A DNA stretch of 64,000 nucleotides from Sulfurimonas sediminis (lineage in GTDB: Bacteria > Campylobacterota > Campylobacteria > Campylobacterales > Sulfurimonadaceae): positions 372,001 through 436,000 of the forward strand of contig NZ_CP041235.1 of assembly GCF_014905115.1 (NCBI RefSeq), in the 5' to 3' direction. The translations under genes were made by a program, and so were the position numbers. Shown piece after piece: positions 1 to 64,000 of this stretch (the first letter of the stretch is position 1; each line of letters opens with the position of its first letter). The notes under the pieces are model-generated. The model had not been told where the DNA came from. It searched no databases and was given only the letters and a program-made list of their open reading frames with translations.

Positions 1-397
1 TTGCATAAATCGGTTCCATTATATCAATTGCTTTTTGCGGAGCAGCTTTTCTGTATGCCGTATGAGAGATGATTTTGTTTGTAATAGGATCTATTTTTGG
101 TTCAAACTCTGTGACAACCCAGTAGTAACTTCCGTCTTTGGCAAGGTTTTTGACAACAGCTATGATGTTTTTTGCTTCGTTTATTCTGTCCCACATCATT
201 TTAAACACTACTTTTGGCATGTCTGGATGCCGTATAATACTGTGAGGTTTTCCTATGAGTTCAGGTTCGGTGTATCCGGATATTTCCACAAAATAATCAT
301 TGCCGTATTCAATGATTCCTTTGGGATCTGTCTTTGAAACGATATATTTTTTTGGATTTAATTTGATTTGGTTATTAATTGGTTCTGGGTGTTTCAA
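1..397 (-). CDS. PAS-domain protein, Aer/CetB-type redox/energy-taxis sensor (partial)
   Basis: Reading the minus strand from a TTG at 397 (preceded by GGAA on that strand) gives 132 uninterrupted residues running off the left edge; the stop lies outside the window. The protein holds one PAS domain with the Aer/CetB signature: SGYTEPELIGKPHSIIRHPD at about residues 38-57, then PDMPKVVFKMMW and KDGSYYWV. In Aer and Campylobacter CetB this PAS type binds FAD and reports the cell's redox state to a partner transducer (family knowledge). No transducer is visible here. A CZB protein is divergently transcribed 111 bases away. There is no in-frame ATG near 397, and an ATG just upstream is out of frame, so TTG is the best start. 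The PAS family is confident; the energy-taxis role is inferred. Confidence 0.8.
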   Translation of the reverse strand, partial: MKHPEPINNQIKLNPKKYIVSKTDPKGIIEYGNDYFVEISGYTEPELIGKPHSIIRHPDMPKVVFKMMWDRINEAKNIIAVVKNLAKDGSYYWVVTEFEPKIDPITNKIISHTAYRKAAPQKAIDIMEPIYA

Positions 398-508
398 GTT
401 ACATTCCTTTCTTAAGTTTTGACAAATTATATAATGATTTTTCTTAAATAGATGAATAAATTTAGAAATTTTATGTAATAATACAAGTACTTTATAAGGT
501 GAAACAAT

Positions 509-952
509 ATGACGAAAGAAAAAACGATAGATGCGATGGAACATGCCCGTGAGGCACATATAGAGCAGATGACAAAAATAAAGTTTTTTATTGAAGGCAA
601 AAATATTGACAGTTTAACACCTGTGTCAAAAATGAAGTGTGAATTCGGGCAATGGTTTTATGATGATACCCAGAAAATAAAAAGTGTTTTGGGTGTTCAG
701 TTTTATGAAAGTTTAGACAGGATGCATGAAGAGTGGCATATACAGTATGCCAAAATCCATACTATATTTATGGGTGCAAAAGAGGAAGGTTTTTTTTCCA
801 AACTGTTTAAAACACATAAGGTAGATGATTTGGAACTCGAAAAGGCAAAAGTATATTATAAAGATCTTGAAGAGATTACAAAAGATCTGCTGAGACTTCT
901 TGAGACAAGCAAAAGAAGAGTGCAGGCTCTGAGCGCATCAAAGTTTTCCTGA
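509..952 (+). CDS. CZB (chemoreceptor zinc-binding) domain protein
   Basis: 147 residues, soluble, with no signal or membrane segment. The CZB signature is visible: an early His in AREAHIEQM, the Cys motif KCEFGQWFYDD at about residues 43-53, and HEEWHIQYAKIH at about 72-83. Together these supply the 3His/1Cys zinc site of the family, which is found in chemoreceptors and diguanylate cyclases where zinc or oxidants such as HOCl alter signalling. Here the domain stands alone, followed by a basic tail rich in Lys and Arg. SD-like AAGGTG lies just ahead of the ATG. Its divergent neighbour is an Aer/CetB-type PAS protein, so a chemotaxis or energy-taxis role is a reasonable inference. The downstream gene ribA is convergent and the stop codons are only 3 bases apart. 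Confidence 0.8.
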   Translation: MTKEKTIDAMEHAREAHIEQMTKIKFFIEGKNIDSLTPVSKMKCEFGQWFYDDTQKIKSVLGVQFYESLDRMHEEWHIQYAKIHTIFMGAKEEGFFSKLFKTHKVDDLELEKAKVYYKDLEEITKDLLRLLETSKRRVQALSASKFS

Positions 953-955
953 TAT

Positions 956-1519
956 TTATAAAAGATGTCCCATTCCGTCACGCTTGACATCAAGGTAGCC
1001 TTCATTATGCTTGTTCGGTTTCATAATGATAGGGATTCTTTCAACAATTTCAACACCGCTGATTGAGTTGACTTTGTCAGGATTGTTGGTCAGCAGTTTT
1101 ATTTTTTTGATATTGTAATGATGCAAAATAAAAGTGACGACTTCATAGGTACGCTCATCTGCAGCAAAACCGAGTTGATGGTTGGCCTCTATAGTATTGA
1201 GTCCTTTGTCCTGCAGGGCATAGGCGTTGATTTTGTTTAAAAGTCCTATATTTCTGCCCTCTTGCCGAAGATAGATTACCATTCCGCCGGTTTCGTCAGC
1301 CATTTGCAAACCATACTCAAGCTGGTCACGGCAGTCACATTTTAAACTGCCTATGGCATCCCCGGTAAGACACTCCGAGTGAACACGTACTATCGGTACT
1401 TCAGCCAACTCTTTTGCACAAATAACAAGATGCTCTTTCTGACCTTGTTTAAAAGCCTGTACATTGAAATCACCGAATCTTGAGGGCAAATCTGCCACAT
1501 CAGATATTTTTATTTGCAT
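956..1519 (-). CDS. ribA: GTP cyclohydrolase II
   Basis: 187 residues, normal for stand-alone RibA. It hydrolyses GTP to 2,5-diamino-6-ribosylamino-pyrimidinone phosphate, formate and pyrophosphate, the first step of riboflavin synthesis. The zinc ligands are present as C50, C61 and C63 (HSEC then KCDCR). The catalytic and GTP-binding segment follows as YLRQEGRNIGL at about residues 83-93, with LLTNNPDK later. It is not fused to RibB. Another riboflavin gene, ribH, lies at 14.8 kb, so the pathway genes are dispersed. It is convergent with the CZB gene and divergent from hemB. Confidence 0.95.
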   Translation of the reverse strand: MQIKISDVADLPSRFGDFNVQAFKQGQKEHLVICAKELAEVPIVRVHSECLTGDAIGSLKCDCRDQLEYGLQMADETGGMVIYLRQEGRNIGLLNKINAYALQDKGLNTIEANHQLGFAADERTYEVVTFILHHYNIKKIKLLTNNPDKVNSISGVEIVERIPIIMKPNKHNEGYLDVKRDGMGHLL

Positions 1520-1635
1520 TCATGTTATCCTAATCATACAATTTTGTCAGTATTATAGTTAGATTTATATTACTTATGTATTAATTTAATCTTTAAAAGA
1601 GTAAAATAGCCTCTTTAAAATATAAAGGGTCAAAA

Positions 1636-2610
1636 ATGTTTCAAAGATTTCGTAGAACCAGACTCAACAGGCATCTTCGTGCGCTTGTAAGAGAAACACA
1701 TGTAACTGTAGATGATTTTATATATCCGCTTTTTGTTCGCAGAGGAGAGAATATTAAAATAGAAGTGGCATCCATGCCGGGTGTTTATCAGATGAGTATT
1801 GATGAGGCTGTAAAAGAGTGTGCAGTGCTTAAAGATTTAGGTTTGTATTCTATCATTCTTTTCGGTATTCCTGATGTTAAAGATTCCATAGGCAGTGATG
1901 CTTTGTGTGAACACGGGATTATTGCTTCAGCAGTACGGGAGATAAAAAAAGCACATCCTGATATGTTTGTTGTCACAGATTTGTGTTTTTGTGAATATAC
2001 CGATCACGGGCATTGCGGCATAATTGATGATGAGCGTGAGACAGTTGATAATGATGCCACTTTGGAGATCTCCGGACAGCAGGCAATTATACATGCTAAA
2101 GCAGGTGCCGATATGATAGCACCTTCGGGTATGATGGATGGCATCATTGAAACATTGCGGACATACCTTGACAGAGCAGGGTTTAACGATTTACCGATAA
2201 TGGCATACTCTACAAAATTTGCAAGCGGATATTACGGACCGTTTCGCGATGTGGCTGAATCAACTCCTAGTTTTGGTGACCGCTCTTCGTACCAGATGGA
2301 TCCTGCAAACCGTCGTGAAGCGATTGCCGAGAGTATCTCTGATGAAAAACAGGGTGCTGACATTTTGATGGTAAAGCCTGCTTTGGCATATCTGGACATT
2401 GTGCGTGAGATAAAAGACAACACTTCGCTTCCGATGGCTGTTTACAATGTAAGCGGTGAGTATGCCATGCTGAAATTTGCCGGCATGAACAATTTGATAG
2501 ATTATGAACGTGTGGTGATGGAGACGATGACAGCATTTAAACGTGCAGGCGCTGATATAATTATCTCATATCATGCAAAAGAAGTAGCACAAATGCTCAA
2601 AAATCGCTAA
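1636..2610 (+). CDS. hemB: delta-aminolevulinic acid dehydratase (porphobilinogen synthase)
   Basis: 324 residues, full length. It condenses two 5-aminolevulinate molecules to porphobilinogen in haem synthesis. The two Schiff-base lysines are K194 in [14 protein letters not shown] and K247 in [13 protein letters not shown] cysteine triad, C117, C119 and C127 ([13 protein letters not shown]), marks it as a zinc-type enzyme rather than the magnesium type. AAGGG sits just upstream of the ATG. argF follows 52 bases later on the same strand. High haem demand fits the multihaem cytochromes nearby. Confidence 0.96.
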
Positions 2611-2662
2611 TTTAAAGAAAAGTATATTAAAATAGCTGATAAACAAAAAAGAGGAAGAAACT

Positions 2663-3583
2663 GTGAGACATTTTTTAACACTCAAAGATTTTACCAAAGA
2701 AGAGATTTTAGAAATTATAGATATCGGCCTGAAAATAAAAAAAGAGCTCAAAGCGGGTATTTACAATAAAGAATTAGAGATGCAGACACTTGCTATGATC
2801 TTTGAAAAGAGTTCAACAAGAACGCGTGTAAGTTTTGAAACAGGCATGTTTCAGCTTGGGGGGCATGCGCTTTTTCTCTCTAGCCGTGATATTCATTTGG
2901 GACGGGGAGAACCTGTAAAAGATACGGCAAGAGTCATTTCGAGCATGTGTGACATGGTTATGATACGCACCTATGAGCATTCTATGATTGAAGAGTTTGC
3001 TTCTTACTCAAAAGTACCGGTTATTAACGGACTTACTGATACCTATCATCCCGTGCAGCTTTTGGCTGATTATATGACGATGATTGAATTTGGAGTTGCC
3101 GAAAATGCAATTGTTGCCTACGTCGGTGACGGAAACAATATGACAAACTCATGGTTGATGCTTGCTGCAAAACTGGGCTTTGAATTACGCATTGCAACAC
3201 CAAAGGGATATGAAGTGGACAGTAAGGTTCTTCGAGATGCTTTGGATATAGCAAAAGAGAGCGGTGCGATTATCAGGGTGATGAATGACCCGAAAGAGGC
3301 AGTGCGCGGGGCTACAATTGTCACAACAGATACATGGGCTTCAATGGGTCAAGAGGATGAAAAAGAGCAGCGAATCAAAGATTTTAAAGGTTTTATGGTT
3401 GACGGACTGACGATGTGTCTTGCGCAAAAAGATGCAAAATTTTTACACTGTCTGCCGGCGTATCGCGGGCAGGAAGTCAGTGAGGAGTTGCTTGAAGACA
3501 ATGCGGATATAGTGTTTGCAGAGGCTGAGAACAGACTGCATGCACAAAAAGGGCTTATGGTCTGGCTTGACAGACAAAGGTAA
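2663..3583 (+). CDS. argF: ornithine carbamoyltransferase
   Basis: 306 residues, the usual length. It makes citrulline from ornithine and carbamoyl phosphate in arginine synthesis. The carbamoyl-phosphate loop STRTR is at residues 51-55 and [14 protein letters not shown] lies near residue 264, as in OTCases. I use the GTG start at 2663 because the purine-rich GAGGAAG lies about 8 bases upstream. It stands 10 bases ahead of purK on the same strand and probably shares its transcript. Confidence 0.95.
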
Positions 3584-3593
3584 CTGCTGAGAA

Positions 3594-4745
3594 ATGGATA
3601 AAAATTTTAACTACTCAAATTTGAAACTCGGAATTATCGGAGGCGGGCAATTGGGCAGAATCATGTCTCACAAAGCAAAAAAGATGGGCTTTCATGTAAC
3701 GATACTTGACCCCACATTCAACTGTCCCGCAGCACAGGTTTCAGACAAGCATATCCTTGGTGGATTTTATGACAAAGAGAAGCTTGAACAGTTAGTACAA
3801 GAGACAGATGTGACAACTTTTGAATTGGAACATGTAGACACTTCTATACTTAAAGAGCTGTTTGATCATGGGCATATCATTCACCCATCTCCTTATATTA
3901 TCGAGCTCATTCAAAATAAATATGAGCAAAAAAAGCTGCTTGACAAAAAAGGTGTTCCTGTTCCTGCCTATAAAGATGTGAAGAAAGAGGAAGATTTGGC
4001 TGCCTTTGGATTTCCTGTTATCCAAAAAGCAAAGATGGGCGGTTATGACGGAAAGGGTGTGCAAATGCTAAAATCTGAAGCAGATGTCAAAAATGCACTC
4101 CAGACCGAGTCATTTATTGAAGAGCTTGTAGATATAGACAAGGAGCTGGCCGTAATTGTCGCGAGGAATATTGAAGGCCAGATAAAATGTTATCCTGTGG
4201 TTGAAATGCTTTTTGATGAGAGGGTAAACATTTGTGACATTGTGATGGCTCCTGCAAAAATCTCAAAAGAAACTGCAGACAAATCAAGAGAAATTTCTAT
4301 TGAAGCCATCAAAGCCTTAGACGGTGTCGGAATTTTTGCTGTTGAATTGTTTCTGACAAAAAAAGGCGAGATTTTGGTCAATGAAATAGCACCACGTCCT
4401 CATAATTCTGGGCACTATACAGTCGAAGCCTGTGCAACATCACAGTTTGAACAGATTATTCGGGCCGTTACAAACCTGCCTTTGGGCTCTACCAAGCTTA
4501 TTTCTCCGGCTGTTATGATTAATTTGCTCGGAGAAGAGGGGTACGAGGGAGAACCTTTTATAGAAGGGATTCATGATGCATTGGAGATTCCGGAGCTCTC
4601 TTTTCATTTTTACGGAAAAACCTTTACGAAACCATATAGAAAGATGGGACATGTAACAATCCTTGATGATGATATTGATCAGGCACTGCAAAAAGCGATG
4701 CAGGCAAAAGATATTCTAAAAATAAAAGGAAGTAAAAAGATATGA
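3594..4745 (+). CDS. purK: 5-(carboxyamino)imidazole ribonucleotide synthase
   Basis: 383 residues with the ATP-grasp architecture of PurK. The N-terminal motif is [17 protein letters not shown], the middle domain contains [12 protein letters not shown], and the catalytic region reads [15 protein letters not shown]. It uses ATP and bicarbonate to carboxylate AIR to N5-CAIR in purine synthesis. The 3' end overlaps purE by 4 bases (ATGA), the classic translationally coupled purK-purE arrangement, although the order is reversed relative to E. coli purEK. Confidence 0.95.
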
Positions 4746-5257
4746 GTAAAGCATTGGTTGGAATTATTATGGGGAGTGACTCGGATTTACCGGTTATGAG
4801 TGCTGCTATTGAGATATGTGAAGCATTTGGTGTTGTCTGTGAAGTTGATATTGTCTCCGCACACCGCACACCGCAAAAACTTGTAGAGTATGCACAAACA
4901 GCACACTCAAGAGGCTTGCGTGTCATCATCGCCGGAGCCGGTGGAGCTGCACATCTGCCGGGTATGATTGCTGCACTGAGTGTCTTGCCTGTTATTGGTG
5001 TGCCGGTGAGAAGTTCTGCGCTTGATGGAATGGATTCACTTCTTTCTATCGTGCAAATGCCTGGAGGCGTTCCTGTTGCCACAGTAGCTATTAACGGTGC
5101 CAAAAATGCGGGAATTCTTGCAGCGCAGATTATCGGGACAGGAGATGAAGCCCTGCAACAAAAGATTGCCGAGTATAAAACTTCCATGAAGGATGAGGTA
5201 GACAAAAAGTCAGAAAAACTGGCAAAAATGAAGTACAAAAAGTACTTGAACCAATAG
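4742..5257 (+). CDS. purE: N5-carboxyaminoimidazole ribonucleotide mutase
   Basis: 171 residues. Class I PurE motifs are visible: [13 protein letters not shown] at the N-terminus, then SAHRTPQKL and [12 protein letters not shown]. It converts N5-CAIR to CAIR, so with the overlapping purK it completes the two-step carboxylation of AIR. The start codon lies inside the purK stop (ATGA). A c-type cytochrome gene follows after 20 bases on the same strand. Confidence 0.95.
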
Positions 5258-5277
5258 CAGACAAGGATTTTATTCAG

Positions 5278-6465
5278 ATGAAATTTTTTCTTTTTTTACT
5301 CATTTTTTTTAGTTCTCTTTTTGGGGCAAAAGCAGTCGAAGTCGGTCAACGGTTTGAAAGTTCTGAAAACTGTAAAGTCTGTCACAGACGTATAGTGGAA
5401 GAGTGGAGTAATTCATGGCACGCAAAAAGCCATTTTGAAAAAGATGAGTATTTTAAGAAAAGTCTTGAGTATGTCAGCCGTAAAACAAGAAAAAGTTTAA
5501 ATGCTGTAAAAATTCAGTGTGCTACCTGTCATAATCCTCGAATCAGTGTAACAAAGACAGATGAAGATTATGAAATTGCTGCTGTTATGGGATTGACAGA
5601 TGAAGATGATCCTGTCAACAAAGCAGTAAATTCAAAGGTTATCAGTGAGGGAATCAACTGTGTTGTTTGTCACAATATAGATAAAATACATGATGAATAT
5701 GACAAATCAAAACGAGGAATAAACAGAGTGGAATGGACTCCGTCGGGTGTCATGACGGGACCTTTTAAAGATGCCAAATCGCCTTATCATAAAATAGTCT
5801 CACATGAGTTTATGCGTTCAAATCCAAATAAACTCTGTTTTGTGTGCCATGCAAATGACAGAAGTGTAAAAGGCGTGGTTTTTACAGATATGGAGAGTGA
5901 GTATGTCGGGAAGCAGACCTGTGTTTCTTGTCATATGGGTCCCAAACAAAAGGGTGTTGCCGCAACATATAGAATGTATAACGGGAAAGCAAAAATGCGA
6001 ATGGTGAGAAAACACGGATTTATTGGTGCGCATACACCGGGTTTATGGAAAGATGCTTTGCGTTTACAACTGAAAAAACAAAAAAACAGACTGCTCATAA
6101 AAATTAAAAATCCGCAACCACACAATATACCAAGCGGTTTTGGTTCAAGAGAAATTTTAGTGGAAGTTGTGTATAAAAAAGGGAATGTTACTGTTGGTCA
6201 AAAAACTATTTCTCTTACACGACACTATATAAGAAAACATAAAAAAGTCGGTATTGCACATCTCGCAGTGAAGCAAAGTAAAGATACAAGCATAAAGGCA
6301 CATGGTGAGAAAACAATACGTTTGCCGCTGATCAAGGGGGCAGAGAGCGTTGAAGTGACATTGTATTATCGTCTGGTAAACGATGAGGTTCGCAGTTTAC
6401 TGGATTTGAAAGAACCGATTTGGTCGAAAAAGAACTTTATTGCTAAAAGTTCTTTACGACTTTGA
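5278..6465 (+). CDS. periplasmic pentahaem c-type cytochrome (cytochrome c554-like)
   Basis: 395 residues with a cleavable signal peptide (hydrophobic run to about residue 17). Five CXXCH haem sites are at C32, C81, C128, C187 and C215, all in the N-terminal 220 residues. The C-terminal 170 residues have no haem motif and read as a basic beta-rich domain. This layout resembles the cytochrome c554/multihaem cytochrome group that shuttles electrons in the periplasm. The partner enzyme cannot be told from sequence. It lies 20 bases after purE and ends in the stem of an 11-bp inverted repeat shared with trpS. The exact family is uncertain; the haem count is certain. Confidence 0.82.
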   Translation: MKFFLFLLIFFSSLFGAKAVEVGQRFESSENCKVCHRRIVEEWSNSWHAKSHFEKDEYFKKSLEYVSRKTRKSLNAVKIQCATCHNPRISVTKTDEDYEIAAVMGLTDEDDPVNKAVNSKVISEGINCVVCHNIDKIHDEYDKSKRGINRVEWTPSGVMTGPFKDAKSPYHKIVSHEFMRSNPNKLCFVCHANDRSVKGVVFTDMESEYVGKQTCVSCHMGPKQKGVAATYRMYNGKAKMRMVRKHGFIGAHTPGLWKDALRLQLKKQKNRLLIKIKNPQPHNIPSGFGSREILVEVVYKKGNVTVGQKTISLTRHYIRKHKKVGIAHLAVKQSKDTSIKAHGEKTIRLPLIKGAESVEVTLYYRLVNDEVRSLLDLKEPIWSKKNFIAKSSLRL

Positions 6466-6490
6466 TAAAATACTTTTTTAGTATTTTATC
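6464..6490. terminator. bidirectional hairpin between the pentahaem cytochrome and trpS
   Basis: A perfect 11-bp inverted repeat, GATAAAATACT (6464-6474) and AGTATTTTATC (6480-6490), encloses a TTTTT loop. The cytochrome stop TGA (6463-6465) overlaps the left arm and the trpS stop TAA (6478-6480) lies at the loop/right arm. It is AT-rich, so of moderate stability. Its place at the junction of two convergent genes suggests two-way termination. Confidence 0.6.
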
Positions 6491-7443
6491 CCTGTTACTG
6501 TTCTGACTTTGTCTATAGTCGGAGCTACAATCTCTTTTGCTTTGTGCGCACCCTGGAGGAGTATTTCTCTCACTTCGTCTTGGTGGGCTGCATAATATTC
6601 TCTTTTTTCTCTGTAGGGCTTGAAAAATTCCCAGATGATATCATGCAGATAGAGTTTGAAGTGTCCGTGTCCTTCACCGCCTTTTTTATACCTTTGCTGG
6701 AGTTCTTTACATTCATTTTCATTTAAAAAGAGTTTTGCCATATTGTACACATTACAGGTTTCATACTCTTTTGGTTCTTCCATAGGTACCGCTTCGGTAA
6801 CAATTTTTTTGATTGTTTTGAGCTGTTTTTTCTCTTCACCAAATATATTGACAGTGTTGTTATAGCTTTTGGACATTTTCTGTCCGTCGGTTCCCGGAAC
6901 TGTGGCAACATTGGCTTCTATTTTATATTCCGGAAGTTTAAATATATCGCCATATTCGTTGTTGAATTTTATGGCGATGTCGCGTGCAATTTCAACATGT
7001 TGGATCTGATCTTTTCCTACCGGTATAATATCAGGCTGATAGAGCAAAATATCGGCAGCCATTAAAACAGGATAGGAAAAGAGCGAATGGTTTGCAGCTA
7101 TGCCTTTGGCTGTTTTGTCTTTATAGCTGTGAGCACGCTCAAGCAGCCCCATAGGCGTAAAAGAAGAAAGAACCCAGTAAAGTTCCAGAACTTCTTTTAC
7201 ATCAGACTGTACCCAAAAAGTTGATTTTTGCGGGTCTATGCCCAGTGCCAAAAAATCTGTTGCCGACTGCATAGTCAGTTCTGCCAGTCTTTTGCCGTCT
7301 TTTACACTTGTCTGTGCATGGTAGTTTGCTATAAATGCAAAAGTGTCATTCTCTTTTTGCGCATCGACCATCTGTTTGATAGAACCAAAATAGTTTCCTA
7401 TATGTAAATCACCTGAGGGTTGAATACCGGTTAAAACTCTCAT
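6478..7443 (-). CDS. trpS: tryptophanyl-tRNA synthetase
   Basis: 321 residues, a normal bacterial TrpRS. It charges tRNA-Trp with tryptophan. Class I signatures are present: TGIQPSGDLHIGNYFGS at the N-terminus (HIGN) and GQKMSKSYNN (KMSKS) at about residues 193-202. A TATAAT box on the minus strand lies about 30 bases upstream of the ATG, so the gene probably has its own promoter. It is convergent with the pentahaem cytochrome and divergent from hpf. Confidence 0.96.
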   Translation of the reverse strand: MRVLTGIQPSGDLHIGNYFGSIKQMVDAQKENDTFAFIANYHAQTSVKDGKRLAELTMQSATDFLALGIDPQKSTFWVQSDVKEVLELYWVLSSFTPMGLLERAHSYKDKTAKGIAANHSLFSYPVLMAADILLYQPDIIPVGKDQIQHVEIARDIAIKFNNEYGDIFKLPEYKIEANVATVPGTDGQKMSKSYNNTVNIFGEEKKQLKTIKKIVTEAVPMEEPKEYETCNVYNMAKLFLNENECKELQQRYKKGGEGHGHFKLYLHDIIWEFFKPYREKREYYAAHQDEVREILLQGAHKAKEIVAPTIDKVRTVTGIKY

Positions 7444-7548
7444 TATACAATTCCTGATTTTTTAAGGCGTATTATACCCATCTCAGCTTTATTTTGCTAT
7501 TATATAGTTACATATAATTAAGCCATATGGCTTAAAATTAAAGGATTT

Positions 7549-7881
7549 ATGATGATAGTACAAATTCGTGCAAAAGATATAACTTTAACAGACGAAAAGA
7601 AAGCACATATAGAACAGGGCATTGAAAAATTTAAAAAGTTTTCTTTAGATATTACGAGAGTAAATTGTATAGTTTCTGCTGAAAAAGCAGGTGTTTTGGT
7701 AGAATTTGAAATACATGTGGCGCACTCTGCTCCTATTGTCATCAGTGAACATCATAAAGATTTAGATGCAGCTATTGATCTTGCTGTTGACCGTGCAAAT
7801 AAAGCTTTACGCCGCTTACATGACAAAGTAACTGATCATAAAGGGCCTTCTATTAAAGAACTAGAACCGATTGATGCATAA
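7549..7881 (+). CDS. hpf: ribosome hibernation promoting factor / RaiA family
   Basis: 110 residues, a short-type HPF/YfiA with no long C-terminal dimerisation domain. Such proteins bind the decoding region of the 30S subunit and silence ribosomes in stationary phase. The N-terminal beta strand MIVQIRAKDITLTDEKKAHIEQGIEK and the later LDAAIDLAVDRANKALRR are typical. Two successive ATGs (7549 and 7552) follow AAAGGATTT; either could start. It is separated from the next gene by 15 bases. Confidence 0.9.
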   Translation: MMIVQIRAKDITLTDEKKAHIEQGIEKFKKFSLDITRVNCIVSAEKAGVLVEFEIHVAHSAPIVISEHHKDLDAAIDLAVDRANKALRRLHDKVTDHKGPSIKELEPIDA

Positions 7882-7896
7882 GGCAAAACAGAATAG

Positions 7897-8496
7897 ATGA
7901 AATTAATATTTTTATTGATATTGGGGTTCAATTTAGCCGCTGCCCAAAACAATTATTCATTACGGGTAGCAGTGGGCAAACCAACATTGCATTCACTTGC
8001 CAATATATTGCTAGGGAAGTTTGGAGCTTATAGAGATGATTTAAAAGCGTATAATTTGGATGGAGGGTATCTTTTAACAAAAGATTTATTTACTTTACCA
8101 TTAGATTTGTATCTAAAAGGCGGATTGACCTATTATAAAGATCCGTTTTATAATGATGTATTTGGTGCGGATTTTTATATAAAGATTTATTATAATGTTG
8201 ATTTTTGGAAAAACAGAATAAGAATTGGCTTTGGTGAGGGCGTTTCTTACACAAACCGTATTTTAGAAATAGAGCGAATTGATGCAGCATTGCAAAATGA
8301 CAATAATTCACGTTTTTTAAATTATCTTGATATAAGCTTGGATTTTGATTTGGGAAAACTTATGAAATATAAAGAATTAAATGAAGTATATGTTGGATTT
8401 TTAATCAAACACCGTTCAGGAATTGTTGGAACTATTAACAATGTAAGTCATGGCGGTTCCAATTTTGAATCTATATACATAGAAAAAAACTTTTAG
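7897..8496 (+). CDS. PagL-like lipid A deacylase / acyloxyacyl hydrolase family outer-membrane protein
   Basis: 199 residues beginning with a signal peptide (LIFLLILGFNLAAA). The rest alternates like an outer-membrane beta barrel, and the protein ends in an aromatic residue (IYIEKNF). Near the C-terminus LIKHRSGIVG followed by HGGSNFESIYI resembles the His-x-Ser active-site strand of PagL-type lipid A 3-O-deacylases. If active, it would remove an ester-linked acyl chain from lipid A. It lies 15 bases after hpf and abuts hemJ with no gap. The barrel class is fairly clear; the activity is inferred from one motif. Confidence 0.6.
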   Translation: MKLIFLLILGFNLAAAQNNYSLRVAVGKPTLHSLANILLGKFGAYRDDLKAYNLDGGYLLTKDLFTLPLDLYLKGGLTYYKDPFYNDVFGADFYIKIYYNVDFWKNRIRIGFGEGVSYTNRILEIERIDAALQNDNNSRFLNYLDISLDFDLGKLMKYKELNEVYVGFLIKHRSGIVGTINNVSHGGSNFESIYIEKNF

Positions 8497-8928
8497 GTGT
8501 CTTATATGTATAACTGGCTTTTATGGTTTCACGTCATCTCTTTTATCTCCTGGTTTGCAGTATTGTTTTATCTGCCGAGACTTTTTGTCTATCATGTTGA
8601 AAACAGTGACAACAAAGGCTTTGTGGAGGTAGTTAAAATTCAGGAAATGAAGCTTTTTAAATATATAGGTGTACCTGCTATGTGGGCTACTCTACTTAGC
8701 GGTGCGGTACTTATTTATCTTGGCGGATGGATGAGTGCCCCATGGTTACATGTAAAGCTGTTATTCGTGCTTTTACTGGTTATAAATTTTTATTCTATGA
8801 ACTTTTACAGAAAACAGCTTTTAGAAGACAGATGCACAAAAAGTGGAAAGTTTTTTAGAATGTATAATGAAGTACCGACACTTTTGATGCTTGTTATTGT
8901 GGCGATGGTCGTACTCAAACCTTTTTAA
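8497..8928 (+). CDS. hemJ: HemJ-type protoporphyrinogen IX oxidase
   Basis: 143 residues with about four membrane helices. WLLWFHVISFISWFAVLFYL, then PRLFVYH, is the HemJ/UPF0093 N-terminal signature with its conserved His. A second conserved region is WLHVKLLFVLLL. HemJ oxidises protoporphyrinogen IX to protoporphyrin IX late in haem synthesis, passing electrons to the quinone pool. The frame opens with GTG directly after the previous stop; an ATG at 8506 (MYNWLLW) is an equally good start. A REP-like hairpin begins 3 bases after the stop codon. Confidence 0.88.
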   Translation: MSYMYNWLLWFHVISFISWFAVLFYLPRLFVYHVENSDNKGFVEVVKIQEMKLFKYIGVPAMWATLLSGAVLIYLGGWMSAPWLHVKLLFVLLLVINFYSMNFYRKQLLEDRCTKSGKFFRMYNEVPTLLMLVIVAMVVLKPF

Positions 8929-8930
8929 AT

Positions 8931-8956
8931 CGGAATCGGTACTTTAGTGCCGACTG
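8931..8956 (+). repeat. REP-like palindromic element, single copy
   Basis: A GGAA box is followed by the stem TCGGTAC, loop TTTA, stem GTGCCGA, then CTG. Twenty-four bases are identical to the reverse complement of 11806-11829, and it is close to the copies at 11841-11865 and 36637-36729. It starts just after the hemJ stop and supplies the stop codon of the small minus-strand gene at 8944-9057. Confidence 0.7.
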
Positions 8957-9057
8957 TTGTTTCTCTCTTCCTCTTTCATCTTTTTATAAAAATAAACACT
9001 CAAGGCTGTCAGCCCGATTCCACCAAATAAAAATGTAAAAGCCAGAGTATAGCTCAT
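8944..9057 (-). CDS. 37-residue single-span membrane protein downstream of der
   Basis: The ATG at 9057 follows the der stop codon with no gap (TAG then ATG on the minus strand), which favours coupled translation. The product is 37 residues: MSYTLAFTFLFGGIGLTALS forms a membrane helix, then VYFYKKMKEEERNN gives a charged, probably cytoplasmic tail. It ends SRH at a TAA inside a REP-like element, so the last residues may have been reshaped by the repeat. I do not recognise the family. A clean hydrophobic/charged split and tight junction with der support a real gene. Confidence 0.5.
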   Translation of the reverse strand: MSYTLAFTFLFGGIGLTALSVYFYKKMKEEERNNSRH

Positions 9058-10536
9058 CTATTTGTCTCCTCTCTTTTTTGCTTTAAAAAGAAGCGGGGTT
9101 CCGCTGAAATTAAAGGCTTCACGCAGTTTGTTTGTCAGATAGCGTCTGTAGGTAAAGTGCAGACCTTTTGGCTTATTCATAACAATGGCAATTTTTGGCG
9201 GTCGTGTTTCATACTGCGTAGCATAATAGATGCGAATTACCTGTCCGTGCATGCTTGGCAGGGTGTGACGGCGCAGTGCTCGCTCCAAAACTTCATTGAG
9301 TCGGGATGTTGGAATTCTTTGTGAATAGTTTTCGTTTATTTCTAAAATCATATCATGAAGTTTATCCACTCTTTGATGGCTTTTTGCCGAAAGGGTTAAA
9401 ATAGGCGCATAGGCTAAAAACTTAAATCTGTCACGCACCTCTTTGATAATTTTGTCATGCTCTTCTCTTTTGGCTATATCCCATTTGTTAAGAATGATAA
9501 TACAGGCAAGCCTGTTTTGATCAACAAGTCCCGCAATTTTTTCATCCAAATCTAAAAACGGTTCACTCGCATCCAAAACCACAAGTGCCATATTTGCATT
9601 TTCAAGCATCTCTTTTGTGCGCATTAAAGCATACTTTTCAATACCGACAATTTTACCGCGACGGCGAAGCCCTGCGGTATCAACAAAGGTAAGCTGTTTG
9701 TCTTTATAGACTATGGTCTCATCTATGGGGTCAATGGTTGTACCGGCAACAGAACTAACAACAGAGCGTTCCTCGCCCAAAAGAGCATTAAGCAGGGAAC
9801 TTTTTCCGACATTTGTACGCCCGATAATTGCTATTTTTATATGGTTTATGTCATTTTCATCAAACTCTTTGATACGGTCATTTTGCGCAAATATCGAGTC
9901 ATCTTCTACCTCTTCCTCGTCCCAGTAGATGAAATTGTCATCTTCTTCATCCTGGGCATACTGTGAGAAAAACTCTTCATCACTGAGTTCTTCTTTCTCC
10001 TCTGTGATGATTTGTATTTCCTCTGTCTCCTCTTCTTTGAGAATATCACTTTGTGGCAGTTTGTCATAGATCCAGTCAAGCAGTTCAACAGTATTTCTGT
10101 TGTGTGCTACAGAGATACCGAAGATGGCATCTGTACCAAACTCATAAAACTCCCAGAGCTTCTCTTTCATTTTGTCATTGTCTATTTTATTGACGACAAG
10201 AGCAATGTCTTTACCCATGTTTTGGAGTTCATAAAAAAGTTTTTTGTCTTCATCTTCAGGCAAACCTTTGCCGTCTACCATATACAAAATAATGTCCGCT
10301 TTGTAGGCAGCTTTGAGTGACATCTCTTTTATTTTGTCAAAAAGCTCGCACCCTTTGTCCAGTCCGCCGGTATCTAAAAGTTCTGCTTCTTTGTCAATAA
10401 TTACGGCTGTTTTTCGTTTGACATCCCGTGTTGTTCCTGCCAAATCAGATGTAATGGCATCACGTTTTTTTACCAAACGATTAAAAAGTGAGCTTTTTCC
10501 AACATTTGGACGGCCGATAATTGCGATTTTTTTCAT
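9058..10536 (-). CDS. der: ribosome biogenesis GTPase Der (EngA)
   Basis: 492 residues with two tandem G domains and a C-terminal KH-like domain. P-loops are GRPNVGKSSL near residue 8 and GRTNVGKSSL near residue 239; DTGG/DTAG and NKID/NKWD motifs accompany them. Der acts in 50S subunit maturation. The linker between the G domains (about residues 165-232) is long and strongly acidic, dense in Glu and Asp, longer than in E. coli Der. It is transcribed away from a 37-residue membrane protein gene that abuts its stop. The LPP20 lipoprotein gene upstream is cut off by a terminator hairpin. Confidence 0.95.
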   Translation of the reverse strand: MKKIAIIGRPNVGKSSLFNRLVKKRDAITSDLAGTTRDVKRKTAVIIDKEAELLDTGGLDKGCELFDKIKEMSLKAAYKADIILYMVDGKGLPEDEDKKLFYELQNMGKDIALVVNKIDNDKMKEKLWEFYEFGTDAIFGISVAHNRNTVELLDWIYDKLPQSDILKEEETEEIQIITEEKEELSDEEFFSQYAQDEEDDNFIYWDEEEVEDDSIFAQNDRIKEFDENDINHIKIAIIGRTNVGKSSLLNALLGEERSVVSSVAGTTIDPIDETIVYKDKQLTFVDTAGLRRRGKIVGIEKYALMRTKEMLENANMALVVLDASEPFLDLDEKIAGLVDQNRLACIIILNKWDIAKREEHDKIIKEVRDRFKFLAYAPILTLSAKSHQRVDKLHDMILEINENYSQRIPTSRLNEVLERALRRHTLPSMHGQVIRIYYATQYETRPPKIAIVMNKPKGLHFTYRRYLTNKLREAFNFSGTPLLFKAKKRGDK

Positions 10537-10616
10537 GAGCGAACCTTGTAAACTTGCGAAGAATTATAAAATATTTTTGAAATTATATCTAAATTATGGT
10601 TAAATGGAGGCAGAAG

Positions 10617-10642
10617 CAAAAACTGCCCGTTTTATGGGCAGT
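10617..10642 (-). terminator. Rho-independent terminator after the LPP20-type lipoprotein gene
   Basis: ACTGCCC (10622-10628) pairs with GGGCAGT (10636-10642) around the 7-base loop GTTTTAT. On the minus strand the stem is followed directly by TTTTT. It ends the transcript of the lipoprotein gene and insulates der, whose ATG is about 80 bases further on. Confidence 0.85.
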
Positions 10643-10653
10643 AGGGAGCGTTG

Positions 10654-11256
10654 TTATTCAGTCGGAAACTCTTTGTCTAAATTTTCCAGTGCCTGTTTTG
10701 ACTGGAACTGCTGCCAAAGGGCATTGTCATTGTTGAAACTCGAATCAACTGCTTTTTTGTAGGCTTTTTTCACCTCTTGGTTGACGCTTGATTCAGGAAC
10801 AGTTACAAGCATATAAATCGCACCCGATGGAGCCGTCCACATGTCTATGGCTTTTGAGCCTTTTAAATCTACTTTTGCCACCTGCTTTGTGACAGCTGTT
10901 GTGACTTTGTCCACTGTTTCGGCAGAGCCGTTTCCTGTGGCTCTCGTAAAACCTTCCATTTTGTCTTTGATTTTACTTTCAATCTGTTGTGCCAAATCAG
11001 AACGGCCGTTCATAAGAGCCACACGGCGCATATGGGCAATACCTGCTGCACTTTTTTCTGCAACACCTACACCTGCATAGTAACCGGGAACATCGGGAAT
11101 ACAGGTCCATCTCGGAGCGGCAACACCCTCTTGTTTACATGTAAAGGTAGGTGTGTAGACTTCCTGTTTCTTTGGTTCGGTTTTTTTACTGCTGCACCCT
11201 GTAATCGCTGCTGCTATCAGTGTTGTTGCAATTATATTTTTCATTATTTTATTCAT
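10654..11256 (-). CDS. LPP20 family lipoprotein
   Basis: About 200 residues with a lipoprotein signal: IIATTLIAAAITGC, then SSKK, gives a lipobox Cys near residue 20. The mature part contains YYAGVGVAEKSAAGIAHMRR and a repetitive alpha/beta region, as in the Helicobacter pylori LPP20 and Campylobacter relatives. These are outer-membrane-anchored proteins of unknown biochemical role. I take the ATG at 11256 (AAAAAGG lies about 8 bases upstream) rather than the TTG one codon before it. A Rho-independent terminator follows 12 bases after the stop. The 10-base palindrome TTACATGTAA occurs inside the gene at 11135-11144. Confidence 0.8.
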   Translation of the reverse strand: MNKIMKNIIATTLIAAAITGCSSKKTEPKKQEVYTPTFTCKQEGVAAPRWTCIPDVPGYYAGVGVAEKSAAGIAHMRRVALMNGRSDLAQQIESKIKDKMEGFTRATGNGSAETVDKVTTAVTKQVAKVDLKGSKAIDMWTAPSGAIYMLVTVPESSVNQEVKKAYKKAVDSSFNNDNALWQQFQSKQALENLDKEFPTE

Positions 11257-11326
11257 CAAAAGTACCTTTTTATTAATATTACATGTAGTATACTACCATA
11301 AATCTTTACCATAACTAAGGAAAACA

Positions 11327-11779
11327 TTGAAACAGTACTATTCTTATGAAAATTTTAGAAATGACACGCAAAAACTCATTTTGGAAGTGAAAAATTTCAA
11401 TGCCGGTGCAATAGTATCTGTAGCAAGAGGCGGGTTTACTTTGGCGCATTGTCTGGCCGAAGGGCTTGATATTCGGGATGTGCAGAGTATAAGAACAGAA
11501 CTGTATGATGCTACATGTAAACGTAAAGAGCTGTCTCTTTTTGGAGCATGCAGTTTGGCAGATGTGAGTAGAGTACTTGTTGTGGATGATATAGCCGACA
11601 GCGGTGAAACACTTGCGTATGTCATGCAGCATTTACAAAAAAACTTTCCTGAAGCGGTATTTAAATCTTCGACACTTTTTATAAAAAAAACGTCAATATA
11701 CGAACCGGATTTTTGGATAAATGAAGCTGATGCATGGATAGAATTTTTTTGGGAGAAAGATTTCAGCCTGGCGGGTTAA
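11327..11779 (+). CDS. phosphoribosyltransferase (xanthine/guanine PRT-like)
   Basis: 150 residues. The PRPP-binding signature VLVVDDIADSGETLAYV is at about residues 84-100, and an earlier AGAIVSVARGGFTLAHCLA loop matches purine phosphoribosyltransferases. The protein would salvage a purine base with PRPP, and Gpt/Hpt-type enzymes are closest in style; the base specificity cannot be read here. The start is TTG at 11327, preceded by AAGGAAAA. It converges on a cytochrome c gene; the 73-base gap is filled by a pair of REP-like hairpins. Confidence 0.8.
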   Translation: MKQYYSYENFRNDTQKLILEVKNFNAGAIVSVARGGFTLAHCLAEGLDIRDVQSIRTELYDATCKRKELSLFGACSLADVSRVLVVDDIADSGETLAYVMQHLQKNFPEAVFKSSTLFIKKTSIYEPDFWINEADAWIEFFWEKDFSLAG

Positions 11780-11805
11780 ACGACTTTGTGCTTTTAAAGC
11801 CTGAG

Positions 11806-11865
11806 AGTCGGCACTAAAGTACCGATTCCAAGAAGATATCGGAATCCGTACTTCAGTGCGGACTG
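11806..11865. repeat. inverted pair of REP-like hairpins (BIME-like)
   Basis: Two copies of the repeat face opposite ways, at 11806-11829 (minus orientation) and 11841-11865 (plus orientation), with 11 bases between them. Each has a GGAA box, a 7-bp stem and a TTTA or TTCA loop. The whole pair can fold into one long cruciform. The right-hand copy covers the last codons and stop (11853-11855) of the cytochrome c gene. Confidence 0.7.
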
Positions 11866-12209
11866 TGTTGCTTGGTAAAATCTGTTTCGTAAATATATGC
11901 AGCTATATCCTGTAAAACATCTTTTTCAAAGGCAAGATTGGGCATGAGTTCGTATTTGTCAATGGCATCTTGCATGATGGAACGCTCTTCATTGGGTTTA
12001 TGTACCCACTCTGTCATCTCTCTGACAAAATCTTTTTTATCGGGAAATGCATTCAAATATCTTGTACGTACTTCCATCATTGCCGGGGCTGAAACAGATT
12101 TTGTTTCAAAGTGACAGGTTGTGCAGTTGCCGTGAAAGAGCAGGGCACTGTTTTGTGATGCCTGCAAAAAAGTTGTAAGAAAGAAAAGCAGCATAAAAAG
12201 AGATTTCAC
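11853..12209 (-). CDS. small monohaem cytochrome c
   Basis: 118 residues: a signal peptide (SLFMLLFFLTTFLQA), one haem site NCTTCH at about residues 29-34, and a distal Met in YELMPNLAFE, then DIAAYIYETDF as the C-terminal helix. This is class I cytochrome c style, a periplasmic electron carrier. The carboxy end QHSPH and the stop are encoded by a REP-like element, so the tail may be an acquired extension. A DjlA-like gene lies 3 bases upstream and is probably co-transcribed. Confidence 0.85.
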   Translation of the reverse strand: MKSLFMLLFFLTTFLQASQNSALLFHGNCTTCHFETKSVSAPAMMEVRTRYLNAFPDKKDFVREMTEWVHKPNEERSIMQDAIDKYELMPNLAFEKDVLQDIAAYIYETDFTKQHSPH

Positions 12210-12212
12210 ACG

Positions 12213-12968
12213 CTAGCCTCTAGCCTTTTTTATCATCTCATAGGCCTGATTTATCTCCTGCGTTTTGGCAGTTGCTTCTTTGATATACTCTTCGCTTTTT
12301 CCCTGAGACTTGATGATGTCAGGATGATACTGACGCACAAGCTTTCTGTAGGCTTTTTTGATGGTACTCATATCGTCATTTTTACTGACACCCAAAATCT
12401 TGTAGGCATCATCGAGTGTAGCCTGCGGACGGACATTCTTCATCATTGCTTCGAACTGGTCAAAAATAGCATGGTATTTTTGCGGATCAAAAGCAAAAGC
12501 CTCGGCAATTGTGGCGAGTACCTCTTCTTCACTCTGGGTCACTTCACCGTCTGCAAAAGCGAGCTGAATGAGAAATCCCATAAACTGCTCTTGTTGGGCT
12601 TTATTGCGTCTGAGCGCTTCTGCCAAAGCATGGGCAATCTGCTCTGTATTGTCACGGCGATCTTTTTCTTCGTTGAAGATTTGTTTTAAAATATCTTTTG
12701 TTTTTGCAGGTTCCGGAAAGACCTTGGAAATGTCATCAAACATGATACCTACAAGCTGTGCTTCAAGGGCATCAACATGGCCGTCAGCTTTGGCAACTTT
12801 GGCAACAAGTGCGACAAAAAGACCCAGGTCACTGTTTTTCAGTGATTCATACGAAACAGAAAAATTTTTAAATGTTTCTTGAGAATACTCGGCTGTGTAT
12901 CTGCCGTAACTTTTAAATATATAATAAAAGACTGCCCCTAAAAGCAGAAATAAAAATAAATTGCCCAT
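12213..12968 (-). CDS. DjlA-like membrane co-chaperone (TerB + J domain)
   Basis: 251 residues: one N-terminal membrane helix (about 3-18), a TerB-like helical domain (about 48-170, with KADGHVDALEAQ and FADGEVTQSEEEV, the acidic repeat pattern of the fold), and a C-terminal J domain with YRKLVRQYHPDII holding the HPD motif. DjlA proteins stimulate DnaK ATPase at the inner membrane. The order membrane-TerB-J matches E. coli DjlA. A cytochrome c gene follows 3 bases after the stop. Confidence 0.85.
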   Translation of the reverse strand: MGNLFLFLLLGAVFYYIFKSYGRYTAEYSQETFKNFSVSYESLKNSDLGLFVALVAKVAKADGHVDALEAQLVGIMFDDISKVFPEPAKTKDILKQIFNEEKDRRDNTEQIAHALAEALRRNKAQQEQFMGFLIQLAFADGEVTQSEEEVLATIAEAFAFDPQKYHAIFDQFEAMMKNVRPQATLDDAYKILGVSKNDDMSTIKKAYRKLVRQYHPDIIKSQGKSEEYIKEATAKTQEINQAYEMIKKARG

Positions 12969-13047
12969 ATTTTTCCCTGTATTTTTATGAGATTATACAC
13001 TGCTGAAGTAAATGGATATAATTGCATTTATGGAGAGGTACTTATTT

Positions 13048-13935
13048 ATGAATAGAATTAAAAATTTAAACAAAGGCGTACAGTATATGCTCATTGCCAG
13101 CTTGGCATTTGCAATTATGGGTGCTTTTGCCAAGCTTGCCAGCCAAAATATGAGTTCACTTGAAGTTGTTTTTTTTAGAAATATTGCCGGAGTGATTCTG
13201 GTGGGTATCGCAGTGCTGAAAAAGCCTATGCAACATACTGGGGGCAAGCCGTTTTTACTCTTCTTTCGGGGTTTTATGGGCTTTGTCGCACTGCTGGCAT
13301 TTTTTTACAATATCGCACATATTCCTCTGGGTGATGCAATGACCTACTCAAAAACATCGCCGATTTTTACCGCAATATTTGCCTGGCTTTTTTTAAATGA
13401 AAAGCTTTCTTACAAGGCATGGATTGCTGTTTTTATCGGCTTTATCGGTATACTTTTTATAACGCAGCCAAGTGGAATCGGATTTTCAAAATATGATCTG
13501 CTTGGAATATTCAGCGGGGTGGGTGCAGCACTTGCCTATACCTCTGTACGGGAATTAAAAGCCTACTATGATACCCGTGCCATTGTGCTTTCTTTTATGA
13601 TTACAGGCACACTCGGTCCGGTTATTTTATTTGTTGTTTCTCCTTATCTGAACTTTCCTGAACTTGATTTTATGCTTGCAAAGTTTGTACTGCCGCATGG
13701 TATAGTCTGGTTCTATCTTTTTGCAATGGGAATTTTTGCTACGATTGCACAACTGCTGATGACAAAAGCCTACGGAGAGACAAAAGCGGGAATTGTCGGT
13801 GCTGTAAGTTATACAAATATACTTTTTTCGATACTGGTCGGTCTATTTCTGGGAGATGCTCTTCCGTCACTGGTAACGAGTTTTGGAATTGTATTGATAG
13901 TGGTTGCGGGGATCATGGTTGCCCGTGATAAGTAG
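13048..13935 (+). CDS. EamA/DMT-family membrane transporter
   Basis: About 295 residues with ten hydrophobic segments in two repeated halves, the drug/metabolite transporter fold. Typical pieces are IASLAFAIMGAFAKLAS, VVFFRNIAGVILVGIA and GDAMTYSKTSPIFTAIFAWLFLNE. The substrate cannot be read from sequence; the family covers amino acids, nucleotides and S-adenosylmethionine. The open frame extends to 13012, but GGAGAGG (13032-13038) lies 9 bases before the ATG at 13048, which I therefore choose. Confidence 0.8.
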   Translation: MNRIKNLNKGVQYMLIASLAFAIMGAFAKLASQNMSSLEVVFFRNIAGVILVGIAVLKKPMQHTGGKPFLLFFRGFMGFVALLAFFYNIAHIPLGDAMTYSKTSPIFTAIFAWLFLNEKLSYKAWIAVFIGFIGILFITQPSGIGFSKYDLLGIFSGVGAALAYTSVRELKAYYDTRAIVLSFMITGTLGPVILFVVSPYLNFPELDFMLAKFVLPHGIVWFYLFAMGIFATIAQLLMTKAYGETKAGIVGAVSYTNILFSILVGLFLGDALPSLVTSFGIVLIVVAGIMVARDK

Positions 13936-13953
13936 AGATTAAAAAGAAAAGAG

Positions 13954-13959
13954 TATAAT
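13954..13959 (+). promoter_or_regulatory. putative -10 box ahead of kdsA
   Basis: TATAAT preceded by an A-rich stretch after the transporter stop. It would start a transcript about 35 bases before the kdsA ATG, possibly serving the run kdsA-ribH-nusB-cytochrome-DUF302-mqnC-M16 homologue. No clear -35 is seen, which is usual for Campylobacterota sigma-70 promoters. Confidence 0.5.
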
Positions 13960-14000
13960 ACTATATAAAATGAATAAATTATACAAATTAGGTGATGAAA

Positions 14001-14795
14001 ATGAAACTTTTAGCAGGTCCCTGTGTTATTGAGAGTGAAGAAAATATTTTCAAAATAGCAAAAGCATTGGAAAAATATCATAATGACAAGACGATAGATT
14101 TTTATTTTAAAGCGAGTTTTGACAAAGCAAACAGAACATCTTTGGAGAGTTTTCGTGGTTTGGGTATGGGAGAAGGTCTTCGCATACTCCAAAAAGTCAA
14201 AGATGATTTTGGCTATAAAATAGTGACGGATGTGCATGAAACAATTCAGGTTGAGCCTGTTGCAAAAGTGGTAGATATGTTGCAGATTCCTGCATTTTTG
14301 TGCCGTCAAACAGATTTGCTTGTTGCGTGTGCAAAAACAGACAAAGAGGTCAACATTAAAAAAGGGCAGTTTATCAACCCGCCTGATATGAAATACTCTG
14401 TAATGAAAGTATTAAAAACCCGTGGATGTGACGAAGTGAGTTATGAAAACTCCAAAAAGCACGGGGTATATCTGACAGAGAGAGGCAGTTCTTTCGGGTA
14501 CGGCAACATTGTTGTAGATATGCGTTCTTTGGTGATTATGAAAGAGTTTGCACCGGTAATTTTTGATGCAACACACTCTGTACAGATGCCCGGAGCGTTA
14601 GGCGGAAAAACAGGCGGTGACAGCTCTATGGTGCCACATCTTGCAAAAGCAGCGGCAGCCATCGGGGTGGACGGATTCTTCTTTGAAACACATTTTGATC
14701 CGAGTTGTGCTTTGAGTGACGGCCCAAATATGCTAAAATTAGACGAATTGGAAAGACTGATAGAAAAAATTAAAAAAATTCAGCAAATAAAATAA
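14001..14795 (+). CDS. kdsA: 3-deoxy-8-phosphooctulonate (KDO-8-P) synthase
   Basis: 264 residues from the ATG at 14001 ([12 protein letters not shown], the canonical KdsA start), with AGGTGA about 6 bases upstream; an in-frame GTG at 13992 and ATG at 13995 are less likely. It condenses arabinose-5-phosphate and PEP to KDO-8-P for lipopolysaccharide inner core. Key segments are [38 protein letters not shown] and [18 protein letters not shown]. It is followed by ribH after 17 bases. Confidence 0.95.
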
Positions 14796-14812
14796 ACAAA
14801 AGGAAATAATAT

Positions 14813-15277
14813 ATGAACTTGATTGAAGGTAAATTAAAAGTAGTAAACGGCAAAAAAATTGCCATAGTAAGTACACGATGGAACCACTTTATAGTGGACA
14901 GACTCGTAGAGGGAGCAAAAGACGCCTTTGACCGTCACGGTGGGAATGAAGAAGATTTGACACATGTATTGATTCCGGGTGCTTTTGAGCTGCCGATGAT
15001 CGTCGATCAACTCCTTGCAAGCGGAAAATATGATGCAGTTTGTGCCTTGGGAGCTGTAATACGCGGTTCAACACCGCATTTTGACTATGTTGCGGCTGAA
15101 GCGACAAAAGGGATTGCAAGCATGAGTCTGAAGTACCAAAAACCGGTCTCATTCGGTCTTTTGACAACAGACACGATTGAACAGGCGATAGAGAGAGCCG
15201 GAACAAAAGCCGGGAACAAAGGTTTTGAAGCGATGACGGTTGTGATTGAGATGCTAGATTTATATGAGGTGCTGTAA
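14813..15277 (+). CDS. ribH: 6,7-dimethyl-8-ribityllumazine synthase
   Basis: 154 residues, full length. It condenses 5-amino-6-ribitylaminouracil with 3,4-dihydroxy-2-butanone 4-phosphate, the penultimate riboflavin step, usually as a 60-subunit shell. Motifs are [29 protein letters not shown] and [17 protein letters not shown]. The stop codon overlaps the nusB start by one base (TAATG), the ribH-nusB pairing common in proteobacteria. Confidence 0.96.
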
Positions 15278-15681
15278 TGGCTACTCGTCAACAGGCACGC
15301 ATGGCTGTAGTCAGCCTTCTGTACGCATACGATTTGGGCAACGGCAACACTTCCGAGCACTCTGCTGAAATTCTTGAAGAGAAAAAAATCAGAAACAAGC
15401 AAAAAGACTTTGCTCTTGGGCTGTATGAAGGTGTGATGGAGCATATTGAAGCAATAGACAAAGCGATTATAGAACATCTCAAAGAGTGGGATTTTGAACG
15501 CCTTGGTGCCATTGAACGTGCAACATTGCGCCTCGCTACGTATGAAATTCTTTTTAGCGGGCTTGATTCTGCCGTAGTTATCAATGAAGCGGTTGAAATT
15601 ACAAAATCATTTGGAACAGAACAGTCTCCAAAGTTTATCAATGGTGTTTTGGATGCAATAGCCAAAGACAAAAAGGTATAA
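15277..15681 (+). CDS. nusB: transcription antitermination factor NusB
   Basis: 134 residues, all helical. NusB binds boxA RNA with NusE (S10) in rRNA antitermination. Recognisable parts are ATRQQARMAVVSLLYAYDLG at the N-terminus and ERATLRLATYEILF with VINEAVEITKSFG at the C-terminus. The start overlaps the ribH stop by one base. The dodecahaem cytochrome gene starts 6 bases after its stop. Confidence 0.95.
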   Translation: MATRQQARMAVVSLLYAYDLGNGNTSEHSAEILEEKKIRNKQKDFALGLYEGVMEHIEAIDKAIIEHLKEWDFERLGAIERATLRLATYEILFSGLDSAVVINEAVEITKSFGTEQSPKFINGVLDAIAKDKKV

Positions 15682-15687
15682 ACAGAG

Positions 15688-18117
15688 ATGACAAAGATAC
15701 TCTGGTTTGGTGTTTTATTTGCAACATTTTTATCTGCATCAGTCAATTACAAACAAACAAACAATTGTCTGAAGTGTCACGGAGGGATAGAGCACATACG
15801 AGCACCTGAATCCGGCATGGCAAAAGCTATTGCAAAAAAAGCAGCCAAAGCAGGGTATCCGAAAAACAGCTGTATTGTCTGCCACGGAGGCAACCCGGCA
15901 ACAAAACATAAAAACAAAGCCCATAAAGGAACTCTGAAATACTTTTTGTCCCATGAAGGCCCAAAAGAGTTTTATCCGGCACCGGGAAGTACCTGGGTCA
16001 ACAAAAATACCTGTGGAATGTGTCACAAAGAAGAAGTCGCAGCACAAATGAACTCTCTGATGATGACAGAACAGGGAAAAATACAGGGAGCACTTTGGAG
16101 TTTTGGCGGCAAAGAGGGATACAACCATACAGTAGGCACATATCAAACAAAAAATCCGACAGATATTCATGCCAGACTTGGTACAAAAAAGTATCAGGAG
16201 TATATGCAAAAACTCTCAAAAATGGAACCGCAGGCATTTCCAAAAGAGATGACGCAGTTGCCTCCTGCACCGACGGCTGAGGAGGTTGAAAAAGACCCTT
16301 CTTTGGCTGTCTATACCTATTTGCGCCAAGAGTGTCTGCGTTGTCATACAGGAAGCAAAGGGCGTCAAAAAAGAGGTGATTACCGAGGTATAGGCTGTGC
16401 AGCCTGTCATATACCCTATTCAAACGAAGGCTATTATGAGGGCGGTGACAAAAGTATATCACATAAAGAACGGGGCCATTTGCTTGTACATCAGATACAG
16501 TCATCACGCGAAACAAAAGTTACGGTGCACAAACAGAGTTATTCGGGCATTCCGACAGAGACATGTTCTACCTGCCATAATCGTGGAAAACGCATAGGTG
16601 TTTCGTATCAGGGACTGATGGAAACTGCTTATAAGGCAACTTTTGACAAAGATGGAAATCCCCAGCCAAAATTGCATACCAAACGATACATTCATATGCA
16701 GGGAGATGTGCATTTTAAAAAGGGAATGCTGTGTCAGGATTGCCACACATCCAATGATATGCACGGAGACGGTTTTTTAAGCGGAGCCAATGCCGGTGCT
16801 GTAGAGATAGAGTGTCAGGACTGCCACGGAACAACAAAAAAATATCCCTGGGAATTACCACTGGGTTACAGTGACGAGTTTAAGACATCTCCACAGACAG
16901 GAGAAGCCAGAGGCGTTACAAAGACGATGGCAGAGTACCTAAAACAAGGAAGTGTCAATAAGCCGGATGAGGGTTATCTGCTCTCAGCAAGGGGAAATCC
17001 TCTGATACATGCAACCAAAAAAGGCAATGAAGTCATAATGCATTTGGCAAGCGGAAAAGATGTCGTACTCAAACCGCTCAAACTGCTTAAAAAAGAGGAA
17101 AAGCTCTCAAAAGCAGGACTGCTGGCAATGGACAAGATTACAGCACATAATGACAGACTTGAGTGTTACACCTGTCATGCAACCTGGGCGCCGCAGTGTT
17201 ACGGATGTCATGTGAAAATTGACTACAGCGGAGGAAAACAAAATTCTGATTATCTGCAGTCTTCCCATGATCATGATATACACGGACAAACAGGTATTAT
17301 GCGAAAATCATTGAAAAAATATCTGGTTGACGGCCAGGTGACCGAAACAAGAAGTTTTTTACGCTGGGAAGATCCGGCACTTTCTCAAAACGGAGAAGGA
17401 CGTATAAGCCCGACTGTTCCGGGATGCCAAACTACCATCACTGTTATAGGAAAAGACGGAAAAGCGCTACTTCAAAATCATATATTTAAAATACCAAATG
17501 TCGAAGGCGCAGGAGCCGAAGGTCAAAATGCCATTGATATGGCACCGATTCAGCCTCATACCATTCAAAAAGAACCAAGAAGCTGTGAAAGCTGTCATGC
17601 CATGAAAAAAGCATTGGGCTATGGCATTACCGGTTCGCAAACAACATTTGATCCTTCTGTGGATACCATAGTCGATATCATGAGTGCTGACGGGAAAATT
17701 ATGCCAACGATTGTAGATGAGCAGATTCCTGCCATACCAAATCTTCATTTTGATTACTCAAAATTTTTAGATGAAAACGGAACGCAACTGCAGACTGTCG
17801 GACATCACTGGAAACTTTCACAGCCTCTGAGTCAGGCACAGATTGATAAAACAGACAGAGCCGGAGCATGTATAGCCTGTCACCAAAGTATACCGGAGGG
17901 GAATCTGGCAGTTTCCGCAATGGCACATATTGCAGAGATGGCAAATGTCAATATAGACAACAAAGAGCATGCAGGCATTTTACATAAAATTTTAAATTTA
18001 GCTGCATGGATTCAGGTAATTCTGGGTGTATTTATTGGTATGCTTGCAATGTATATTTTTTATAGGCTTTTTATCAAAAAGAAGTCTATCAGTTCACGAA
18101 ACAGAGGATGGAAATAA
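15688..18117 (+). CDS. membrane-anchored dodecahaem c-type cytochrome
   Basis: 809 residues with a signal peptide (to about residue 18), twelve CXXCH haem sites and one C-terminal membrane helix (about 768-792, WIQVILGVFIGMLAMYIFY) followed by a basic cytoplasmic tail. The haem motifs in order are CLKCH, CIVCH, CGMCH, CLRCH, CAACH, CSTCH, CQDCH, CQDCH, CYTCH, CYGCH, CESCH and CIACH, from residue 27 to about 732. A haem-free stretch of about 170 residues separates sites 10 and 11. The topology puts the haem domain in the periplasm, tethered to the inner membrane, as for a quinol-linked or respiratory electron-transfer protein. The substrate is not evident. The stop overlaps the start of a DUF302 gene by one base. 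Confidence 0.85.
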   Translation: MTKILWFGVLFATFLSASVNYKQTNNCLKCHGGIEHIRAPESGMAKAIAKKAAKAGYPKNSCIVCHGGNPATKHKNKAHKGTLKYFLSHEGPKEFYPAPGSTWVNKNTCGMCHKEEVAAQMNSLMMTEQGKIQGALWSFGGKEGYNHTVGTYQTKNPTDIHARLGTKKYQEYMQKLSKMEPQAFPKEMTQLPPAPTAEEVEKDPSLAVYTYLRQECLRCHTGSKGRQKRGDYRGIGCAACHIPYSNEGYYEGGDKSISHKERGHLLVHQIQSSRETKVTVHKQSYSGIPTETCSTCHNRGKRIGVSYQGLMETAYKATFDKDGNPQPKLHTKRYIHMQGDVHFKKGMLCQDCHTSNDMHGDGFLSGANAGAVEIECQDCHGTTKKYPWELPLGYSDEFKTSPQTGEARGVTKTMAEYLKQGSVNKPDEGYLLSARGNPLIHATKKGNEVIMHLASGKDVVLKPLKLLKKEEKLSKAGLLAMDKITAHNDRLECYTCHATWAPQCYGCHVKIDYSGGKQNSDYLQSSHDHDIHGQTGIMRKSLKKYLVDGQVTETRSFLRWEDPALSQNGEGRISPTVPGCQTTITVIGKDGKALLQNHIFKIPNVEGAGAEGQNAIDMAPIQPHTIQKEPRSCESCHAMKKALGYGITGSQTTFDPSVDTIVDIMSADGKIMPTIVDEQIPAIPNLHFDYSKFLDENGTQLQTVGHHWKLSQPLSQAQIDKTDRAGACIACHQSIPEGNLAVSAMAHIAEMANVNIDNKEHAGILHKILNLAAWIQVILGVFIGMLAMYIFYRLFIKKKSISSRNRGWK

Positions 18118-18551
18118 TGAAATATTTTTTACTGTTGCCAATACTTTTAAATGTGACTCTTTTTGCAAATGATATTATTATAAAAGAGAGTGCAAAGAGT
18201 GTTGATGCAACAATACAAAAGATAAAAGAGATTGTGACAAAAAGGGGTTTACATGTTTTTACTGTAGTTGATCATCAGGCAAATGCAAAACACATCGGTA
18301 TGCAAATGCGAAGCAGTAAACTGATCATTTTTGGCAATCCTAAAACAGGGACACAGTTGATGCAGCAGGATGTTGTAACAGGTGTTGATTTGCCTATGAA
18401 AATTCTTGTCTACCAAGACAGAGACAAAAAGGTGAAAGTTGCCTACAGAAACGGAAGTTGGCTCAAAGAAGAACATCCGTTACTCTCAGATAAACTGGTG
18501 CGAAAAATAGATAATGCACTTGATAAAATTACAAACAAAGCGATACAATGA
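18117..18551 (+). CDS. DUF302 family periplasmic protein
   Basis: About 144 residues from the ATG at 18117, which overlaps the preceding stop (TAATG) and has GAGG 9 bases upstream; the frame also opens at 18108, but there the SD would have no spacer. After a signal peptide (YFLLLPILLNVTLFA) the DUF302 core is clear: GLHVFTVVDHQANAKHIG, then LIIFGNPKTGTQLMQQD and DLPMKILVYQD. The family has no settled function; it recurs next to sulfur-oxidation and redox genes. Direct coupling to the dodecahaem cytochrome suggests a shared job. Confidence 0.82.
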   Translation: MKYFLLLPILLNVTLFANDIIIKESAKSVDATIQKIKEIVTKRGLHVFTVVDHQANAKHIGMQMRSSKLIIFGNPKTGTQLMQQDVVTGVDLPMKILVYQDRDKKVKVAYRNGSWLKEEHPLLSDKLVRKIDNALDKITNKAIQ

Positions 18552-19597
18552 GTAGACTGACAAAAGAAGAAGCCCTTGATTTAATCCGTCATGCAGACTT
18601 AAAAGAGTTAGGACGCATGGCAACACAAAGAAAAAAAGAGTTGCACCCAAAAGGAATCACAACCTTTGTGATTGACAGAAACATTAACTACACAAATATC
18701 TGTTGGGTAGACTGTAAGTTTTGTGCCTTTTACAGACATGAAAAAGATGCAGATGCCTATGTGCTGACCTTTGATGAAATAGATGCAAAAATAGACGAAC
18801 TCTTAGAAATCGGCGGGACGCAGATACTTTTTCAAGGCGGTGTGCATCCAAAACTCAAAATAGAGTGGTATGAAGATTTGGTGGAACACATTCATCAAAA
18901 ATATCCGACGATTACGATTCACGGGTTCAGTTCCATCGAGTTGGACTTCATCGCCAAAGTTTCGCGTATCACAATTGAAGAAGTTTTAGCACGTCTTAAA
19001 GCAAAAGGGCTGGCTTCCATCCCGGGTGCGGGGGCTGAGATACTTTCAGACAAAGTGCGTGACATTATTGCACCCAAAAAGATAGACGCTGAGGTCTGGG
19101 TGAATGTGCACAGACAGGCACATAAACTCGGTATAATGAGTACGGCGACAATGATGTACGGAACTGTTGAGAGTGATGAAGACATCATCGCGCATTTGGA
19201 TATGGTGCGAAATCTGCAGGATGAAACGGGAGGATTTCGTGCTTTTATTATGTGGAGTTTTCAGGGAAAAAACACGGAACTACTGCGTCTGATTCCCGAT
19301 ATGGAAAAACCTTCTTCTAACAGATACTTACGCTTGTTGGCTGTTGCCCGTCTCTATCTTGACAATGTGCCAAACATTCAAAGTTCATGGGTTACACAGG
19401 GTCCCTATATCGGTCAGATGGCGCTCAAATTCGGGGCAAATGATTTGGGAAGCACAATGATGGAAGAGAATGTCGTCAGTTCAGCCGGTGCGGCCTACCA
19501 CATGGCAAAAGATGAGATGGTACATCTCATCAAAGATCTGGGTGAAATACCGGCTGTCAGAAATACGGCATATGAGACTTTAGAGATATTTCAATAA
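18548..19597 (+). CDS. mqnC: cyclic dehypoxanthinyl futalosine synthase (radical SAM)
   Basis: 349 residues. The radical-SAM cluster motif reads NICWVDCKFCAFYR at about residues 50-63, the CxxxCxxC arrangement. The body contains GGTQILFQGGVHPKL, GFSSIEL and SIPGAGAEIL, typical of MqnC/MqnE-type enzymes. It cyclises dehypoxanthine futalosine in the futalosine route to menaquinone, used by Campylobacterota. Its start overlaps the DUF302 stop by 4 bases. A second pathway gene, the prenyltransferase mqnP, is at 31.4 kb. Confidence 0.92.
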   Translation: MSRLTKEEALDLIRHADLKELGRMATQRKKELHPKGITTFVIDRNINYTNICWVDCKFCAFYRHEKDADAYVLTFDEIDAKIDELLEIGGTQILFQGGVHPKLKIEWYEDLVEHIHQKYPTITIHGFSSIELDFIAKVSRITIEEVLARLKAKGLASIPGAGAEILSDKVRDIIAPKKIDAEVWVNVHRQAHKLGIMSTATMMYGTVESDEDIIAHLDMVRNLQDETGGFRAFIMWSFQGKNTELLRLIPDMEKPSSNRYLRLLAVARLYLDNVPNIQSSWVTQGPYIGQMALKFGANDLGSTMMEENVVSSAGAAYHMAKDEMVHLIKDLGEIPAVRNTAYETLEIFQ

Positions 19598-20877
19598 TGA
19601 AACTTTTTTTTATAATATTAGCAATAGGACAGATAATTATGGCAGCACAAATAGACTATATAGAAGTAAAAGGGATTAAAGTCCCGCTTATTTTTGAACA
19701 GGACACAAGACTTCCCCTTGTCAATACGCAGATTGTGTTTACAAACAGCGGAACGATAACAGATACAAAAATACCGGGATTGGCAAAATTTTCTTCAAAA
19801 CTTCTCAATGAGGGAACAAAAAAACTGGGTTCAAACGGCTTTTCTGAGGAGCTTGAATCACGGGCGATTCATATATCTGCAAATACAGGCAGTGAGACTT
19901 TTGTCATAGAAGTGAGTTCACTCAAAGATGAATTTGAAAATGCTACAAAATTTTTAAATACTCTGCTCAAGGACCCAAACTACAGTGAGGCAGCGCTTTC
20001 CAAAGTCAAAACAATGACGCTTGGAGCCCTGAGCCGTAAAGAGAATGACTATGACTATGTTGCATCAAACGAACTCAAAAAACTTCTTTTTCCAAACACC
20101 CCGCTGGCACAGCCTGCATCGGGTACGGTAGAAAGCGTAAAAAGCATAGAACTAGACGATGTAAAAGAGTTTGTGAAGCAGCATTTGGTTGTGGCACGTG
20201 CTATCATTGTTATAGGCGGTGATCTTGATATAAAAGAAGTCAAAGAAAATATGGCAAAAATTTTAAACACACTGCCAAAAGGCAAAAGTGAACCTCTGCC
20301 GCATTTTCAAGCGAGTGACAAGCCAAAAGAGAGTATTTTAAAACGAGAGACAGAACAGGCATATATCTATTTCGGCTCACCGTATAATATGGCCGTAAAT
20401 GATGAAGAGTATTACAAAGCCAGAGTGGCAACATTTATACTCGGTACGGGTGGTTTTGGCAGTCGTCTAATGGAAGAGATTCGTGTCAAACGCGGACTTG
20501 CCTACTCCGCCTATGCGCGTGTACATGTAAACAAGTCTGTTTCATACCTAGACGGATACCTGCAAACCAAACTTGACTCAATGGATGAGGCGAAAAAAAC
20601 AGTCATAAATGTTATTTCCGAATTTGTTCACAAAGGTGTAACTAAAGAAGAACTTGAACAGACAAAGAAATTTCTTCTCGGCAGTGAACCGTTACGGGTA
20701 GAAACTATGAGTCAGCGACTCCAACGCACCTTTATGGACTACTACAAAGGCTTTCCCCTGAACCACTCAGAAACAGAACTGCAAAAAATTAAAAAATTAA
20801 AACTCAAAGATTTGAATGATTTTGTAAAAAAACATACAGAAATCCTAGAGCAGAGTTTTGCGATAGTTACGAAGTAA
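19597..20877 (+). CDS. M16 (pitrilysin) family protein lacking the zinc motif
   Basis: 426 residues with a signal peptide and the two-lobed M16 fold. The C-terminal lobe keeps the family R/Y motif, GGFGSRLMEEIRVKRGLAYS. In the N-terminal lobe the expected HxxEH zinc site is absent: the matching position reads GLAKFSSKLLNEGT where active enzymes have an HxxEH box. It should therefore be a non-catalytic partner, like the inactive subunit of heterodimeric M16 peptidases. An active partner is not in the window. It starts at the last base of the mqnC stop. Confidence 0.82.
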   Translation: MKLFFIILAIGQIIMAAQIDYIEVKGIKVPLIFEQDTRLPLVNTQIVFTNSGTITDTKIPGLAKFSSKLLNEGTKKLGSNGFSEELESRAIHISANTGSETFVIEVSSLKDEFENATKFLNTLLKDPNYSEAALSKVKTMTLGALSRKENDYDYVASNELKKLLFPNTPLAQPASGTVESVKSIELDDVKEFVKQHLVVARAIIVIGGDLDIKEVKENMAKILNTLPKGKSEPLPHFQASDKPKESILKRETEQAYIYFGSPYNMAVNDEEYYKARVATFILGTGGFGSRLMEEIRVKRGLAYSAYARVHVNKSVSYLDGYLQTKLDSMDEAKKTVINVISEFVHKGVTKEELEQTKKFLLGSEPLRVETMSQRLQRTFMDYYKGFPLNHSETELQKIKKLKLKDLNDFVKKHTEILEQSFAIVTK

Positions 20878-20887
20878 ATATTGCAAA

Positions 20888-21655
20888 ATGAGTTTAAATC
20901 TTTGTTCTTCTTTTGCAGATGGGTATAATAGTAATTCCCAAAAGATTCGTGTTTTAACAGAAAATTGGGTGCATAAATATATCTATTGTCCGAGTTGTGG
21001 CAATAATATAGATGAATATGAAAATAATAGACCTGTAGCCGATTTTTATTGTTCTAAGTGCAAGGAAGATTATGAGTTAAAAAGTAAAAAAGATAAAATA
21101 GGTAAAAAAATTGTTGATGGCGCATACACAACAATGATAGAAAGATTACAGAGTGATTCTAATCCAAATTTTTTCTTTTTAAATTATGATAAAAATAGTT
21201 TTGATGTGACTAACTTTATGGTTATTCCAAAACATTTTTTTGTACCTGAAATCATAGAAAGAAGAAAACCGTTATCTTCCACAGCAAGACGAGCCGGTTG
21301 GGTGGGTTGTAATATATTACTTGATACTATTCCTGAAAGTGGAAAAATATTTTATATTAGAGATGGAAAAGAGGAAAGTAAGGACAAAATATTAGAGGAT
21401 TGGAATAAAACAAGTTTTTTGAAACGAACTAAAGATTTTAATGCAAAAGGTTGGTTACTTGACATTATAAATTGTATTGAGAAGCTTCAAAAACAAGATT
21501 TTTCTTTGCAGGATATATATCAATTTGAAAATTATTTGAAATTAAAATATCCAAATAATAATAATATTAGGGCCAAAATAAGACAACAGTTGCAAATTTT
21601 AAGAGATAATAAATATGTAAAATTTGAAAGTCGTGGAAAATACAAATTAAGGTAG
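20888..21655 (+). CDS. DpnI-like methyl-directed (type IIM) restriction endonuclease
   Basis: 255 residues, closely matching DpnI (about 254) along its length. The zinc ribbon cysteines are C34, C37, C55 and C58 (CPSCG and CSKCK). The PD-(D/E)xK active site is D52 ... E63-L64-K65 (VADFYC, then YELKSKK), the positions known in DpnI. The winged-helix region that reads N6-methyladenine is the C-terminal part with IRAKIRQQLQILRDNKY and GRGKYKLR. DpnI cuts GATC only when adenine is methylated, so it attacks Dam-modified incoming DNA and the host must not methylate GATC. No methyltransferase is adjacent. Base composition is far more AT-rich than the flanking genes, a sign of transfer. Confidence 0.9.
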   Translation: MSLNLCSSFADGYNSNSQKIRVLTENWVHKYIYCPSCGNNIDEYENNRPVADFYCSKCKEDYELKSKKDKIGKKIVDGAYTTMIERLQSDSNPNFFFLNYDKNSFDVTNFMVIPKHFFVPEIIERRKPLSSTARRAGWVGCNILLDTIPESGKIFYIRDGKEESKDKILEDWNKTSFLKRTKDFNAKGWLLDIINCIEKLQKQDFSLQDIYQFENYLKLKYPNNNNIRAKIRQQLQILRDNKYVKFESRGKYKLR

Positions 21656-21660
21656 TAATA

Positions 21661-22101
21661 ATGCATATATCAAGAGAAATAGTTTTACTTATATTAAAAT
21701 ATTTAGATAAAAATCCTAATTTCTATTTTCCATTTAAAATTATTTGTAAAAATTTTAATGAAGATGACAAATTGTTTAATGTTAACTGTTTAGATATTGA
21801 AACTGATTACATTGAAAGTAATAAATTATTGAATGATTTTCTATTAATAGGAAACTTTCAAAATTTGGATTATGGAACAACTACATTAATAGCACAAGTA
21901 TTTATAGACAATATTATAAATATGAATGCTTTTAATGAGATTCTTTCTTTAGCATTAGAATATAGAAGAAGTTGGAAAGAAGATTTGTATGAGTCGGAAA
22001 ATATTGAAGAATATGGAATTTATGAATTTATTGGTGGAAAAGCTGAAGCATATGAAGAGTGTGCGCAAATTATGAAAAATACATATTGGGTTAATAAATA
22101 A
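21661..22101 (+). CDS. unknown protein, companion of the DpnI-like endonuclease
   Basis: 146 residues, 5 bases after the endonuclease stop, with no signal peptide or membrane segment. It is acidic in the C-terminal third (RRSWKEDLYESENIEEYGIYEFIGGKAEAYEE). I do not recognise the family. The gene shares the extreme AT bias (10 G+C in the first 60 bases), so both genes probably arrived together. The pneumococcal DpnI locus also carries an uncharacterised second gene, dpnD, but I cannot claim homology. Confidence 0.65.
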   Translation: MHISREIVLLILKYLDKNPNFYFPFKIICKNFNEDDKLFNVNCLDIETDYIESNKLLNDFLLIGNFQNLDYGTTTLIAQVFIDNIINMNAFNEILSLALEYRRSWKEDLYESENIEEYGIYEFIGGKAEAYEECAQIMKNTYWVNK

Positions 22102-22175
22102 TGGTAGATTTTATAAAACATCAGCATAACTGTAGAGCTACTGGTTTTTGGGTGAGAAAAAGTAAAATAATATGA
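22101..22175 (+). CDS. possible 24-residue peptide between the DpnI island and recD2
   Basis: The ATG at 22101 overlaps the preceding stop (TAATG) and the reading frame closes at a TGA that overlaps the recD2 start (ATGA). The product, MVDFIKHQHNCRATGFWVRK plus four residues, contains HQHNC. It may be a translational bridge, or the remnant of a gene broken when the island came in. The perfect overlaps at both ends are suggestive, but the frame is short and unrecognised. Confidence 0.3.
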   Translation: MVDFIKHQHNCRATGFWVRKSKII

Positions 22176-24424
22176 CACTCATAGGTCAGATCGACAGAAT
22201 TCTTTTTGAATCCGAAGGTTTTTTTATTGCTGTTTTAAAAAGTGGTGAGAAAATCAGCGGGACTTATTTTGAGAGTGATGTTGAGAGTATTAAGGGGTCT
22301 GCTATTACGCTTGAGGGGGAGTGGGTTGAACATAAAAAGTATGGAAAGACTTTTAAGTTTGAGACACTCAAAGTCAACCAGAACGAACTCTTTTTCTTTT
22401 TAAACAAAATCATCAAAGGCTTTACAAAAAAACTCTCTGCGGATTTGATTGAGCATTTCGGTGCAGAAGCTCTTGTGGATATTTTGGACAATGATATTGA
22501 AAAACTGCTGGAATTTAAAGGCATTAAAGAAAAACGCCTCAAAAAGATTCAGGCTTCTTGGAAACAGTTTCGATCTATGCGTCGGCTTGGGGAATTTTTA
22601 AGTCCTTATGATGTGACACCGACACTGCTGACGACTATTGCCACAGCGATGAAAGATGTGGATGAACCCTGCACAAAAATCAAAGAAAACCCCTATATTC
22701 TTACAAATATTAACTCTATAGGCTTTAAACGGGCAGATGAACTTGCACTGAAAATGGGTGTTGCTCTTGAGAATGAGCAACGCATTAGTTCGGCAATGGA
22801 TTATGTACTCTTAAACTACTGTGAGGCACAGGGAAACAGCTGTATAAGCAAAGAGGTGCTTTTTAGCGGGCTGGATGAACTGCTCGGGTTTGTCAACAAG
22901 CAAAACCTGTATGAAGCGGCTTTGGTGGAGCGGGTAGCTGAGCAGAGCATTGTGATTATGAAAAACGAACGAGTCTCTCCTGCACGGCTGTATGATGCCG
23001 AGAAGTTTTTGTATGATGATTTTACAACGCGAGCAAAACTTGACAGCGGGGGATTTGTCAAAGATCTTGAAGGATTTTTGGCTGAAACCTCTTTAAAACT
23101 CGGAGAGCAGCAAAGAAGTGCCGTTGAGATGATAAACAACGGAGCCTCTTTGCTCTTTTTAGTCGGGTACGCAGGAACGGGAAAGAGTACGACAAGTAAA
23201 ACAATTTTAGAACTGCTCAACACCCGGTATGACAAAAAAGAGATCATTACATGTGCTTTGAGTGGCATAGCTTCCCAGCGTATTAGCGATACAACAGGTT
23301 TTGAGTCTGCTACTATACAGTCACTGTTGGTCAAACATGAGGGGAGTGACAAGTTTCCCTATTGTGTTGTATTAATCGATGAAGCTTCTATGATAAACTC
23401 TTCATTGTTTGCACGGGTGATGCACAAGATTTCAAAAAAGGCTATTGTAATTATTGTCGGAGATGATGCACAGTTGCCTCCTATTGGAGCGGGAAATGTC
23501 TTGAGTGATGTACTGACGCTTGAACTTGCCCCTACTGTGAAACTGACGCAGATTTACAGACAGAGTGAAGAACAGGCGATTACCCTCATCGCTAATCAAA
23601 TCCGTCAGGCAGAGATTCCAGAATATCGGCAAAAATATGAAGATTTCGAGTTTGTCGATGTCAGTATTCAAAACTATTATGCTCTGAAAAATCAACTCTC
23701 GCAAGAGGAGTTGAAAAATCTAAGAGATGAGAACTCACAACAGATTATTACCGAGATTATTCACCGGGTTGTTGCCTCCATAGAAAAAGCTAGATACCGA
23801 CTCAGTAACAAGCAGATCAAAGAGTACCTGAACTATTTTCAGGTCATCACACCCATGAAGGGCGGTATTTTAGGTGCAAATAATCTTAATAAAGTTTTAC
23901 AGGAATATTTTAATCCCAATCCAAAAAAGTGTGTCAAGCGAGGAGAAATGGAGTTTCGTCTGATGGACAAGGTTGTGCATACGAAAAATGAAAATATGGT
24001 TTCTTGGAGTAGTGAGAGATTTAAAGAGGGTGAAGAGGCAAATGAGCGAAGAATTTTCAATGGTATGAGCGGATTACTTTTTAAGATTGATGAAGAAGAG
24101 GAGCAAGTTTTTGTTTTTTACCCTAATGAAGATGTCGTTGTCCGGTATGAATATGAAGAACTTAAATCTCATCTTATGCTCTCCTACGCACTTACTATCC
24201 ATAAAGTACAAGGTATGGAGTATGATATTGTGGTGATTCCTATGAGTTTCATACATTATATCATGCACAACACAAAGTTGATATATACTGCCATTACACG
24301 AGCAAAGCACAAATGCATAGTAATAGGTGAGGGAGGAGCATTTGACAATGCTTGCAGACGGGTCGATGTGACTAGAAGAGATACCGTATTGTTGGAGTTA
24401 CAACAAATAAATTTTAAATCATAA
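22172..24424 (+). CDS. recD2: RecD2-type SF1B DNA helicase
   Basis: 750 residues. An N-terminal OB-like region and helix-hairpin-helix segment (LLEFKGIKEKRLKKIQASW near residue 108) precede the helicase core: Walker A GYAGTGKST near residue 331, Walker B LIDEASMIN, LTQIYRQSEEQ, and the C-terminal LSYALTIHKVQGMEYDIVVI with YTAITRAKH. This is the stand-alone 5'-3' helicase RecD2 rather than the RecBCD subunit; no recB or recC is near. The ATG overlaps the short frame upstream. Base composition returns to the chromosomal norm here, so it belongs to the host backbone. Confidence 0.88.
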   Translation: MTLIGQIDRILFESEGFFIAVLKSGEKISGTYFESDVESIKGSAITLEGEWVEHKKYGKTFKFETLKVNQNELFFFLNKIIKGFTKKLSADLIEHFGAEALVDILDNDIEKLLEFKGIKEKRLKKIQASWKQFRSMRRLGEFLSPYDVTPTLLTTIATAMKDVDEPCTKIKENPYILTNINSIGFKRADELALKMGVALENEQRISSAMDYVLLNYCEAQGNSCISKEVLFSGLDELLGFVNKQNLYEAALVERVAEQSIVIMKNERVSPARLYDAEKFLYDDFTTRAKLDSGGFVKDLEGFLAETSLKLGEQQRSAVEMINNGASLLFLVGYAGTGKSTTSKTILELLNTRYDKKEIITCALSGIASQRISDTTGFESATIQSLLVKHEGSDKFPYCVVLIDEASMINSSLFARVMHKISKKAIVIIVGDDAQLPPIGAGNVLSDVLTLELAPTVKLTQIYRQSEEQAITLIANQIRQAEIPEYRQKYEDFEFVDVSIQNYYALKNQLSQEELKNLRDENSQQIITEIIHRVVASIEKARYRLSNKQIKEYLNYFQVITPMKGGILGANNLNKVLQEYFNPNPKKCVKRGEMEFRLMDKVVHTKNENMVSWSSERFKEGEEANERRIFNGMSGLLFKIDEEEEQVFVFYPNEDVVVRYEYEELKSHLMLSYALTIHKVQGMEYDIVVIPMSFIHYIMHNTKLIYTAITRAKHKCIVIGEGGAFDNACRRVDVTRRDTVLLELQQINFKS

Positions 24425-24509
24425 AATTAATTTTATTTAATTATTTAAGATTCAGTATTCATTAAGTCTAAGAGTGTTAGTATTGTTTTAAATTTCAAGG
24501 GAGTTTGTT

Positions 24510-24836
24510 ATGAAAACGAAAATATTAGCAGTGGCAGGAATTTTTCTTGCTTCGGTGTCTCTTTTAGCGGTAGGACCTGGAAGAGGGATGAATCAATCAA
24601 GCTTTACTACATTTGATGTAAACGGTGATGGTGTAATTACACAACAAGAATTTATGGATGTTAGAGCAGAAAAACAAGCAGCCCGATCGGCACAAGGGTA
24701 TCCAATGCGAAATGCTGCAAACGCACCAACATTTGAAAGTATAGATACAAATGGTGATGGAAAAATTACACAAACTGAGTTTAGTAACTTCAGAGCAACG
24801 CGTATGAGGGGAAGAGGACAGGGGATGAATCGCTAG
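24510..24836 (+). CDS. exported EF-hand calcium-binding protein
   Basis: 108 residues: a signal peptide (ILAVAGIFLASVSLLA), then two EF-hand loops, DVNGDGVITQQEF and DTNGDGKITQTEF, each with the D-x-N/D-x-D/N-G pattern that binds calcium. Arg- and Gly-rich stretches flank the hands. The partner or role is unknown; such proteins buffer or sense calcium in the periplasm. AAGGGAG precedes the ATG. The stop shares the palindrome CTAG with the stop of the convergent lipoprotein gene. Confidence 0.8.
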   Translation: MKTKILAVAGIFLASVSLLAVGPGRGMNQSSFTTFDVNGDGVITQQEFMDVRAEKQAARSAQGYPMRNAANAPTFESIDTNGDGKITQTEFSNFRATRMRGRGQGMNR

Positions 24837-25360
24837 TTCAAAGCGTTTTCATCCTTTGCTGTCTGTTCAACAACTTTTTTTAACTCTTGGGTTGTTGTGA
24901 TTGTTTTTACAGCGGTGATTTTTTTATCTAAAATTGTCACAACGACTATCTTTGTTGTATTAATGTTTTTTCTGTAAGGCGTTGCTATTTCTTTATCATC
25001 TAGAAGCAGAACAATATGCTTGAAGTCTTTGAGACCCGGAAGAATAAAAAGGCTTCTGATGATAGAAGGTGCTGCACTTACATCAGCTATGAATTGTGCA
25101 TGATGTTCTTGTAGGTAATTTTGTTTTTGAGTATTAAAAAAGTCGTTACATGTATGGGCAGCTTCTTTGTCAAAAGCAAAGATTACTTTATCTGTTTCTG
25201 CATTGAGTGTATGGGGCTTTTCAAACTGGTCTTTAAGCTCTAAATCTGCAAGGCTCTTTCCAACAACAAGTTTTGGTTCTACATTTTTGTTCTCACCACT
25301 TTTTGAACTACATCCAAAAAGTAAAAAAGTTGCCAAAACACCTATAATTATATTTTTCAT
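24833..25360 (-). CDS. lipoprotein with a thioredoxin-like look, function unknown
   Basis: 175 residues with a lipobox (IGVLATFLLFGC, then SSKSG). The start of the mature domain, LVVGKSLADLELKDQFEKPH, resembles the opening strand of thioredoxin/AhpC-like folds, but there is no CXXC or peroxidatic Cys in the expected place; the only other Cys is in AAHTCNDFF. I would call it a redox-inactive relative. It converges on the EF-hand gene with a 4-base overlap of stops. Confidence 0.65.
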   Translation of the reverse strand: MKNIIIGVLATFLLFGCSSKSGENKNVEPKLVVGKSLADLELKDQFEKPHTLNAETDKVIFAFDKEAAHTCNDFFNTQKQNYLQEHHAQFIADVSAAPSIIRSLFILPGLKDFKHIVLLLDDKEIATPYRKNINTTKIVVVTILDKKITAVKTITTTQELKKVVEQTAKDENALN

Positions 25361-25462
25361 ATATCTTCTCCGTATTTTTTTAGCATTATAGGCAAAAGTA
25401 GTTAATACAAACTATAAGTAAAAATAGAGTAAAATTTTATAAATAAAATTAAGGAAATGCAA

Positions 25463-25741
25463 ATGGCATGGGCAACAGCGAGACATATACTAGTAGATAG
25501 TGAAGAAAAGTGTAATGAATTAAAAAAAGAGATAGAAAACGGAGCAGATTTTTCGGAGGTAGCAAAAGCAAACTCAACATGTCCTTCTTCGGCAAACGGC
25601 GGAGATTTGGGGCAGTTTGGTCCGGGGCAGATGGTGCCTGAATTTGACAAGGCAGTCTTTAGCGGGGATGTCGGTGTTGTGTACGGACCGATTCAAACAC
25701 AGTTTGGCTACCATCTTTTAGAAGTGACAGGCAGAGGGTAA
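25463..25741 (+). CDS. parvulin-type peptidyl-prolyl cis-trans isomerase
   Basis: 92 residues from the ATG at 25463; AAGGAA sits 6-7 bases upstream, which fits better than the ATG at 25457. It is a single PpiC rotamase domain: ATARHILVDSEEKCNELKKE, the signature GGDLGQFGPGQMVPEFDKAVF, and a final FGYHLLEVTGR. There is no signal peptide, so it acts in the cytoplasm, like E. coli PpiC. aguB follows after 2 bases. Confidence 0.92.
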   Translation: MAWATARHILVDSEEKCNELKKEIENGADFSEVAKANSTCPSSANGGDLGQFGPGQMVPEFDKAVFSGDVGVVYGPIQTQFGYHLLEVTGRG

Positions 25742-25743
25742 GC

Positions 25744-26607
25744 ATGAGTAAACCGGTAAAAGTAGCTGCAATTCAGATGAGTATGAGTGAAGAGAAAAAC
25801 GCCAATGTTTTAAAAGCTGAGCAGTTTGTTCGTGAAGCTGCTGCTGAGGGTGCACAAATCATACTTTTACCGGAACTTTTTGAAGGACTCTATTTTTGTA
25901 AAGATATGGATGAAAAATACTTTGCATGGGCACAGCCTTTAGAAAATAACGCACTGATACAACATTTTGCAGCTTTGGCAAAAGAGTTGTGTATCGTTGT
26001 CTTAGTGAGCTATTTCGAAAAAGCAGATGAGGGATACTTTAATTCGCTTGTTGTAGTCAATATAGATGGAATGGTGATGGAAAATTACAGAAAAACACAT
26101 ATTCCAGACGGTCCGGGATATGAAGAGAAATTCTATTTCAAACCAGGAGATACAGGCTTTAAAGTTTATGAGACGACTTATGGAAAAATAGGTGTGGGTA
26201 TCTGCTGGGATCAGTGGTTTTGTGAAACAGCACGGGCATTGACATTGATGGGTGCAGAGATTATTTTTTATCCGACAGCTATAGGGAGTGAACCTGAAAT
26301 CGGGTTGGATTCAAAAGAGCATTGGCAACGGGTGCAGATGGGACATGCCGCGACAAATACCGTACCGGTTGTTGTTGCAAACCGTACAGGAGAAGAAAAA
26401 GGGGAGAGCTGTGAATTGACTTTTTACGGTTCTTCTTTTATCACAGATTATACCGGCGCAAAGATTGCCGAAGCTTCACGTGACAAGGAAGAGATAATTT
26501 ACGGTGAATTTGACCTGGCAGAGAATGCCAGACAGAGAGAGTATTGGGGACTTTTACGGGACAGACGTCCGGAAATGTATTACCATTCTAAAATTTGTTC
26601 AAAATAA
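25744..26607 (+). CDS. aguB: N-carbamoylputrescine amidase (carbon-nitrogen hydrolase)
   Basis: 287 residues of the nitrilase superfamily. The catalytic triad is E44 (LLPELFEGLYF), K117 (YRKTHIPDGPGY) and C154 (GVGICWDQWF). The HIPDGPGYEEKFYFKPGD region is characteristic of AguB. It hydrolyses N-carbamoylputrescine to putrescine, CO2 and ammonia, the last step of the arginine-agmatine route to polyamines. The agmatine deiminase gene aguA is not in the window. The 3' end overlaps miaA by 20 bases, convergently. Confidence 0.92.
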   Translation: MSKPVKVAAIQMSMSEEKNANVLKAEQFVREAAAEGAQIILLPELFEGLYFCKDMDEKYFAWAQPLENNALIQHFAALAKELCIVVLVSYFEKADEGYFNSLVVVNIDGMVMENYRKTHIPDGPGYEEKFYFKPGDTGFKVYETTYGKIGVGICWDQWFCETARALTLMGAEIIFYPTAIGSEPEIGLDSKEHWQRVQMGHAATNTVPVVVANRTGEEKGESCELTFYGSSFITDYTGAKIAEASRDKEEIIYGEFDLAENARQREYWGLLRDRRPEMYYHSKICSK

Positions 26608-27484
26608 GCTCTGGTAAATCTTCAAGCTTTGCACTTGTTACATTTTGAAACTGAGTGCGGTTAAACGTCTGTTGTCTTTTTGCAAGCTGGGCAGTGTGCG
26701 TGGAGATAAGCGAGAGCATGGTATCTTTGTCTGTCTTGCCGTCAAGATAATCTAAAACTTCCACAATTCCGATGGCACCCATGGCATGCGGTGCTCTTGT
26801 ATATTTTTGTTCCAAAAAACAGACCTCGTCAATAAGTCCAGTTTCGTACATCTTTTGTGTTCTTTTTTGGATGCGTTGGCGCAAAATGTCTCTTTCTGCA
26901 TCAATATTGTAAATCTGCAAATCTGTAATGACAGGCTTTGGAGGGTTTTGGTTAAACCATTGGCTTGGTGTGATGCCTGAAGCCTCATAAATCAAGAGTG
27001 CTTTTTCTATGCGGTATTTGTCACGCGGGGTTATTTTTTGCATATACTCTGCATCAATTTTTGTTAAAAAATCATACGATGCCTGCAAGTCCTGGAGTCT
27101 CTCCTTTACATGTAAGCGATGCTCTGCGCTAATGTCCGGCAAGGTTGAAAGCCCGTCAAGCAAAGATTTGAGGTAAAAAGAGGTACCGCCGACGATGATG
27201 AGGTTTTTGTTCTCTTCTTTACATGTAAGGCGTACTTTTTTATACAAATCTATAAAAATATCAACACTGAAATATTCATTGACAAAGAGTTCATTGATAC
27301 CGTAATGTTTGATTTGTGCAAGCTCTTCTTTGGATGGTTTTGCCGAGACGATATCTATCTCTTTGTAGATACTCAAAGAGTCTATGGAGAGAATGCAGGC
27401 ATTTGTATGCTGTGTAACGCTGATGGCCAAGTCACTTTTTCCAGAGGCAGTGGGTCCTATAATGGCAATCTGTTTGAAACTCAT
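26588..27484 (-). CDS. miaA: tRNA dimethylallyltransferase
   Basis: 298 residues. The P-loop is IIGPTASGKSDLA, followed by SIDSLSIYKEIDI and the tRNA-binding GGTSFYLKSLLDG; a later CFLEQKYTRAPHAMGAIGIVEV is typical of MiaA. It attaches dimethylallyl to A37 of tRNAs that read UNN codons. Its start overlaps the upstream coiled-coil lipoprotein stop by 4 bases. Two copies of TTACATGTAA lie inside this gene, about 113 bases apart and read in different frames. Confidence 0.95.
   Translation of the reverse strand: MSFKQIAIIGPTASGKSDLAISVTQHTNACILSIDSLSIYKEIDIVSAKPSKEELAQIKHYGINELFVNEYFSVDIFIDLYKKVRLTCKEENKNLIIVGGTSFYLKSLLDGLSTLPDISAEHRLHVKERLQDLQASYDFLTKIDAEYMQKITPRDKYRIEKALLIYEASGITPSQWFNQNPPKPVITDLQIYNIDAERDILRQRIQKRTQKMYETGLIDEVCFLEQKYTRAPHAMGAIGIVEVLDYLDGKTDKDTMLSLISTHTAQLAKRQQTFNRTQFQNVTSAKLEDLPELILNKF
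27106..27228. repeat. two TTACATGTAA palindromes within miaA
   Basis: Exact copies at 27106-27115 and 27219-27228. In miaA the first encodes L-H-V in frame and the second is read in another frame as L-T-C-K, so one amino-acid preference does not explain both. Other exact copies start at 8746, 11135, 36679, 39558, 43609, 46137, 54333 and 56243. Confidence 0.8.
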
Positions 27485-28152
27485 TTGTCTTGATCGATTA
27501 TTTGCGCGTCTTGCGTTGTTTCATCGCTGAGCAGTTTAGGTTCGTTTGTGGGTGAAATATTGCCACTGAGTGCTTTTATGAGCTCACTTTCCTGTTCTTT
27601 TCCCAGCTTGCCGCTGGCAACAGTGTCAATGATTTTTTCGGCTATACGCATTTTTGTCATGTTTTCCTGCTGATGAAAATATTTGTCGAGGTTGTCCTGA
27701 TAGGCCCTGAGTTTGTCATCATGTCTGCGTTTGAAATAGAGGTAAATAAAATAAGTGGCAATAACCAGTACAAAAAAGAGTATGAGTAAAAGATAGCGTT
27801 TTATCTCCATAGCATCCTGACGCTCCAAGTCACGCAGTTTTGCTTCAAATGCCTCTTTCTCTTTAGCCTGAGCTAAAAGCATTTTTTCTTTTTGGGCTGC
27901 TGCTTCGAGTTTTATTTTTTCGAGTAGCTGTGCTTTTTCCATTTTAGCCAGAGTAGTCTGTGCATTGATTTTTGCCAGCTCTTGCTCTTTTTGGGCATCT
28001 ATTTTTTTAAGTTGTACCTCTTTTGTATCGGCAATTTTTGCTTCAAACGCTTTTTTTTGTGCAAGCTGTTTTGCAGCAAGATCTTCTTTGGATTCAGTGA
28101 AATTACAGGCACTGAAAAAGAGGAACAGAAAAAGAAAAACAGTAAATTTCAT
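27481..28152 (-). CDS. putative lipoprotein with coiled coil and membrane helix
   Basis: 223 residues. The N-terminus has a lipobox-like end (FLFLFLFFSAC), then about 90 residues of heptad-like Lys/Glu/Ala/Gln-rich coiled coil (QKKAFEAKIADTKEVQLKKI onwards), a membrane helix at about 119-139 (YLLLILFFVLVIATYFIYLY), and a soluble C-terminal region rich in polar residues. A lipid anchor plus a transmembrane helix would place it in the inner membrane with the coiled coil in the periplasm. I do not recognise the family. It overlaps miaA by 4 bases. Confidence 0.65.
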   Translation of the reverse strand: MKFTVFLFLFLFFSACNFTESKEDLAAKQLAQKKAFEAKIADTKEVQLKKIDAQKEQELAKINAQTTLAKMEKAQLLEKIKLEAAAQKEKMLLAQAKEKEAFEAKLRDLERQDAMEIKRYLLLILFFVLVIATYFIYLYFKRRHDDKLRAYQDNLDKYFHQQENMTKMRIAEKIIDTVASGKLGKEQESELIKALSGNISPTNEPKLLSDETTQDAQIIDQDK

Positions 28153-28248
28153 AATTGGGCAAACCTTGTATTATTTTAGAGGGTAATTATAGCAAACTTA
28201 ATAACTTTGTAAAGCCTTATGGTGTAAACTCAAACAAAAAGATTTATT

Positions 28249-31200
28249 ATGAAACAGTACAATCATATATATAGAGGTTTGGATGGTTTTGACAGCTTTT
28301 TGCAAGAGGCAGCCATTGATGTAAATCAAAAAAATATTTTAATTCAACTGTTCAGCTCTTTGGAGTCAAAAGAGGCACTGCAAAAAACCGCTGCAGAGAT
28401 ATACGCGGTTTTTACAGATGCGGTACTCATCGGTGCTTCTGCTGCAGGAGAGATTGCCAACGGAGAGATGATAGACAGCAGTACGGTTGTCAGCATAACA
28501 CTTTTTGAAAAAACAACATTGCATGCATATTATGAAAGAAGAGAGGACTCTTATACACTCGGGCATTCTTTGTCAAAAAAGATTTTTGACAAAGAGACAA
28601 AATGTGTCATTACCTTTTTGGACGGTCTGCGGCATAACGGAGAGGAGTATCTTGAAGGACTCTCCTCTTGCAATTTCAATCATGCGGTCATTGCCGGAGG
28701 TATGGCTGCCGATATGCTTCATTTTCAACAGACCTATACAGTTTTTGAAGACAAAGTGTTTGACGGTGGTGCGGTATGTGTTGCTCTGCAAGGGAAAGCA
28801 CTGGAAGTGTTTCAGGATTATAATCTGGGTTGGAGAGCTGTCGGTCCGACGTTTATGATTACAAAATCCGAAGGCGCAAGAGTATATGAAATTGATAACC
28901 GTCCGGTTAAAGATGTGTATGCCGAAGTGCTTGGTGATTTTGCCGTGGACAATATGCCGGCTTCAACGATAGAATTTCCGCTTATCTGCCAGGAAAAAGA
29001 GATGCCTGTCGCAAGATCTATGCTGAGTGTGTTTGATGATGGAAGTCTATTGTACGGCGGTAATTTGGCGGAGGGAGAAGAGGTGCGTTTTGGTATAGGC
29101 AGCAGAACTCTTGTGAACCAGTATACTCTCAAAGAAGGCATACCGGATACAGACTCTTTGCAGGCCTGCTTTATCTACTCCTGTATTGCAAGAAAACAGT
29201 TTTTGGACAAAGAACTTGAGAAAATATTTCGATTGCTTGAAAACATTGCACCAACCAGCGGTTTTTTTACTTTTGGAGAGTTTTTCTTAAATGAAAAAAA
29301 AGCAAGACTGCTCAATATCACGACAACAATTCTGTTTTTGCGTGAAAAGGGGACCCAAACACGCAAGCATACATTGAATGAAAAAAGAAAACTGAAAAAC
29401 AGTTCTAAAACAGACAGTGCCCTTTTTAATCTGATTGACTATGTGACAACTGAACTCAAAGAAAAAGAGAGACACTTTAAAGCTTCAAAGTTTAAACTTG
29501 ACGAGTTTTTAAAAGCGCTTGACAGTGTTGTTATTATTTCAAGAACAGACACTCTGGGAAACATTACCTATGTGAATGAACGTTTTGAAGAGGTGAGCGG
29601 ATATAAAAAAGAAGAACTTATCGGTCAGTCACATAGTATTGTCCGTGATCCGAATGTGCCGGATGAGGTCTTTGCCGAGATGTGGAGAGCAATAAAAAAA
29701 GGAAATATCTGGCAGGGAGAGTTTGCCAACAGGGCAAAAAACGGCAGCAGTTACTATGTCAAAAGCTCTATTATTCCCATTCATGATGAAAATAATGAAA
29801 TTATAGAATATATGGCAATTCGTGAAGATGTAACCTCTTTGGTGGAGAGTAGAAAAAAGGCTGAAGCGGCCGAAACAGCACAGGCGATGTTTTTGGCAAA
29901 TATGAGTCATGAAATCAGAACACCGATGAACGGCATTTTGGGTTTTACGGAGCTGCTGAGTAAAACACGGCTGGATGCGACACAGGAAAAATATCTCAAT
30001 GTTATCAGCAGTTCGACAAAAACACTGCTCAATATTGTCAATGATATCTTAGACTCTTCAAAAATAACCAACAATAAAATCTCACTTGAAAAGGTGCCGT
30101 TGAATCCTTTTGTGGAATTTGCAACAACCTATGAACTGCTCAAATCAGTAGCAGATGAAAAAGGCCTGCAATATACACTTGAAATTGACAATGCCATCTC
30201 TGCATGTGTGTACAGTGATGCTACCCGTCTGCGACAGGTCATGATAAATCTGCTCTCAAATGCCATTAAATTTACTCCAGAATGCGGCACTGTGAAGTTC
30301 AGTATATCTTTGGTCAGTGAAACTGAGACACAGCAAAGAGTCCATTTCAGTATCAAAGACAGCGGTATTGGCATTGCGCAGGATAAACTCGAAGAGATAT
30401 TCAAGCCTTTTGCCCAGGCAGAAACATCGATAACAAGGAGATTCGGAGGAACAGGGCTGGGTTTAAGTATCAGTGCCGATCTGCTTCATGTATTTGGCAG
30501 TGAACTGCAGGTAGAGTCGGTTGAGGACAAAGGCAGCGAATTTTTCTTTTATTTGGATTTTGATCTGTGTAATGCAGAGGAAGAAACACTTCAAGAAGAG
30601 AATATATATGGAGAGTGTCAGGAAGAGGGGGTATGTGACAAGCTCTCTTTACATGTACTTGTTGCAGAAGATTATGAAATAAACAGAATGTTGATAGAAT
30701 CGATCTTTAAAAAATATATAAATGTGACACTCGAATTTGCACATAACGGGAAAGAGGCTGTCGACAAAGTGGCACAAAACGAGTATGATTTGGTTTTTAT
30801 GGATATAAATATGCCGGTGATGAATGGACTTGAAGCGACAAAACTTATACGCAAAGAACTGCAGTCTGATGTTGCCATTGTGGCACTGACGGCAAATGCC
30901 ATCAAAGGAGACCGTGAAAAATTTCTTGCCTGCGGTATGAATGAGTACCTGAGCAAGCCGATAGACAGTGCGGAACTCGAAACAATTTTGTCAAAATACT
31001 CAAAAAAACAAAGAGATGCCATACAGGTAGATATAGAAAAAATCTTACTGCAGGTAAATAAAAAAGTAGGTGTCAGCAAAGAGGTCGGATTAAAACTTTT
31101 GAAATTGTTTTTAGAGAGTCTGCATGAGCTTGTACCTCTTCTTGAAGATGCCTTTGTCAAAGAAGACAACAAGAAAATATATGAGACGGCACACAAAATA

Positions 31201-31362
31201 AAAGGTGCGGCAGGGGCACTTTTTCTTGAGGAACTCTATACCCTTATGCAAGAGACAGAAAAGAGTGCATTGGAAGAAAATGCTTTGGAACACAAAAACA
31301 AAATCGAAGTGCTTTATGAATATATTGAAGCATTTGAAACAGGAGTTGCACAATATCATTAA
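28249..31362 (+). CDS. FIST-PAS hybrid sensor histidine kinase with receiver and HPt
   Basis: 1037 residues, with no membrane segment. In order: FIST_N (about 30-225) and FIST_C (about 225-365) small-molecule-sensing domains; a PAS domain (about 415-520) of Aer type with GQSHSIVRDPNVPDEVFAEM; HisKA with phospho-acceptor H554 (MSHEIRTPMNGILGF); HATPase_c with NLLSNAIKF and FGGTGLGLSIS; a receiver with D852 (YDLVFMDINMPVMNGLEAT) and a later Lys in LSKPID; and a C-terminal HPt with H982 (ETAHKIKGAAG). The full phosphorelay is intact. No separate response regulator is adjacent, so the final output is elsewhere. The FIST ligand is probably a small molecule such as an amino acid (family knowledge). 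Confidence 0.92.
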   Translation: MKQYNHIYRGLDGFDSFLQEAAIDVNQKNILIQLFSSLESKEALQKTAAEIYAVFTDAVLIGASAAGEIANGEMIDSSTVVSITLFEKTTLHAYYERREDSYTLGHSLSKKIFDKETKCVITFLDGLRHNGEEYLEGLSSCNFNHAVIAGGMAADMLHFQQTYTVFEDKVFDGGAVCVALQGKALEVFQDYNLGWRAVGPTFMITKSEGARVYEIDNRPVKDVYAEVLGDFAVDNMPASTIEFPLICQEKEMPVARSMLSVFDDGSLLYGGNLAEGEEVRFGIGSRTLVNQYTLKEGIPDTDSLQACFIYSCIARKQFLDKELEKIFRLLENIAPTSGFFTFGEFFLNEKKARLLNITTTILFLREKGTQTRKHTLNEKRKLKNSSKTDSALFNLIDYVTTELKEKERHFKASKFKLDEFLKALDSVVIISRTDTLGNITYVNERFEEVSGYKKEELIGQSHSIVRDPNVPDEVFAEMWRAIKKGNIWQGEFANRAKNGSSYYVKSSIIPIHDENNEIIEYMAIREDVTSLVESRKKAEAAETAQAMFLANMSHEIRTPMNGILGFTELLSKTRLDATQEKYLNVISSSTKTLLNIVNDILDSSKITNNKISLEKVPLNPFVEFATTYELLKSVADEKGLQYTLEIDNAISACVYSDATRLRQVMINLLSNAIKFTPECGTVKFSISLVSETETQQRVHFSIKDSGIGIAQDKLEEIFKPFAQAETSITRRFGGTGLGLSISADLLHVFGSELQVESVEDKGSEFFFYLDFDLCNAEEETLQEENIYGECQEEGVCDKLSLHVLVAEDYEINRMLIESIFKKYINVTLEFAHNGKEAVDKVAQNEYDLVFMDINMPVMNGLEATKLIRKELQSDVAIVALTANAIKGDREKFLACGMNEYLSKPIDSAELETILSKYSKKQRDAIQVDIEKILLQVNKKVGVSKEVGLKLLKLFLESLHELVPLLEDAFVKEDNKKIYETAHKIKGAAGALFLEELYTLMQETEKSALEENALEHKNKIEVLYEYIEAFETGVAQYH

Positions 31363-31403
31363 AATTTAAATCACATTTGGGTAGAATATAGACAAATAGA
31401 GAG

Positions 31404-32276
31404 ATGAGGTTTGATTTGCAAAGAGTAATACAAAAAGCAAAAGATTTTAATGAACTTGTGATGTTTGAACACTCCATCTTTTCCCTGCCATTCATTTTTA
31501 TAGCGATGATAGTGGCAGCGGATGGTTGGTTTGGTTTATGGCTTTTGGTTCTTGGTGTTTTGGCAGCACTCAGTGCGAGAAACTTTGCGATGGGTGTGAA
31601 CCGTTATGCTGATCGTGATATTGATGCAAAAAATCCAAGAACAAGCAGCCGTCCGAATGTAGACGGCAGACTTGACAGGGGAAGCATACTTATATTTATA
31701 ATTGTCAATGCCCTTATTTTCATTGCCGTAGCCTATATGATAAATTCTCTTGCCTTTGCTCTGAGTATTCCTATTTTGATTGTTTTGGCAGCGTACTCCT
31801 ACTTTAAACGTTTCTCCTCTTTGGCACATGTGGTTTTGGGTGTAGCACTTGGACTGGCCCCGATTGCCGGAGTGGTTGCGGTCAATGCGGCGATACCTTT
31901 ATGGTCTGTCCTGCTCTCTTTGGGTGTCATTTTTTGGGTTGCAGGGTTTGATCTGCTCTATTCTTTACAGGATATAGATTTTGACAAAGAGAATGATTTG
32001 TACTCCATTCCGTCGCGTTACGGAGCAGAGGCAACACTCTTCATTTCTGCTCTTTTTCATGCCCTGGCTGTTTTGTTCTGGCTGCTTTTTGTATGGGCGG
32101 CAGATCTTGGCATGTTTGCATACGCAGCGGCTCTGGGCAGTGGTTTTGTACTTTATTATGAGCAAATGCTCGTACGAAAAGATTTTACAAAAATAGACCG
32201 TGCTTTTTTTACCGTCAACGGCTATCTGGGCATTGCCTTTTTAATTTTAATAATTATTGACAGGACACTCTCATGA
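31404..32276 (+). CDS. mqnP: UbiA-family prenyltransferase of menaquinone synthesis
   Basis: 290 residues with about eight membrane helices. The first prenyl-diphosphate/Mg motif is FAMGVNRYADRDIDAKNPRT (NxxxDxxxD) near residues 62-81; the second is YSLQDIDFDKENDLYS, a DxxxD-type site, near residues 190-205. The UbiA group next to futalosine-pathway genomes is MqnP, which prenylates 1,4-dihydroxy-6-naphthoate. mqnC at 18.5 kb supports this reading over ubiquinone synthesis. The ATG at 31404 is used; a TTG four codons later would fit GAGG better. The next gene overlaps by 4 bases. Confidence 0.87.
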   Translation: MRFDLQRVIQKAKDFNELVMFEHSIFSLPFIFIAMIVAADGWFGLWLLVLGVLAALSARNFAMGVNRYADRDIDAKNPRTSSRPNVDGRLDRGSILIFIIVNALIFIAVAYMINSLAFALSIPILIVLAAYSYFKRFSSLAHVVLGVALGLAPIAGVVAVNAAIPLWSVLLSLGVIFWVAGFDLLYSLQDIDFDKENDLYSIPSRYGAEATLFISALFHALAVLFWLLFVWAADLGMFAYAAALGSGFVLYYEQMLVRKDFTKIDRAFFTVNGYLGIAFLILIIIDRTLS

Positions 32277-32797
32277 ATAAACCCCGTTTAGTTCCCGCAC
32301 CGATTGCTATAGTTTTTTCAGAAGCTGATTTAAATAAAGACGCATATGAAAGAGAGTACCAGCAGCTGAGTGAAAGTGATGATGATCCGATTTCACAGTG
32401 GCTCAAGCTTGCAAAAGCCCGAGGTGAAACAGCAGAGAGCGATCCTGTCTTGTTGAACCTTATGGTGGAACTCCACCGAAAGATAGACGCTTTGGAGATG
32501 TTTTTAAAAAATGAAACACCAAAAAGGCTCTCTTTGACAAATGAAGCGCATATTCGCGCTATCGGATTTGAACATTTTGAACTCGAAGAACCTATGCTGC
32601 AAGAGGGCAAAGAGTATTATGGGCGCATTAGTATGCCGGTACATCCCAAACGTGATATCGGCGTGTTTTTTAAGGCACTTTCTCCAAATTTGGCACAGAT
32701 TGTCAGAATGCATGAGCGGGATGAAAAAGAGTGGGCTGCCTACCTGACTGCACGTGAGCGTATATTAATCCGCGAATCCAAAGAGAAAAAACAGTGA
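32273..32797 (+). CDS. conserved cytoplasmic protein, possibly PilZ-related
   Basis: 174 residues, soluble, overlapping mqnP and the next gene by 4 bases each. The N-terminal half is helical (DPISQWLKLAKARGETAESD, then LMVELHRKIDALEMFLK). The second half, RAIGFEHFELEEPMLQEGKE then YYGRISMPVHPKRDIGVFFK, has the strand pattern of atypical PilZ domains, but the c-di-GMP-binding RxxxR and D/NxSxxG motifs are missing. I cannot assign a function. The position in an envelope operon is the best clue. Confidence 0.6.
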   Translation: MNKPRLVPAPIAIVFSEADLNKDAYEREYQQLSESDDDPISQWLKLAKARGETAESDPVLLNLMVELHRKIDALEMFLKNETPKRLSLTNEAHIRAIGFEHFELEEPMLQEGKEYYGRISMPVHPKRDIGVFFKALSPNLAQIVRMHERDEKEWAAYLTARERILIRESKEKKQ

Positions 32798-33318
32798 ATT
32801 TGGATCAATTGAATTTCAATGTAGAATATCTGATTGTCATACTTGGTGCGATTATCCTCTATCTGCTCTATTATGTCTATACAAAAGATGCCGAGTATTC
32901 AAAAAACATTCGTTCAGTTGCTTCTGTAGTTGAAGATCTAAACAGAGAGTTTTATTATCTGAAAAAAAAACTTGATCAGACACAAAGCAGTATGAAAGAG
33001 AATTCACAAAGAATGAGTGATGAGGAAATTTATCAGGAAATAGAACGCAGTGTCTATGATATGGTGCATCCGCTCTCTTTGGCGATAAAGCAGTTACAAA
33101 ACAATATCAATATCATTGAACATGAAATACAAAACAAAATACTGCAGCTTGAAAGCGGTGTAAAGCAGATCTCTATTCCTGCATCTATTCACGGGAATGA
33201 TGATGAAAAAATTATATCTTTGTTTAAGCAGGGCATCTCGATTGAGACAATTTCCAAAGAACTGCACCTTTCCAAACCTGAAGTGGAATTTGTATTAAAA
33301 ATAAATAAGATAAAGTAG
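32794..33318 (+). CDS. membrane-anchored coiled-coil protein (DUF6115-like)
   Basis: 174 residues from a GTG that overlaps the previous stop. One N-terminal membrane helix (EYLIVILGAIILYLLYYVYT, about 11-30), then heptad-rich coiled coil (about 40-135), then a helix-turn-helix-like C-terminus (IISLFKQGISIETISKELHL, then SKPEVEFVLK). This plan recurs in Campylobacterota as DUF6115 (from memory, not checked). The role is unknown; it sits directly before ftsW and murG. Confidence 0.65.
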   Translation: MNLDQLNFNVEYLIVILGAIILYLLYYVYTKDAEYSKNIRSVASVVEDLNREFYYLKKKLDQTQSSMKENSQRMSDEEIYQEIERSVYDMVHPLSLAIKQLQNNINIIEHEIQNKILQLESGVKQISIPASIHGNDDEKIISLFKQGISIETISKELHLSKPEVEFVLKINKIK

Positions 33319-33325
33319 AGCAAGC

Positions 33326-34492
33326 GTGAACGCAGACAGAAAGCTTTTTACCCTCGTGTCACTTTTAATTGGCATAAGCATAGTCCTCTCATATACACTG
33401 ACGCCCTATACAACACTCTTATTTGGCGTGAATGAATTTCATTTTGCGATAAGACAGACTGTTTTTGGGCTCATGAGTCTGATCATAATTTTTGTGCTCT
33501 CGCAATTAGATCCTGAGAGATGGCTCAAACCCATAGGTTTCACTCTCTTTTTTGGTTCTCTGATTTTGATGATAGCCATGCCTTTTTTGCCTGAGAGTAT
33601 TGTTTCTGAAGTTGGCGGGGCAAAACGATGGATTAAAATAGCAGGTTTTTCTCTTGCACCGGTAGAGTTTTTCAAAGTCGGTTTTATCTATTTTCTGGCA
33701 TGGAGTTTCTCTCGAAAACTCGGGCATCATGACGGTATGGGACTGAGTGGTGAGTTTAAAAGATTTATGCCCTATGCTGTTATTTTTTTAGGAGCGATGT
33801 TTATCATAGCCTTTTTGCAAAAAGATTTGGGGCAGGTTGTTGTTCTTGGCGCTACTTTACTTTTTATGCTGATTTTTGCAGGGAGCAGTTTTCGGTTTTT
33901 CTTCTCTATCCTGGGTGTGATTTTTGGAGCAGTCATCCTCTTTATTGTAACGGCACATCACAGAATACTCAGAATAAAATCATGGTGGGCTTTGGCGCAA
34001 AACTCTGTTCTTGATCTTTTGCCTGATGCGATTGCCGATAAACTTCGGGTGCCTGTCGAAGTCGAACCATACCAGATAGGGCACTCTCTCAATGCCATAC
34101 ACAATGGCGGTTTTTTTGGTACAGGACTTGCAAACGGAACATTTAAACTCGGTTTTTTAAGTGAGGTACATACAGATTTTGTCTTGGCAGGACTTGCGGA
34201 AGAGTTTGGATTTTTTGGTGTTTTATGTGTAGTTGTTCTCTTTTTATGGATGATTCAGCGTATATTTAAAATAGCCAACAGAACCAAAGATACAAGTATA
34301 TATCTCTTTAGTATCGGCATCGGACTGATTCTCTCTTTTTCTTTTTTGGTAAATGCCTATGGAATAAGCGGTATAACGCCTATTAAAGGGATTTCTGTTC
34401 CTTTTCTCTCTTATGGCGGCTCGGCGATGCTTGGGGCTGCTTTTGGTGTTGGTATGGTCCTTATGGCATCTAAAAAAGCAAAAATGAATTAA
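33326..34492 (+). CDS. ftsW: FtsW/RodA/SpoVE family peptidoglycan polymerase
   Basis: 388 residues with about ten membrane helices. SEDS signatures are GGAKRWIKIAGFSLAPVEFF, FLQKDLGQVVVLG, HSLNAIHNGGFFGTGLANG, HTDFVLAGLAEEFGFFG and the C-terminal ISVPFLSYGGSAMLG. It polymerises glycan strands from lipid II at division. I favour FtsW over RodA because murG follows after 6 bases, as in many division clusters; this is inference. The start is GTG, 7 bases after the previous stop. Confidence 0.88.
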   Translation: MNADRKLFTLVSLLIGISIVLSYTLTPYTTLLFGVNEFHFAIRQTVFGLMSLIIIFVLSQLDPERWLKPIGFTLFFGSLILMIAMPFLPESIVSEVGGAKRWIKIAGFSLAPVEFFKVGFIYFLAWSFSRKLGHHDGMGLSGEFKRFMPYAVIFLGAMFIIAFLQKDLGQVVVLGATLLFMLIFAGSSFRFFFSILGVIFGAVILFIVTAHHRILRIKSWWALAQNSVLDLLPDAIADKLRVPVEVEPYQIGHSLNAIHNGGFFGTGLANGTFKLGFLSEVHTDFVLAGLAEEFGFFGVLCVVVLFLWMIQRIFKIANRTKDTSIYLFSIGIGLILSFSFLVNAYGISGITPIKGISVPFLSYGGSAMLGAAFGVGMVLMASKKAKMN

Positions 34493-34498
34493 GGAATA

Positions 34499-35527
34499 AT
34501 GAGCATGAAATTATGCATTACAGGTGGCGGAACGGGGGGACATTTGATGATAGCCGAGGCTTTGTCCGCAGCTGCTGTGGCAGAGGGGCATGAGGTGATT
34601 TTTGTCGGTTCTACTTCGGGACAGGATAGAAAATATTTTCAAAAATACAGTAATTTTTCAAATGTCTATTTTTTAGAAACAACAGGTGTTGTGAACAAAA
34701 AGGGTATTGCAAAAATAAACGCACTCTATAAGGTTTTTCAAGCTTTTTTGGAGGCAAGAAAGATTCTGAAAAAACATAAAATAGAAGCAGTTTACAGTGT
34801 CGGCGGATTTTCTGCGGCACCGGCGTCTTTTGCTTCTTTGAGCCTTTTTATACCGCTTTTTATTCATGAACAAAATTCGGTTGAGGGCAGACTCAACAGA
34901 CTTTTAAAAAAATATGCCAAAAGTTTTATTTCTGCCTATGACAAAAATTCCCCTGTAAAAGGGTATCCTGTCAAAGAGGTTTTTTATAAAAATGCCAGAT
35001 GCAGAGAGAAGCTGGAAACCATTATATTTTTAGGCGGTTCCCACGGGGCAAAGGCGATTAACGATTTGGCTTTACATGTAGCCTATAAGCTGCAAAAGAT
35101 GAATATTGCCATCATACACCAGGCCGGAGAAGCTGATTATGAAAGAGTCCGGCAGGAGTATGACAGACTTGGTGTTTCCGTTGAGCTGTATGGATTTACA
35201 AAAAATCTGCCGGAGTTGATTACCCGTGCCGATTTGGCGGTTTCGCGCGCAGGTGCTTCAACACTTTGGGAACTTACAGCAAACGGATGTCCTGCGTTTT
35301 TTGTTCCCTATCCGCATGCTGCAGGGGATCATCAGTATTATAATGCGCAGTTTCTCCTCAAAGATGATGTGGCATGGTGCGAACGCGAAGGGAAAAATTT
35401 GAAACCAAAACTGATCAAGGTTCTTAAAAATCCGCAACTCAAAGAAAAGAGTGAAAAACTCCTGCACTACACAAACGGGGATGTCGCACAGCAGATGGTT
35501 CAAGATCTCCAAAAGAAGATAAAATGA
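34499..35527 (+). CDS. murG: UDP-GlcNAc:lipid I N-acetylglucosaminyltransferase
   Basis: 342 residues. The N-terminal glycine loop is ITGGGTGGHLMIAEAL; the second is FLGGSHGAKAINDLAL; the donor site is VSRAGASTLWELTANGCPAF and PYPHAAGDHQYYNAQFL. It converts lipid I to lipid II at the inner membrane face, supplying the substrate of the FtsW encoded just upstream. AAGGAATA precedes the ATG. The stop overlaps the DedA gene by 4 bases. Confidence 0.95.
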   Translation: MSMKLCITGGGTGGHLMIAEALSAAAVAEGHEVIFVGSTSGQDRKYFQKYSNFSNVYFLETTGVVNKKGIAKINALYKVFQAFLEARKILKKHKIEAVYSVGGFSAAPASFASLSLFIPLFIHEQNSVEGRLNRLLKKYAKSFISAYDKNSPVKGYPVKEVFYKNARCREKLETIIFLGGSHGAKAINDLALHVAYKLQKMNIAIIHQAGEADYERVRQEYDRLGVSVELYGFTKNLPELITRADLAVSRAGASTLWELTANGCPAFFVPYPHAAGDHQYYNAQFLLKDDVAWCEREGKNLKPKLIKVLKNPQLKEKSEKLLHYTNGDVAQQMVQDLQKKIK

Positions 35528-36123
35528 TACAAGAGTTGGCGCAGGATTTAGTAGATCTGATATTTGACTGGGGATATCTCGGCATTTTTATTATGATGGC
35601 GATTGAATCTTCTTTTATTCCTTTTCCGAGTGAAATTGTTTTGGTGCCTGCCGGATATCTGGCAGCAAAAGGAGACATGAATATAGCTTACATTATGGGA
35701 AGTGCCTTGGGCGGTTCTTTGCTTGGTGCCTTTGTAAATTACTATCTGGCACTGACACTGGGACGTAAATTTCTTTTGAAATTCGGAAAATATTTTTTTA
35801 TTTTTCCTGAGACACTTGATAAAATGGAAAGCTATTTTCAAAGTCACGGGCATATTTCCACGTTTACAGGAAGACTTATTCCCGGGATTCGGCAGCTTAT
35901 TTCCATACCTGCGGGGCTGGCACGTATGAATATAGTCGAGTTCTCTCTTTTTACAACGCTGGGAGCCGGAATCTGGGCACTGATTTTGACACTTTTGGGC
36001 TATTTTATAGGAGAAAATGAAGCGCTTATACAAGAATACTTAAAAGAAATAACTATAATAGTTTTTGTTTTGTTGGTAATCTTAGTTTGGATATACTACA
36101 CTTATCAAAAAAGAAAGGCATAA
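35524..36123 (+). CDS. DedA family membrane protein
   Basis: 199 residues with about five hydrophobic segments. The conserved DedA pieces are ESSFIPFPSEIVLVPAGYLA and TGRLIPGIRQLISIPAGLARM with its paired arginines. Several DedA proteins flip undecaprenyl phosphate or phosphatidylethanolamine. The overlap with murG makes lipid-carrier recycling an attractive but unproven role. Confidence 0.88.
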   Translation: MIQELAQDLVDLIFDWGYLGIFIMMAIESSFIPFPSEIVLVPAGYLAAKGDMNIAYIMGSALGGSLLGAFVNYYLALTLGRKFLLKFGKYFFIFPETLDKMESYFQSHGHISTFTGRLIPGIRQLISIPAGLARMNIVEFSLFTTLGAGIWALILTLLGYFIGENEALIQEYLKEITIIVFVLLVILVWIYYTYQKRKA

Positions 36124-36126
36124 GAT

Positions 36127-36606
36127 ATGGATTATATGTTTACTCAAGGGTTCTTGGGAACACGAGCACCTTTGTTTATGGATGTGGTGACACTTATTGT
36201 CGCAGTTTTGCCGTTATTGGTATATGGAGCGATTGCTTTAGCAAGAAAAAAACTGTTTAAGGCACACGGTCTTGTCCAAAATATTATTTTTATCATTTCT
36301 GTCATTGTTGTAGGCTATTTCGAATATGGTGTTAGAATTGGTGGCGGATTTGATGCTTTTATGCAAGGAAGCGGTGTTTCTCATACCTATGCTTCAGTTG
36401 TATTGGTCTTACATATAATCATAGCAGTGCTTACACTGGTTTACTGGAGTCGTACAATAGTAAAAGCAAACTATCAGGTTATAAAAGGAGTGCTTCCTGG
36501 GTTAAAGTCCAATGAGCATAAATTATTGGCTTTGAAAACTTTTTTGGGTATAGTTTTTACTTCATTTAGCGGTATTTGGGTATATTTGCTGTTGTTTGTA
36601 TATTAA
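36127..36606 (+). CDS. DUF420-like membrane protein
   Basis: 159 residues with four membrane helices: LFMDVVTLIVAVLPLLVYGA, NIIFIISVIVVGYFEYGV, VVLVLHIIIAVLTLVYWS and TFLGIVFTSFSGIWVYLLL. A conserved His follows the first helix (KKLFKAHGLVQN), and a second lies in the third. DUF420 proteins often accompany haem-copper oxidases, but here the neighbours are dedA and murG. It starts 3 bases after dedA and ends the envelope run; a pair of REP-like hairpins follows. Confidence 0.7.
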   Translation: MDYMFTQGFLGTRAPLFMDVVTLIVAVLPLLVYGAIALARKKLFKAHGLVQNIIFIISVIVVGYFEYGVRIGGGFDAFMQGSGVSHTYASVVLVLHIIIAVLTLVYWSRTIVKANYQVIKGVLPGLKSNEHKLLALKTFLGIVFTSFSGIWVYLLLFVY

Positions 36607-36636
36607 AAAACCTTGCCTTTGGTCTTTAAAGACGCA

Positions 36637-36729
36637 CAGCCCGTACTGAAGTACGGGTTCCTGAAGAATTGTATATCTTTACATGTAAGAAATCCTTGCT
36701 CTTTGGAACCCGTACTTCAGTGCGGGCTG
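36637..36729. repeat. inverted pair of REP-like hairpins flanking TTACATGTAA
   Basis: The left copy (36637-36661, minus orientation) has the perfect stem CCCGTAC/GTACGGG around a 4-base loop; the right copy (36705-36729, plus orientation) is the same with one base change. Both carry the GGAA box and CTG end seen at 8931 and 11806. The 43-base spacer contains the 10-base palindrome TTACATGTAA at 36679-36688. The pair fills the gap between the DUF420 gene and bcp. Confidence 0.75.
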
Positions 36730-36779
36730 AGAATGGCTTTGAAGTTTGCATGTTAAATTTATTAGTAGGAGGAAAGAAA

Positions 36780-37250
36780 ATGATAGAAGTTGGAGAGAAG
36801 GCACCGGATTTTTGCTTGCCAAATCAAGATGATGTTGAGATGTGTTTACGGGATTTAAAAGGAAAATGGATTGTGTTGTATTTTTACCCGAGAGACAATA
36901 CCCCGGGATGTACAACAGAAGCCTGTGAATTTACGGAGGCTGCTCCGGATTTTTCCTCTTTGGATGCGGTGATTCTTGGTGTGAGTGCAGACAGTACGAA
37001 AAAGCATAGAAACTTCATAGAAAAACACAATCTGGGTATCACACTTTTAAGTGATGAAAGTACCGAGATGATGCAGAAGTACGGTGTGTGGCAGTTGAAG
37101 AAAAATTATGGCAAAGAGTATATGGGCATTGTCCGTTCCACCTTCATTATAGACCCTGAAGGCATTGTGCGTGCAAAATGGGAAAAAGTGCGTGTCAAAG
37201 GACATGTAGAAGCTGTCAAAGAAAAACTCAAAGAACTGCAACAGTCATAA
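36780..37250 (+). CDS. bcp: thiol peroxidase, Bcp-type peroxiredoxin
   Basis: 156 residues from the ATG at 36780, which has a perfect AGGAGG 6-7 bases upstream. The frame stays open into the REP pair upstream, but that part is not protein-like. The peroxidatic Cys is in FYPRDNTPGCTTEACEFTEA, with the resolving Cys five residues later, the atypical 2-Cys Bcp/PrxQ arrangement. It reduces hydrogen peroxide and organic peroxides with thioredoxin. A promoter for the next operon begins 6 bases after its stop. Confidence 0.93.
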   Translation: MIEVGEKAPDFCLPNQDDVEMCLRDLKGKWIVLYFYPRDNTPGCTTEACEFTEAAPDFSSLDAVILGVSADSTKKHRNFIEKHNLGITLLSDESTEMMQKYGVWQLKKNYGKEYMGIVRSTFIIDPEGIVRAKWEKVRVKGHVEAVKEKLKELQQS

Positions 37251-37255
37251 GATGG

Positions 37256-37261
37256 TATAAT
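37256..37261 (+). promoter_or_regulatory. putative -10 box for the TonB receptor-YfiR-like pair
   Basis: TATAAT just after the bcp stop, with the receptor start 52 bases further on behind GGAGG. It would give a 5' leader of about 45 bases. Confidence 0.5.
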
Positions 37262-37313
37262 ATTAAACAAGAATGTGGAAATGTCATGACAGTAATGGTG
37301 TGGAGGAAATGTA

Positions 37314-39362
37314 GTGAAATGTTGTAGCATAAGACTTTTTTTATTTGTCTGTTTGGCAGTGCTGCAACTGCGGGCAGAAGATTTGCTCTCTTCCATTATG
37401 ACAGATATGAAGCAGTTTAATGAAATTGCTACGCAGACAAAACAAAATGAACATTACCAACCCTATATTATCTCTGTCTTTGAAGCAAAAGAGTTGGAAA
37501 AGTTGGGTGTCTCTAACCTCAAAGAGGCATTGTTACTTGTTCCGGGCGTAGATATGGCTACTGATAATTTTAATAACCAGACACCGATTTTCAGAGGTTC
37601 CAATCCTTTTGCCTACGGACAGTCCAAACTGCTCATAGACGGTGTGTTGGTAAACAATCTTTTCTTTGATTCTTATTCCGAGTATTTTTCCATGCCGATA
37701 GAGATGATAAAACGCATAGAGGTTATCAGAGGGCCAGGGAGTAAAGTAGACGGGATTAATGCCTATGCCGGATCCGTTAATGTTGTAACCTATGCGGAAG
37801 ATTTTGAAGAATTTGAATCAAATGACAAAGTTGTATTTAAATATGGTTCGTATGATTACAGAATGGGCGGTTTTGTAAAAAACTTTAAAAGCAAAGACTT
37901 TAAGACACATATAGATTTTTATTACCAAAAAGACAATAAAAATATATCCTCCGGCCCGGACGGACTCTCTCAAGGTGCATTGGGTCCGGCAAACATAGCT
38001 TTGTCCCAGTCAGGTGAGGCTCCCTTATGGCTTGATGAATATTCTCTCGGACTGGATGTACGGTACAAAGAGTTTAGACTCAAAAGCCGTATACTGCAAC
38101 ATAAACAGGGAAGCGCCTACGGGATCAACCTTGCACTGCCTCAAGAGAGTGACAGAATGAAACTGCCGAGTTACTATGCTGAACTGGGGTATATGAAAAA
38201 GACACACCATTTTAAACTGGACATAAAAGCAGGAGTAAAATACGATGCCTTTGATTCAAAAGCAAAACTGGCACCTGATAATTTAGTTTTAGGCAGTGTA
38301 GTATTTCCTGAGGGTATTTACGGAGAGCATTATGCAAAGCAGAGAGTTTTGTATCAGTCTACATATGTAAAATACAGCGGAGTTGCAAAACATACCATTA
38401 CAATAGGCTACAAAGCAAGACAGGAGAAAACAATTGCAATGAGTTCGAAACTCTCCAATCTTGCTACGGGTGATGCAACTTTGGTAGATTATACGCTTAC
38501 ACGGCCGTTTTTTGATAAAGATGCTTCACGGGATGTTTATACGCTCTTTTTGGGAGATGAATACAATGTTAACACTAAGCTAAGCATCTTATACGGTATA
38601 AATTATGAACAGACCTCTTATGAAGATGCAGGGTTTGAGCCAAGAGTTTCTTTTGTTTATCATAAAGATTTCAAAAACATATTTAAAGCTATCTACAGCA
38701 ACTCCCATAGAAATCCGTCCTGGCAGGAGATGTTTACAAAAAACAACAGTGCAAGAGTAGGCAACACAGACTTAAAGCCGGAAAAAGTAACATCGTATGA
38801 ACTGGCATACATCAGAAACTTTTCCAATGATGCCTATTTGCAGGCGAATCTTTTTTATCTTGTCAACAAAGATCAGATATACAATTCTGTTGCGGATCCT
38901 GTCTATAAAAACAGTGCCAAGACAGATATTTACGGAATAGAACTTGAGTTCAGGGGGCATATCCTGCCTAATGACAAAGTGTATGCAAATTATACCTATA
39001 CAGACGGCAACTACAGGATGGATGGCAGCAGCCACAGCCATAACCTGCCGAATGTTTCCCATCATCTGGCAAAAGGATTTTATATTTATAATATAGATCC
39101 TGCTTTGGCTTTGAGTGCAACAGCAAAGTATGTCAGTTCAAAAGAGAGGATCGAGACAGATCTGCGTCCAAAGCTAAAGGCTTATATGACACTCGATACT
39201 GCAGTGAATTATAAAAATATTCAGTATGGTTATATCTTGAATGTCAGTGTGAAAAACCTTTTTGATACAGATGTGCGATACCCCTCTTCTCCAAATACAT
39301 ATGTAAATGACTATGCGCAGGAACGCAGAACATTTTTAATTACCTTTAAGAAGAGGTTTTAG
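37314..39362 (+). CDS. TonB-dependent outer-membrane receptor
   Basis: 682 residues from GTG, with GGAGG about 8 bases upstream. A signal peptide (LFLFVCLAVLQLRA) is followed by a short N-terminal segment, then the plug domain (YIISVFEAKELEKLGVSNLK, VPGVDMATDNFNNQTPIFRG, IKRIEVIRGPGSKVDGINAY) and a barrel ending in Phe (RRTFLITFKKRF). SHRNPSWQEMFTKNNSARVG and NTDLKPEKVTSYELAY are typical barrel strands. The ligand is unknown; siderophores, haem, metals or B12 are usual for the family. The stop directly abuts a YfiR-like gene and a GGDEF-EAL gene follows, so a signalling rather than purely transport role is likely. Confidence 0.88.
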   Translation: MKCCSIRLFLFVCLAVLQLRAEDLLSSIMTDMKQFNEIATQTKQNEHYQPYIISVFEAKELEKLGVSNLKEALLLVPGVDMATDNFNNQTPIFRGSNPFAYGQSKLLIDGVLVNNLFFDSYSEYFSMPIEMIKRIEVIRGPGSKVDGINAYAGSVNVVTYAEDFEEFESNDKVVFKYGSYDYRMGGFVKNFKSKDFKTHIDFYYQKDNKNISSGPDGLSQGALGPANIALSQSGEAPLWLDEYSLGLDVRYKEFRLKSRILQHKQGSAYGINLALPQESDRMKLPSYYAELGYMKKTHHFKLDIKAGVKYDAFDSKAKLAPDNLVLGSVVFPEGIYGEHYAKQRVLYQSTYVKYSGVAKHTITIGYKARQEKTIAMSSKLSNLATGDATLVDYTLTRPFFDKDASRDVYTLFLGDEYNVNTKLSILYGINYEQTSYEDAGFEPRVSFVYHKDFKNIFKAIYSNSHRNPSWQEMFTKNNSARVGNTDLKPEKVTSYELAYIRNFSNDAYLQANLFYLVNKDQIYNSVADPVYKNSAKTDIYGIELEFRGHILPNDKVYANYTYTDGNYRMDGSSHSHNLPNVSHHLAKGFYIYNIDPALALSATAKYVSSKERIETDLRPKLKAYMTLDTAVNYKNIQYGYILNVSVKNLFDTDVRYPSSPNTYVNDYAQERRTFLITFKKRF

Positions 39363-39908
39363 ATGATGCGCTTGTTACTTTTATATTTCTTATTTGTTCC
39401 TCTGCTTTTTGGATACAGTTATGATGAGTTGTTACTCAAAGCACAGGCATCGATTTTTCCAAAAATCATGTTGCTTGATAAAAAAATAGAAACAAAACTT
39501 ATAAAAAACAGACTTGTATATACCATTGTGTGTGATGAAAGTGATTATGGTACAGCCTTACATGTAAAGCAGTATATAGACAATAAATTTAAAGGACATT
39601 TTGATAAATACCCGTATGAAGTGAAGACAGTTGATTTTGCACATCTTGATATGAAAACACCTGCGTCAGCGTTTTATGTTCTGAAATCTTCCAAGGAAAA
39701 TATTGCCAAGGTTGCAAAAATTGCCAGAAAAAGGGGCGTCATCACCTTTTCTTATGATATAGAAAATCTAAAAGAGGGGCTGCTGCTCTCCTTGCTGATA
39801 GAAAAATCAACCATGATTTATCTTAACAAAGAGAATCTGAGAGATGATGTTGATTTTGTCTCTTTTTTATATCAAATGGTAAAGTTTTTGGACAAAGATA
39901 ATTTTTAA
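39363..39908 (+). CDS. YfiR-like periplasmic regulator (DUF4154-like)
   Basis: 181 residues beginning with no gap after the receptor stop. A signal peptide (LLLLYFLFVPLLFG) is followed by an alpha/beta domain: FPKIMLLDKKIETKLIKNRL, AFYVLKSSKENIAKVAKIAR, GVITFSYDIENLKEGLLLSL and a final region dominated by hydrophobic strands. This order of strands and helices looks like YfiR/HmsC, which binds the periplasmic part of a diguanylate cyclase (YfiN/HmsD) and holds it off. The match is by pattern, not by strict motif. The receptor before and the GGDEF-EAL gene after fit that role. TTACATGTAA lies at 39558-39567. Confidence 0.6.
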   Translation: MMRLLLLYFLFVPLLFGYSYDELLLKAQASIFPKIMLLDKKIETKLIKNRLVYTIVCDESDYGTALHVKQYIDNKFKGHFDKYPYEVKTVDFAHLDMKTPASAFYVLKSSKENIAKVAKIARKRGVITFSYDIENLKEGLLLSLLIEKSTMIYLNKENLRDDVDFVSFLYQMVKFLDKDNF

Positions 39909-39927
39909 TATTGTAGTTATGCTAAAA

Positions 39928-39933
39928 TATAAT
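39928..39933 (+). promoter_or_regulatory. putative -10 box ahead of the GGDEF-EAL gene
   Basis: TATAAT 19 bases before the ATG at 39953, giving a short leader. The GGDEF-EAL gene could thus be made apart from the receptor and YfiR-like protein. Confidence 0.45.
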
Positions 39934-39952
39934 CAAAAACAGGTATTGTATA

Positions 39953-41887
39953 ATGAAAGAAAAAAAATTCAAATCGCTCTCATTCAGAATTATGAGTTCC
40001 ATTGTCATTACCTCATTTATCACAATTGGGGGGATTTTTTTTGCATTTGAAAAAATAAACAAACACGCCTTTTATAATATGGAACTCCAAAAAGCAACCC
40101 TCATCTTAAAAACAATAGAACCTTTAATAGCGGTAGATATGTATCTTGGCATAGAAAGACAAATAGATGCGAAATTAGAACAGTTAATGCAGAATAAAGA
40201 AATTCTTTCTGTGCAGATTTTTCAAAAAGGCAAACTGCTGTATGAAAAGAAATCTAAAAATCATTATGAAAGCCTTTTTGTCCTGAAGTGGGATATTCTT
40301 AAGCCAAATTCCAGGAAGAAAATAGGAACAATTGTTTTAAACTATTCAAATCACAATTATGAACAGCTTACACAACAGTATACACATTTGCTTCTCAAAA
40401 TGCTTGTGATTCTTTTCTTGATATTTATATTTCTTGGTGCTTATATAGAAAATTTACTCAAACCTTTGCGAAAAATTGCCAATATACTTCATGGTTTTAC
40501 ACCGGAGAAAAAATTAAAGATAGAACCGATACAAGAGAAGAATGAAATTTCTCTTATAGTTTCTGCATTAAATGAGATGCAGGAGAGAGTATTTGACTAT
40601 GCAAGAAAACAAAAAGATATCAATGCCTATCTGGCAAGAGAAGTTGAAAAGAAAACAGTAGAGTTGAAAAGACAGCTCTTTATAGATGATCTGACACAGC
40701 TGCCCAACAGAAAAAAGCTTTTTTACAATATAGAACATCTGGATAATGACGGGGCATTGCTGATTTTAAATATAGATGATTTTAAAGAGATAAATGATTT
40801 CTACGGACAGATTGCAGGGGATTATGTTCTCATAGAATTTGCAAAAAAACTGCAGGCTTTTGTCGAAGAGGAACAAAATATCAGTGTCACACGACTCTCA
40901 GGAGATGAATTTGCTCTGTGCTTCAGAGCAAGGCCTTCTCACAGGACTTTTATGCGAATTGTCAACAGTCTGTCAAAAGAGATTGAACAGATGGTCTTTC
41001 ATTATGAAGAAAACGAGATTTATATCCGTGTGACAATGGGTGGAACTTTACAGCCCAATGAGATGCTGGAAAAAGCAGATATTGCTCTTAAGGTTGCCAA
41101 AGAGCAGAAAAAATATTTTTTGCTGTATGATGAGAAACTTAAAATAGAGAGAAAATATCAAGAAAATATGGAGTGGGTGAAAAAACTAAAAGCTGCCATA
41201 AAAGAAGAGAGAATAGTGCCTTTTTTTCAGCCTATCTTTGATACCCGGACGAAAAAAGCGGTGAGTTATGAGTGCCTCATTCGCCTGATAGAGACAGACG
41301 GCTCAGTTGTCAGTCCTTACAGGTTTTTAGACATTGCCCAAAAAAGTAAACTTTATCCGCAGTTAACAAAGATTATGCTGAGTAAAAGCTGTCAATATTT
41401 TCAACACAGAGATACATCATTTTCGGTCAATCTTTCTATTAATGACATTCTTGATGCAGAGATGGTGCACTATATTCAAAAAACCGTTAAAAAATACGGT
41501 GTCAGCAAAAAAATAGTTTTTGAAATTCTTGAAACGGAAGGGATTGAAAATTATGAAGAGGTTTCAGCTTTTATACACAAGATGAAAGCATTGGGCTGCA
41601 AAATTTCCATAGACGATTTTGGCGCGGGGTATTCCAATTTTGAGCATATGCTCAAGCTTGATGTTGATTACATTAAAATTGACGGCAGTCTTATCAAAAA
41701 TCTTGAAACAGATGTAAATGCTCAAATAGTTGTTGAGACAGTTGTGGATTTTGCGAAGAAGTTAAACTTGGTAATTGTAGCAGAGTTTGTTCATAATCAA
41801 GCGGTGTTTGAAATAGTCAAATCGCTTGATATTGAACGGGTACAGGGATTTTATCTGGGTGAACCAGATAAAGAGATTTTAGATTAA
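39953..41887 (+). CDS. membrane GGDEF-EAL c-di-GMP signalling protein
   Basis: 644 residues. Membrane helix about 13-31, a periplasmic sensor region of about 115 residues, helix about 146-166, a HAMP-like linker (PLRKIANILHGF onward), GGDEF domain (about 240-400) and EAL domain (about 405-640). The cyclase site is S316-G317-D318-E319-F320, a permitted SGDEF variant. The phosphodiesterase site keeps E440 (ECLIR in place of EALLR), NLSIND, ETEGI, DDFGAGYSN, the Lys of KIDGSLIKN, and VAEFVHN with QGFYLGEPD, so all usual metal and catalytic residues are present. It resembles YfiN in layout but adds an EAL domain. Its stop overlaps the stop of the convergent porin-like gene. Confidence 0.9.
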   Translation: MKEKKFKSLSFRIMSSIVITSFITIGGIFFAFEKINKHAFYNMELQKATLILKTIEPLIAVDMYLGIERQIDAKLEQLMQNKEILSVQIFQKGKLLYEKKSKNHYESLFVLKWDILKPNSRKKIGTIVLNYSNHNYEQLTQQYTHLLLKMLVILFLIFIFLGAYIENLLKPLRKIANILHGFTPEKKLKIEPIQEKNEISLIVSALNEMQERVFDYARKQKDINAYLAREVEKKTVELKRQLFIDDLTQLPNRKKLFYNIEHLDNDGALLILNIDDFKEINDFYGQIAGDYVLIEFAKKLQAFVEEEQNISVTRLSGDEFALCFRARPSHRTFMRIVNSLSKEIEQMVFHYEENEIYIRVTMGGTLQPNEMLEKADIALKVAKEQKKYFLLYDEKLKIERKYQENMEWVKKLKAAIKEERIVPFFQPIFDTRTKKAVSYECLIRLIETDGSVVSPYRFLDIAQKSKLYPQLTKIMLSKSCQYFQHRDTSFSVNLSINDILDAEMVHYIQKTVKKYGVSKKIVFEILETEGIENYEEVSAFIHKMKALGCKISIDDFGAGYSNFEHMLKLDVDYIKIDGSLIKNLETDVNAQIVVETVVDFAKKLNLVIVAEFVHNQAVFEIVKSLDIERVQGFYLGEPDKEILD

Positions 41888-43440
41888 TATCTGTAGCGTA
41901 AGTAAAAACGGATATCCTGTGCTTTATCCACATAATTAGCAGCACCTGCCATTGTTGAAGATATTTCTACCGAATTTCCTGAAGTGCTTCCAAAGAAACC
42001 GTTGCTTCCGGCATAATTATAGTCTATATAGGTATATCGGATTTGTAAAGAGAGGATGTCTTCTATCAAAGGTTCGGTAAAGTATGCTTCGTAGGCATTA
42101 CCGCGTGCTGCGAGTTTTGAACCGATATTTGTGTCTTCCGCATAGGTAATACTTCTCCAGTATTTCGAGCCGTGATTAAATTCTAGTCCCCATCTTCCCT
42201 CTTCGCTGATAAGTGATGGGTACTGCAGACCAATCCAATAGGAATATCCTTTGACACTTTCATCAATTTTGCTTCCCAGCATACTCTGTCCCTTGTCCGG
42301 ATCTGTAATACTCACAGCACCACTGACAAAAAATACGGTATCATCCAAAAAGTCGTTGATTCCGTCGCCTATTCCGTTTGCGACAAAGTTTGCTGTAAAG
42401 GAGTGTATATTGCCGACAGTATCAAAACCACCAGTTCCTGTGTTTACATCAATTAAATTTCCTGCATAATAGTATTGCGAGTTGATACTGTACTGTCCGT
42501 CACTCCAGGGAGTAAAGATGAGTCCGACCAGATCTATAGAGGCATTGGAGGTTGTATCGGCGTACGGTGCTGTGTTAAATCTTGGAGCGGCATTGCTCAT
42601 ACCGCGACCGGCACAAAATTTGACATACATTCCGTCAATACCGGTAACATTTTCCAAATTAAACTTGGAACTCAAGCCGTCAAACTCAACATTGATAGTA
42701 TGCCCCATAGGTGAAGCGGCATGATCATCATCTCTCAGGTTGACAAGATGCCCGTTTGTTGAAGGACGGCGTCCTACACTGAATGTCCACGGAATATCAC
42801 TGCCCATAAAGGTGTCGTTTTTATAGAAAAAGTATGCAGAACGTACTCTGAGTGTATCATCGTAAGCATTTTCATTGGCGATCCAGTCAAATGTTTCAAA
42901 AGAGCCATTTGCAGGAGTAACACCGCTTCTTGCACCAAATGCTTTGTTGTATGCAAGTTGTCCTGTAAAACTCAGGTGTTTTGTAGCCGCCCAGTTCATA
43001 TTTAACCAGAGTCTATTTGTCATAAAAGCATTGTTCTTTTGTGTACTGCCGTCTGCCATTTTGTACTGGAGATTGTCAACGGCAAATCTGTAATCAACAT
43101 TGAATTTTATGTGATTTCCGTTTGTGTTTCTGTTAAGGTTAGAGATGGAGTCCTGAATTTCTTCAAGCTGCTCTTCTACCGTCATTTCATCATCATCTTC
43201 GTCATCTTCTTCATCTGATGAAGCTGTTGCCTCGGTATCATCAGCCGATTCCTCCTCGTCAGCATCTTCTTTTTGCATCATTGAAGCATGGTCTTGTGCT
43301 TTAAGGGCATCAAGCTCTTTTTTCATTTTTTGCATTTCAAGTTCCATTGCTTGAAATCTGTCATACATTGATTCGGCATTTACATTCGTTGTTCCTAAAA
43401 TAGCAATAGTTGCTAAAGAAAGCAGTAGAGGTTTCTTCAT
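41884..43440 (-). CDS. porin-like outer-membrane protein (DUF3373-like)
   Basis: About 518 residues from the ATG at 43440, which has AAGGGAC upstream; the frame extends 13 codons further but that part is not signal-like. A signal peptide (LLLSLATIAILGTTNVNAES), a coiled-coil stretch (YDRFQAMELEMQKMKKELDA), a very acidic segment of about 40 residues (about 60-100) and a second coiled coil precede a large beta barrel that ends in YLRYRY. The coiled coil may trimerise or reach the peptidoglycan. It looks like the DUF3373 porins of Campylobacterota. The substrate is unknown. Confidence 0.75.
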   Translation of the reverse strand: MKKPLLLSLATIAILGTTNVNAESMYDRFQAMELEMQKMKKELDALKAQDHASMMQKEDADEEESADDTEATASSDEEDDEDDDEMTVEEQLEEIQDSISNLNRNTNGNHIKFNVDYRFAVDNLQYKMADGSTQKNNAFMTNRLWLNMNWAATKHLSFTGQLAYNKAFGARSGVTPANGSFETFDWIANENAYDDTLRVRSAYFFYKNDTFMGSDIPWTFSVGRRPSTNGHLVNLRDDDHAASPMGHTINVEFDGLSSKFNLENVTGIDGMYVKFCAGRGMSNAAPRFNTAPYADTTSNASIDLVGLIFTPWSDGQYSINSQYYYAGNLIDVNTGTGGFDTVGNIHSFTANFVANGIGDGINDFLDDTVFFVSGAVSITDPDKGQSMLGSKIDESVKGYSYWIGLQYPSLISEEGRWGLEFNHGSKYWRSITYAEDTNIGSKLAARGNAYEAYFTEPLIEDILSLQIRYTYIDYNYAGSNGFFGSTSGNSVEISSTMAGAANYVDKAQDIRFYLRYRY

Positions 43441-43470
43441 TTCGTCCCTTTTTTGTGTTGTTTCTGTGAT

Positions 43471-43476
43471 ACTATA
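43471..43476 (-). promoter_or_regulatory. putative -10 box for the porin-like gene
   Basis: TATAGT on the minus strand, about 30 bases before the ATG at 43440, giving a leader of about 24 bases that contains the AAGGGAC ribosome site. Confidence 0.4.
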
Positions 43477-43587
43477 CATTGTTTAAGATAAATTTACTTT
43501 TAAACAAGTGCAGATATATATAAATATTTATTATGCAAACGAAAAATGGCATCTTTTTAAAAAAGCTGGCTTTAAATAAAGTTTTAG

Positions 43588-43593
43588 TATAAT
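43588..43593 (+). promoter_or_regulatory. putative -10 box for rpsB-tsf
   Basis: A perfect TATAAT after a T-rich run with no clear -35, as expected for Campylobacterota. It predicts a transcript start near 43600 and a leader of about 140 bases. Confidence 0.6.
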
Positions 43594-43599
43594 TCGCGG

Positions 43600-43742
43600 A
43601 TTTTTCTTTTACATGTAAGAGAAAATATTAACAGGTATGTGTCAAAAGTCAGTGCAACCCGTTTTTTAACGGATAATTGTTCGACATTACCAAAGCTAAC
43701 TGACAAATTTCTGGTTTGAAACAAAACCTTTAAGGATACCCT
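43600..43742 (+). promoter_or_regulatory. structured 5' leader of rpsB, possible S2 autoregulatory site
   Basis: The leader can fold: GTCAGT (43648-43653) pairs with ACTGAC (43699-43704), and inside that CCGTT (43659-43663) pairs with AACGG (43668-43672) around TTTT. Long rpsB leaders bind S2 and repress translation in other bacteria. I see the pairing; the autoregulation is inferred. The ribosome site is AAGGAT just before the ATG. Confidence 0.4.
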
Positions 43743-44534
43743 ATGGTAACTATGAAAGACCTTTTAGAATGTGGTGTACACTTCGGACACCAAACACGTC
43801 GTTGGAACCCAAAAATGAAAAAATACATCTTTGGTGTTCGTAAAAATATCTATATTATAGATTTACAAAAAACTTTGCGTTATTTCCGTAACACATATAC
43901 TATCGTTATGGATGCGGCAGCTGAAGGAAAAACAATTCTTTTTGTCGGTACAAAAAAACAGGCACGTAATTCTGTAAGAGAAGCAGCTATCGCTTGTGGT
44001 ATGCCGTATGTAGACAACAGATGGTTGGGTGGTATGCTTACAAACTTCCCGACTATTCAAAAGTCTATTCGTAAACTTGATGTGATTACACAAATGCAGG
44101 AAAACGGACAGATTGATCTTTTGACGAAAAAAGAAGCATTAATGCTTTCTCGTAAAAAAGACAAACTTGAGCAGTATTTCGGTGGTATCAAAAACATGAA
44201 AAAACTTCCTGATATGCTTTTTGTTGTTGATGCGGTAAAAGAGCATATTGCAGTTTTGGAAGCAAGATGTCTAAATATTCCAATTGTAGCACCACTTGAC
44301 ACAAACTGTGATCCGGATCTTATCACATATCCTATTCCTGGTAATGATGATGCTATCCGTTCTATTCAGCTTTTTTGTCGTGAAATGACAGCAGCTATCA
44401 ATGAAGGAAAAGCACTTCGCGATGCACCGGTAGAGGAAGAGCAGACTGAAGAAACTCCGGCAACCGAAGAAGCAGCGACTGAAGAGGCTCCGGCGACTGA
44501 AGAAGCGGCAGTAAAAACTACAGAGGAAGCATAA
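43743..44534 (+). CDS. rpsB: 30S ribosomal protein S2
   Basis: 263 residues. The start [20 protein letters not shown] and the middle [20 protein letters not shown] are standard S2; [20 protein letters not shown] marks the late core. The tail after about residue 232 is a low-complexity run of Glu, Ala, Thr and Pro with repeats of the type [15 protein letters not shown], which adds about 30 residues. tsf follows after 2 bases, the usual rpsB-tsf operon. Confidence 0.97.
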
Positions 44535-44536
44535 TT

Positions 44537-45589
44537 ATGGCAGCAGTTACAGCAGCAATGGTAAAAGAGTTGCGTCAGGCAACAGACGCACCGATGATGG
44601 ATTGTAAAAAAGTTTTAGTTGAAGCTGACGGCGATATGGAAAAAGCAAAAGAGCTTTTAAAAGAGAGAGGAATTGCAAAAGCAGCGAAAAAAGCTGACAG
44701 AGTTGCGGCTGAAGGTCTTGTTGGACTTAAAATGGCTGATGACAACTCGAAAGCTTCTGTTGTTGAAGTAAATTCTGAAACAGATTTCGTTGCACAAAAC
44801 GAAGGATTCCAAAATCTTGTAAAAGATACGGCAGAAGAGGTATATAACAATCAGCCTGCTGATGTTGATGCGCTTATGGCAAGTGAATTCGGTGCCAAGT
44901 TTACAGAAACTGTCACGAAAATCGGTGAAAAAATCGAAGTACGCCGTTTTGGTACACTGACAGCTGCACCGGATGAGGCATTAAATGCATATATCCACTC
45001 AAACAGCCGTATAGCTGTTATTGTAAAAGCAAAATGTGACAGTGAAAAGACTGCGGAGTGTATGAAAGATACATTGAAGCAAATTGCTATGCATGCATCG
45101 GCTATGAAACCGACAACACTCAGCTATAAAGATTTTGATCCTGAGTATGTTGCAAGTGAAACACAGGGTCGTATTGAGGCACTGAAAAAAGAGAATGAAG
45201 AGCTCAAAAGACTCGGAAAGCCTCTGAAAAATGTACCAAAATACATCTCTATGATGCAACTCACTGATGAAGTGATGAAACAGGCTGAGGCTGACATCAA
45301 AGCAGAATTGCTTGCAGAGGGAAAACCTGAGAAGATTTTAGACAAAATCATTCCTGGTAAAATTGCCCGTTTTATTTTAGACAATACACTGCTTGATCAG
45401 GAACAGGCACTTTTAGACCAGCAATATGTTTTGGATGACAAATTAACTGTGGCACAGGCAGTTGAAAAAGCAGCAAAAGCATGTGGCGGTACTGCCGAAA
45501 TTACTGAATTTATTCGCCTTGAAGTAGGTGAAGGAATTGAGAAAAAAGAAGACGACTTCGCAGCAGAAGTTGCAGCACAAATGAGCTAA
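44537..45589 (+). CDS. tsf: translation elongation factor Ts
   Basis: 350 residues. The N-terminal domain is [20 protein letters not shown], and [18 protein letters not shown] gives the EF-Ts signature 2. EF-Ts recycles EF-Tu from GDP to GTP. The middle region ([20 protein letters not shown]) is a charged insert common in Campylobacterota. It is the second gene of the rpsB-tsf operon. A weak AGCC/GGCT hairpin lies just after the stop. Confidence 0.97.
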
Positions 45590-45661
45590 GCCTTTGGCTT
45601 GACTCATTCCCTTTACACAGACCTCTTTTTTAAAAAACCACTCTCTTTTTAAATTTTATGC

Positions 45662-45667
45662 TATACT
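45662..45667 (+). promoter_or_regulatory. putative -10 box only 6 bases before the flavoprotein start codon
   Basis: TATACT with the ATG at 45674. Transcription would start at or next to the ATG, so the message may be leaderless. No Shine-Dalgarno sequence is present between them. Confidence 0.45.
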
Positions 45668-45673
45668 TTTTGC

Positions 45674-46879
45674 ATGAGTATAAATAATTATAATAAAATC
45701 ATTGTTATAGGCGGCGGTTATGGCGGGCTTCGGGCTGTTGAAAATCTTGCAAAAGACAAAAACAACCAAATTACGCTCTTAGACAAGAATGCCTATCACT
45801 TTATGCAGACAGATGTTTATGAGCTTATTGCAAATGAAAAAGATTTTGCAAAAGTGAGCGTCGATCTTTTTACCTACTGCAGTGGATTTGAAGGAAATGT
45901 CAGTTTCTACAAACAAGAAGTCGAAAATATTGACTTTGAAAATAAAAAAGTCATTACTGATACACAACGGTTTTCTTATGTTTATCTTATTATAGCTGTG
46001 GGTGCACGGACAAAGTTTGTTAAAAGTATCCAGGGTCTCAAAGAGTATGCACACGGAGTCAAGGCCTTGCATCGTGCGATGTATTTTAAACAAAAGTTTG
46101 AAATGTCACTGTTTAAAAAAGTACAGGAGAGCGGTGTTACATGTAAGGCTTTGAGTATTGTGGTTGCCGGTGCAGGACTGAGCGGTGTTGAAATAGCCGC
46201 ACAGATGGCATCATATGCAAAAGAGTTTTATTGTGAAAATAATTTTTTATGCAGAAAACTAAACATAGTCCTTGTCAGTTCATCAAAGCAGATACTCAAA
46301 GGTTTGGATGATTTTTTGGTTGAAAAGTCTCACAAAAGATTGTTGGATCTTGAAGTCGTTATAAAATCAGAGGCAAGAGTAATCTCTTTGACACAAGAGA
46401 GTGTTACACTGAGCAACGGAGAAACTATACCTATGGATTTTATGATTTTTGCCGGAGGAATTGAGCCAAACGGACTCATCTATAAACTTGACTTACCGAA
46501 AAACGAAAGGGGTTTTTTAAATATCAATGAGTATCTGCAGGCAGGTTCAAAAAAAGAGGTTTTTGCCATAGGTGACTGTGCCACTTTGTATAATAAAGGT
46601 GAATTAATAGCGCCTACAGCGGATGTTGCTGAGCAGATGGCAGAGCTGTGCAGTGAAAATATTATGCGTATGGGCACAAACAAAAAGCTCAAAGCACATG
46701 ATATCCGTTCACGCGGTATGCTGATTGCCCTGGGACGCAGGTATGCAGTAGGAAAAATTTCCAATATATATATCAGCGGATTTGTGGCATTTATTATGAA
46801 AAAACTTATTGAAAAAGTCTATTTTATAAAGTTGGACAGGCGTTCAAAAAAAGGCTGTGATAAAATTTTTAATGCTTAA
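45674..46879 (+). CDS. NADH dehydrogenase-like FAD oxidoreductase (type II NDH family)
   Basis: 401 residues. The FAD-binding dinucleotide fold opens with IIVIGGGYGGLRAVENLA, a second (NADH) fold is IVVAGAGLSGVEIAAQMASY, and the FAD-closing segment is EVFAIGDCATLYNKGELIAP. The C-terminal part (YISGFVAFIMKKLIEKVYFI) is amphipathic and may attach it to the membrane. Type II dehydrogenases pass electrons from NADH to quinone without pumping; sulfide:quinone oxidoreductases are related, but the SQR cysteine pattern is not evident. It probably starts on a leaderless message. Confidence 0.82.
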   Translation: MSINNYNKIIVIGGGYGGLRAVENLAKDKNNQITLLDKNAYHFMQTDVYELIANEKDFAKVSVDLFTYCSGFEGNVSFYKQEVENIDFENKKVITDTQRFSYVYLIIAVGARTKFVKSIQGLKEYAHGVKALHRAMYFKQKFEMSLFKKVQESGVTCKALSIVVAGAGLSGVEIAAQMASYAKEFYCENNFLCRKLNIVLVSSSKQILKGLDDFLVEKSHKRLLDLEVVIKSEARVISLTQESVTLSNGETIPMDFMIFAGGIEPNGLIYKLDLPKNERGFLNINEYLQAGSKKEVFAIGDCATLYNKGELIAPTADVAEQMAELCSENIMRMGTNKKLKAHDIRSRGMLIALGRRYAVGKISNIYISGFVAFIMKKLIEKVYFIKLDRRSKKGCDKIFNA

Positions 46880-46896
46880 AATAAGCAAGAGTAGAA

Positions 46897-46902
46897 TATA
46901 AT
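46897..46902 (+). promoter_or_regulatory. putative -10 box only 6 bases before the ABC ATPase start codon
   Basis: TATAAT (after GTAGAA) with the ATG at 46909 and no Shine-Dalgarno between. This is a second case next to the one at 45662, again suggesting a leaderless transcript. Confidence 0.45.
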
Positions 46903-46908
46903 AGCCTT

Positions 46909-47553
46909 ATGAATCTATTATCTGCCAAAAATTTATCACACTCATTTGAATATGAGCTTTTTTCTGACGTTTCGCTCTCACTTGAAAGTAATGAAAGTAT
47001 TGCTATTATCGGGATGAGCGGGAGCGGAAAGTCTACATTGCTACATCTTTTGTCTACTCTTTTGAAACCGGACAAGGGAACTGTTACGCTTTTTGGAAAA
47101 GAGACAGCCTCTATGAGTAAAAAAGAGCTGACGCTTATAAAACGAAACAAGCTCGGTATAGTTTTTCAATCCCATTATCTTTTTAAAGGCTTTACCGCCT
47201 ATGAAAACCTTGAAGTTGCCCAAATTCTTTCACAAAAAGAGATAGACAACAGTTTAATCAAAGATTTGGAAATCGAGCAGTGCATGCACCAAAAAGTTAC
47301 AGAACTCTCAGGCGGACAGCAACAGCGTGTCTCTATAGCAAGGGTTTTAACCAAAAAACCTTCCATAATATTTGCCGATGAGCCGACAGGAAATCTTGAC
47401 AATAAAACGGCTGCGGAAGTAATGAAACTTTTTTTTGATTATTGTCAGGAGAATGATGCCGGTATGATACTTGTAACACATGACAATAATCTGGCCAACA
47501 TGTGTAAACGCGTCTATAAACTTGAAGACAAAGCATTGAAACCAATTAAATAA
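46909..47553 (+). CDS. ABC transporter ATP-binding protein (LolD/MacB type)
   Basis: 214 residues. Walker A is GMSGSGKST, the signature is LSGGQQQRVSIARVL, Walker B and the E switch are PSIIFADEPTGNLD, and the H-loop is VTHD. Its length and sequence match the LolD/FtsE/MacB ATPase group. LolD works with LolC/E to release lipoproteins for the outer membrane; the permease is not adjacent, so the exact partner is unknown. fliR follows after 10 bases. Confidence 0.82.
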   Translation: MNLLSAKNLSHSFEYELFSDVSLSLESNESIAIIGMSGSGKSTLLHLLSTLLKPDKGTVTLFGKETASMSKKELTLIKRNKLGIVFQSHYLFKGFTAYENLEVAQILSQKEIDNSLIKDLEIEQCMHQKVTELSGGQQQRVSIARVLTKKPSIIFADEPTGNLDNKTAAEVMKLFFDYCQENDAGMILVTHDNNLANMCKRVYKLEDKALKPIK

Positions 47554-47563
47554 GGTCAAAATA

Positions 47564-48328
47564 GTGGGATGGACACAGATACTTAACGAAACGAATGTTG
47601 TAGCTTTTCTTTTGCTTTTTTTTCGTTTTGCCGGATTGTTTATTGCTGTGCCTATTTTTAATCATCAAAATATTCCGATGAATATCAAAGCAACCATGGC
47701 TTTTTTCTTTACAGTCGTTTTTTACTCTTCTATGCCTCCTCTGCATATAAGTATTGATGTCCCTAGTGTTATCATCGCTGTACTGGGTGAACTTTTGCTG
47801 GGTCTGTCAGTAGGAGTTGTATTGCAGCTTGCCTATAATGTCATTACTTTTGCAGGAGGGCAAATATCTTTTATGATGGGCTTTTCGATGGCAAGTGCTA
47901 TTGATCCGCAGTCGGGTATTTCTATGCCTATAATTTCGCAGTTTCTTTCTCTAATGGGCTTAATGATTTTGCTTGTGCTTAATCTGCATCACTGGATGCT
48001 GCTTTTTGTCGACCACTCTTTAAAAACAGTGCCTCTAGGCGGTTTTATGATGAGTAAAGATCTGTTTCACTACATTATGCATGCGACATCAAACATGTTT
48101 TTGGTGGGTTTTATTATTGCTTTTCCTGTAATTGCTCTTTCATGGCTGGCTGATGTCATATTTGGAATGCTCATGAAAACAATGCCGCAGTTTAATCTTC
48201 TGGTTATCGGGTTTCCTATAAAAATCATGGTGGCATTTGTCGTACTGATAGCAACATTTACTGCAATCATGCTGATACTCAAAGGAGAAATTCAAGAAGC
48301 ATTTAACTCTCTGGAAATACTTTTTTAG
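47564..48328 (+). CDS. fliR: flagellar type III export protein FliR
   Basis: 254 residues with about six membrane helices, from GTG. LFFRFAGLFIAVPIFNHQNI, IMSFAGGQISFMMGFSMA-like FAGGQISFMMGFSMASAIDP and PQFNLLVIGFPIKIMVAFVV are diagnostic of FliR. With FliP and FliQ it forms the gate of the flagellar export apparatus. It is an isolated flagellar gene here. Confidence 0.92.
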   Translation: MGWTQILNETNVVAFLLLFFRFAGLFIAVPIFNHQNIPMNIKATMAFFFTVVFYSSMPPLHISIDVPSVIIAVLGELLLGLSVGVVLQLAYNVITFAGGQISFMMGFSMASAIDPQSGISMPIISQFLSLMGLMILLVLNLHHWMLLFVDHSLKTVPLGGFMMSKDLFHYIMHATSNMFLVGFIIAFPVIALSWLADVIFGMLMKTMPQFNLLVIGFPIKIMVAFVVLIATFTAIMLILKGEIQEAFNSLEILF

Positions 48329-48339
48329 TTTTTTTTTGA

Positions 48340-48345
48340 TACAAT
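48340..48345 (+). promoter_or_regulatory. putative -10 box ahead of the acidic receiver protein
   Basis: TACAAT after a run of T, 55 bases before the GTG start at 48400. It may head the acidic protein-gmk-tatA-argS run. Confidence 0.4.
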
Positions 48346-48399
48346 AGTGTTCATAGAGATTTTTGAAATACGCTCAAGAAATCATCCAAAGGAATATGC

Positions 48400-49701
48400 G
48401 TGAAAATACTGCTTTTAAATGATAATCCCGTTGTAAATAAATTAGTGACACTCAGTGCACAAAAAACTTCTGATGAAGTAGAAACAGCCTCTGGTATTGA
48501 GGGGATTTCGTCACATGATTATGATTTGCTTATTGTTGATGACAGTGTTTACACTGATGATTTGCTGCATGAATTAGAGACAAAAATAAAATACAAGAAA
48601 TCACTTTTTATATGTGCAAAAGATGCCAAAGAAGTTGCATCTTTCTCGTCAACACTGAAAAAACCTTTTTTACCGACTGATTTGGTAGAACTTTTTATGA
48701 TGCTGGAAAAAGAAATCAAAAAAGAAGCAGATGAGATGCCGGTTGAAGAAACAGAAGAATTAGATGATTTGGGTGATTTAGATACGCTGAATGATGATTT
48801 GGAATTGGATGATGAGTTGATTTTGGATGATGATGAAGAAGATTTCGGTGAAAGCGTACTGGATGATGAAGAGGCACAGAAGGTAAAAGATCTGCTTGAT
48901 GAAAATGAAGAAGAGCTCTCTTTTGATGAGGAAGTGCAAAATGACCTTGAGAGCCTGGAGCTGGATGAGATGGGATTGAATGAAGAAGAGTTTTTACTGG
49001 ATGAATCTTTGGATGAAGAGGCGCCGGAGCAAGAGGAGACAACAGAAGAGTCATCTGCCGAAGATGAAGAGGATCTCCTGGAAGCTTATGACATGGCACT
49101 GGACCTGGAAGATGAAGCAGATGTTGATATTTCAGAAGAAGAGAGTTTTGATTTGGAAGAGGAAACTGAAGCACTTGAAGAGGAAGAACTGCAAGAACTC
49201 GAAACAGCAACAGTAGAAGAACTGGAAGATGAAATAGACGAAATTGTCACAGATGAACTCAATGCCCAGGAGGGTGACATGGCAGTAGATCTGGCACTGG
49301 ATTTGGAAGATGAAGCAGATGTTGATATTTCGCGTGACCCTGTAGATGATTTAGAGATACCACAAGAGGCAGAAGATGCAAGCCTGGAAGAAGAAATTCA
49401 AAATGCTGTTGAAAATCTGACACAAGAAGATTTAGAGAGCGAACTGGATGAAGACACTCTGCTTCAAATAGCAAAAAATGAGATTGATCCTCTGGAAAGT
49501 TTGACAAGTAAAGATTTAAAAGAGGCTCTGGGAGAAGAGACAGAAGAAGAGACAGAAGAAATAGAAGAAGAGAATGAAGAACAAAACAGTGGAGTTGAAG
49601 CACTGAAAAAACTTCTTGAGGCCCTCAGTGACAAAGATGTTGCAGCATCTATGAAAGGAATGAAAATCAGTATAAATATTACATTGGGTGACAACTCATG
49701 A
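48400..49701 (+). CDS. receiver domain fused to a long acidic tail (poly-E-rich protein)
   Basis: 433 residues from a GTG with AAAGGA upstream. Residues 1-108 look like a response-regulator receiver: LLLNDNPVVNKLV at the start, DYDLLIVDDSVYTDD around the phospho-acceptor and LKKPFLPTDLVELF with the conserved Lys. Residues 110-395 are mostly Glu, Asp and Leu, with ALDLEDEADVDIS occurring twice. A final conserved-looking patch reads GVEALKKLLEALSDKDVAAS. The order before gmk-tatA-argS matches, as I recall, the H. pylori poly-E-rich protein HP0322. The role is unknown; the acidic region may be disordered or bind a partner. Confidence 0.8.
   Translation: MKILLLNDNPVVNKLVTLSAQKTSDEVETASGIEGISSHDYDLLIVDDSVYTDDLLHELETKIKYKKSLFICAKDAKEVASFSSTLKKPFLPTDLVELFMMLEKEIKKEADEMPVEETEELDDLGDLDTLNDDLELDDELILDDDEEDFGESVLDDEEAQKVKDLLDENEEELSFDEEVQNDLESLELDEMGLNEEEFLLDESLDEEAPEQEETTEESSAEDEEDLLEAYDMALDLEDEADVDISEEESFDLEEETEALEEEELQELETATVEELEDEIDEIVTDELNAQEGDMAVDLALDLEDEADVDISRDPVDDLEIPQEAEDASLEEEIQNAVENLTQEDLESELDEDTLLQIAKNEIDPLESLTSKDLKEALGEETEEETEEIEEENEEQNSGVEALKKLLEALSDKDVAASMKGMKISINITLGDNS
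49096..49134 (+). repeat. internal duplicate within the acidic tail gene
   Basis: The 39 bases encoding ALDLEDEADVDIS recur at 49294-49332 with silent changes only (for example GAC CTG becomes GAT TTG), showing an old duplication kept by selection on the protein. Confidence 0.7.
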
Positions 49702-50318
49702 GTGCTATTCATGGAGCAGTTTTGGTTCTTTCCGGTCCAAGCGGGGCGGGGAAAAGTTCTTTAATTCATAAAATTATCGATGATATCGGTGAATGTTATT
49801 TTTCCATATCTACAACAACACGACCTATGCGGGAGGGAGAAGTTGATGGTGTAGATTATTATTTTGTGGATGAAGAAGAGTTTAAAAAAGAGATAGAAGA
49901 AGATCAGTTTTTAGAGTATGCCGTTGTACATGGGAATTACTACGGAACTTCACTCAAACCGGTTAAAAAAGCGCTCTCTGAAGGAAAACTGGTTATTTTT
50001 GACATAGATGTGCAGGGAAACAGTGCAATTAACAGTCGACTCGGAGATATTACAACTTCTGTTTTTATTACGCCACCGACGCTGAGTGAATTGAAAAGAA
50101 GACTGCAAAACAGACAGACAGATGCACTAGAGGTGATAGAACGCAGGATTCAAATGGCCAGACGCGAAATTCAGAGAGTCTCTGAGTATGAATATCTTTT
50201 GATAAATGATGATTTGGATGCTGCTGCCGAAAAACTGCGTCTTATTGCAACGGTTGCAAGATTTAAAAAATCAAATGAAGAGATTAACAAATTTGTCCAG
50301 AAATGGGAAGATTTGTAA
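49698..50318 (+). CDS. gmk: guanylate kinase
   Basis: 206 residues. The P-loop is VLSGPSGAGKSSLIHKI, and the GMP-binding part is STTTRPMREGEVDGVDYYFV, then FLEYAVVHGNYYGT. It phosphorylates GMP to GDP. It overlaps the acidic protein gene by 4 bases and is followed by tatA and argS. Confidence 0.96.
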   Translation: MSAIHGAVLVLSGPSGAGKSSLIHKIIDDIGECYFSISTTTRPMREGEVDGVDYYFVDEEEFKKEIEEDQFLEYAVVHGNYYGTSLKPVKKALSEGKLVIFDIDVQGNSAINSRLGDITTSVFITPPTLSELKRRLQNRQTDALEVIERRIQMARREIQRVSEYEYLLINDDLDAAAEKLRLIATVARFKKSNEEINKFVQKWEDL

Positions 50319-50405
50319 AACTTCAAAACATAATATATAGTGATAAGAGAATTTACAGCAAATGTGAGTTATACTTCACAACATAATTTATAACAAGGAA
50401 AAAAT

Positions 50406-50636
50406 ATGGGAATGCCTAGTGGAACTGAACTACTGATAATCTTCGGAATTATCGTTTTATTATTTGGAGCAAAAAAGATACCTGATTTAGCAAAAGGTCT
50501 CGGAAAAGGAATCAAAAACTTCAAAGCAGAAATGAAAGAGGTTGATGAAGTAGAAGTTGAAACACCGAAAAAAGTTGAAAAAAGTGATGAAGTAGCTTCT
50601 GCTGAATCAACTCCAAAATCTACAACACAAGCCTAA
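50406..50636 (+). CDS. tatA: Sec-independent translocase component TatA
   Basis: 76 residues. A short N-terminus (MGMPSGTE), a membrane helix [20 protein letters not shown], then the amphipathic helix [18 protein letters not shown] and an acidic/basic tail make it TatA (not TatB, which is longer). It forms the pore of the twin-arginine system, which exports folded cofactor proteins. tatB/tatC are elsewhere. AAGGA precedes the ATG; argS begins 3 bases after its stop. Confidence 0.93.
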
Positions 50637-50639
50637 ACA

Positions 50640-52235
50640 TTGAAACAACGTGTATCGGCGTTATTACGCGAAAAAATAGGTCGTGAAGTTGTTTTAGAAA
50701 AGCCACGTGACCGTTCCTTTGGTCATTTTGCTACTCCTATAGCATTTTCTTTGGCAAAAGAACTCAGAAAATCTCCGATGGTCATTGCGGATGAACTGGC
50801 TTCATCTTTTGAAGAGAGTGAAGTCTTTTCCAAAGTAGAGGCTGTCAAAGGCTATCTGAATTTTCGTTTAAGTGAAGATTTTTTGGCTGAGTATGCTTCC
50901 TGGGCTTTAGAGAATCCTGCAGAGTTTGCAAAACAAGAAAAAAACCAAAAAATACTTTTAGAATTTGTCAGTGCAAATCCAACCGGACCGCTGCATATCG
51001 GACATGCAAGAGGTGCTGTTTACGGCGATACTCTGTACCGTTTGGCAAAACATCTCGGATATGATATAACAGCCGAATATTATGTAAATGATGCCGGCAA
51101 CCAGATTGATCTGCTTGGGCTTTCTATTCAGCTTTATGCAAGAGATCATCTTTTGGATGAAACGGTAGAGTATCCTGAGAGTTATTACCGCGGAGAGTAT
51201 CTGGATGCACTTGCCCGTGATGCAATGGAAAAATTCGGCAGAGAAATTTTTTATGATGCATCCCGGCAAAAAGAGTTGGCGCTTTGGGCAAAAGATGAAG
51301 TGATGAAAATCATTGTCAAAGATTTGGGTGATTTGAATATTTTCTTTGACACTTTTGTGTATGAATCAACTTTGTATGCTGACTGGGGCAGAGTGATGCA
51401 GAAAATGGGCGATGGCATTTATGAAAAAGATGGCAAACTCTGGATAGCTTCAGAGGCTAAAGGTGATGAAAAAGACAGAGTTGTTGTTCGTGAAGACGGT
51501 CGCCCGACTTATCTTGCCGGCGATATAGTATATCACAATCAAAAATTTGAACGCGGGTATGATCATTATATCAATATCTGGGGAGCGGATCACCACGGAT
51601 ACATTGCCCGTGTGAAAGCGGCCATTGAGTATTTAGGGTATGATTCAAACAAACTTGAGGTACTGCTTTCGCAGATGGTAAGTCTTTTAAAAGACGGCGA
51701 GCCCTATAAAATGAGTAAACGTGCCGGCAATGTCATACTTATGAGTGATATAGTCGAAGAGATAGGTGCAGATGCTCTGCGTTTTATTTTTGCATCAAAA
51801 AAGAGCGATACCGCACTCGAATTTGATTTGGCAGAGTTTAAAAAACAGGACAGCTCGAATCCTATATTTTATATTCAATATGCACATGCACGCATTCAGA
51901 CACTGCTCTCTAAAGCAACTGTGTCCAAAGAGGATATTGCAAATGCAAGTTTGAAAAACCTTGGAGAAAATGCAGATACACTGTTGTTTGATGCACTTTT
52001 ACTGCCTGAAATCATTGAAGATGCTTTTAACACAAGACAGGTGCAGAAATTAACTGATTATCTAAAGTCACTTGCAGCTTCTTTGCATAAGTTTTATTAT
52101 GATGTGCGAATGATTGGTACAGAAGATGAGGCAAAGCTTTTAAAGCTTATGCTGATGGTTGCCTTGAGTATAAAAACAGGACTTTCACTGATGGGTATTG
52201 CAGCCAAAGATAAAATGTCCAAAGAAGAGGCATAG
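50640..52235 (+). CDS. argS: arginyl-tRNA synthetase
   Basis: 531 residues. Class I motifs are FVSANPTGPLHIGHARGAVY (HIGH) and the KMSK-like GEPYKMSKRAGNVI, with the N-terminal Add-1 domain KQRVSALLREKIG and the C-terminal anticodon domain ILYIQYAHARI-like FYIQYAHARIQTLLSKA. The start is TTG at 50640, 3 bases after tatA, and no clear ribosome-binding site is seen, so translation may be coupled to tatA. It is followed, convergently, by a YkuD-like gene 2 bases later. Confidence 0.95.
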   Translation: MKQRVSALLREKIGREVVLEKPRDRSFGHFATPIAFSLAKELRKSPMVIADELASSFEESEVFSKVEAVKGYLNFRLSEDFLAEYASWALENPAEFAKQEKNQKILLEFVSANPTGPLHIGHARGAVYGDTLYRLAKHLGYDITAEYYVNDAGNQIDLLGLSIQLYARDHLLDETVEYPESYYRGEYLDALARDAMEKFGREIFYDASRQKELALWAKDEVMKIIVKDLGDLNIFFDTFVYESTLYADWGRVMQKMGDGIYEKDGKLWIASEAKGDEKDRVVVREDGRPTYLAGDIVYHNQKFERGYDHYINIWGADHHGYIARVKAAIEYLGYDSNKLEVLLSQMVSLLKDGEPYKMSKRAGNVILMSDIVEEIGADALRFIFASKKSDTALEFDLAEFKKQDSSNPIFYIQYAHARIQTLLSKATVSKEDIANASLKNLGENADTLLFDALLLPEIIEDAFNTRQVQKLTDYLKSLAASLHKFYYDVRMIGTEDEAKLLKLMLMVALSIKTGLSLMGIAAKDKMSKEEA

Positions 52236-52237
52236 TT

Positions 52238-52930
52238 TTATTTGAGCAGTTTTGAGTTTTTGAGCTGCGGATAGAGTTGTAATACCTCTTTGGCAGACTT
52301 CTTTGGAATCTGCACGAGAACAGGATTTTTCTTTTTATCAAGCCAGTTGAGAATCTTTTTTATATCTTTTTCACTCATTGAGGTACAGCCTACTGTCGGA
52401 GTGTTTGGAGCGCGTTGTATGTGTATAAAAATACAGGAACCTCTTCCTTTGCGCGCCTGTTTGTTATAGCCAACGACTATACCCAGCTTATACTGATTAT
52501 CCTTGCGTCTCATATATTCAAAACTTTTTTCATCTCCGTTTGCCATAATGATTTGATTGTAAAAGTTTGCATCTGTATCATCAACACATATCAGGTTTGT
52601 GTCTGCATAAAGATAAGGCAGAGCATATTTGCCTTTTGGGGAATAACCAAAAATGTCTGTAAGTTTGAAAATCCCTGCGGGTGCTTTTTTGTCACCCTCA
52701 TATTTCAACGCTTCATCAGGCTTTTTTTGAAACGCTTCACTTTCTACACCCCAGCCTAATCCGTTTTTCCCCAAATTGACTCTCATCGTCTGAAAAACTC
52801 TGTTTGAACCCTCATAACATTCGAGTTTTGCTGATGAGCTGTTCATATCATTGGCAACAACGAGCACTATTTGCTGGGAAGAAAACAAGAAAATTGATAA
52901 ACTTGCTGTAATTAAGAAACTTTTTATCAT
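52238..52930 (-). CDS. L,D-transpeptidase-like (YkuD) periplasmic protein
   Basis: 230 residues with a signal peptide (FLITASLSIFLFSSQQI). The YkuD catalytic motif is FIHIQRAPNTPTVGCTSMSE: His, then Gly-Cys-Thr, at about residues 169-188. DKKAPAGIFKLTDIFGY and LICVDDTDANFYNQII match the family fold. Such enzymes cross-link peptidoglycan at meso-diaminopimelate or act as carboxypeptidases; H. pylori Csd6 is an L,D-carboxypeptidase of this fold. Which activity applies here is unclear. Confidence 0.8.
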   Translation of the reverse strand: MIKSFLITASLSIFLFSSQQIVLVVANDMNSSSAKLECYEGSNRVFQTMRVNLGKNGLGWGVESEAFQKKPDEALKYEGDKKAPAGIFKLTDIFGYSPKGKYALPYLYADTNLICVDDTDANFYNQIIMANGDEKSFEYMRRKDNQYKLGIVVGYNKQARKGRGSCIFIHIQRAPNTPTVGCTSMSEKDIKKILNWLDKKKNPVLVQIPKKSAKEVLQLYPQLKNSKLLK

Positions 52931-53000
52931 AAAGTATGGTACTATTACTATTATACGATGTCAAGAGTAAAATAGATAAAATTAAAGTTTGGATAAAATA

Positions 53001-53624
53001 ATGAGTCTTAAAATAAAACAGGCTACGGCTGAAGATGCTTCTTTTTTAGCACAAATGATTTTACAAAGTTCACGAGCGGGGAAAAAGAAGGGTCTTTTTG
53101 ATGTGCTCTTCGGGACAGATAATGATACAGAAGTTTTGGAAAAACTACAAAAGCTTACACAGACACAAGCGAAAAGCCATTGCCATTACAAAAATTTTTT
53201 GATAGCGCAAATGGACGGAAAGAGTGTGGGAAGCCTATGCAGCTATGAGCCCAGAATTGCAACAAAAGAGGCTTTTGAAGAGGCCCTCAAAGAGATAGGT
53301 TGCGGTGATGAGATTCAAAAACCGTTGGAAGTTGTGTATGAATGCAGTTTTAACACAAGCAAAAGCAGATTGATGTTTGATTTTATGGAAGAGCTTGAGG
53401 GGTTTATTGATGTGGGCGTACTCAAGGCATTAATGCAAAAAAGCCTGCTCACTGCTAGACTCAAGGGCTATAGCATCGTACAGACAGTTATAGAAATCGG
53501 TTCATTGGAAGCAGAACTTTTTTATAAAAGACTCGGTTTTGAAATTGTCGATAAAAAAGAGTGTGATGCTTACAGAGAAATTTTTGGCAGAGCCGGTGTT
53601 ATGCTTCTGGCTATGGAATTTTAA
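53001..53624 (+). CDS. GNAT family acetyltransferase-like protein
   Basis: 207 residues from the ATG at 53001; the frame also opens at a TTG 12 bases earlier. The N-terminal SLKIKQATAEDASFLAQMIL and the C-terminal SIVQTVIEIGSLEAELFYKRLGFEIVDKKEC follow the GNAT pattern, although the acetyl-CoA loop (R/QxxGxG/A) is not obvious. The substrate is unknown. The next gene is the NhaC-type antiporter. Confidence 0.7.
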   Translation: MSLKIKQATAEDASFLAQMILQSSRAGKKKGLFDVLFGTDNDTEVLEKLQKLTQTQAKSHCHYKNFLIAQMDGKSVGSLCSYEPRIATKEAFEEALKEIGCGDEIQKPLEVVYECSFNTSKSRLMFDFMEELEGFIDVGVLKALMQKSLLTARLKGYSIVQTVIEIGSLEAELFYKRLGFEIVDKKECDAYREIFGRAGVMLLAMEF

Positions 53625-53666
53625 AGGCTTCTTATAGAACTCTCTTTTCTTTCGGTTCTCCCTTCT

Positions 53667-55019
53667 TTGTTGGCCATTGTCTTGGCACTATATACCAAAA
53701 ACATTATACTCTCTTTATCTGGCGGTATACTTTTAGGACTTTTCTTTCTGCATGGTTTTTCACTTCTTGCAACGGCTGATGCTACAGTTGCACTCTTTTT
53801 CTCTTTGTTGGGTGAAGGGTGGATACTCAAAACACTGGCTTTTGCGGTACTTGTCGGAAGTGTTATGGAGTTGATGCAAAAAAGCGGAGGCATTAACGGA
53901 TTTGTCTCTTTTATGACCCAAAAAACAAGACTTGTCAGATCCCCACGTTCTGCTTTGCTTGTGAGTTATTTTATCGGGGTCATAATTTTTATAGAATCTT
54001 CTATAACTGCTTTGATAGCCGGAGCTGTTGGCAGACCGCTTTGTGACAAAGAAAAAGTACCGCATGCAAAACTCGCTTTTGTCTGTGACTCCACCTCTGC
54101 GCCTGTCAGTTCTTTAATTGTACTTAACGGCTGGGGTGCACTCCTTTTGGGGTTGATTGCAACCCAGGTACAGACAGGCACCATCTCAGGGGACAATGTT
54201 GATATACTGCTGCACAGTGTTGCCTATAATTTTTATGCCATGAGTGCCTTAGTCGTCACTTTTTTGGCAGTATGGTTTAACATAGACATCGGGGCGATGA
54301 AAAAGGCAAAACCTTCTTTAGACAAACCTGCTTTACATGTAAACGCTCAAGCCAATATGAGCTATATGATCCTGCCGATATTTTTGATGATTGCATTTGT
54401 ATTTCTGTTTTTGGCAATGACAGGTAATGGTGATATGTTTAAGGGGAGTGGTTCAAGTGCTATTTTTTATACGATGCTGGCAACACTCTTTGTAATGTTT
54501 GTCTACTACATCGGTACGAAAAACATGTCGGTTACAACCTATACAAAGAGTGCTGTCAACGGTGCCAAAAAGCTTTTCCCAATTGCTGTGATACTGCTTT
54601 TTGCTTTTGCCATAGGAAAGGTGACGGTTGACTTGAAAACAGGAGAATATCTGGCTTCACTTGCCAATGAGTCTTTGAGTCTGTTTCTTTTAAGCGGAGT
54701 AATATTTTTGCTCAGCAGCATCATCTCTTTTTCCACAGGTACATCCTGGGGAACTTTCAGTATTATGATACCTATTGCCGTACCGATGGCTGTGGGGATG
54801 GATGCTGATGTGGCTTTGGCAATAGGAGCGGTTATCAGCGGCGGCGTTTTTGGGGACCACTGTTCCCCCATTTCAGATACGACGATTATCTCCTCTTTGG
54901 CAAGTGATTGTGAGGTAATCGAACATGTAAAGACACAACTCCCTTATGCACTTATAAGTGGTCTTGTTGCCTTTGCTCTGTTTATACTGTTTGGATTTAT
55001 GACTCCAGGTAGTAGTTGA
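53667..55019 (+). CDS. NhaC-type Na+/H+ antiporter family protein
   Basis: 450 residues from the TTG at 53667, with about eleven hydrophobic segments. VMELMQKSGGINGFVSFM, SYFIGVIIFIESSITALIAG, STGTSWGTFSIMIPIAVPMA and GGVFGDHCSPISDTTIISSL are typical of the NhaC/putative Na+/H+ antiporter group. The choice of start is open: 11 codons upstream, after AAAGG with a 6-base gap, an ATA codon begins ELSFLSVLPSLLAIVLALYT, a more family-like N-terminus. The 3' end overlaps the convergent exonuclease by 23 bases. Confidence 0.82.
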   Translation: MLAIVLALYTKNIILSLSGGILLGLFFLHGFSLLATADATVALFFSLLGEGWILKTLAFAVLVGSVMELMQKSGGINGFVSFMTQKTRLVRSPRSALLVSYFIGVIIFIESSITALIAGAVGRPLCDKEKVPHAKLAFVCDSTSAPVSSLIVLNGWGALLLGLIATQVQTGTISGDNVDILLHSVAYNFYAMSALVVTFLAVWFNIDIGAMKKAKPSLDKPALHVNAQANMSYMILPIFLMIAFVFLFLAMTGNGDMFKGSGSSAIFYTMLATLFVMFVYYIGTKNMSVTTYTKSAVNGAKKLFPIAVILLFAFAIGKVTVDLKTGEYLASLANESLSLFLLSGVIFLLSSIISFSTGTSWGTFSIMIPIAVPMAVGMDADVALAIGAVISGGVFGDHCSPISDTTIISSLASDCEVIEHVKTQLPYALISGLVAFALFILFGFMTPGSS

Positions 55020-55740
55020 TGGAGTAGCGCAGATCTTCATCAATGTTTTCCATGTTTTTCAACATCCATCGCAGATATCCTGCATCTTCAGTGGCAACTT
55101 CTTCAAGAGTTTTGCCTTTGTGTTTTCCAAATCTGAATGTCTGTACCAAAATAGGAGTGTTGGTTAAATCGACCATCTTCTCAACCGGATTTTCATTTGG
55201 AAACTGCTCTTGGACTATATCTTTGAGTTTGGAGAGAAAGAGTTTTAAGACAAGAACATCACCAATGGCATCATGGGCCTTGACAACAATACCAAGTGCC
55301 TCGGCCTCTTTTGCCTCATCTTTGTAGAGTGCCATTTTATAGCGAAAATACTGTAGTCTGTGTGCTTCTTCATCCGGCATGACATGTTTGGCAACTCTGA
55401 GTGTGTCAATGACCTGCATTTGTGTTGTAAATCCCTCTTTTTCGAGCATTGTTATATCAAAAGGGGCGTTGTGAATGATGAGATAATTCTCTGCAGTATT
55501 TAACTCCAGCAGTCTTTTGTATGCCTGTGTTTCTGCACAAGGCGGCTTGCCTTCAATCAAATCAGGCGTAATCCCGTGTACTTCCATCGCACCATATTTG
55601 ATTGCTACATCCGCAGAACAAAATTCATTATGCACTTCTATCTCTTTTGTGCCTAAAACCATATAACCGAGTTGAATTATTCTGTCTTCTTCATTTGTGC
55701 CTGTTGTTTCTGTATCTAAAATTACATATTTTTTTGCCAT
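54997..55740 (-). CDS. DnaQ-like 3'-5' exonuclease with DUF3820 tail
   Basis: 247 residues. The DEDDh exonuclease begins KYVILDTETTGTNEEDRIIQ (D9, E11); the second motif is IIHNAPFDITMLE and the third has HDAIGDVLVL. The C-terminal FRFGKHKGKTLEEVATEDAG then YLRWML is the DUF3820 motif seen in ExoX-like proteins. It probably degrades DNA or RNA 3' ends in repair; the DNA polymerase III epsilon role is less likely without a polymerase-binding tail. Confidence 0.85.
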   Translation of the reverse strand: MAKKYVILDTETTGTNEEDRIIQLGYMVLGTKEIEVHNEFCSADVAIKYGAMEVHGITPDLIEGKPPCAETQAYKRLLELNTAENYLIIHNAPFDITMLEKEGFTTQMQVIDTLRVAKHVMPDEEAHRLQYFRYKMALYKDEAKEAEALGIVVKAHDAIGDVLVLKLFLSKLKDIVQEQFPNENPVEKMVDLTNTPILVQTFRFGKHKGKTLEEVATEDAGYLRWMLKNMENIDEDLRYSINYYLES

Positions 55741-55804
55741 GACGTTTTCACTTCTTAGTTTTTAAATATTATATGCTACACTTCTAAAAAAGTAGGTTAA
55801 AGCT

Positions 55805-56932
55805 TTGATTGACTCTCCTTTGGTATATCTTTTTACACTTGCCTTGCTTGTAGCGGCACTCAGTTTTACACAAATCAAAACAAAACACAAATTTTTCGAG
55901 TATATTCCTGTTGTTGTGCTGATATATGCTTTTTCTATGCTGCTTGCCTCTTTGGGAGTGTTTGCTCAAAATCAGGAGATGACAAACATCTACAGACTGA
56001 CAAAAACAAATCTGCTCCCTGCAATGCTTTTTCTAATGCTTTTAGAAGTGGATTTTAAGCATTTTTTCAAGCTTGGAAAATCACTTTTGATTGCCTATGC
56101 TTTAGCTGTTTTTTCCATTGCTTTTGCCTTTATAGCCGTTGCATATTTGTTTGGGTTTGACAAAGAAACAGCAGCGGCATTTGGCGCACTTGCGGGTAGT
56201 TGGATGGGAGGCACGGCAAATATGATAGCCGTCGGAAGTGCTTTACATGTAAGTGAAGATGCCTTTGCCTATGCACTGGTTGTGGACAGTGTCAATTATA
56301 CTTTATGGGTAATGCTCTTACTTTTTTTGGTCCCTTTTGCAAAAATATTCAACAGATTCACAAAAAGTGAAGAAAAACTTGCCTATCTGGATAAAATCGG
56401 CTGTGCCTGTTCTATGGGTGCAAAAAGATACTGGCTCCTAATACTCCTGGCACTCGGAGCATCTCTGCTTTCTCAGATAATAGCCGAAAAATTCGTGATA
56501 CTCAACACTACGACAAGCATTGTCCTTTTTTCCACACTCTTGGGAGTGCTCGGCTCTTTTACAAAACTGCGTTTTATAAACGGTTCAAACGAAGTGGCAA
56601 CAACCATGCTCTATATTTTAATAGCACTGATAGGTTCGCGCGCTGTCATAGAAAACTTCAGCGGTCTTGGCATGTATGTTTTGGCGGGTTTTACTGTTTT
56701 GCTTGTGCATGCCTTTATAATGGTTGTGGGAGCAAAGATATTCAAGCTTGATTTATTCAGCATTTCGGTTGCTTCATTGGCAAATATAGGCGGGGTGGCT
56801 TCGGCGCCAATTCTTGCGGCAACTTACAACAAAGCACTTGTAAGTATAGGTGTGCTGATGGCAATTATGGGGTATTTGATAGGAACTTTTGGCGGGCTTT
56901 TGGTTGGGTACATACTTATTTTATTTATCTAA
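55805..56932 (+). CDS. DUF819 family membrane protein
   Basis: 375 residues with about eleven hydrophobic segments, from TTG. AAAFGALAGSWMGGTANMIA, VVDSVNYTLWVMLLLFLVPF and SVASLANIGGVASAPILAAT are the conserved DUF819 regions. The family resembles sodium-dependent carboxylate or amino-acid permeases by fold; no substrate is known. TTACATGTAA occurs inside at 56243-56252 and is read as L-H-V. Confidence 0.8.
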   Translation: MIDSPLVYLFTLALLVAALSFTQIKTKHKFFEYIPVVVLIYAFSMLLASLGVFAQNQEMTNIYRLTKTNLLPAMLFLMLLEVDFKHFFKLGKSLLIAYALAVFSIAFAFIAVAYLFGFDKETAAAFGALAGSWMGGTANMIAVGSALHVSEDAFAYALVVDSVNYTLWVMLLLFLVPFAKIFNRFTKSEEKLAYLDKIGCACSMGAKRYWLLILLALGASLLSQIIAEKFVILNTTTSIVLFSTLLGVLGSFTKLRFINGSNEVATTMLYILIALIGSRAVIENFSGLGMYVLAGFTVLLVHAFIMVVGAKIFKLDLFSISVASLANIGGVASAPILAATYNKALVSIGVLMAIMGYLIGTFGGLLVGYILILFI

Positions 56933-57007
56933 TTAAAATTAGTAATAAGGCTACAGACAAATTATGTTACTATCATCAAAATTTTATAATGATATGAAGG
57001 ATAAAAA

Positions 57008-57457
57008 ATGACAGAGGGAAAAGTATTATCGTTGTTTGTGACGATGCCTGATATGATGCGTGCGGGGCATCGTATGAAATGTGAAGACTTTGATTGCGAT
57101 GAGAACGGAATTGTGGGGAGTAGAGACTATGACAACGGTGAAATAAAGCCAATGGTTTTGGTTTCAAAAAAAAGTTATGACATTATTGAAGATGCAGAGC
57201 TTGTTTTTGAAAGAGGACTTTTAATGGAAGATATTTACGTGGATGTTGATCTGTATCATCTCAACAAAGGTTCGATAATAGAAATCGGTGAGATGCTTTT
57301 TGAAGTCAACGGACCGTGTGAAGATTACCGGTATTTATACGCATTTGCCCCTGAACTTCCGGCTTTGATAAAAGGAAAGCGCGGTCTTTTTGTAACACCT
57401 CTGGAATACGGTGGTATTGCGGTCGGAAATGAAGTAAAAGTTGTAAAAGAAGTTTAA
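57008..57457 (+). CDS. MOSC-domain-like protein
   Basis: 149 residues. GIVGSRDYDNGEIKPMVLVS, ELVFERGLLMEDIYVDVDLY and EIGEMLFEVNGPCEDYRYLY follow the MOSC domain pattern, with the conserved Cys in GPC (the residue thought to carry sulfur in MOSC proteins). These proteins act as sulfur carriers for molybdenum or detoxification enzymes. The next gene starts 1 base after its stop. Confidence 0.72.
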   Translation: MTEGKVLSLFVTMPDMMRAGHRMKCEDFDCDENGIVGSRDYDNGEIKPMVLVSKKSYDIIEDAELVFERGLLMEDIYVDVDLYHLNKGSIIEIGEMLFEVNGPCEDYRYLYAFAPELPALIKGKRGLFVTPLEYGGIAVGNEVKVVKEV

Positions 57458-57458
57458 C

Positions 57459-57926
57459 TTGAAAAAAATAGGCATTGGCATTGAATACAGTAATATCTGT
57501 AAGGATTATAATACATTTTACTTGGACAGAGACAATTTAGATCCAGAAACTTCTCAATGTATGAAAAAAGTTATGGCATGGAGTCAAGAGTTTTTGTCCG
57601 AATTATTGGATACTTTTGAGTATAAAATATTTCATTTGAATTCATCTGCTCCCGTAAAGGTCTCAGATATCGCTTCTAAAAGATTTCTTTTTTATTCACT
57701 GGAAAAGGGAATAACACTGCAAAGCTATGTGCTTGCAAAAGAGTTCACGCAATATGAGGGCTTAGCAGCCTGGGAAGTGCAAAACAGCAGTAATATTCTT
57801 GTTCAAAACGATGAAGACGGTGGGTCACTCTATTTTTATGTGAATGAAAATTCTCAAGAGTATAAATGGATTACTGCGAGATTAAAAGATTTTTCACTGG
57901 ATGAAGTTCCTTTTAGCATAAAATAA
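57459..57926 (+). CDS. unknown protein following the MOSC gene
   Basis: 155 residues from a TTG placed 1 base after the MOSC stop, with GAAG before it. No signal peptide or membrane helix is present, and the composition is ordinary (KIGIGIEYSNICKDYNTFYL, GLAAWEVQNSSNILVQNDED). I do not recognise the family. The tight spacing suggests joint translation with the MOSC gene. Confidence 0.6.
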   Translation: MKKIGIGIEYSNICKDYNTFYLDRDNLDPETSQCMKKVMAWSQEFLSELLDTFEYKIFHLNSSAPVKVSDIASKRFLFYSLEKGITLQSYVLAKEFTQYEGLAAWEVQNSSNILVQNDEDGGSLYFYVNENSQEYKWITARLKDFSLDEVPFSIK

Positions 57927-57940
57927 GAGCAGAGAGGGCA

Positions 57941-58243
57941 TCAGCCCATCTCTACAGAATCTATCTCACCTTTAAACTCTTCAATGGAAAATGTGATTCT
58001 GTTGGCAATCTCTTCAGGTGTTTCTCTGAGCAGTGTTTTGTCTAAATGAATCTTGCGTGTATGCTTGTTGTAATCCCCCAAAACATAGGTAACTAAAACA
58101 AAAGGGGTTTCAGATACATCACACTCTTTTACTGTTGTTTCAACTCCAGGGATACAGTAGTCAATATCAATATCTGGGTCTATCGCTGCTTTGTCTACTA
58201 GTGCAACAACTTTTTTTAATTTTTCTATAATTTCATTATCCAT
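57941..58243 (-). CDS. small unknown cytoplasmic protein
   Basis: 100 residues, acidic: ALVDKAAIDPDIDIDYCIPG and RITFSIEEFKGEIDSVE. AGGAGG lies just upstream of the ATG, so it is very likely translated. No family is recognised. It converges on the previous gene with a 14-base gap. Confidence 0.65.
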   Translation of the reverse strand: MDNEIIEKLKKVVALVDKAAIDPDIDIDYCIPGVETTVKECDVSETPFVLVTYVLGDYNKHTRKIHLDKTLLRETPEEIANRITFSIEEFKGEIDSVEMG

Positions 58244-58320
58244 AACAAATCCTCCTAAAATAATATAGCTTATATTGTAAGCCTATGTAATTATTATAAC
58301 TAATTTAAAAATATTTCTGT

Positions 58321-58376
58321 AAAAAAGAGGAGTCTTTTTGAAAAGAATATGACAAGTGAGTAAAAAGTTCTCCTCT
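58321..58376 (-). terminator. possible terminator after the Asn-run protein gene
   Basis: On the minus strand, AGAGGAG (58370-58376) pairs with CTCCTCT (58326-58332) and is followed by a T run (58321-58326). A small inner hairpin (CTTTT/AAAAG, 58334-58345) lies in the large loop. The long loop lowers confidence. Confidence 0.4.
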
Positions 58377-58393
58377 TCTTTTATTAGATTTAT

Positions 58394-58981
58394 TTATTCT
58401 ATACCATGGAATTGTTTATATATTCTTTGTACATAATTTGGTTTTAATCCCATGATTTTTATTTCAGCTATTTCTTCTTTAATATGCTCTTTTTTTATTG
58501 CGATAAGTGTTTCCCATCGTGTTATAAGTATATCTTTTATTTTAGTTTCAAAATCACCTTCATCGTCTGGGTATGCTTGAGCAAGCGTATTGATTAGATC
58601 GCTTAACTCTGTTAATTGAATAATTTTAAGTTGTTCCTGAGCATCTGGTTTTTGCTCTTGAACATAATTCTTCCATGTAAGTTCTAACAAGTTTTTGATT
58701 TCTTGTACATAGTCTCTCTCATCGCTGGAAAAATTTTCAACAAGTAATTTAGGAATGTCTGCAAAACTGTTTGTTTTTACAATCTCTAACTCTGCTTCGA
58801 AGCCTTTAAGATCTTCTTCATATTCTGCTGCATCTTCATAGAGTTTGGCAATTTCAGCATTTTTATTGTTGTTATTATTTTTCTTTTTTGGAGTTGGGTT
58901 TTCTTCTTCTGTAGCTGCACAAGCTTCTTTAAGCTCTTGCATTTGCAGTTCCATATATCGCTTAGTTTCTTCAGTAGCCAT
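58394..58981 (-). CDS. unknown helical protein with an Asn run
   Basis: 195 residues, no signal peptide. Near residue 35 it has KKKNNNNNKN, a low-complexity spacer coded by AAT/AAC triplets. Around it the protein is helical and charged (DAAEYEEDLKGFEAELEIVK, IKKEHIKEEIAEIKIMGLKP). I do not recognise it. The triplet run could change length by slippage. It is flanked by other unknown genes, as in an accessory patch. Confidence 0.65.
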   Translation of the reverse strand: MATEETKRYMELQMQELKEACAATEEENPTPKKKNNNNNKNAEIAKLYEDAAEYEEDLKGFEAELEIVKTNSFADIPKLLVENFSSDERDYVQEIKNLLELTWKNYVQEQKPDAQEQLKIIQLTELSDLINTLAQAYPDDEGDFETKIKDILITRWETLIAIKKEHIKEEIAEIKIMGLKPNYVQRIYKQFHGIE

Positions 58982-59161
58982 ATTTATACCTCATAATCTT
59001 TTTTTGTATTTTAGGTTAAATTGCACTAATTTGAAGTTAAATAACAAAATATCTTTGTTTCTTAGGCTTATATAAAGGTTTGACAAGTGATTTAATTGTT
59101 AGGATAGTTTTTTTTTAAATTTAGGGTGATAAAATACAAAGAAAAATAAAAGGATATAAAA

Positions 59162-59437
59162 ATGTCACATACTTTAATACACAATGCAGATGAGTGCAAA
59201 TACGAATATCATATCGACGGTCATGTAGCCTATATCACTTATGATGATCAAGATGGAAATATGCATCTGACACACACAATTGTACCAGATGCATTGGCAG
59301 GTAAAGGGCTTGCAAAAACTTTACTTGAAGATGTACTCAAAGAGATAGAAAAGGCGGACAAAAAAGCTGTAGCAAAGTGCTCTTATATTGTAAAATACCA
59401 GGAGAAAAATCCTGATAAAAGTCATCTGTTTATATAG
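59162..59437 (+). CDS. small GNAT-type N-acetyltransferase (YidJ/NATD1-like)
   Basis: 91 residues. HIDGHVAYITYDDQDGNMHL, then HTIVPDALAGKGLAKTLLED and a final KCSYIVKYQEKNPDK, is the compact GNAT family of YidJ/NATD1: the GKGLAK loop binds acetyl-CoA and the CSY motif is conserved. The substrate is unknown. AAGGATATAAAA precedes the ATG. It overlaps the LRR gene by 8 bases, convergently. Confidence 0.85.
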   Translation: MSHTLIHNADECKYEYHIDGHVAYITYDDQDGNMHLTHTIVPDALAGKGLAKTLLEDVLKEIEKADKKAVAKCSYIVKYQEKNPDKSHLFI

Positions 59438-60074
59438 AGACTGAACAATTATTTTGTATTAGACTCTCTAGCCATTTTGCATGATCTTGTGTTAATGTAA
59501 GTCTGTTATAGGTAAAGTCTAACTCCTTTAGGTTTATTAGATTTGTAATTTCTAAAGGGAGTGTAGAGAGTCTGTTTTTCCAAAAAGTAAATTTTCTTAA
59601 ATTTTTTAATTGTCCGATTTCAGCAGGAAGAGATGCAAGTTGATTCCCTCCCAATTCCAATGATTGTAAATTTTTCAGTGAAGCTATCTCTTTGGGTATC
59701 TCTGTAAGTTGGTTTTCCTGAAGAAGCAGCAGCTTGAGATTTTGTAAAGATCCTATCTCTTTTGGTAGCTCTTTTAGTCTGTTCCCCGCAAGATAAAGCT
59801 CTTGTAAATTACTCAAACCAGCTATCTCTTTTGGTAACTCAGTAATCTGATTGCCAAGAAGATAGAGCTTTTTCAACTGTGTAAGCGTACCTATTTCCGG
59901 AGGTAAATCAGAAACCTGGCTGCCAAGAAGATTGAGTTCTTCTAATGCAAGTAAAGTCTCTTTATCCCGAGGAATTCCTCTGTAGTATCCGCCTTTGAGA
60001 TAAGAATCATGCTCTATCCACTCCAAATCCGATATATTGTTTTTGTCGGCCCAGAGCCAAAGTTTATGAATCAT
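59430..60074 (-). CDS. leucine-rich-repeat protein
   Basis: 214 residues. A short N-terminal domain (IHKLWLWADKNNISDLEWIE) is followed by about six 23-residue LRRs of the type LPKEIAGLSNLQELYLAGNR-LKE, with the LxxLxLxxNxLxxLP pattern of the ROCO/SDS22 class. No signal peptide or membrane segment is visible, so it is cytoplasmic or exported by another route. LRRs bind proteins; the partner is unknown. Its stop overlaps the GNAT gene stop, and trigger factor lies 3 bases upstream. Confidence 0.88.
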   Translation of the reverse strand: MIHKLWLWADKNNISDLEWIEHDSYLKGGYYRGIPRDKETLLALEELNLLGSQVSDLPPEIGTLTQLKKLYLLGNQITELPKEIAGLSNLQELYLAGNRLKELPKEIGSLQNLKLLLLQENQLTEIPKEIASLKNLQSLELGGNQLASLPAEIGQLKNLRKFTFWKNRLSTLPLEITNLINLKELDFTYNRLTLTQDHAKWLESLIQNNCSVSI

Positions 60075-60077
60075 TGT

Positions 60078-61337
60078 TTATTGTTTGTGAAACCCTAAGA
60101 GTTTTCCAAAGAGTTTGTCTTCGGTCAGTCCCATCTTCGCAGATGTCATCAGATTGTTTTCTTCATAGTATTTTACAAGTTCCTGGGCATCCTGACCTGT
60201 CATCATCGCCTGATAACCAAGGGCTGCATGAACTTCCTGAAGATGCACTTCTATACCTTCTTTTTTTGCCAACGCTTCGACAATCAGTGCGGTTTTTACA
60301 ACATCTTGAGCCTCTTTGCGTACGGATTCTCTCAGTTGGAGAAATTTTTCCTTATCTTCGAGAAACTGTTTGTGTTCTTCTTCTGTATAGTTTTTTGTTT
60401 TTTCACGTACTTTTGCATCTATCTCCTGCTCAACAATGTTTGCAGGCAGTGTAAAATTAAATTTTTCAAGCAGGGTATTGACAATTTTTGGCTTTAACTC
60501 TTCCATATAGAGTCGTGAAAGTTCTTCGGAGATAATTTGGTCCGCAAATTTTTCTTTAAGTGTCTCAAGAGTTGCCAAAGGGTCACTAAGAATTTTTTGA
60601 GCAAAAGCATCATCAGGTGTCTGGGCTTTTTGTTCCTGGATTTCATGAAGTTTTACATCAAAGTTGGTTTCTTTGCCGGCTAAGTCAGCTGCCTGATAAT
60701 CCTCAGGGAAAGTGACGGTTATACTTCTCTCTTCGCCGTATTCCATTCCAATAAGCTGTTCTTCAAAGCCTGGAATAAATGAGTTGGAACCGATTTTCAG
60801 ATTGAATTTTTCGGCACTGCCGCCTTCAAAAGGTTTACCGTCAATGAAACCTTTAAAGTCTATTGCAGCCACATCACCTTTTTGCAGGGATCTTGGTTTT
60901 TCAATAGGTGTAAATGGCGCTTGTTGTTGGGCAAATTCTGTCAGTTTGGCTTCTACAGCCTCAGGGTCTGCTTTTGGTTTTGTAAAATCGGGCACGATTT
61001 CGCTGTAATCGAGTGCATCAACATCAACTACAGGACTGACTGAAAGTGCTACTTCAAAGTATACATTCTCTCCCTGCTGTTCATATTTTTTAAGAAGAGG
61101 CTGTCCCAATATAGTTTTAATATCTATGTTTGCTTCTTTGATTCCTGCATTAATGAACTCTTTAAAGACTTCGCCAGCGGCTTCTTGCTCAATATTTTCA
61201 CTTTTTTGTGCATCAGCATTTGTATCTTTGGAGAGTTTTTCTTTAAATTCTGCCACTTTGGTTTCTATTGTACGATTCTCAACTGTACCACTTAAAATAA
61301 AGTTAATATCGTCGATTTTTTTTACTGAGACTTCCAC
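60078..61337 (-). CDS. tig: trigger factor, ribosome-associated chaperone
   Basis: 419 residues. The N-terminal ribosome-binding domain begins EVSVKKIDDINFILSGTVEN; the PPIase (FKBP) domain has GDVAAIDFKGFIDGKPFEGG and FIPGFEEQLIGMEYGEERSI; the C-terminal domain is helical. The canonical GFRxGKxP signature of domain one is not obvious in this copy; the region reads EAAGEVFKEFINAGIKE instead, as in other Campylobacterota-like diverged versions. It folds nascent chains at the ribosome exit. Confidence 0.9.
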   Translation of the reverse strand: MEVSVKKIDDINFILSGTVENRTIETKVAEFKEKLSKDTNADAQKSENIEQEAAGEVFKEFINAGIKEANIDIKTILGQPLLKKYEQQGENVYFEVALSVSPVVDVDALDYSEIVPDFTKPKADPEAVEAKLTEFAQQQAPFTPIEKPRSLQKGDVAAIDFKGFIDGKPFEGGSAEKFNLKIGSNSFIPGFEEQLIGMEYGEERSITVTFPEDYQAADLAGKETNFDVKLHEIQEQKAQTPDDAFAQKILSDPLATLETLKEKFADQIISEELSRLYMEELKPKIVNTLLEKFNFTLPANIVEQEIDAKVREKTKNYTEEEHKQFLEDKEKFLQLRESVRKEAQDVVKTALIVEALAKKEGIEVHLQEVHAALGYQAMMTGQDAQELVKYYEENNLMTSAKMGLTEDKLFGKLLGFHKQ

Positions 61338-61453
61338 TCTGATCCTTTTGGTTTTAATAGTATTATTTTAACATTATTGTCTAAAAGTAACTTTTTGTAC
61401 GAAGTTGGATAAATAATAAAAGATTGTTTAAATCTTATGGGGATTGACATAAT

Positions 61454-61495
61454 AAAAAGAGGAGGCAAGCCACCCATAAAGGATGACTTACGGGT
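61454..61495 (-). terminator. possible terminator after the oxidoreductase operon
   Basis: On the minus strand ACCCGTAA (61488-61495) pairs with TTATGGGT (61472-61479), allowing one G-U pair, with TTTTT at 61454-61458. About 13 bases separate stem and T run, so it is not textbook. Confidence 0.35.
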
Positions 61496-61502
61496 ACAGT
61501 AA

Positions 61503-61730
61503 TTATACTGCTTCGACGTTAGGCATTTCCATTGTGATACAATCACGATTGAGCATATCAGTACATACGTATACACATAATGCACACCCTTTACATCTGT
61601 CTACATCAACCCAAGATGTATTTCCGCTTTTATCAAACATGAGTGTATTTGCTTCGGGACAATACAAAGTACAAGTATTGCACTTGTACTCAGCACACAT
61701 GTCAGAATTCACTTTTGCTACATAATACAT
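61503..61730 (-). CDS. small ferredoxin-like subunit of 2-oxoacid:ferredoxin oxidoreductase
   Basis: 75 residues. Two cysteine groups are visible: MCAEYKCNTCTLYCPEANTL and CKGCALCVYVCTDMLNRDC, enough for two [4Fe-4S] clusters with an unusual first spacing. It resembles the ForE/PorE subunit of the Hydrogenobacter DABGE-type enzymes rather than the delta (ferredoxin) subunit of four-subunit PORs. It follows gamma by 11 bases and ends the operon. Confidence 0.8.
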   Translation of the reverse strand: MYYVAKVNSDMCAEYKCNTCTLYCPEANTLMFDKSGNTSWVDVDRCKGCALCVYVCTDMLNRDCITMEMPNVEAV

Positions 61731-61741
61731 TTATTATCCTT

Positions 61742-62452
61742 TTATATGTCGAACTTAATAATTAAATCAGCAGTATCTAAATCAATAGAGTTTGCCATTT
61801 CAAAAGTCTTGCTGATTACATCCATATTTTTCTGGAGTAACTCTTCTTTTTTCTTGAACTTTTTTTCTATTGCAGAGTCAAGCATAGCTGTACCACCTGA
61901 AGAAACGAATGATGTTCCCAGGAATCTTTCTTTCACCGCTGTTTCAATATTGTCAATACTTACAAGGTTAATAAGTCCAAGCATCATACCCATCATTGCC
62001 ATATTTGTTGCCAGTTCTGTTCCTGCAGTATCAAGTGCAAGTTTTGTAGCATCAAACTGAACAACAGTAGCTCTTAAGTCTTTTAAAACTTTTACATCAT
62101 CTTCATCAAGTACATTTACTTCAGAGTTGATGATAATCAAACTGTCAGGCTTCAGACCTGTGTAAAATGGCATCGTGTAAGACTTACCGTGTGTGACAAC
62201 CTGTGAGTGGTAAATCAGGATAATATCCGGATATACAACCTCACCAACTTCATAAATCGGCTCTGTTGAAGCTCTTACATAAGCTTCAACAGGTGCCATT
62301 CTTTTTTCAGAACCAAAAAATGGTACCAAAGATGCATATTGACCTGCATTATCCATTGTTGAACCAAGGATATGCGCAGTTGTTACAACACCTTGCCCAC
62401 CTAATCCGGAAATACGTATGTTATATCTTTTTTTTCTTGTTTTATCAGCCAT
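61742..62452 (-). CDS. 2-oxoacid:ferredoxin oxidoreductase, gamma subunit
   Basis: 236 residues. YNIRISGLGGQGVVTTAHIL is the gamma-domain signature, and VPFFGSEKRMAPVEAYVRAS the follow-on. A C-terminal extension of about 50 residues (KKFKKKEELLQKNMDVISKT) is present beyond the basic fold. Gamma binds the coenzyme A moiety. It starts 1 base after the beta stop, in the order alpha-beta-gamma-small Fe-S. Confidence 0.88.
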   Translation of the reverse strand: MADKTRKKRYNIRISGLGGQGVVTTAHILGSTMDNAGQYASLVPFFGSEKRMAPVEAYVRASTEPIYEVGEVVYPDIILIYHSQVVTHGKSYTMPFYTGLKPDSLIIINSEVNVLDEDDVKVLKDLRATVVQFDATKLALDTAGTELATNMAMMGMMLGLINLVSIDNIETAVKERFLGTSFVSSGGTAMLDSAIEKKFKKKEELLQKNMDVISKTFEMANSIDLDTADLIIKFDI

Positions 62453-62453
62453 A

Positions 62454-63362
62454 TTAATTTACCGCCTCTGTTTTTTGAGCTTTTCTTGCCATTCTTGCCG
62501 CTTTTTCTTCAGCTTCTACACGTTCGATGACTTCTTTTGCTTCATCCGTCATGTACTCTTCAAATGTAAAACGATCTTTTTCCTGTGCTTTTGCATCTGC
62601 AAATACTTCATGTGTAGGAATAGAATACTCGATATTACATGATGTATATGCATGAATAAATGTCGGTCCGACTTCTCTTGCAACAAATATCGCACGTCTG
62701 ATAATCTTCGCCGCTTTTTTGATGTTTGTCGGAGACATTCTTACAGTGTACACACAACCAGCTGCTCTTGCAAGCTCTGTTGCCGGCATTTTACCGAAGT
62801 CTTTTCCTTTTGGTGCCATTTTAAGAATAGCACCTTGTGGAGACATTCCTGAAGATTGTCCACCTGTATTTCCATAAACTTCATTGTCAAGCATGATTGT
62901 AGTAAATTTTTCACCACGAATCCATGAGTGCATAGTCATTGAAAAACCGATATCCATAGTACCACCGTCACCGGCAATAGTAATAACATCTTTTGTTTTG
63001 TCAGGAAAACGTAATCTGAACGCACGTGTCAATCCTGATGCCATAGCATTTTGGTCACCGTAGTTACCATAGATAAACGGTACCGCAGCCTGAGAGATAG
63101 CCAAACGACCACAACCGGCTGTACCCAATGTTACTGTATCTTCCGGATTTGGAAGTGAAGCAAAAATCAGTCTGATGTAGTATGCCATCCAACAACCAGA
63201 ACACATCGGGTGTTCTTCAACGAGCTCTTTAAACTGCCCCATATTACCTGGACCAGCTTCTTCTTGTGTTTTTCCAAACGGACCGTAGTCAACTAGTTCT
63301 ACATAATCTTTTGGTAGATATTTTTTAAATCTCTCTGCCGGAGTTATATATTTTAAACTCAT
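62454..63362 (-). CDS. 2-oxoacid:ferredoxin oxidoreductase, beta subunit (ThDP)
   Basis: 302 residues. The thiamine diphosphate site is TIAGDGGTMDIG with NEVYGNTGGQSSGMSPQG, and HPMCSGCWMAYYIRLIF has a Cys pair that with a later Cys (TLGTAGCGRL) can hold a [4Fe-4S] cluster. The enzyme interconverts a 2-oxoacid plus CoA with acyl-CoA and CO2. In Campylobacterota with a reductive TCA cycle it fixes CO2 onto acetyl- or succinyl-CoA. The C-terminal 35 residues are rich in Glu, Ala and Lys. Confidence 0.9.
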   Translation of the reverse strand: MSLKYITPAERFKKYLPKDYVELVDYGPFGKTQEEAGPGNMGQFKELVEEHPMCSGCWMAYYIRLIFASLPNPEDTVTLGTAGCGRLAISQAAVPFIYGNYGDQNAMASGLTRAFRLRFPDKTKDVITIAGDGGTMDIGFSMTMHSWIRGEKFTTIMLDNEVYGNTGGQSSGMSPQGAILKMAPKGKDFGKMPATELARAAGCVYTVRMSPTNIKKAAKIIRRAIFVAREVGPTFIHAYTSCNIEYSIPTHEVFADAKAQEKDRFTFEEYMTDEAKEVIERVEAEEKAARMARKAQKTEAVN

Positions 63363-63374
63363 TTTCTCTCCTTT

Positions 63375-64000
63375 TTATAGTTTTAGGTCGTATTCTAAGC
63401 CAAGTGAGTTATGAATTTCTTTCATAATCAACTCAACCGGAAGTGTCATACCACCGTATACTCTTGGTCCCTCTGTAACAATTCCACCATTTGGAATCGC
63501 CGCTTTGACTTCTTTACACAACCAACCGATAATATTGTGTTCTGGGACTATGATAGATTTTGCATTTTTAACTGCATCTCTGATCTCATCAATAGGGAAT
63601 GGTCTGATAGCTCTTACCTTGATTAAACCAACGCTTAAGCCGGCTTCCTGTGCATATCTCCATGCTTCTCTTGCCTGTGCAGCTGCACAACCGGAAGCAA
63701 TAAGGAATACTTCAGATTCAGGGTTTTTCACTTCAATCGGTCCACCAAGGTATTCATAAATATATTTCATTGCACGTTTGTTTGAATCCCAGATTTCCTG
63801 TTGCCATACAGCATGAATCAGGTAAGACATAAAATTTGATTTTTGAACAGGTGCATCACGTTGGATTCTTGCCGGTGGAGTTTCATTGTCCATCGCAGGA
63901 ACCGGTGCAGCAACCGGATCAAATTCATTCAGTGCCATATCTTCAGGAGTCATTTCCACATAGCCTTTTGCGTGTGTTACGAAGAAACCTTCTGTAGCAA
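63375..64000 (-). CDS. 2-oxoacid:ferredoxin oxidoreductase, alpha subunit (partial)
   Basis: The frame runs off the right edge; what is visible is about the last 208 residues, starting with ATEGFFVTHAKGYVE upstream of the ATG at 63959, so that ATG is internal. LIASGCAAAQAREAWRYAQE and GLIKVRAIRPFPIDEIRDAV with VPEHNIIGWLCKEVKAAIPN are domain II/III features of alpha subunits. Whether the substrate is pyruvate or 2-oxoglutarate cannot be decided from this part. It is followed by beta after 12 bases. Confidence 0.88.
   Translation of the reverse strand, partial: ATEGFFVTHAKGYVEMTPEDMALNEFDPVAAPVPAMDNETPPARIQRDAPVQKSNFMSYLIHAVWQQEIWDSNKRAMKYIYEYLGGPIEVKNPESEVFLIASGCAAAQAREAWRYAQEAGLSVGLIKVRAIRPFPIDEIRDAVKNAKSIIVPEHNIIGWLCKEVKAAIPNGGIVTEGPRVYGGMTLPVELIMKEIHNSLGLEYDLKL

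Follow-up and report, generated by a model that had tools for sequence, protein, structure and literature searches.

A TonB receptor, a YfiR-like protein and a membrane sensor form a conserved module in Campylobacterota, suggesting a cell-to-cell signalling system whose signal-making gene was lost in Sulfurimonas sediminis

Genes encoding a TonB-dependent receptor, a YfiR-like exported protein and an inner-membrane sensor protein were found to constitute a conserved module across Campylobacterota, one copy of which lies in the window analysed here (a 64,000-nucleotide stretch of the S. sediminis genome). The findings suggest a cell-to-cell signalling system, the signal-making gene of which has been lost in the window strain. 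No description of the system was found in the literature searched on YfiR (DUF4154) or HmsC with TonB, on LuxI with TonB and c-di-GMP, and on Sulfurimonas quorum sensing.

The layout of the locus is given in Table 1. As in the preliminary description, which was made from the letters of this stretch, all three genes were located on the forward strand, with the small gene beginning (39363) one base after the end of the receptor gene (39362) and with 44 bases between the small gene and the GGDEF-EAL gene. The separate -10 assigned there to the GGDEF-EAL gene corresponds to the -10-like TATGCTAAAATA in this gap, which is conserved among relatives. Receptor and YfiR-like genes were the most tightly abutting pair of the module (median spacing of -1 base in 105 relatives), and no OmpA-type motif was found among the open reading frames of the module loci.

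Table 1. Features of the locus, in window coordinates.
Feature	Position	Strand	Evidence or remark
Peroxiredoxin gene (Bcp/AhpC-TSA)	36780..37250	+	Pfam AhpC-TSA 1.5e-42; upstream neighbour outside the module
Deletion scar and ribosome-binding region of the receptor gene	37251..37313	+	Alignment with sister genome G011
TonB-dependent receptor, 682 aa, GTG start	37314..39362	+	Pfam Plug 6e-17, barrel 2e-33
Divergent YfiR/HmsC-like exported protein, 181 aa (predicted)	39363..39908	+	Homologues pass PF13689; AlphaFold fold
TATGCTAAAATA, -10-like element before the GGDEF-EAL gene	39918..39929	+	Also present at this gap in several relatives
Membrane GGDEF-EAL protein, 644 aa	39953..41887	+	Pfam EAL 2e-63, GGDEF 2e-23
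Periplasmic sensor domain, about aa 35-140	40055..40372	+	Profile A2 matches 123 proteins
GGDEF domain (SGDEF)	40682..41113	+	Pfam; motif conservation
EAL domain	41183..41866	+	Pfam; catalytic residues invariant in 44 relatives

The receptor comprises a plug (aa 50-153) and a barrel that reaches the C-terminus; these were its only Pfam domains, with no STN signalling domain at the N-terminus, and its closest solved relative was Cir (2e-18). Assignment of the small protein was indirect. A direct search with PF13689 gave no match for the protein itself or elsewhere in its own genome, phmmer gave no match against the PDB, and a profile of the family retrieved a single PDB match at chance level. 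Three homologues nevertheless exceeded the PF13689 cut-off of 24.9 bits (L045, L068 and L075, at 29.5, 26.1 and 34.8 bits), and L045 matched the window protein at 5.9e-20. When the AlphaFold model of the small protein (pLDDT 92.8) was used in a PDB fold search, YfiR crystal structures ranked top, with TM-scores to the target of up to 0.77, and a resemblance to small substrate-binding proteins was also seen. On its homologues and predicted fold, the product of 39363-39908 is thus a divergent YfiR/HmsC-like exported protein, as had been proposed, and a candidate periplasmic ligand binder or adaptor.

In the GGDEF-EAL protein, a transmembrane helix, a periplasmic domain, a second transmembrane helix and a HAMP-like segment are followed by an SGDEF cyclase and an EAL phosphodiesterase (AlphaFold pLDDT of 92.3 for aa 1-232). 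Fold matches of the sensor domain were all weak and included the WalK sensor, the LapD-type CdgS9 output domain and LuxQ; the same domain (profile A2) is shared with relatives that carry other outputs. The EAL catalytic residues E440, N493, E527, D554, D555, K575, E611 and Q631 are retained and are invariant in 44 relatives, while the SGDEF/GGDEF motif is likewise conserved. The earlier statement that a cyclase and a complete EAL domain occur in one protein therefore stands, with both active-site motifs preserved, and this lineage is predicted from sequence to use as its output a c-di-GMP enzyme whose two active sites are both retained.

Co-occurrence of the three families, which the preliminary description had put forward as a test of its proposal, was evident in a neighbourhood survey of Campylobacterota: among 134 distinct members of the YfiR-like family, a TonB receptor gene lay at most three genes away in 126 and the same inner-membrane sensor domain in 129. 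With the YfiR fold of the small protein, neither of the two outcomes named in that description as refuting its proposal occurred. Both genes were present at 82 of 90 full-context loci and no such locus lacked both, and seven full-context YfiR-like genes had no receptor gene within three genes. As the 2.32 Mb genome contains just 5 Plug matches, yet a TonB gene stands near 126 of 134 small-protein genes, this linkage is not due to chance. It persists through varied gene orders (with the receptor gene upstream, in divergent orientation or after the sensor gene), down to about 20% identity, in multiple copies per genome and in other classes; beyond Campylobacterota, where sampling consisted of plasmids, YfiR genes on alpha- and gammaproteobacterial plasmids showed the same order in four of four cases. 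The sensor is fused to exchangeable outputs (GGDEF-EAL, PAS-GGDEF-EAL, GGDEF or histidine kinase), and the tree shows at least 13 exchanges of the output, with the receptor, the adaptor and the N-terminal part of the sensor staying in place. In some relatives, the YfiR domain itself is fused to GGDEF, SpoIIE or a kinase-receiver and adjoins TonB genes. Tree distances of the three proteins correlate (r 0.86-0.88), but this was set aside as evidence because co-inheritance accounts for it.

Within the clade of the window locus, the norm in several genera is an acyltransferase gene directly before the receptor gene, often overlapping it by a few bases. Strong matches to this synthase in the phylum preceded a receptor gene in 42 of 47 cases; 40 of the 47 were separated by the receptor gene from a YfiR-like gene lying 2.03-2.15 kb downstream, 2 further matches abutted a receptor at contig ends, and three synthase genes sat apart from any module. 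One member (L186) matched PF13444 at 1.3e-12 and PF00765 at 29.8 bits (cut-off 24), whereas other members fell short of the cut-offs for PF00765 and FeeM. Among solved structures in the PDB, the synthase profile was best matched by AHL synthases, and residues R20, E41, D43, D46, E100 and R103, invariant in 22 members, are of catalytic type (an Arg, a Glu/Asp motif and an active-site-type Glu). By these features, the acyltransferase resembles the autoinducer and N-acyl amino acid synthases and falls in their superfamily. No other biosynthesis gene was found among the neighbours recurring alongside it, and a search of the plasmids gave no synthase match. In the other half of the YfiR-like family, the synthase is never present on the tree, which implies that receptors of this class in general sense something else.

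The window strain itself has lost the synthase by deletion while keeping receptor, adaptor and enzyme. A sister genome, G011 (94% identical), retains a 196-aa synthase gene at this site; the alignment runs to 37250 and resumes at 37301, with the synthase lying between in G011. The left flank is conserved, the peroxiredoxin gene aligning as far as its stop codon, and about 7 degenerate codons of the synthase 3' end appear to remain in the scar. No synthase was found elsewhere in the genome of the window strain, and broken copies occur in two relatives (G120 and G070). The synthase, the swappable outputs and the spread of the module had been missed by the earlier reading of the single stretch, since seeing them requires other genomes.

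The analysis directly shows the order of the genes, their families and folds, their conservation, the swapping of outputs, and the linkage and loss of the synthase; what the ligand is and how it travels, which proteins touch and in which direction c-di-GMP changes are what we infer in the following explanation. The receptor would capture a small outside ligand and deliver it, driven by TonB, into the periplasm, where it would be bound by the YfiR-like protein. The ligand-bound protein would then bind or release the periplasmic domain of the GGDEF-EAL protein, and the c-di-GMP balance would change through this inner-membrane enzyme. Because the ancestral operon of the clade also encodes an acyltransferase of autoinducer/N-acyl amino acid synthase type directly before the receptor, the ligand would most likely be its acylated product, acting between cells, and because the synthase was deleted while receptor, adaptor and enzyme were kept, the window strain would respond to a signal made by others. 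Taken as a whole, a trans-envelope module of this kind, with an acyl ligand from the upstream synthase and a window strain that only listens, is given an even chance of being correct. Counting against it are the missing synthase of the window strain, the three synthase genes apart from any module, the half of the family that never has a synthase and the seven YfiR-like genes with no receptor gene close by. The more specific proposal of quorum sensing without LuxR, in which an acyl signal passes through a dedicated TonB receptor and a YfiR-family relay to a c-di-GMP enzyme, the synthase being repeatedly lost and the receiver kept, is put somewhat below even.

An unlikely alternative, though the most plausible of those considered, follows the preliminary description: the sensor would be held repressed by the YfiR-like protein until the ligand-loaded receptor plug pulls that protein away at the outer membrane, in the way that YfiB removes YfiR, in which case the ligand need neither enter the periplasm nor be self-made. 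The YfiR fold, the tight abutment of the two genes and the lack of a nearby OmpA-type lipoprotein gene, which leaves that place for the receptor, all agree with this. However, YfiR fusions tethered to the inner membrane still adjoin TonB genes, making plug contact harder to picture, and substrate-binding proteins have this fold as well; together, these two observations fit ligand import and capture at least as well as contact between receptor and YfiR-like protein. Slightly less probable again would be a module answering an outside lipid, alkane or chelator, with the acyltransferase making a non-signal surfactant or membrane lipid that aids uptake. N-acyl amino acids are surfactants (PMC4897644), the synthase is absent from most of the wider family, and growth on n-C28 alkane raises TOL_0244, a related receptor; the coupling of the synthase to one receptor gene in several genera, and the lack of any additional recurring biosynthesis gene, speak against it.

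LapD-like inside-out control, with the GGDEF-EAL protein sensing internal c-di-GMP and governing a periplasmic partner, was rejected as highly improbable. Domain order is the same as in LapD, and the periplasmic part weakly matches the CdgS9 fold, but the GGDEF and EAL domains of LapD are degenerate, unlike the intact catalytic residues here, no LapG protease (PF06035) was found in the genome and histidine kinases replace the output elsewhere. Least credible of all is that the genes are passive neighbours held together by inheritance with no common function; close Sulfurimonas loci do all have one common arrangement, but the linkage outlasts rearrangement, divergence, duplication within genomes and passage to other classes, and YfiR-domain fusions exist.

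If the trans-envelope explanation with an acyl ligand is true, it would explain how signals from outside reach YfiR-family proteins and establish TonB receptors as inputs of general use to both c-di-GMP and kinase signalling. It would also reveal an acyl-type signalling system in Sulfurimonas and related Campylobacterota, and provide an example from nature in which receivers persist although their senders are gone. What YfiR proteins sense would thereby become a testable question with a named candidate source of ligand, the synthase.

Among known systems, YfiBNR and HmsCDE are alike in that the gene for a periplasmic YfiR-family protein adjoins one whose product sits in the inner membrane and combines a periplasmic domain with GGDEF (yfiR-dgcN-yfiB in E. 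coli). They differ in that the input of the module is a TonB receptor, the OmpA-type lipoprotein YfiB being absent from module loci, and in the added EAL domain, the kinases used by relatives and the synthase in the operon of the clade. TOL_0243 and TOL_0244 of Thalassolituus, NCBIfam families with consecutive gene numbers, likewise pair a YfiR-like protein with a TonB receptor; the TOL_0244 family is induced by long-chain alkanes and resembles OmpS of Alcanivorax, which is reported to act in alkane detection, a link to sensing that also favours the trans-envelope module. In contrast to the module, no synthase or c-di-GMP enzyme is mentioned in the part of the description available. The window proteins score far under the cut-offs of these models (98.9 against 645 for the receptor and TOL_0244). 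The upstream acyltransferase falls in the same superfamily as LuxI-type and N-acyl amino acid synthases (FeeM, exosortase-associated acyltransferases), and receivers without a synthase recall LuxR solos as defined in PMC4886534; unlike LuxI-type quorum sensing, module loci lack a LuxR gene, and the signal would be received at the outer membrane and relayed through the periplasm. A TonB receptor also serves as signal input in Fec-type transducers, as FecA does, but a Fec-type reading was rejected, the module receptor having no STN domain and no sigma/anti-sigma pair occurring among recurrent neighbours. Similar in concept is LuxP, a periplasmic binding protein whose target is the periplasmic domain of LuxQ, a signalling protein of the inner membrane, although the protein families are different and the module operon includes an outer-membrane receptor.

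The three genes of the candidate module, encoding a TonB-dependent receptor, a YfiR-like exported protein and a membrane GGDEF-EAL protein, were found to have the positions, order and common strand given for them in a preliminary description. Within the single 2.32 Mb, Sulfurimonas-like contig of the window strain, a single member of this YfiR-like family and a single full-length sensor domain (the periplasmic N-terminus of the GGDEF-EAL protein) were detected. As only five TonB Plug matches were present in total, a receptor adjoining the YfiR-like gene by chance would be expected for less than about 1% of genes. An element resembling a promoter lies 5' of the GGDEF-EAL gene and was found again in relatives, suggesting that the enzyme may additionally be produced independently of the receptor. 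The 3' end of the GGDEF-EAL gene overlaps by 4 bases that of a convergent DUF3373 protein gene (41884-43479). Outside the window, the genome of this strain holds another operon with this arrangement (G000:C1 ~310360-314631; L259:4861-9132, - strand), whose overlapping genes encode a TonB receptor, an exported protein of 147 aa that gave no Pfam match and a GGDEF-EAL protein of 632 aa.

Features of the module in the window and at loci (L) extracted from the genomes compared
Feature	Position	Strand	Remark
TonB-dependent receptor gene	37314-39362	+	start GTG
Exported protein, 181 aa	39363-39908	+	first base directly after receptor gene end
Membrane GGDEF-EAL protein	39953-41887	+	44-base gap behind 181-aa gene
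YfiR-domain fusions beside TonB genes	L150:2248-3792, L151:2622-4535, L152:1957-4509		
CHASE8-SpoIIE sensor at a further TonB-YfiR locus	L138:6684-8378		

The 181-aa protein gave no match in Pfam or to PDB sequences and nothing significant in NCBIfam. Its same-genus homologues (phmmer), however, exceeded the cut-off of PF13689, the YfiR/HmsC family. The first structure matches of its AlphaFold2 model (alignment of 70 homologues, pLDDT 92.8) were the YfiR crystals 4yn9, 4yn7 and 4zhu, which are YfiB-YfiR complexes (TM-score normalised to YfiR mostly 0.66-0.77). Homologues and predicted fold thus bore out its earlier designation as YfiR-like. Rhodothermus single-domain substrate-binding proteins and a tryptophan-binding ABC protein were matched next, and the modelled fold fits a ligand binder no less than a repressor.

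The YfiR-like family was present in 56 of 397 genomes and 16 of 68 genera of the Campylobacterota sample, distant copies included. The order receptor, YfiR-like gene, GGDEF-EAL gene was kept at all close loci as far as each contig extends; more widely, the receptor lies upstream on the same strand or divergent, or the sensor gene precedes it. Among 134 distinct YfiR-like genes, a TonB receptor was found no more than three genes away in 126 and a sensor N-terminus of the same type in 129. Where at least 2.6 kb was available on each side (n = 90), both partners were present at 82 loci, one only at 8 and neither at none, in agreement with the co-occurrence that had been proposed as a test of the module. 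At L187, L192-L195 and L200 a rearrangement was seen, with an acyltransferase (synthase-like) gene, TonB receptor and YfiR-like gene together and the sensor gene divergent beyond the synthase. L070, L072 and L075 carry a YfiR-like gene and a GGDEF sensor with PAS-HD and chemoreceptor genes adjoining and no TonB gene nearby; their receptor may be encoded elsewhere. A Sulfurimonas-type operon copy in a record titled Gammaproteobacteria (L034, JADGDG010000019.1) probably reflects a mislabelled or mixed bin.

The outputs joined to the sensor N-terminus were GGDEF-EAL, PAS-GGDEF-EAL, GGDEF, histidine kinase (in some cases accompanied by a response regulator gene) and kinase-receiver, with at least 13 changes on the YfiR-like protein tree versus about 63 with shuffled labels. 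Together with the linkage, these exchanges indicate that the conserved core consists of receptor, adaptor and periplasmic sensor, c-di-GMP being only one of several outputs. As the EAL catalytic residues were invariant in 44 of 44 relatives and the GGDEF signature was retained by nearly all of them, the GGDEF-EAL enzyme could shift c-di-GMP in either direction. TonB genes also adjoin those canonical PF13689 genes of the phylum that were inspected, with GGDEF or kinase genes near most, and at L150, L151 and L152 the YfiR domain is itself fused to a GGDEF, SpoIIE phosphatase or kinase-receiver output. Only four YfiR-like matches were located on plasmids (two in Sphingobium, one each in Indioceanicola and Pseudoalteromonas), all with a TonB receptor ahead and a kinase or GGDEF-EAL sensor behind; the Pseudoalteromonas sensor matched the window sensor N-terminus at 5e-21. 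The architecture therefore extends beyond Campylobacterota.

In the clade of the window strain, an acyltransferase gene of about 195 aa usually precedes the receptor on the same strand, overlapping it or a few bases away. Its assignment to the LuxI/N-acyl amino acid synthase superfamily is indicated by the L186 copy (Pfam Acetyltransf_5 1e-12; Autoind_synth over cut-off), by AHL synthases as best PDB matches of its profile, by a weak match to FeeM and by the invariant residues R20, E41, D43, D46, E100 and R103; the NCBIfam exosortase-associated acyltransferase scored under cut-off. Of 47 strong matches in the genomes searched, 40 lie 2.03-2.15 kb upstream of a YfiR-like gene with the receptor in between, two abut a receptor at contig ends, two end at a contig edge where the receptor would come, and three are located elsewhere. 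Of the 30 genomes of the phylum sample with a strong match, 28 had the YfiR family, versus the 56 of 397 overall (Fisher p ~4e-25, uncorrected for ancestry), and a well supported split in the YfiR-like tree had all linked synthases on one of its sides and none on the other. Relatives of the synthase apart from the module (L251:2957-4424 and L252:3755-5283, in genomes G410 and G474) lie directly behind a leucine carboxyl methyltransferase family gene, perhaps as part of a different acyl product pathway.

The window strain itself has lost the synthase. The sister strain G011, whose YfiR-like protein is 94% identical, aligns with the window up to the peroxiredoxin stop; a synthase follows in G011, its stop codon overlapping the receptor GTG start. 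In the window this stretch is absent, apart from what appear to be a few last bases of the synthase gene ahead of the receptor start, and no further copy was found in the genome. Broken remnants were seen at the same position in genomes G120 and G070, the trio being present; as each lies near relatives with intact synthase on the tree, decay has occurred at least three times. Strains that keep the receiver with the synthase lost or broken show the receiver-only pattern of LuxR solos (as defined in PMC4886534).

It had initially been proposed that the receptor replaces the outer-membrane lipoprotein and passes on the binding of an outside ligand through the YfiR-like protein; its plug would then pull the latter off the sensor. 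This is less readily reconciled with YfiR domains fused to inner-membrane outputs beside TonB genes and with a fold also like that of substrate-binding proteins. On these two grounds, neither of which is proof, import and capture is favoured: the receptor would bring an acyl signal into the cell envelope, where the YfiR-like protein would bind it in the periplasm and then affect the sensor domain; c-di-GMP would be altered by the GGDEF-EAL portion.

An adaptor and a cyclase are shared by the module with YfiBNR and HmsCDE, which, unlike it, use an OmpA-type lipoprotein. A TonB receptor is likewise paired with a YfiR-like protein in Thalassolituus, where NCBIfam names TOL_0244 and TOL_0243, consecutively numbered. 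Long-chain alkane raises TOL_0244, which is similar to OmpS, a protein reported necessary for alkane detection (PMC6304351); this speaks for a signalling role of such receptors and for a hydrophobic ligand. No description of a TonB-YfiR-sensor relay or of the synthase link was found in a literature search that most subscription journals lay outside, leaving priority uncertain. The TonB-YfiR pairing should be taken as already visible in annotation; the new elements should be taken to be the link to the synthase and the existence of receiver-only strains.
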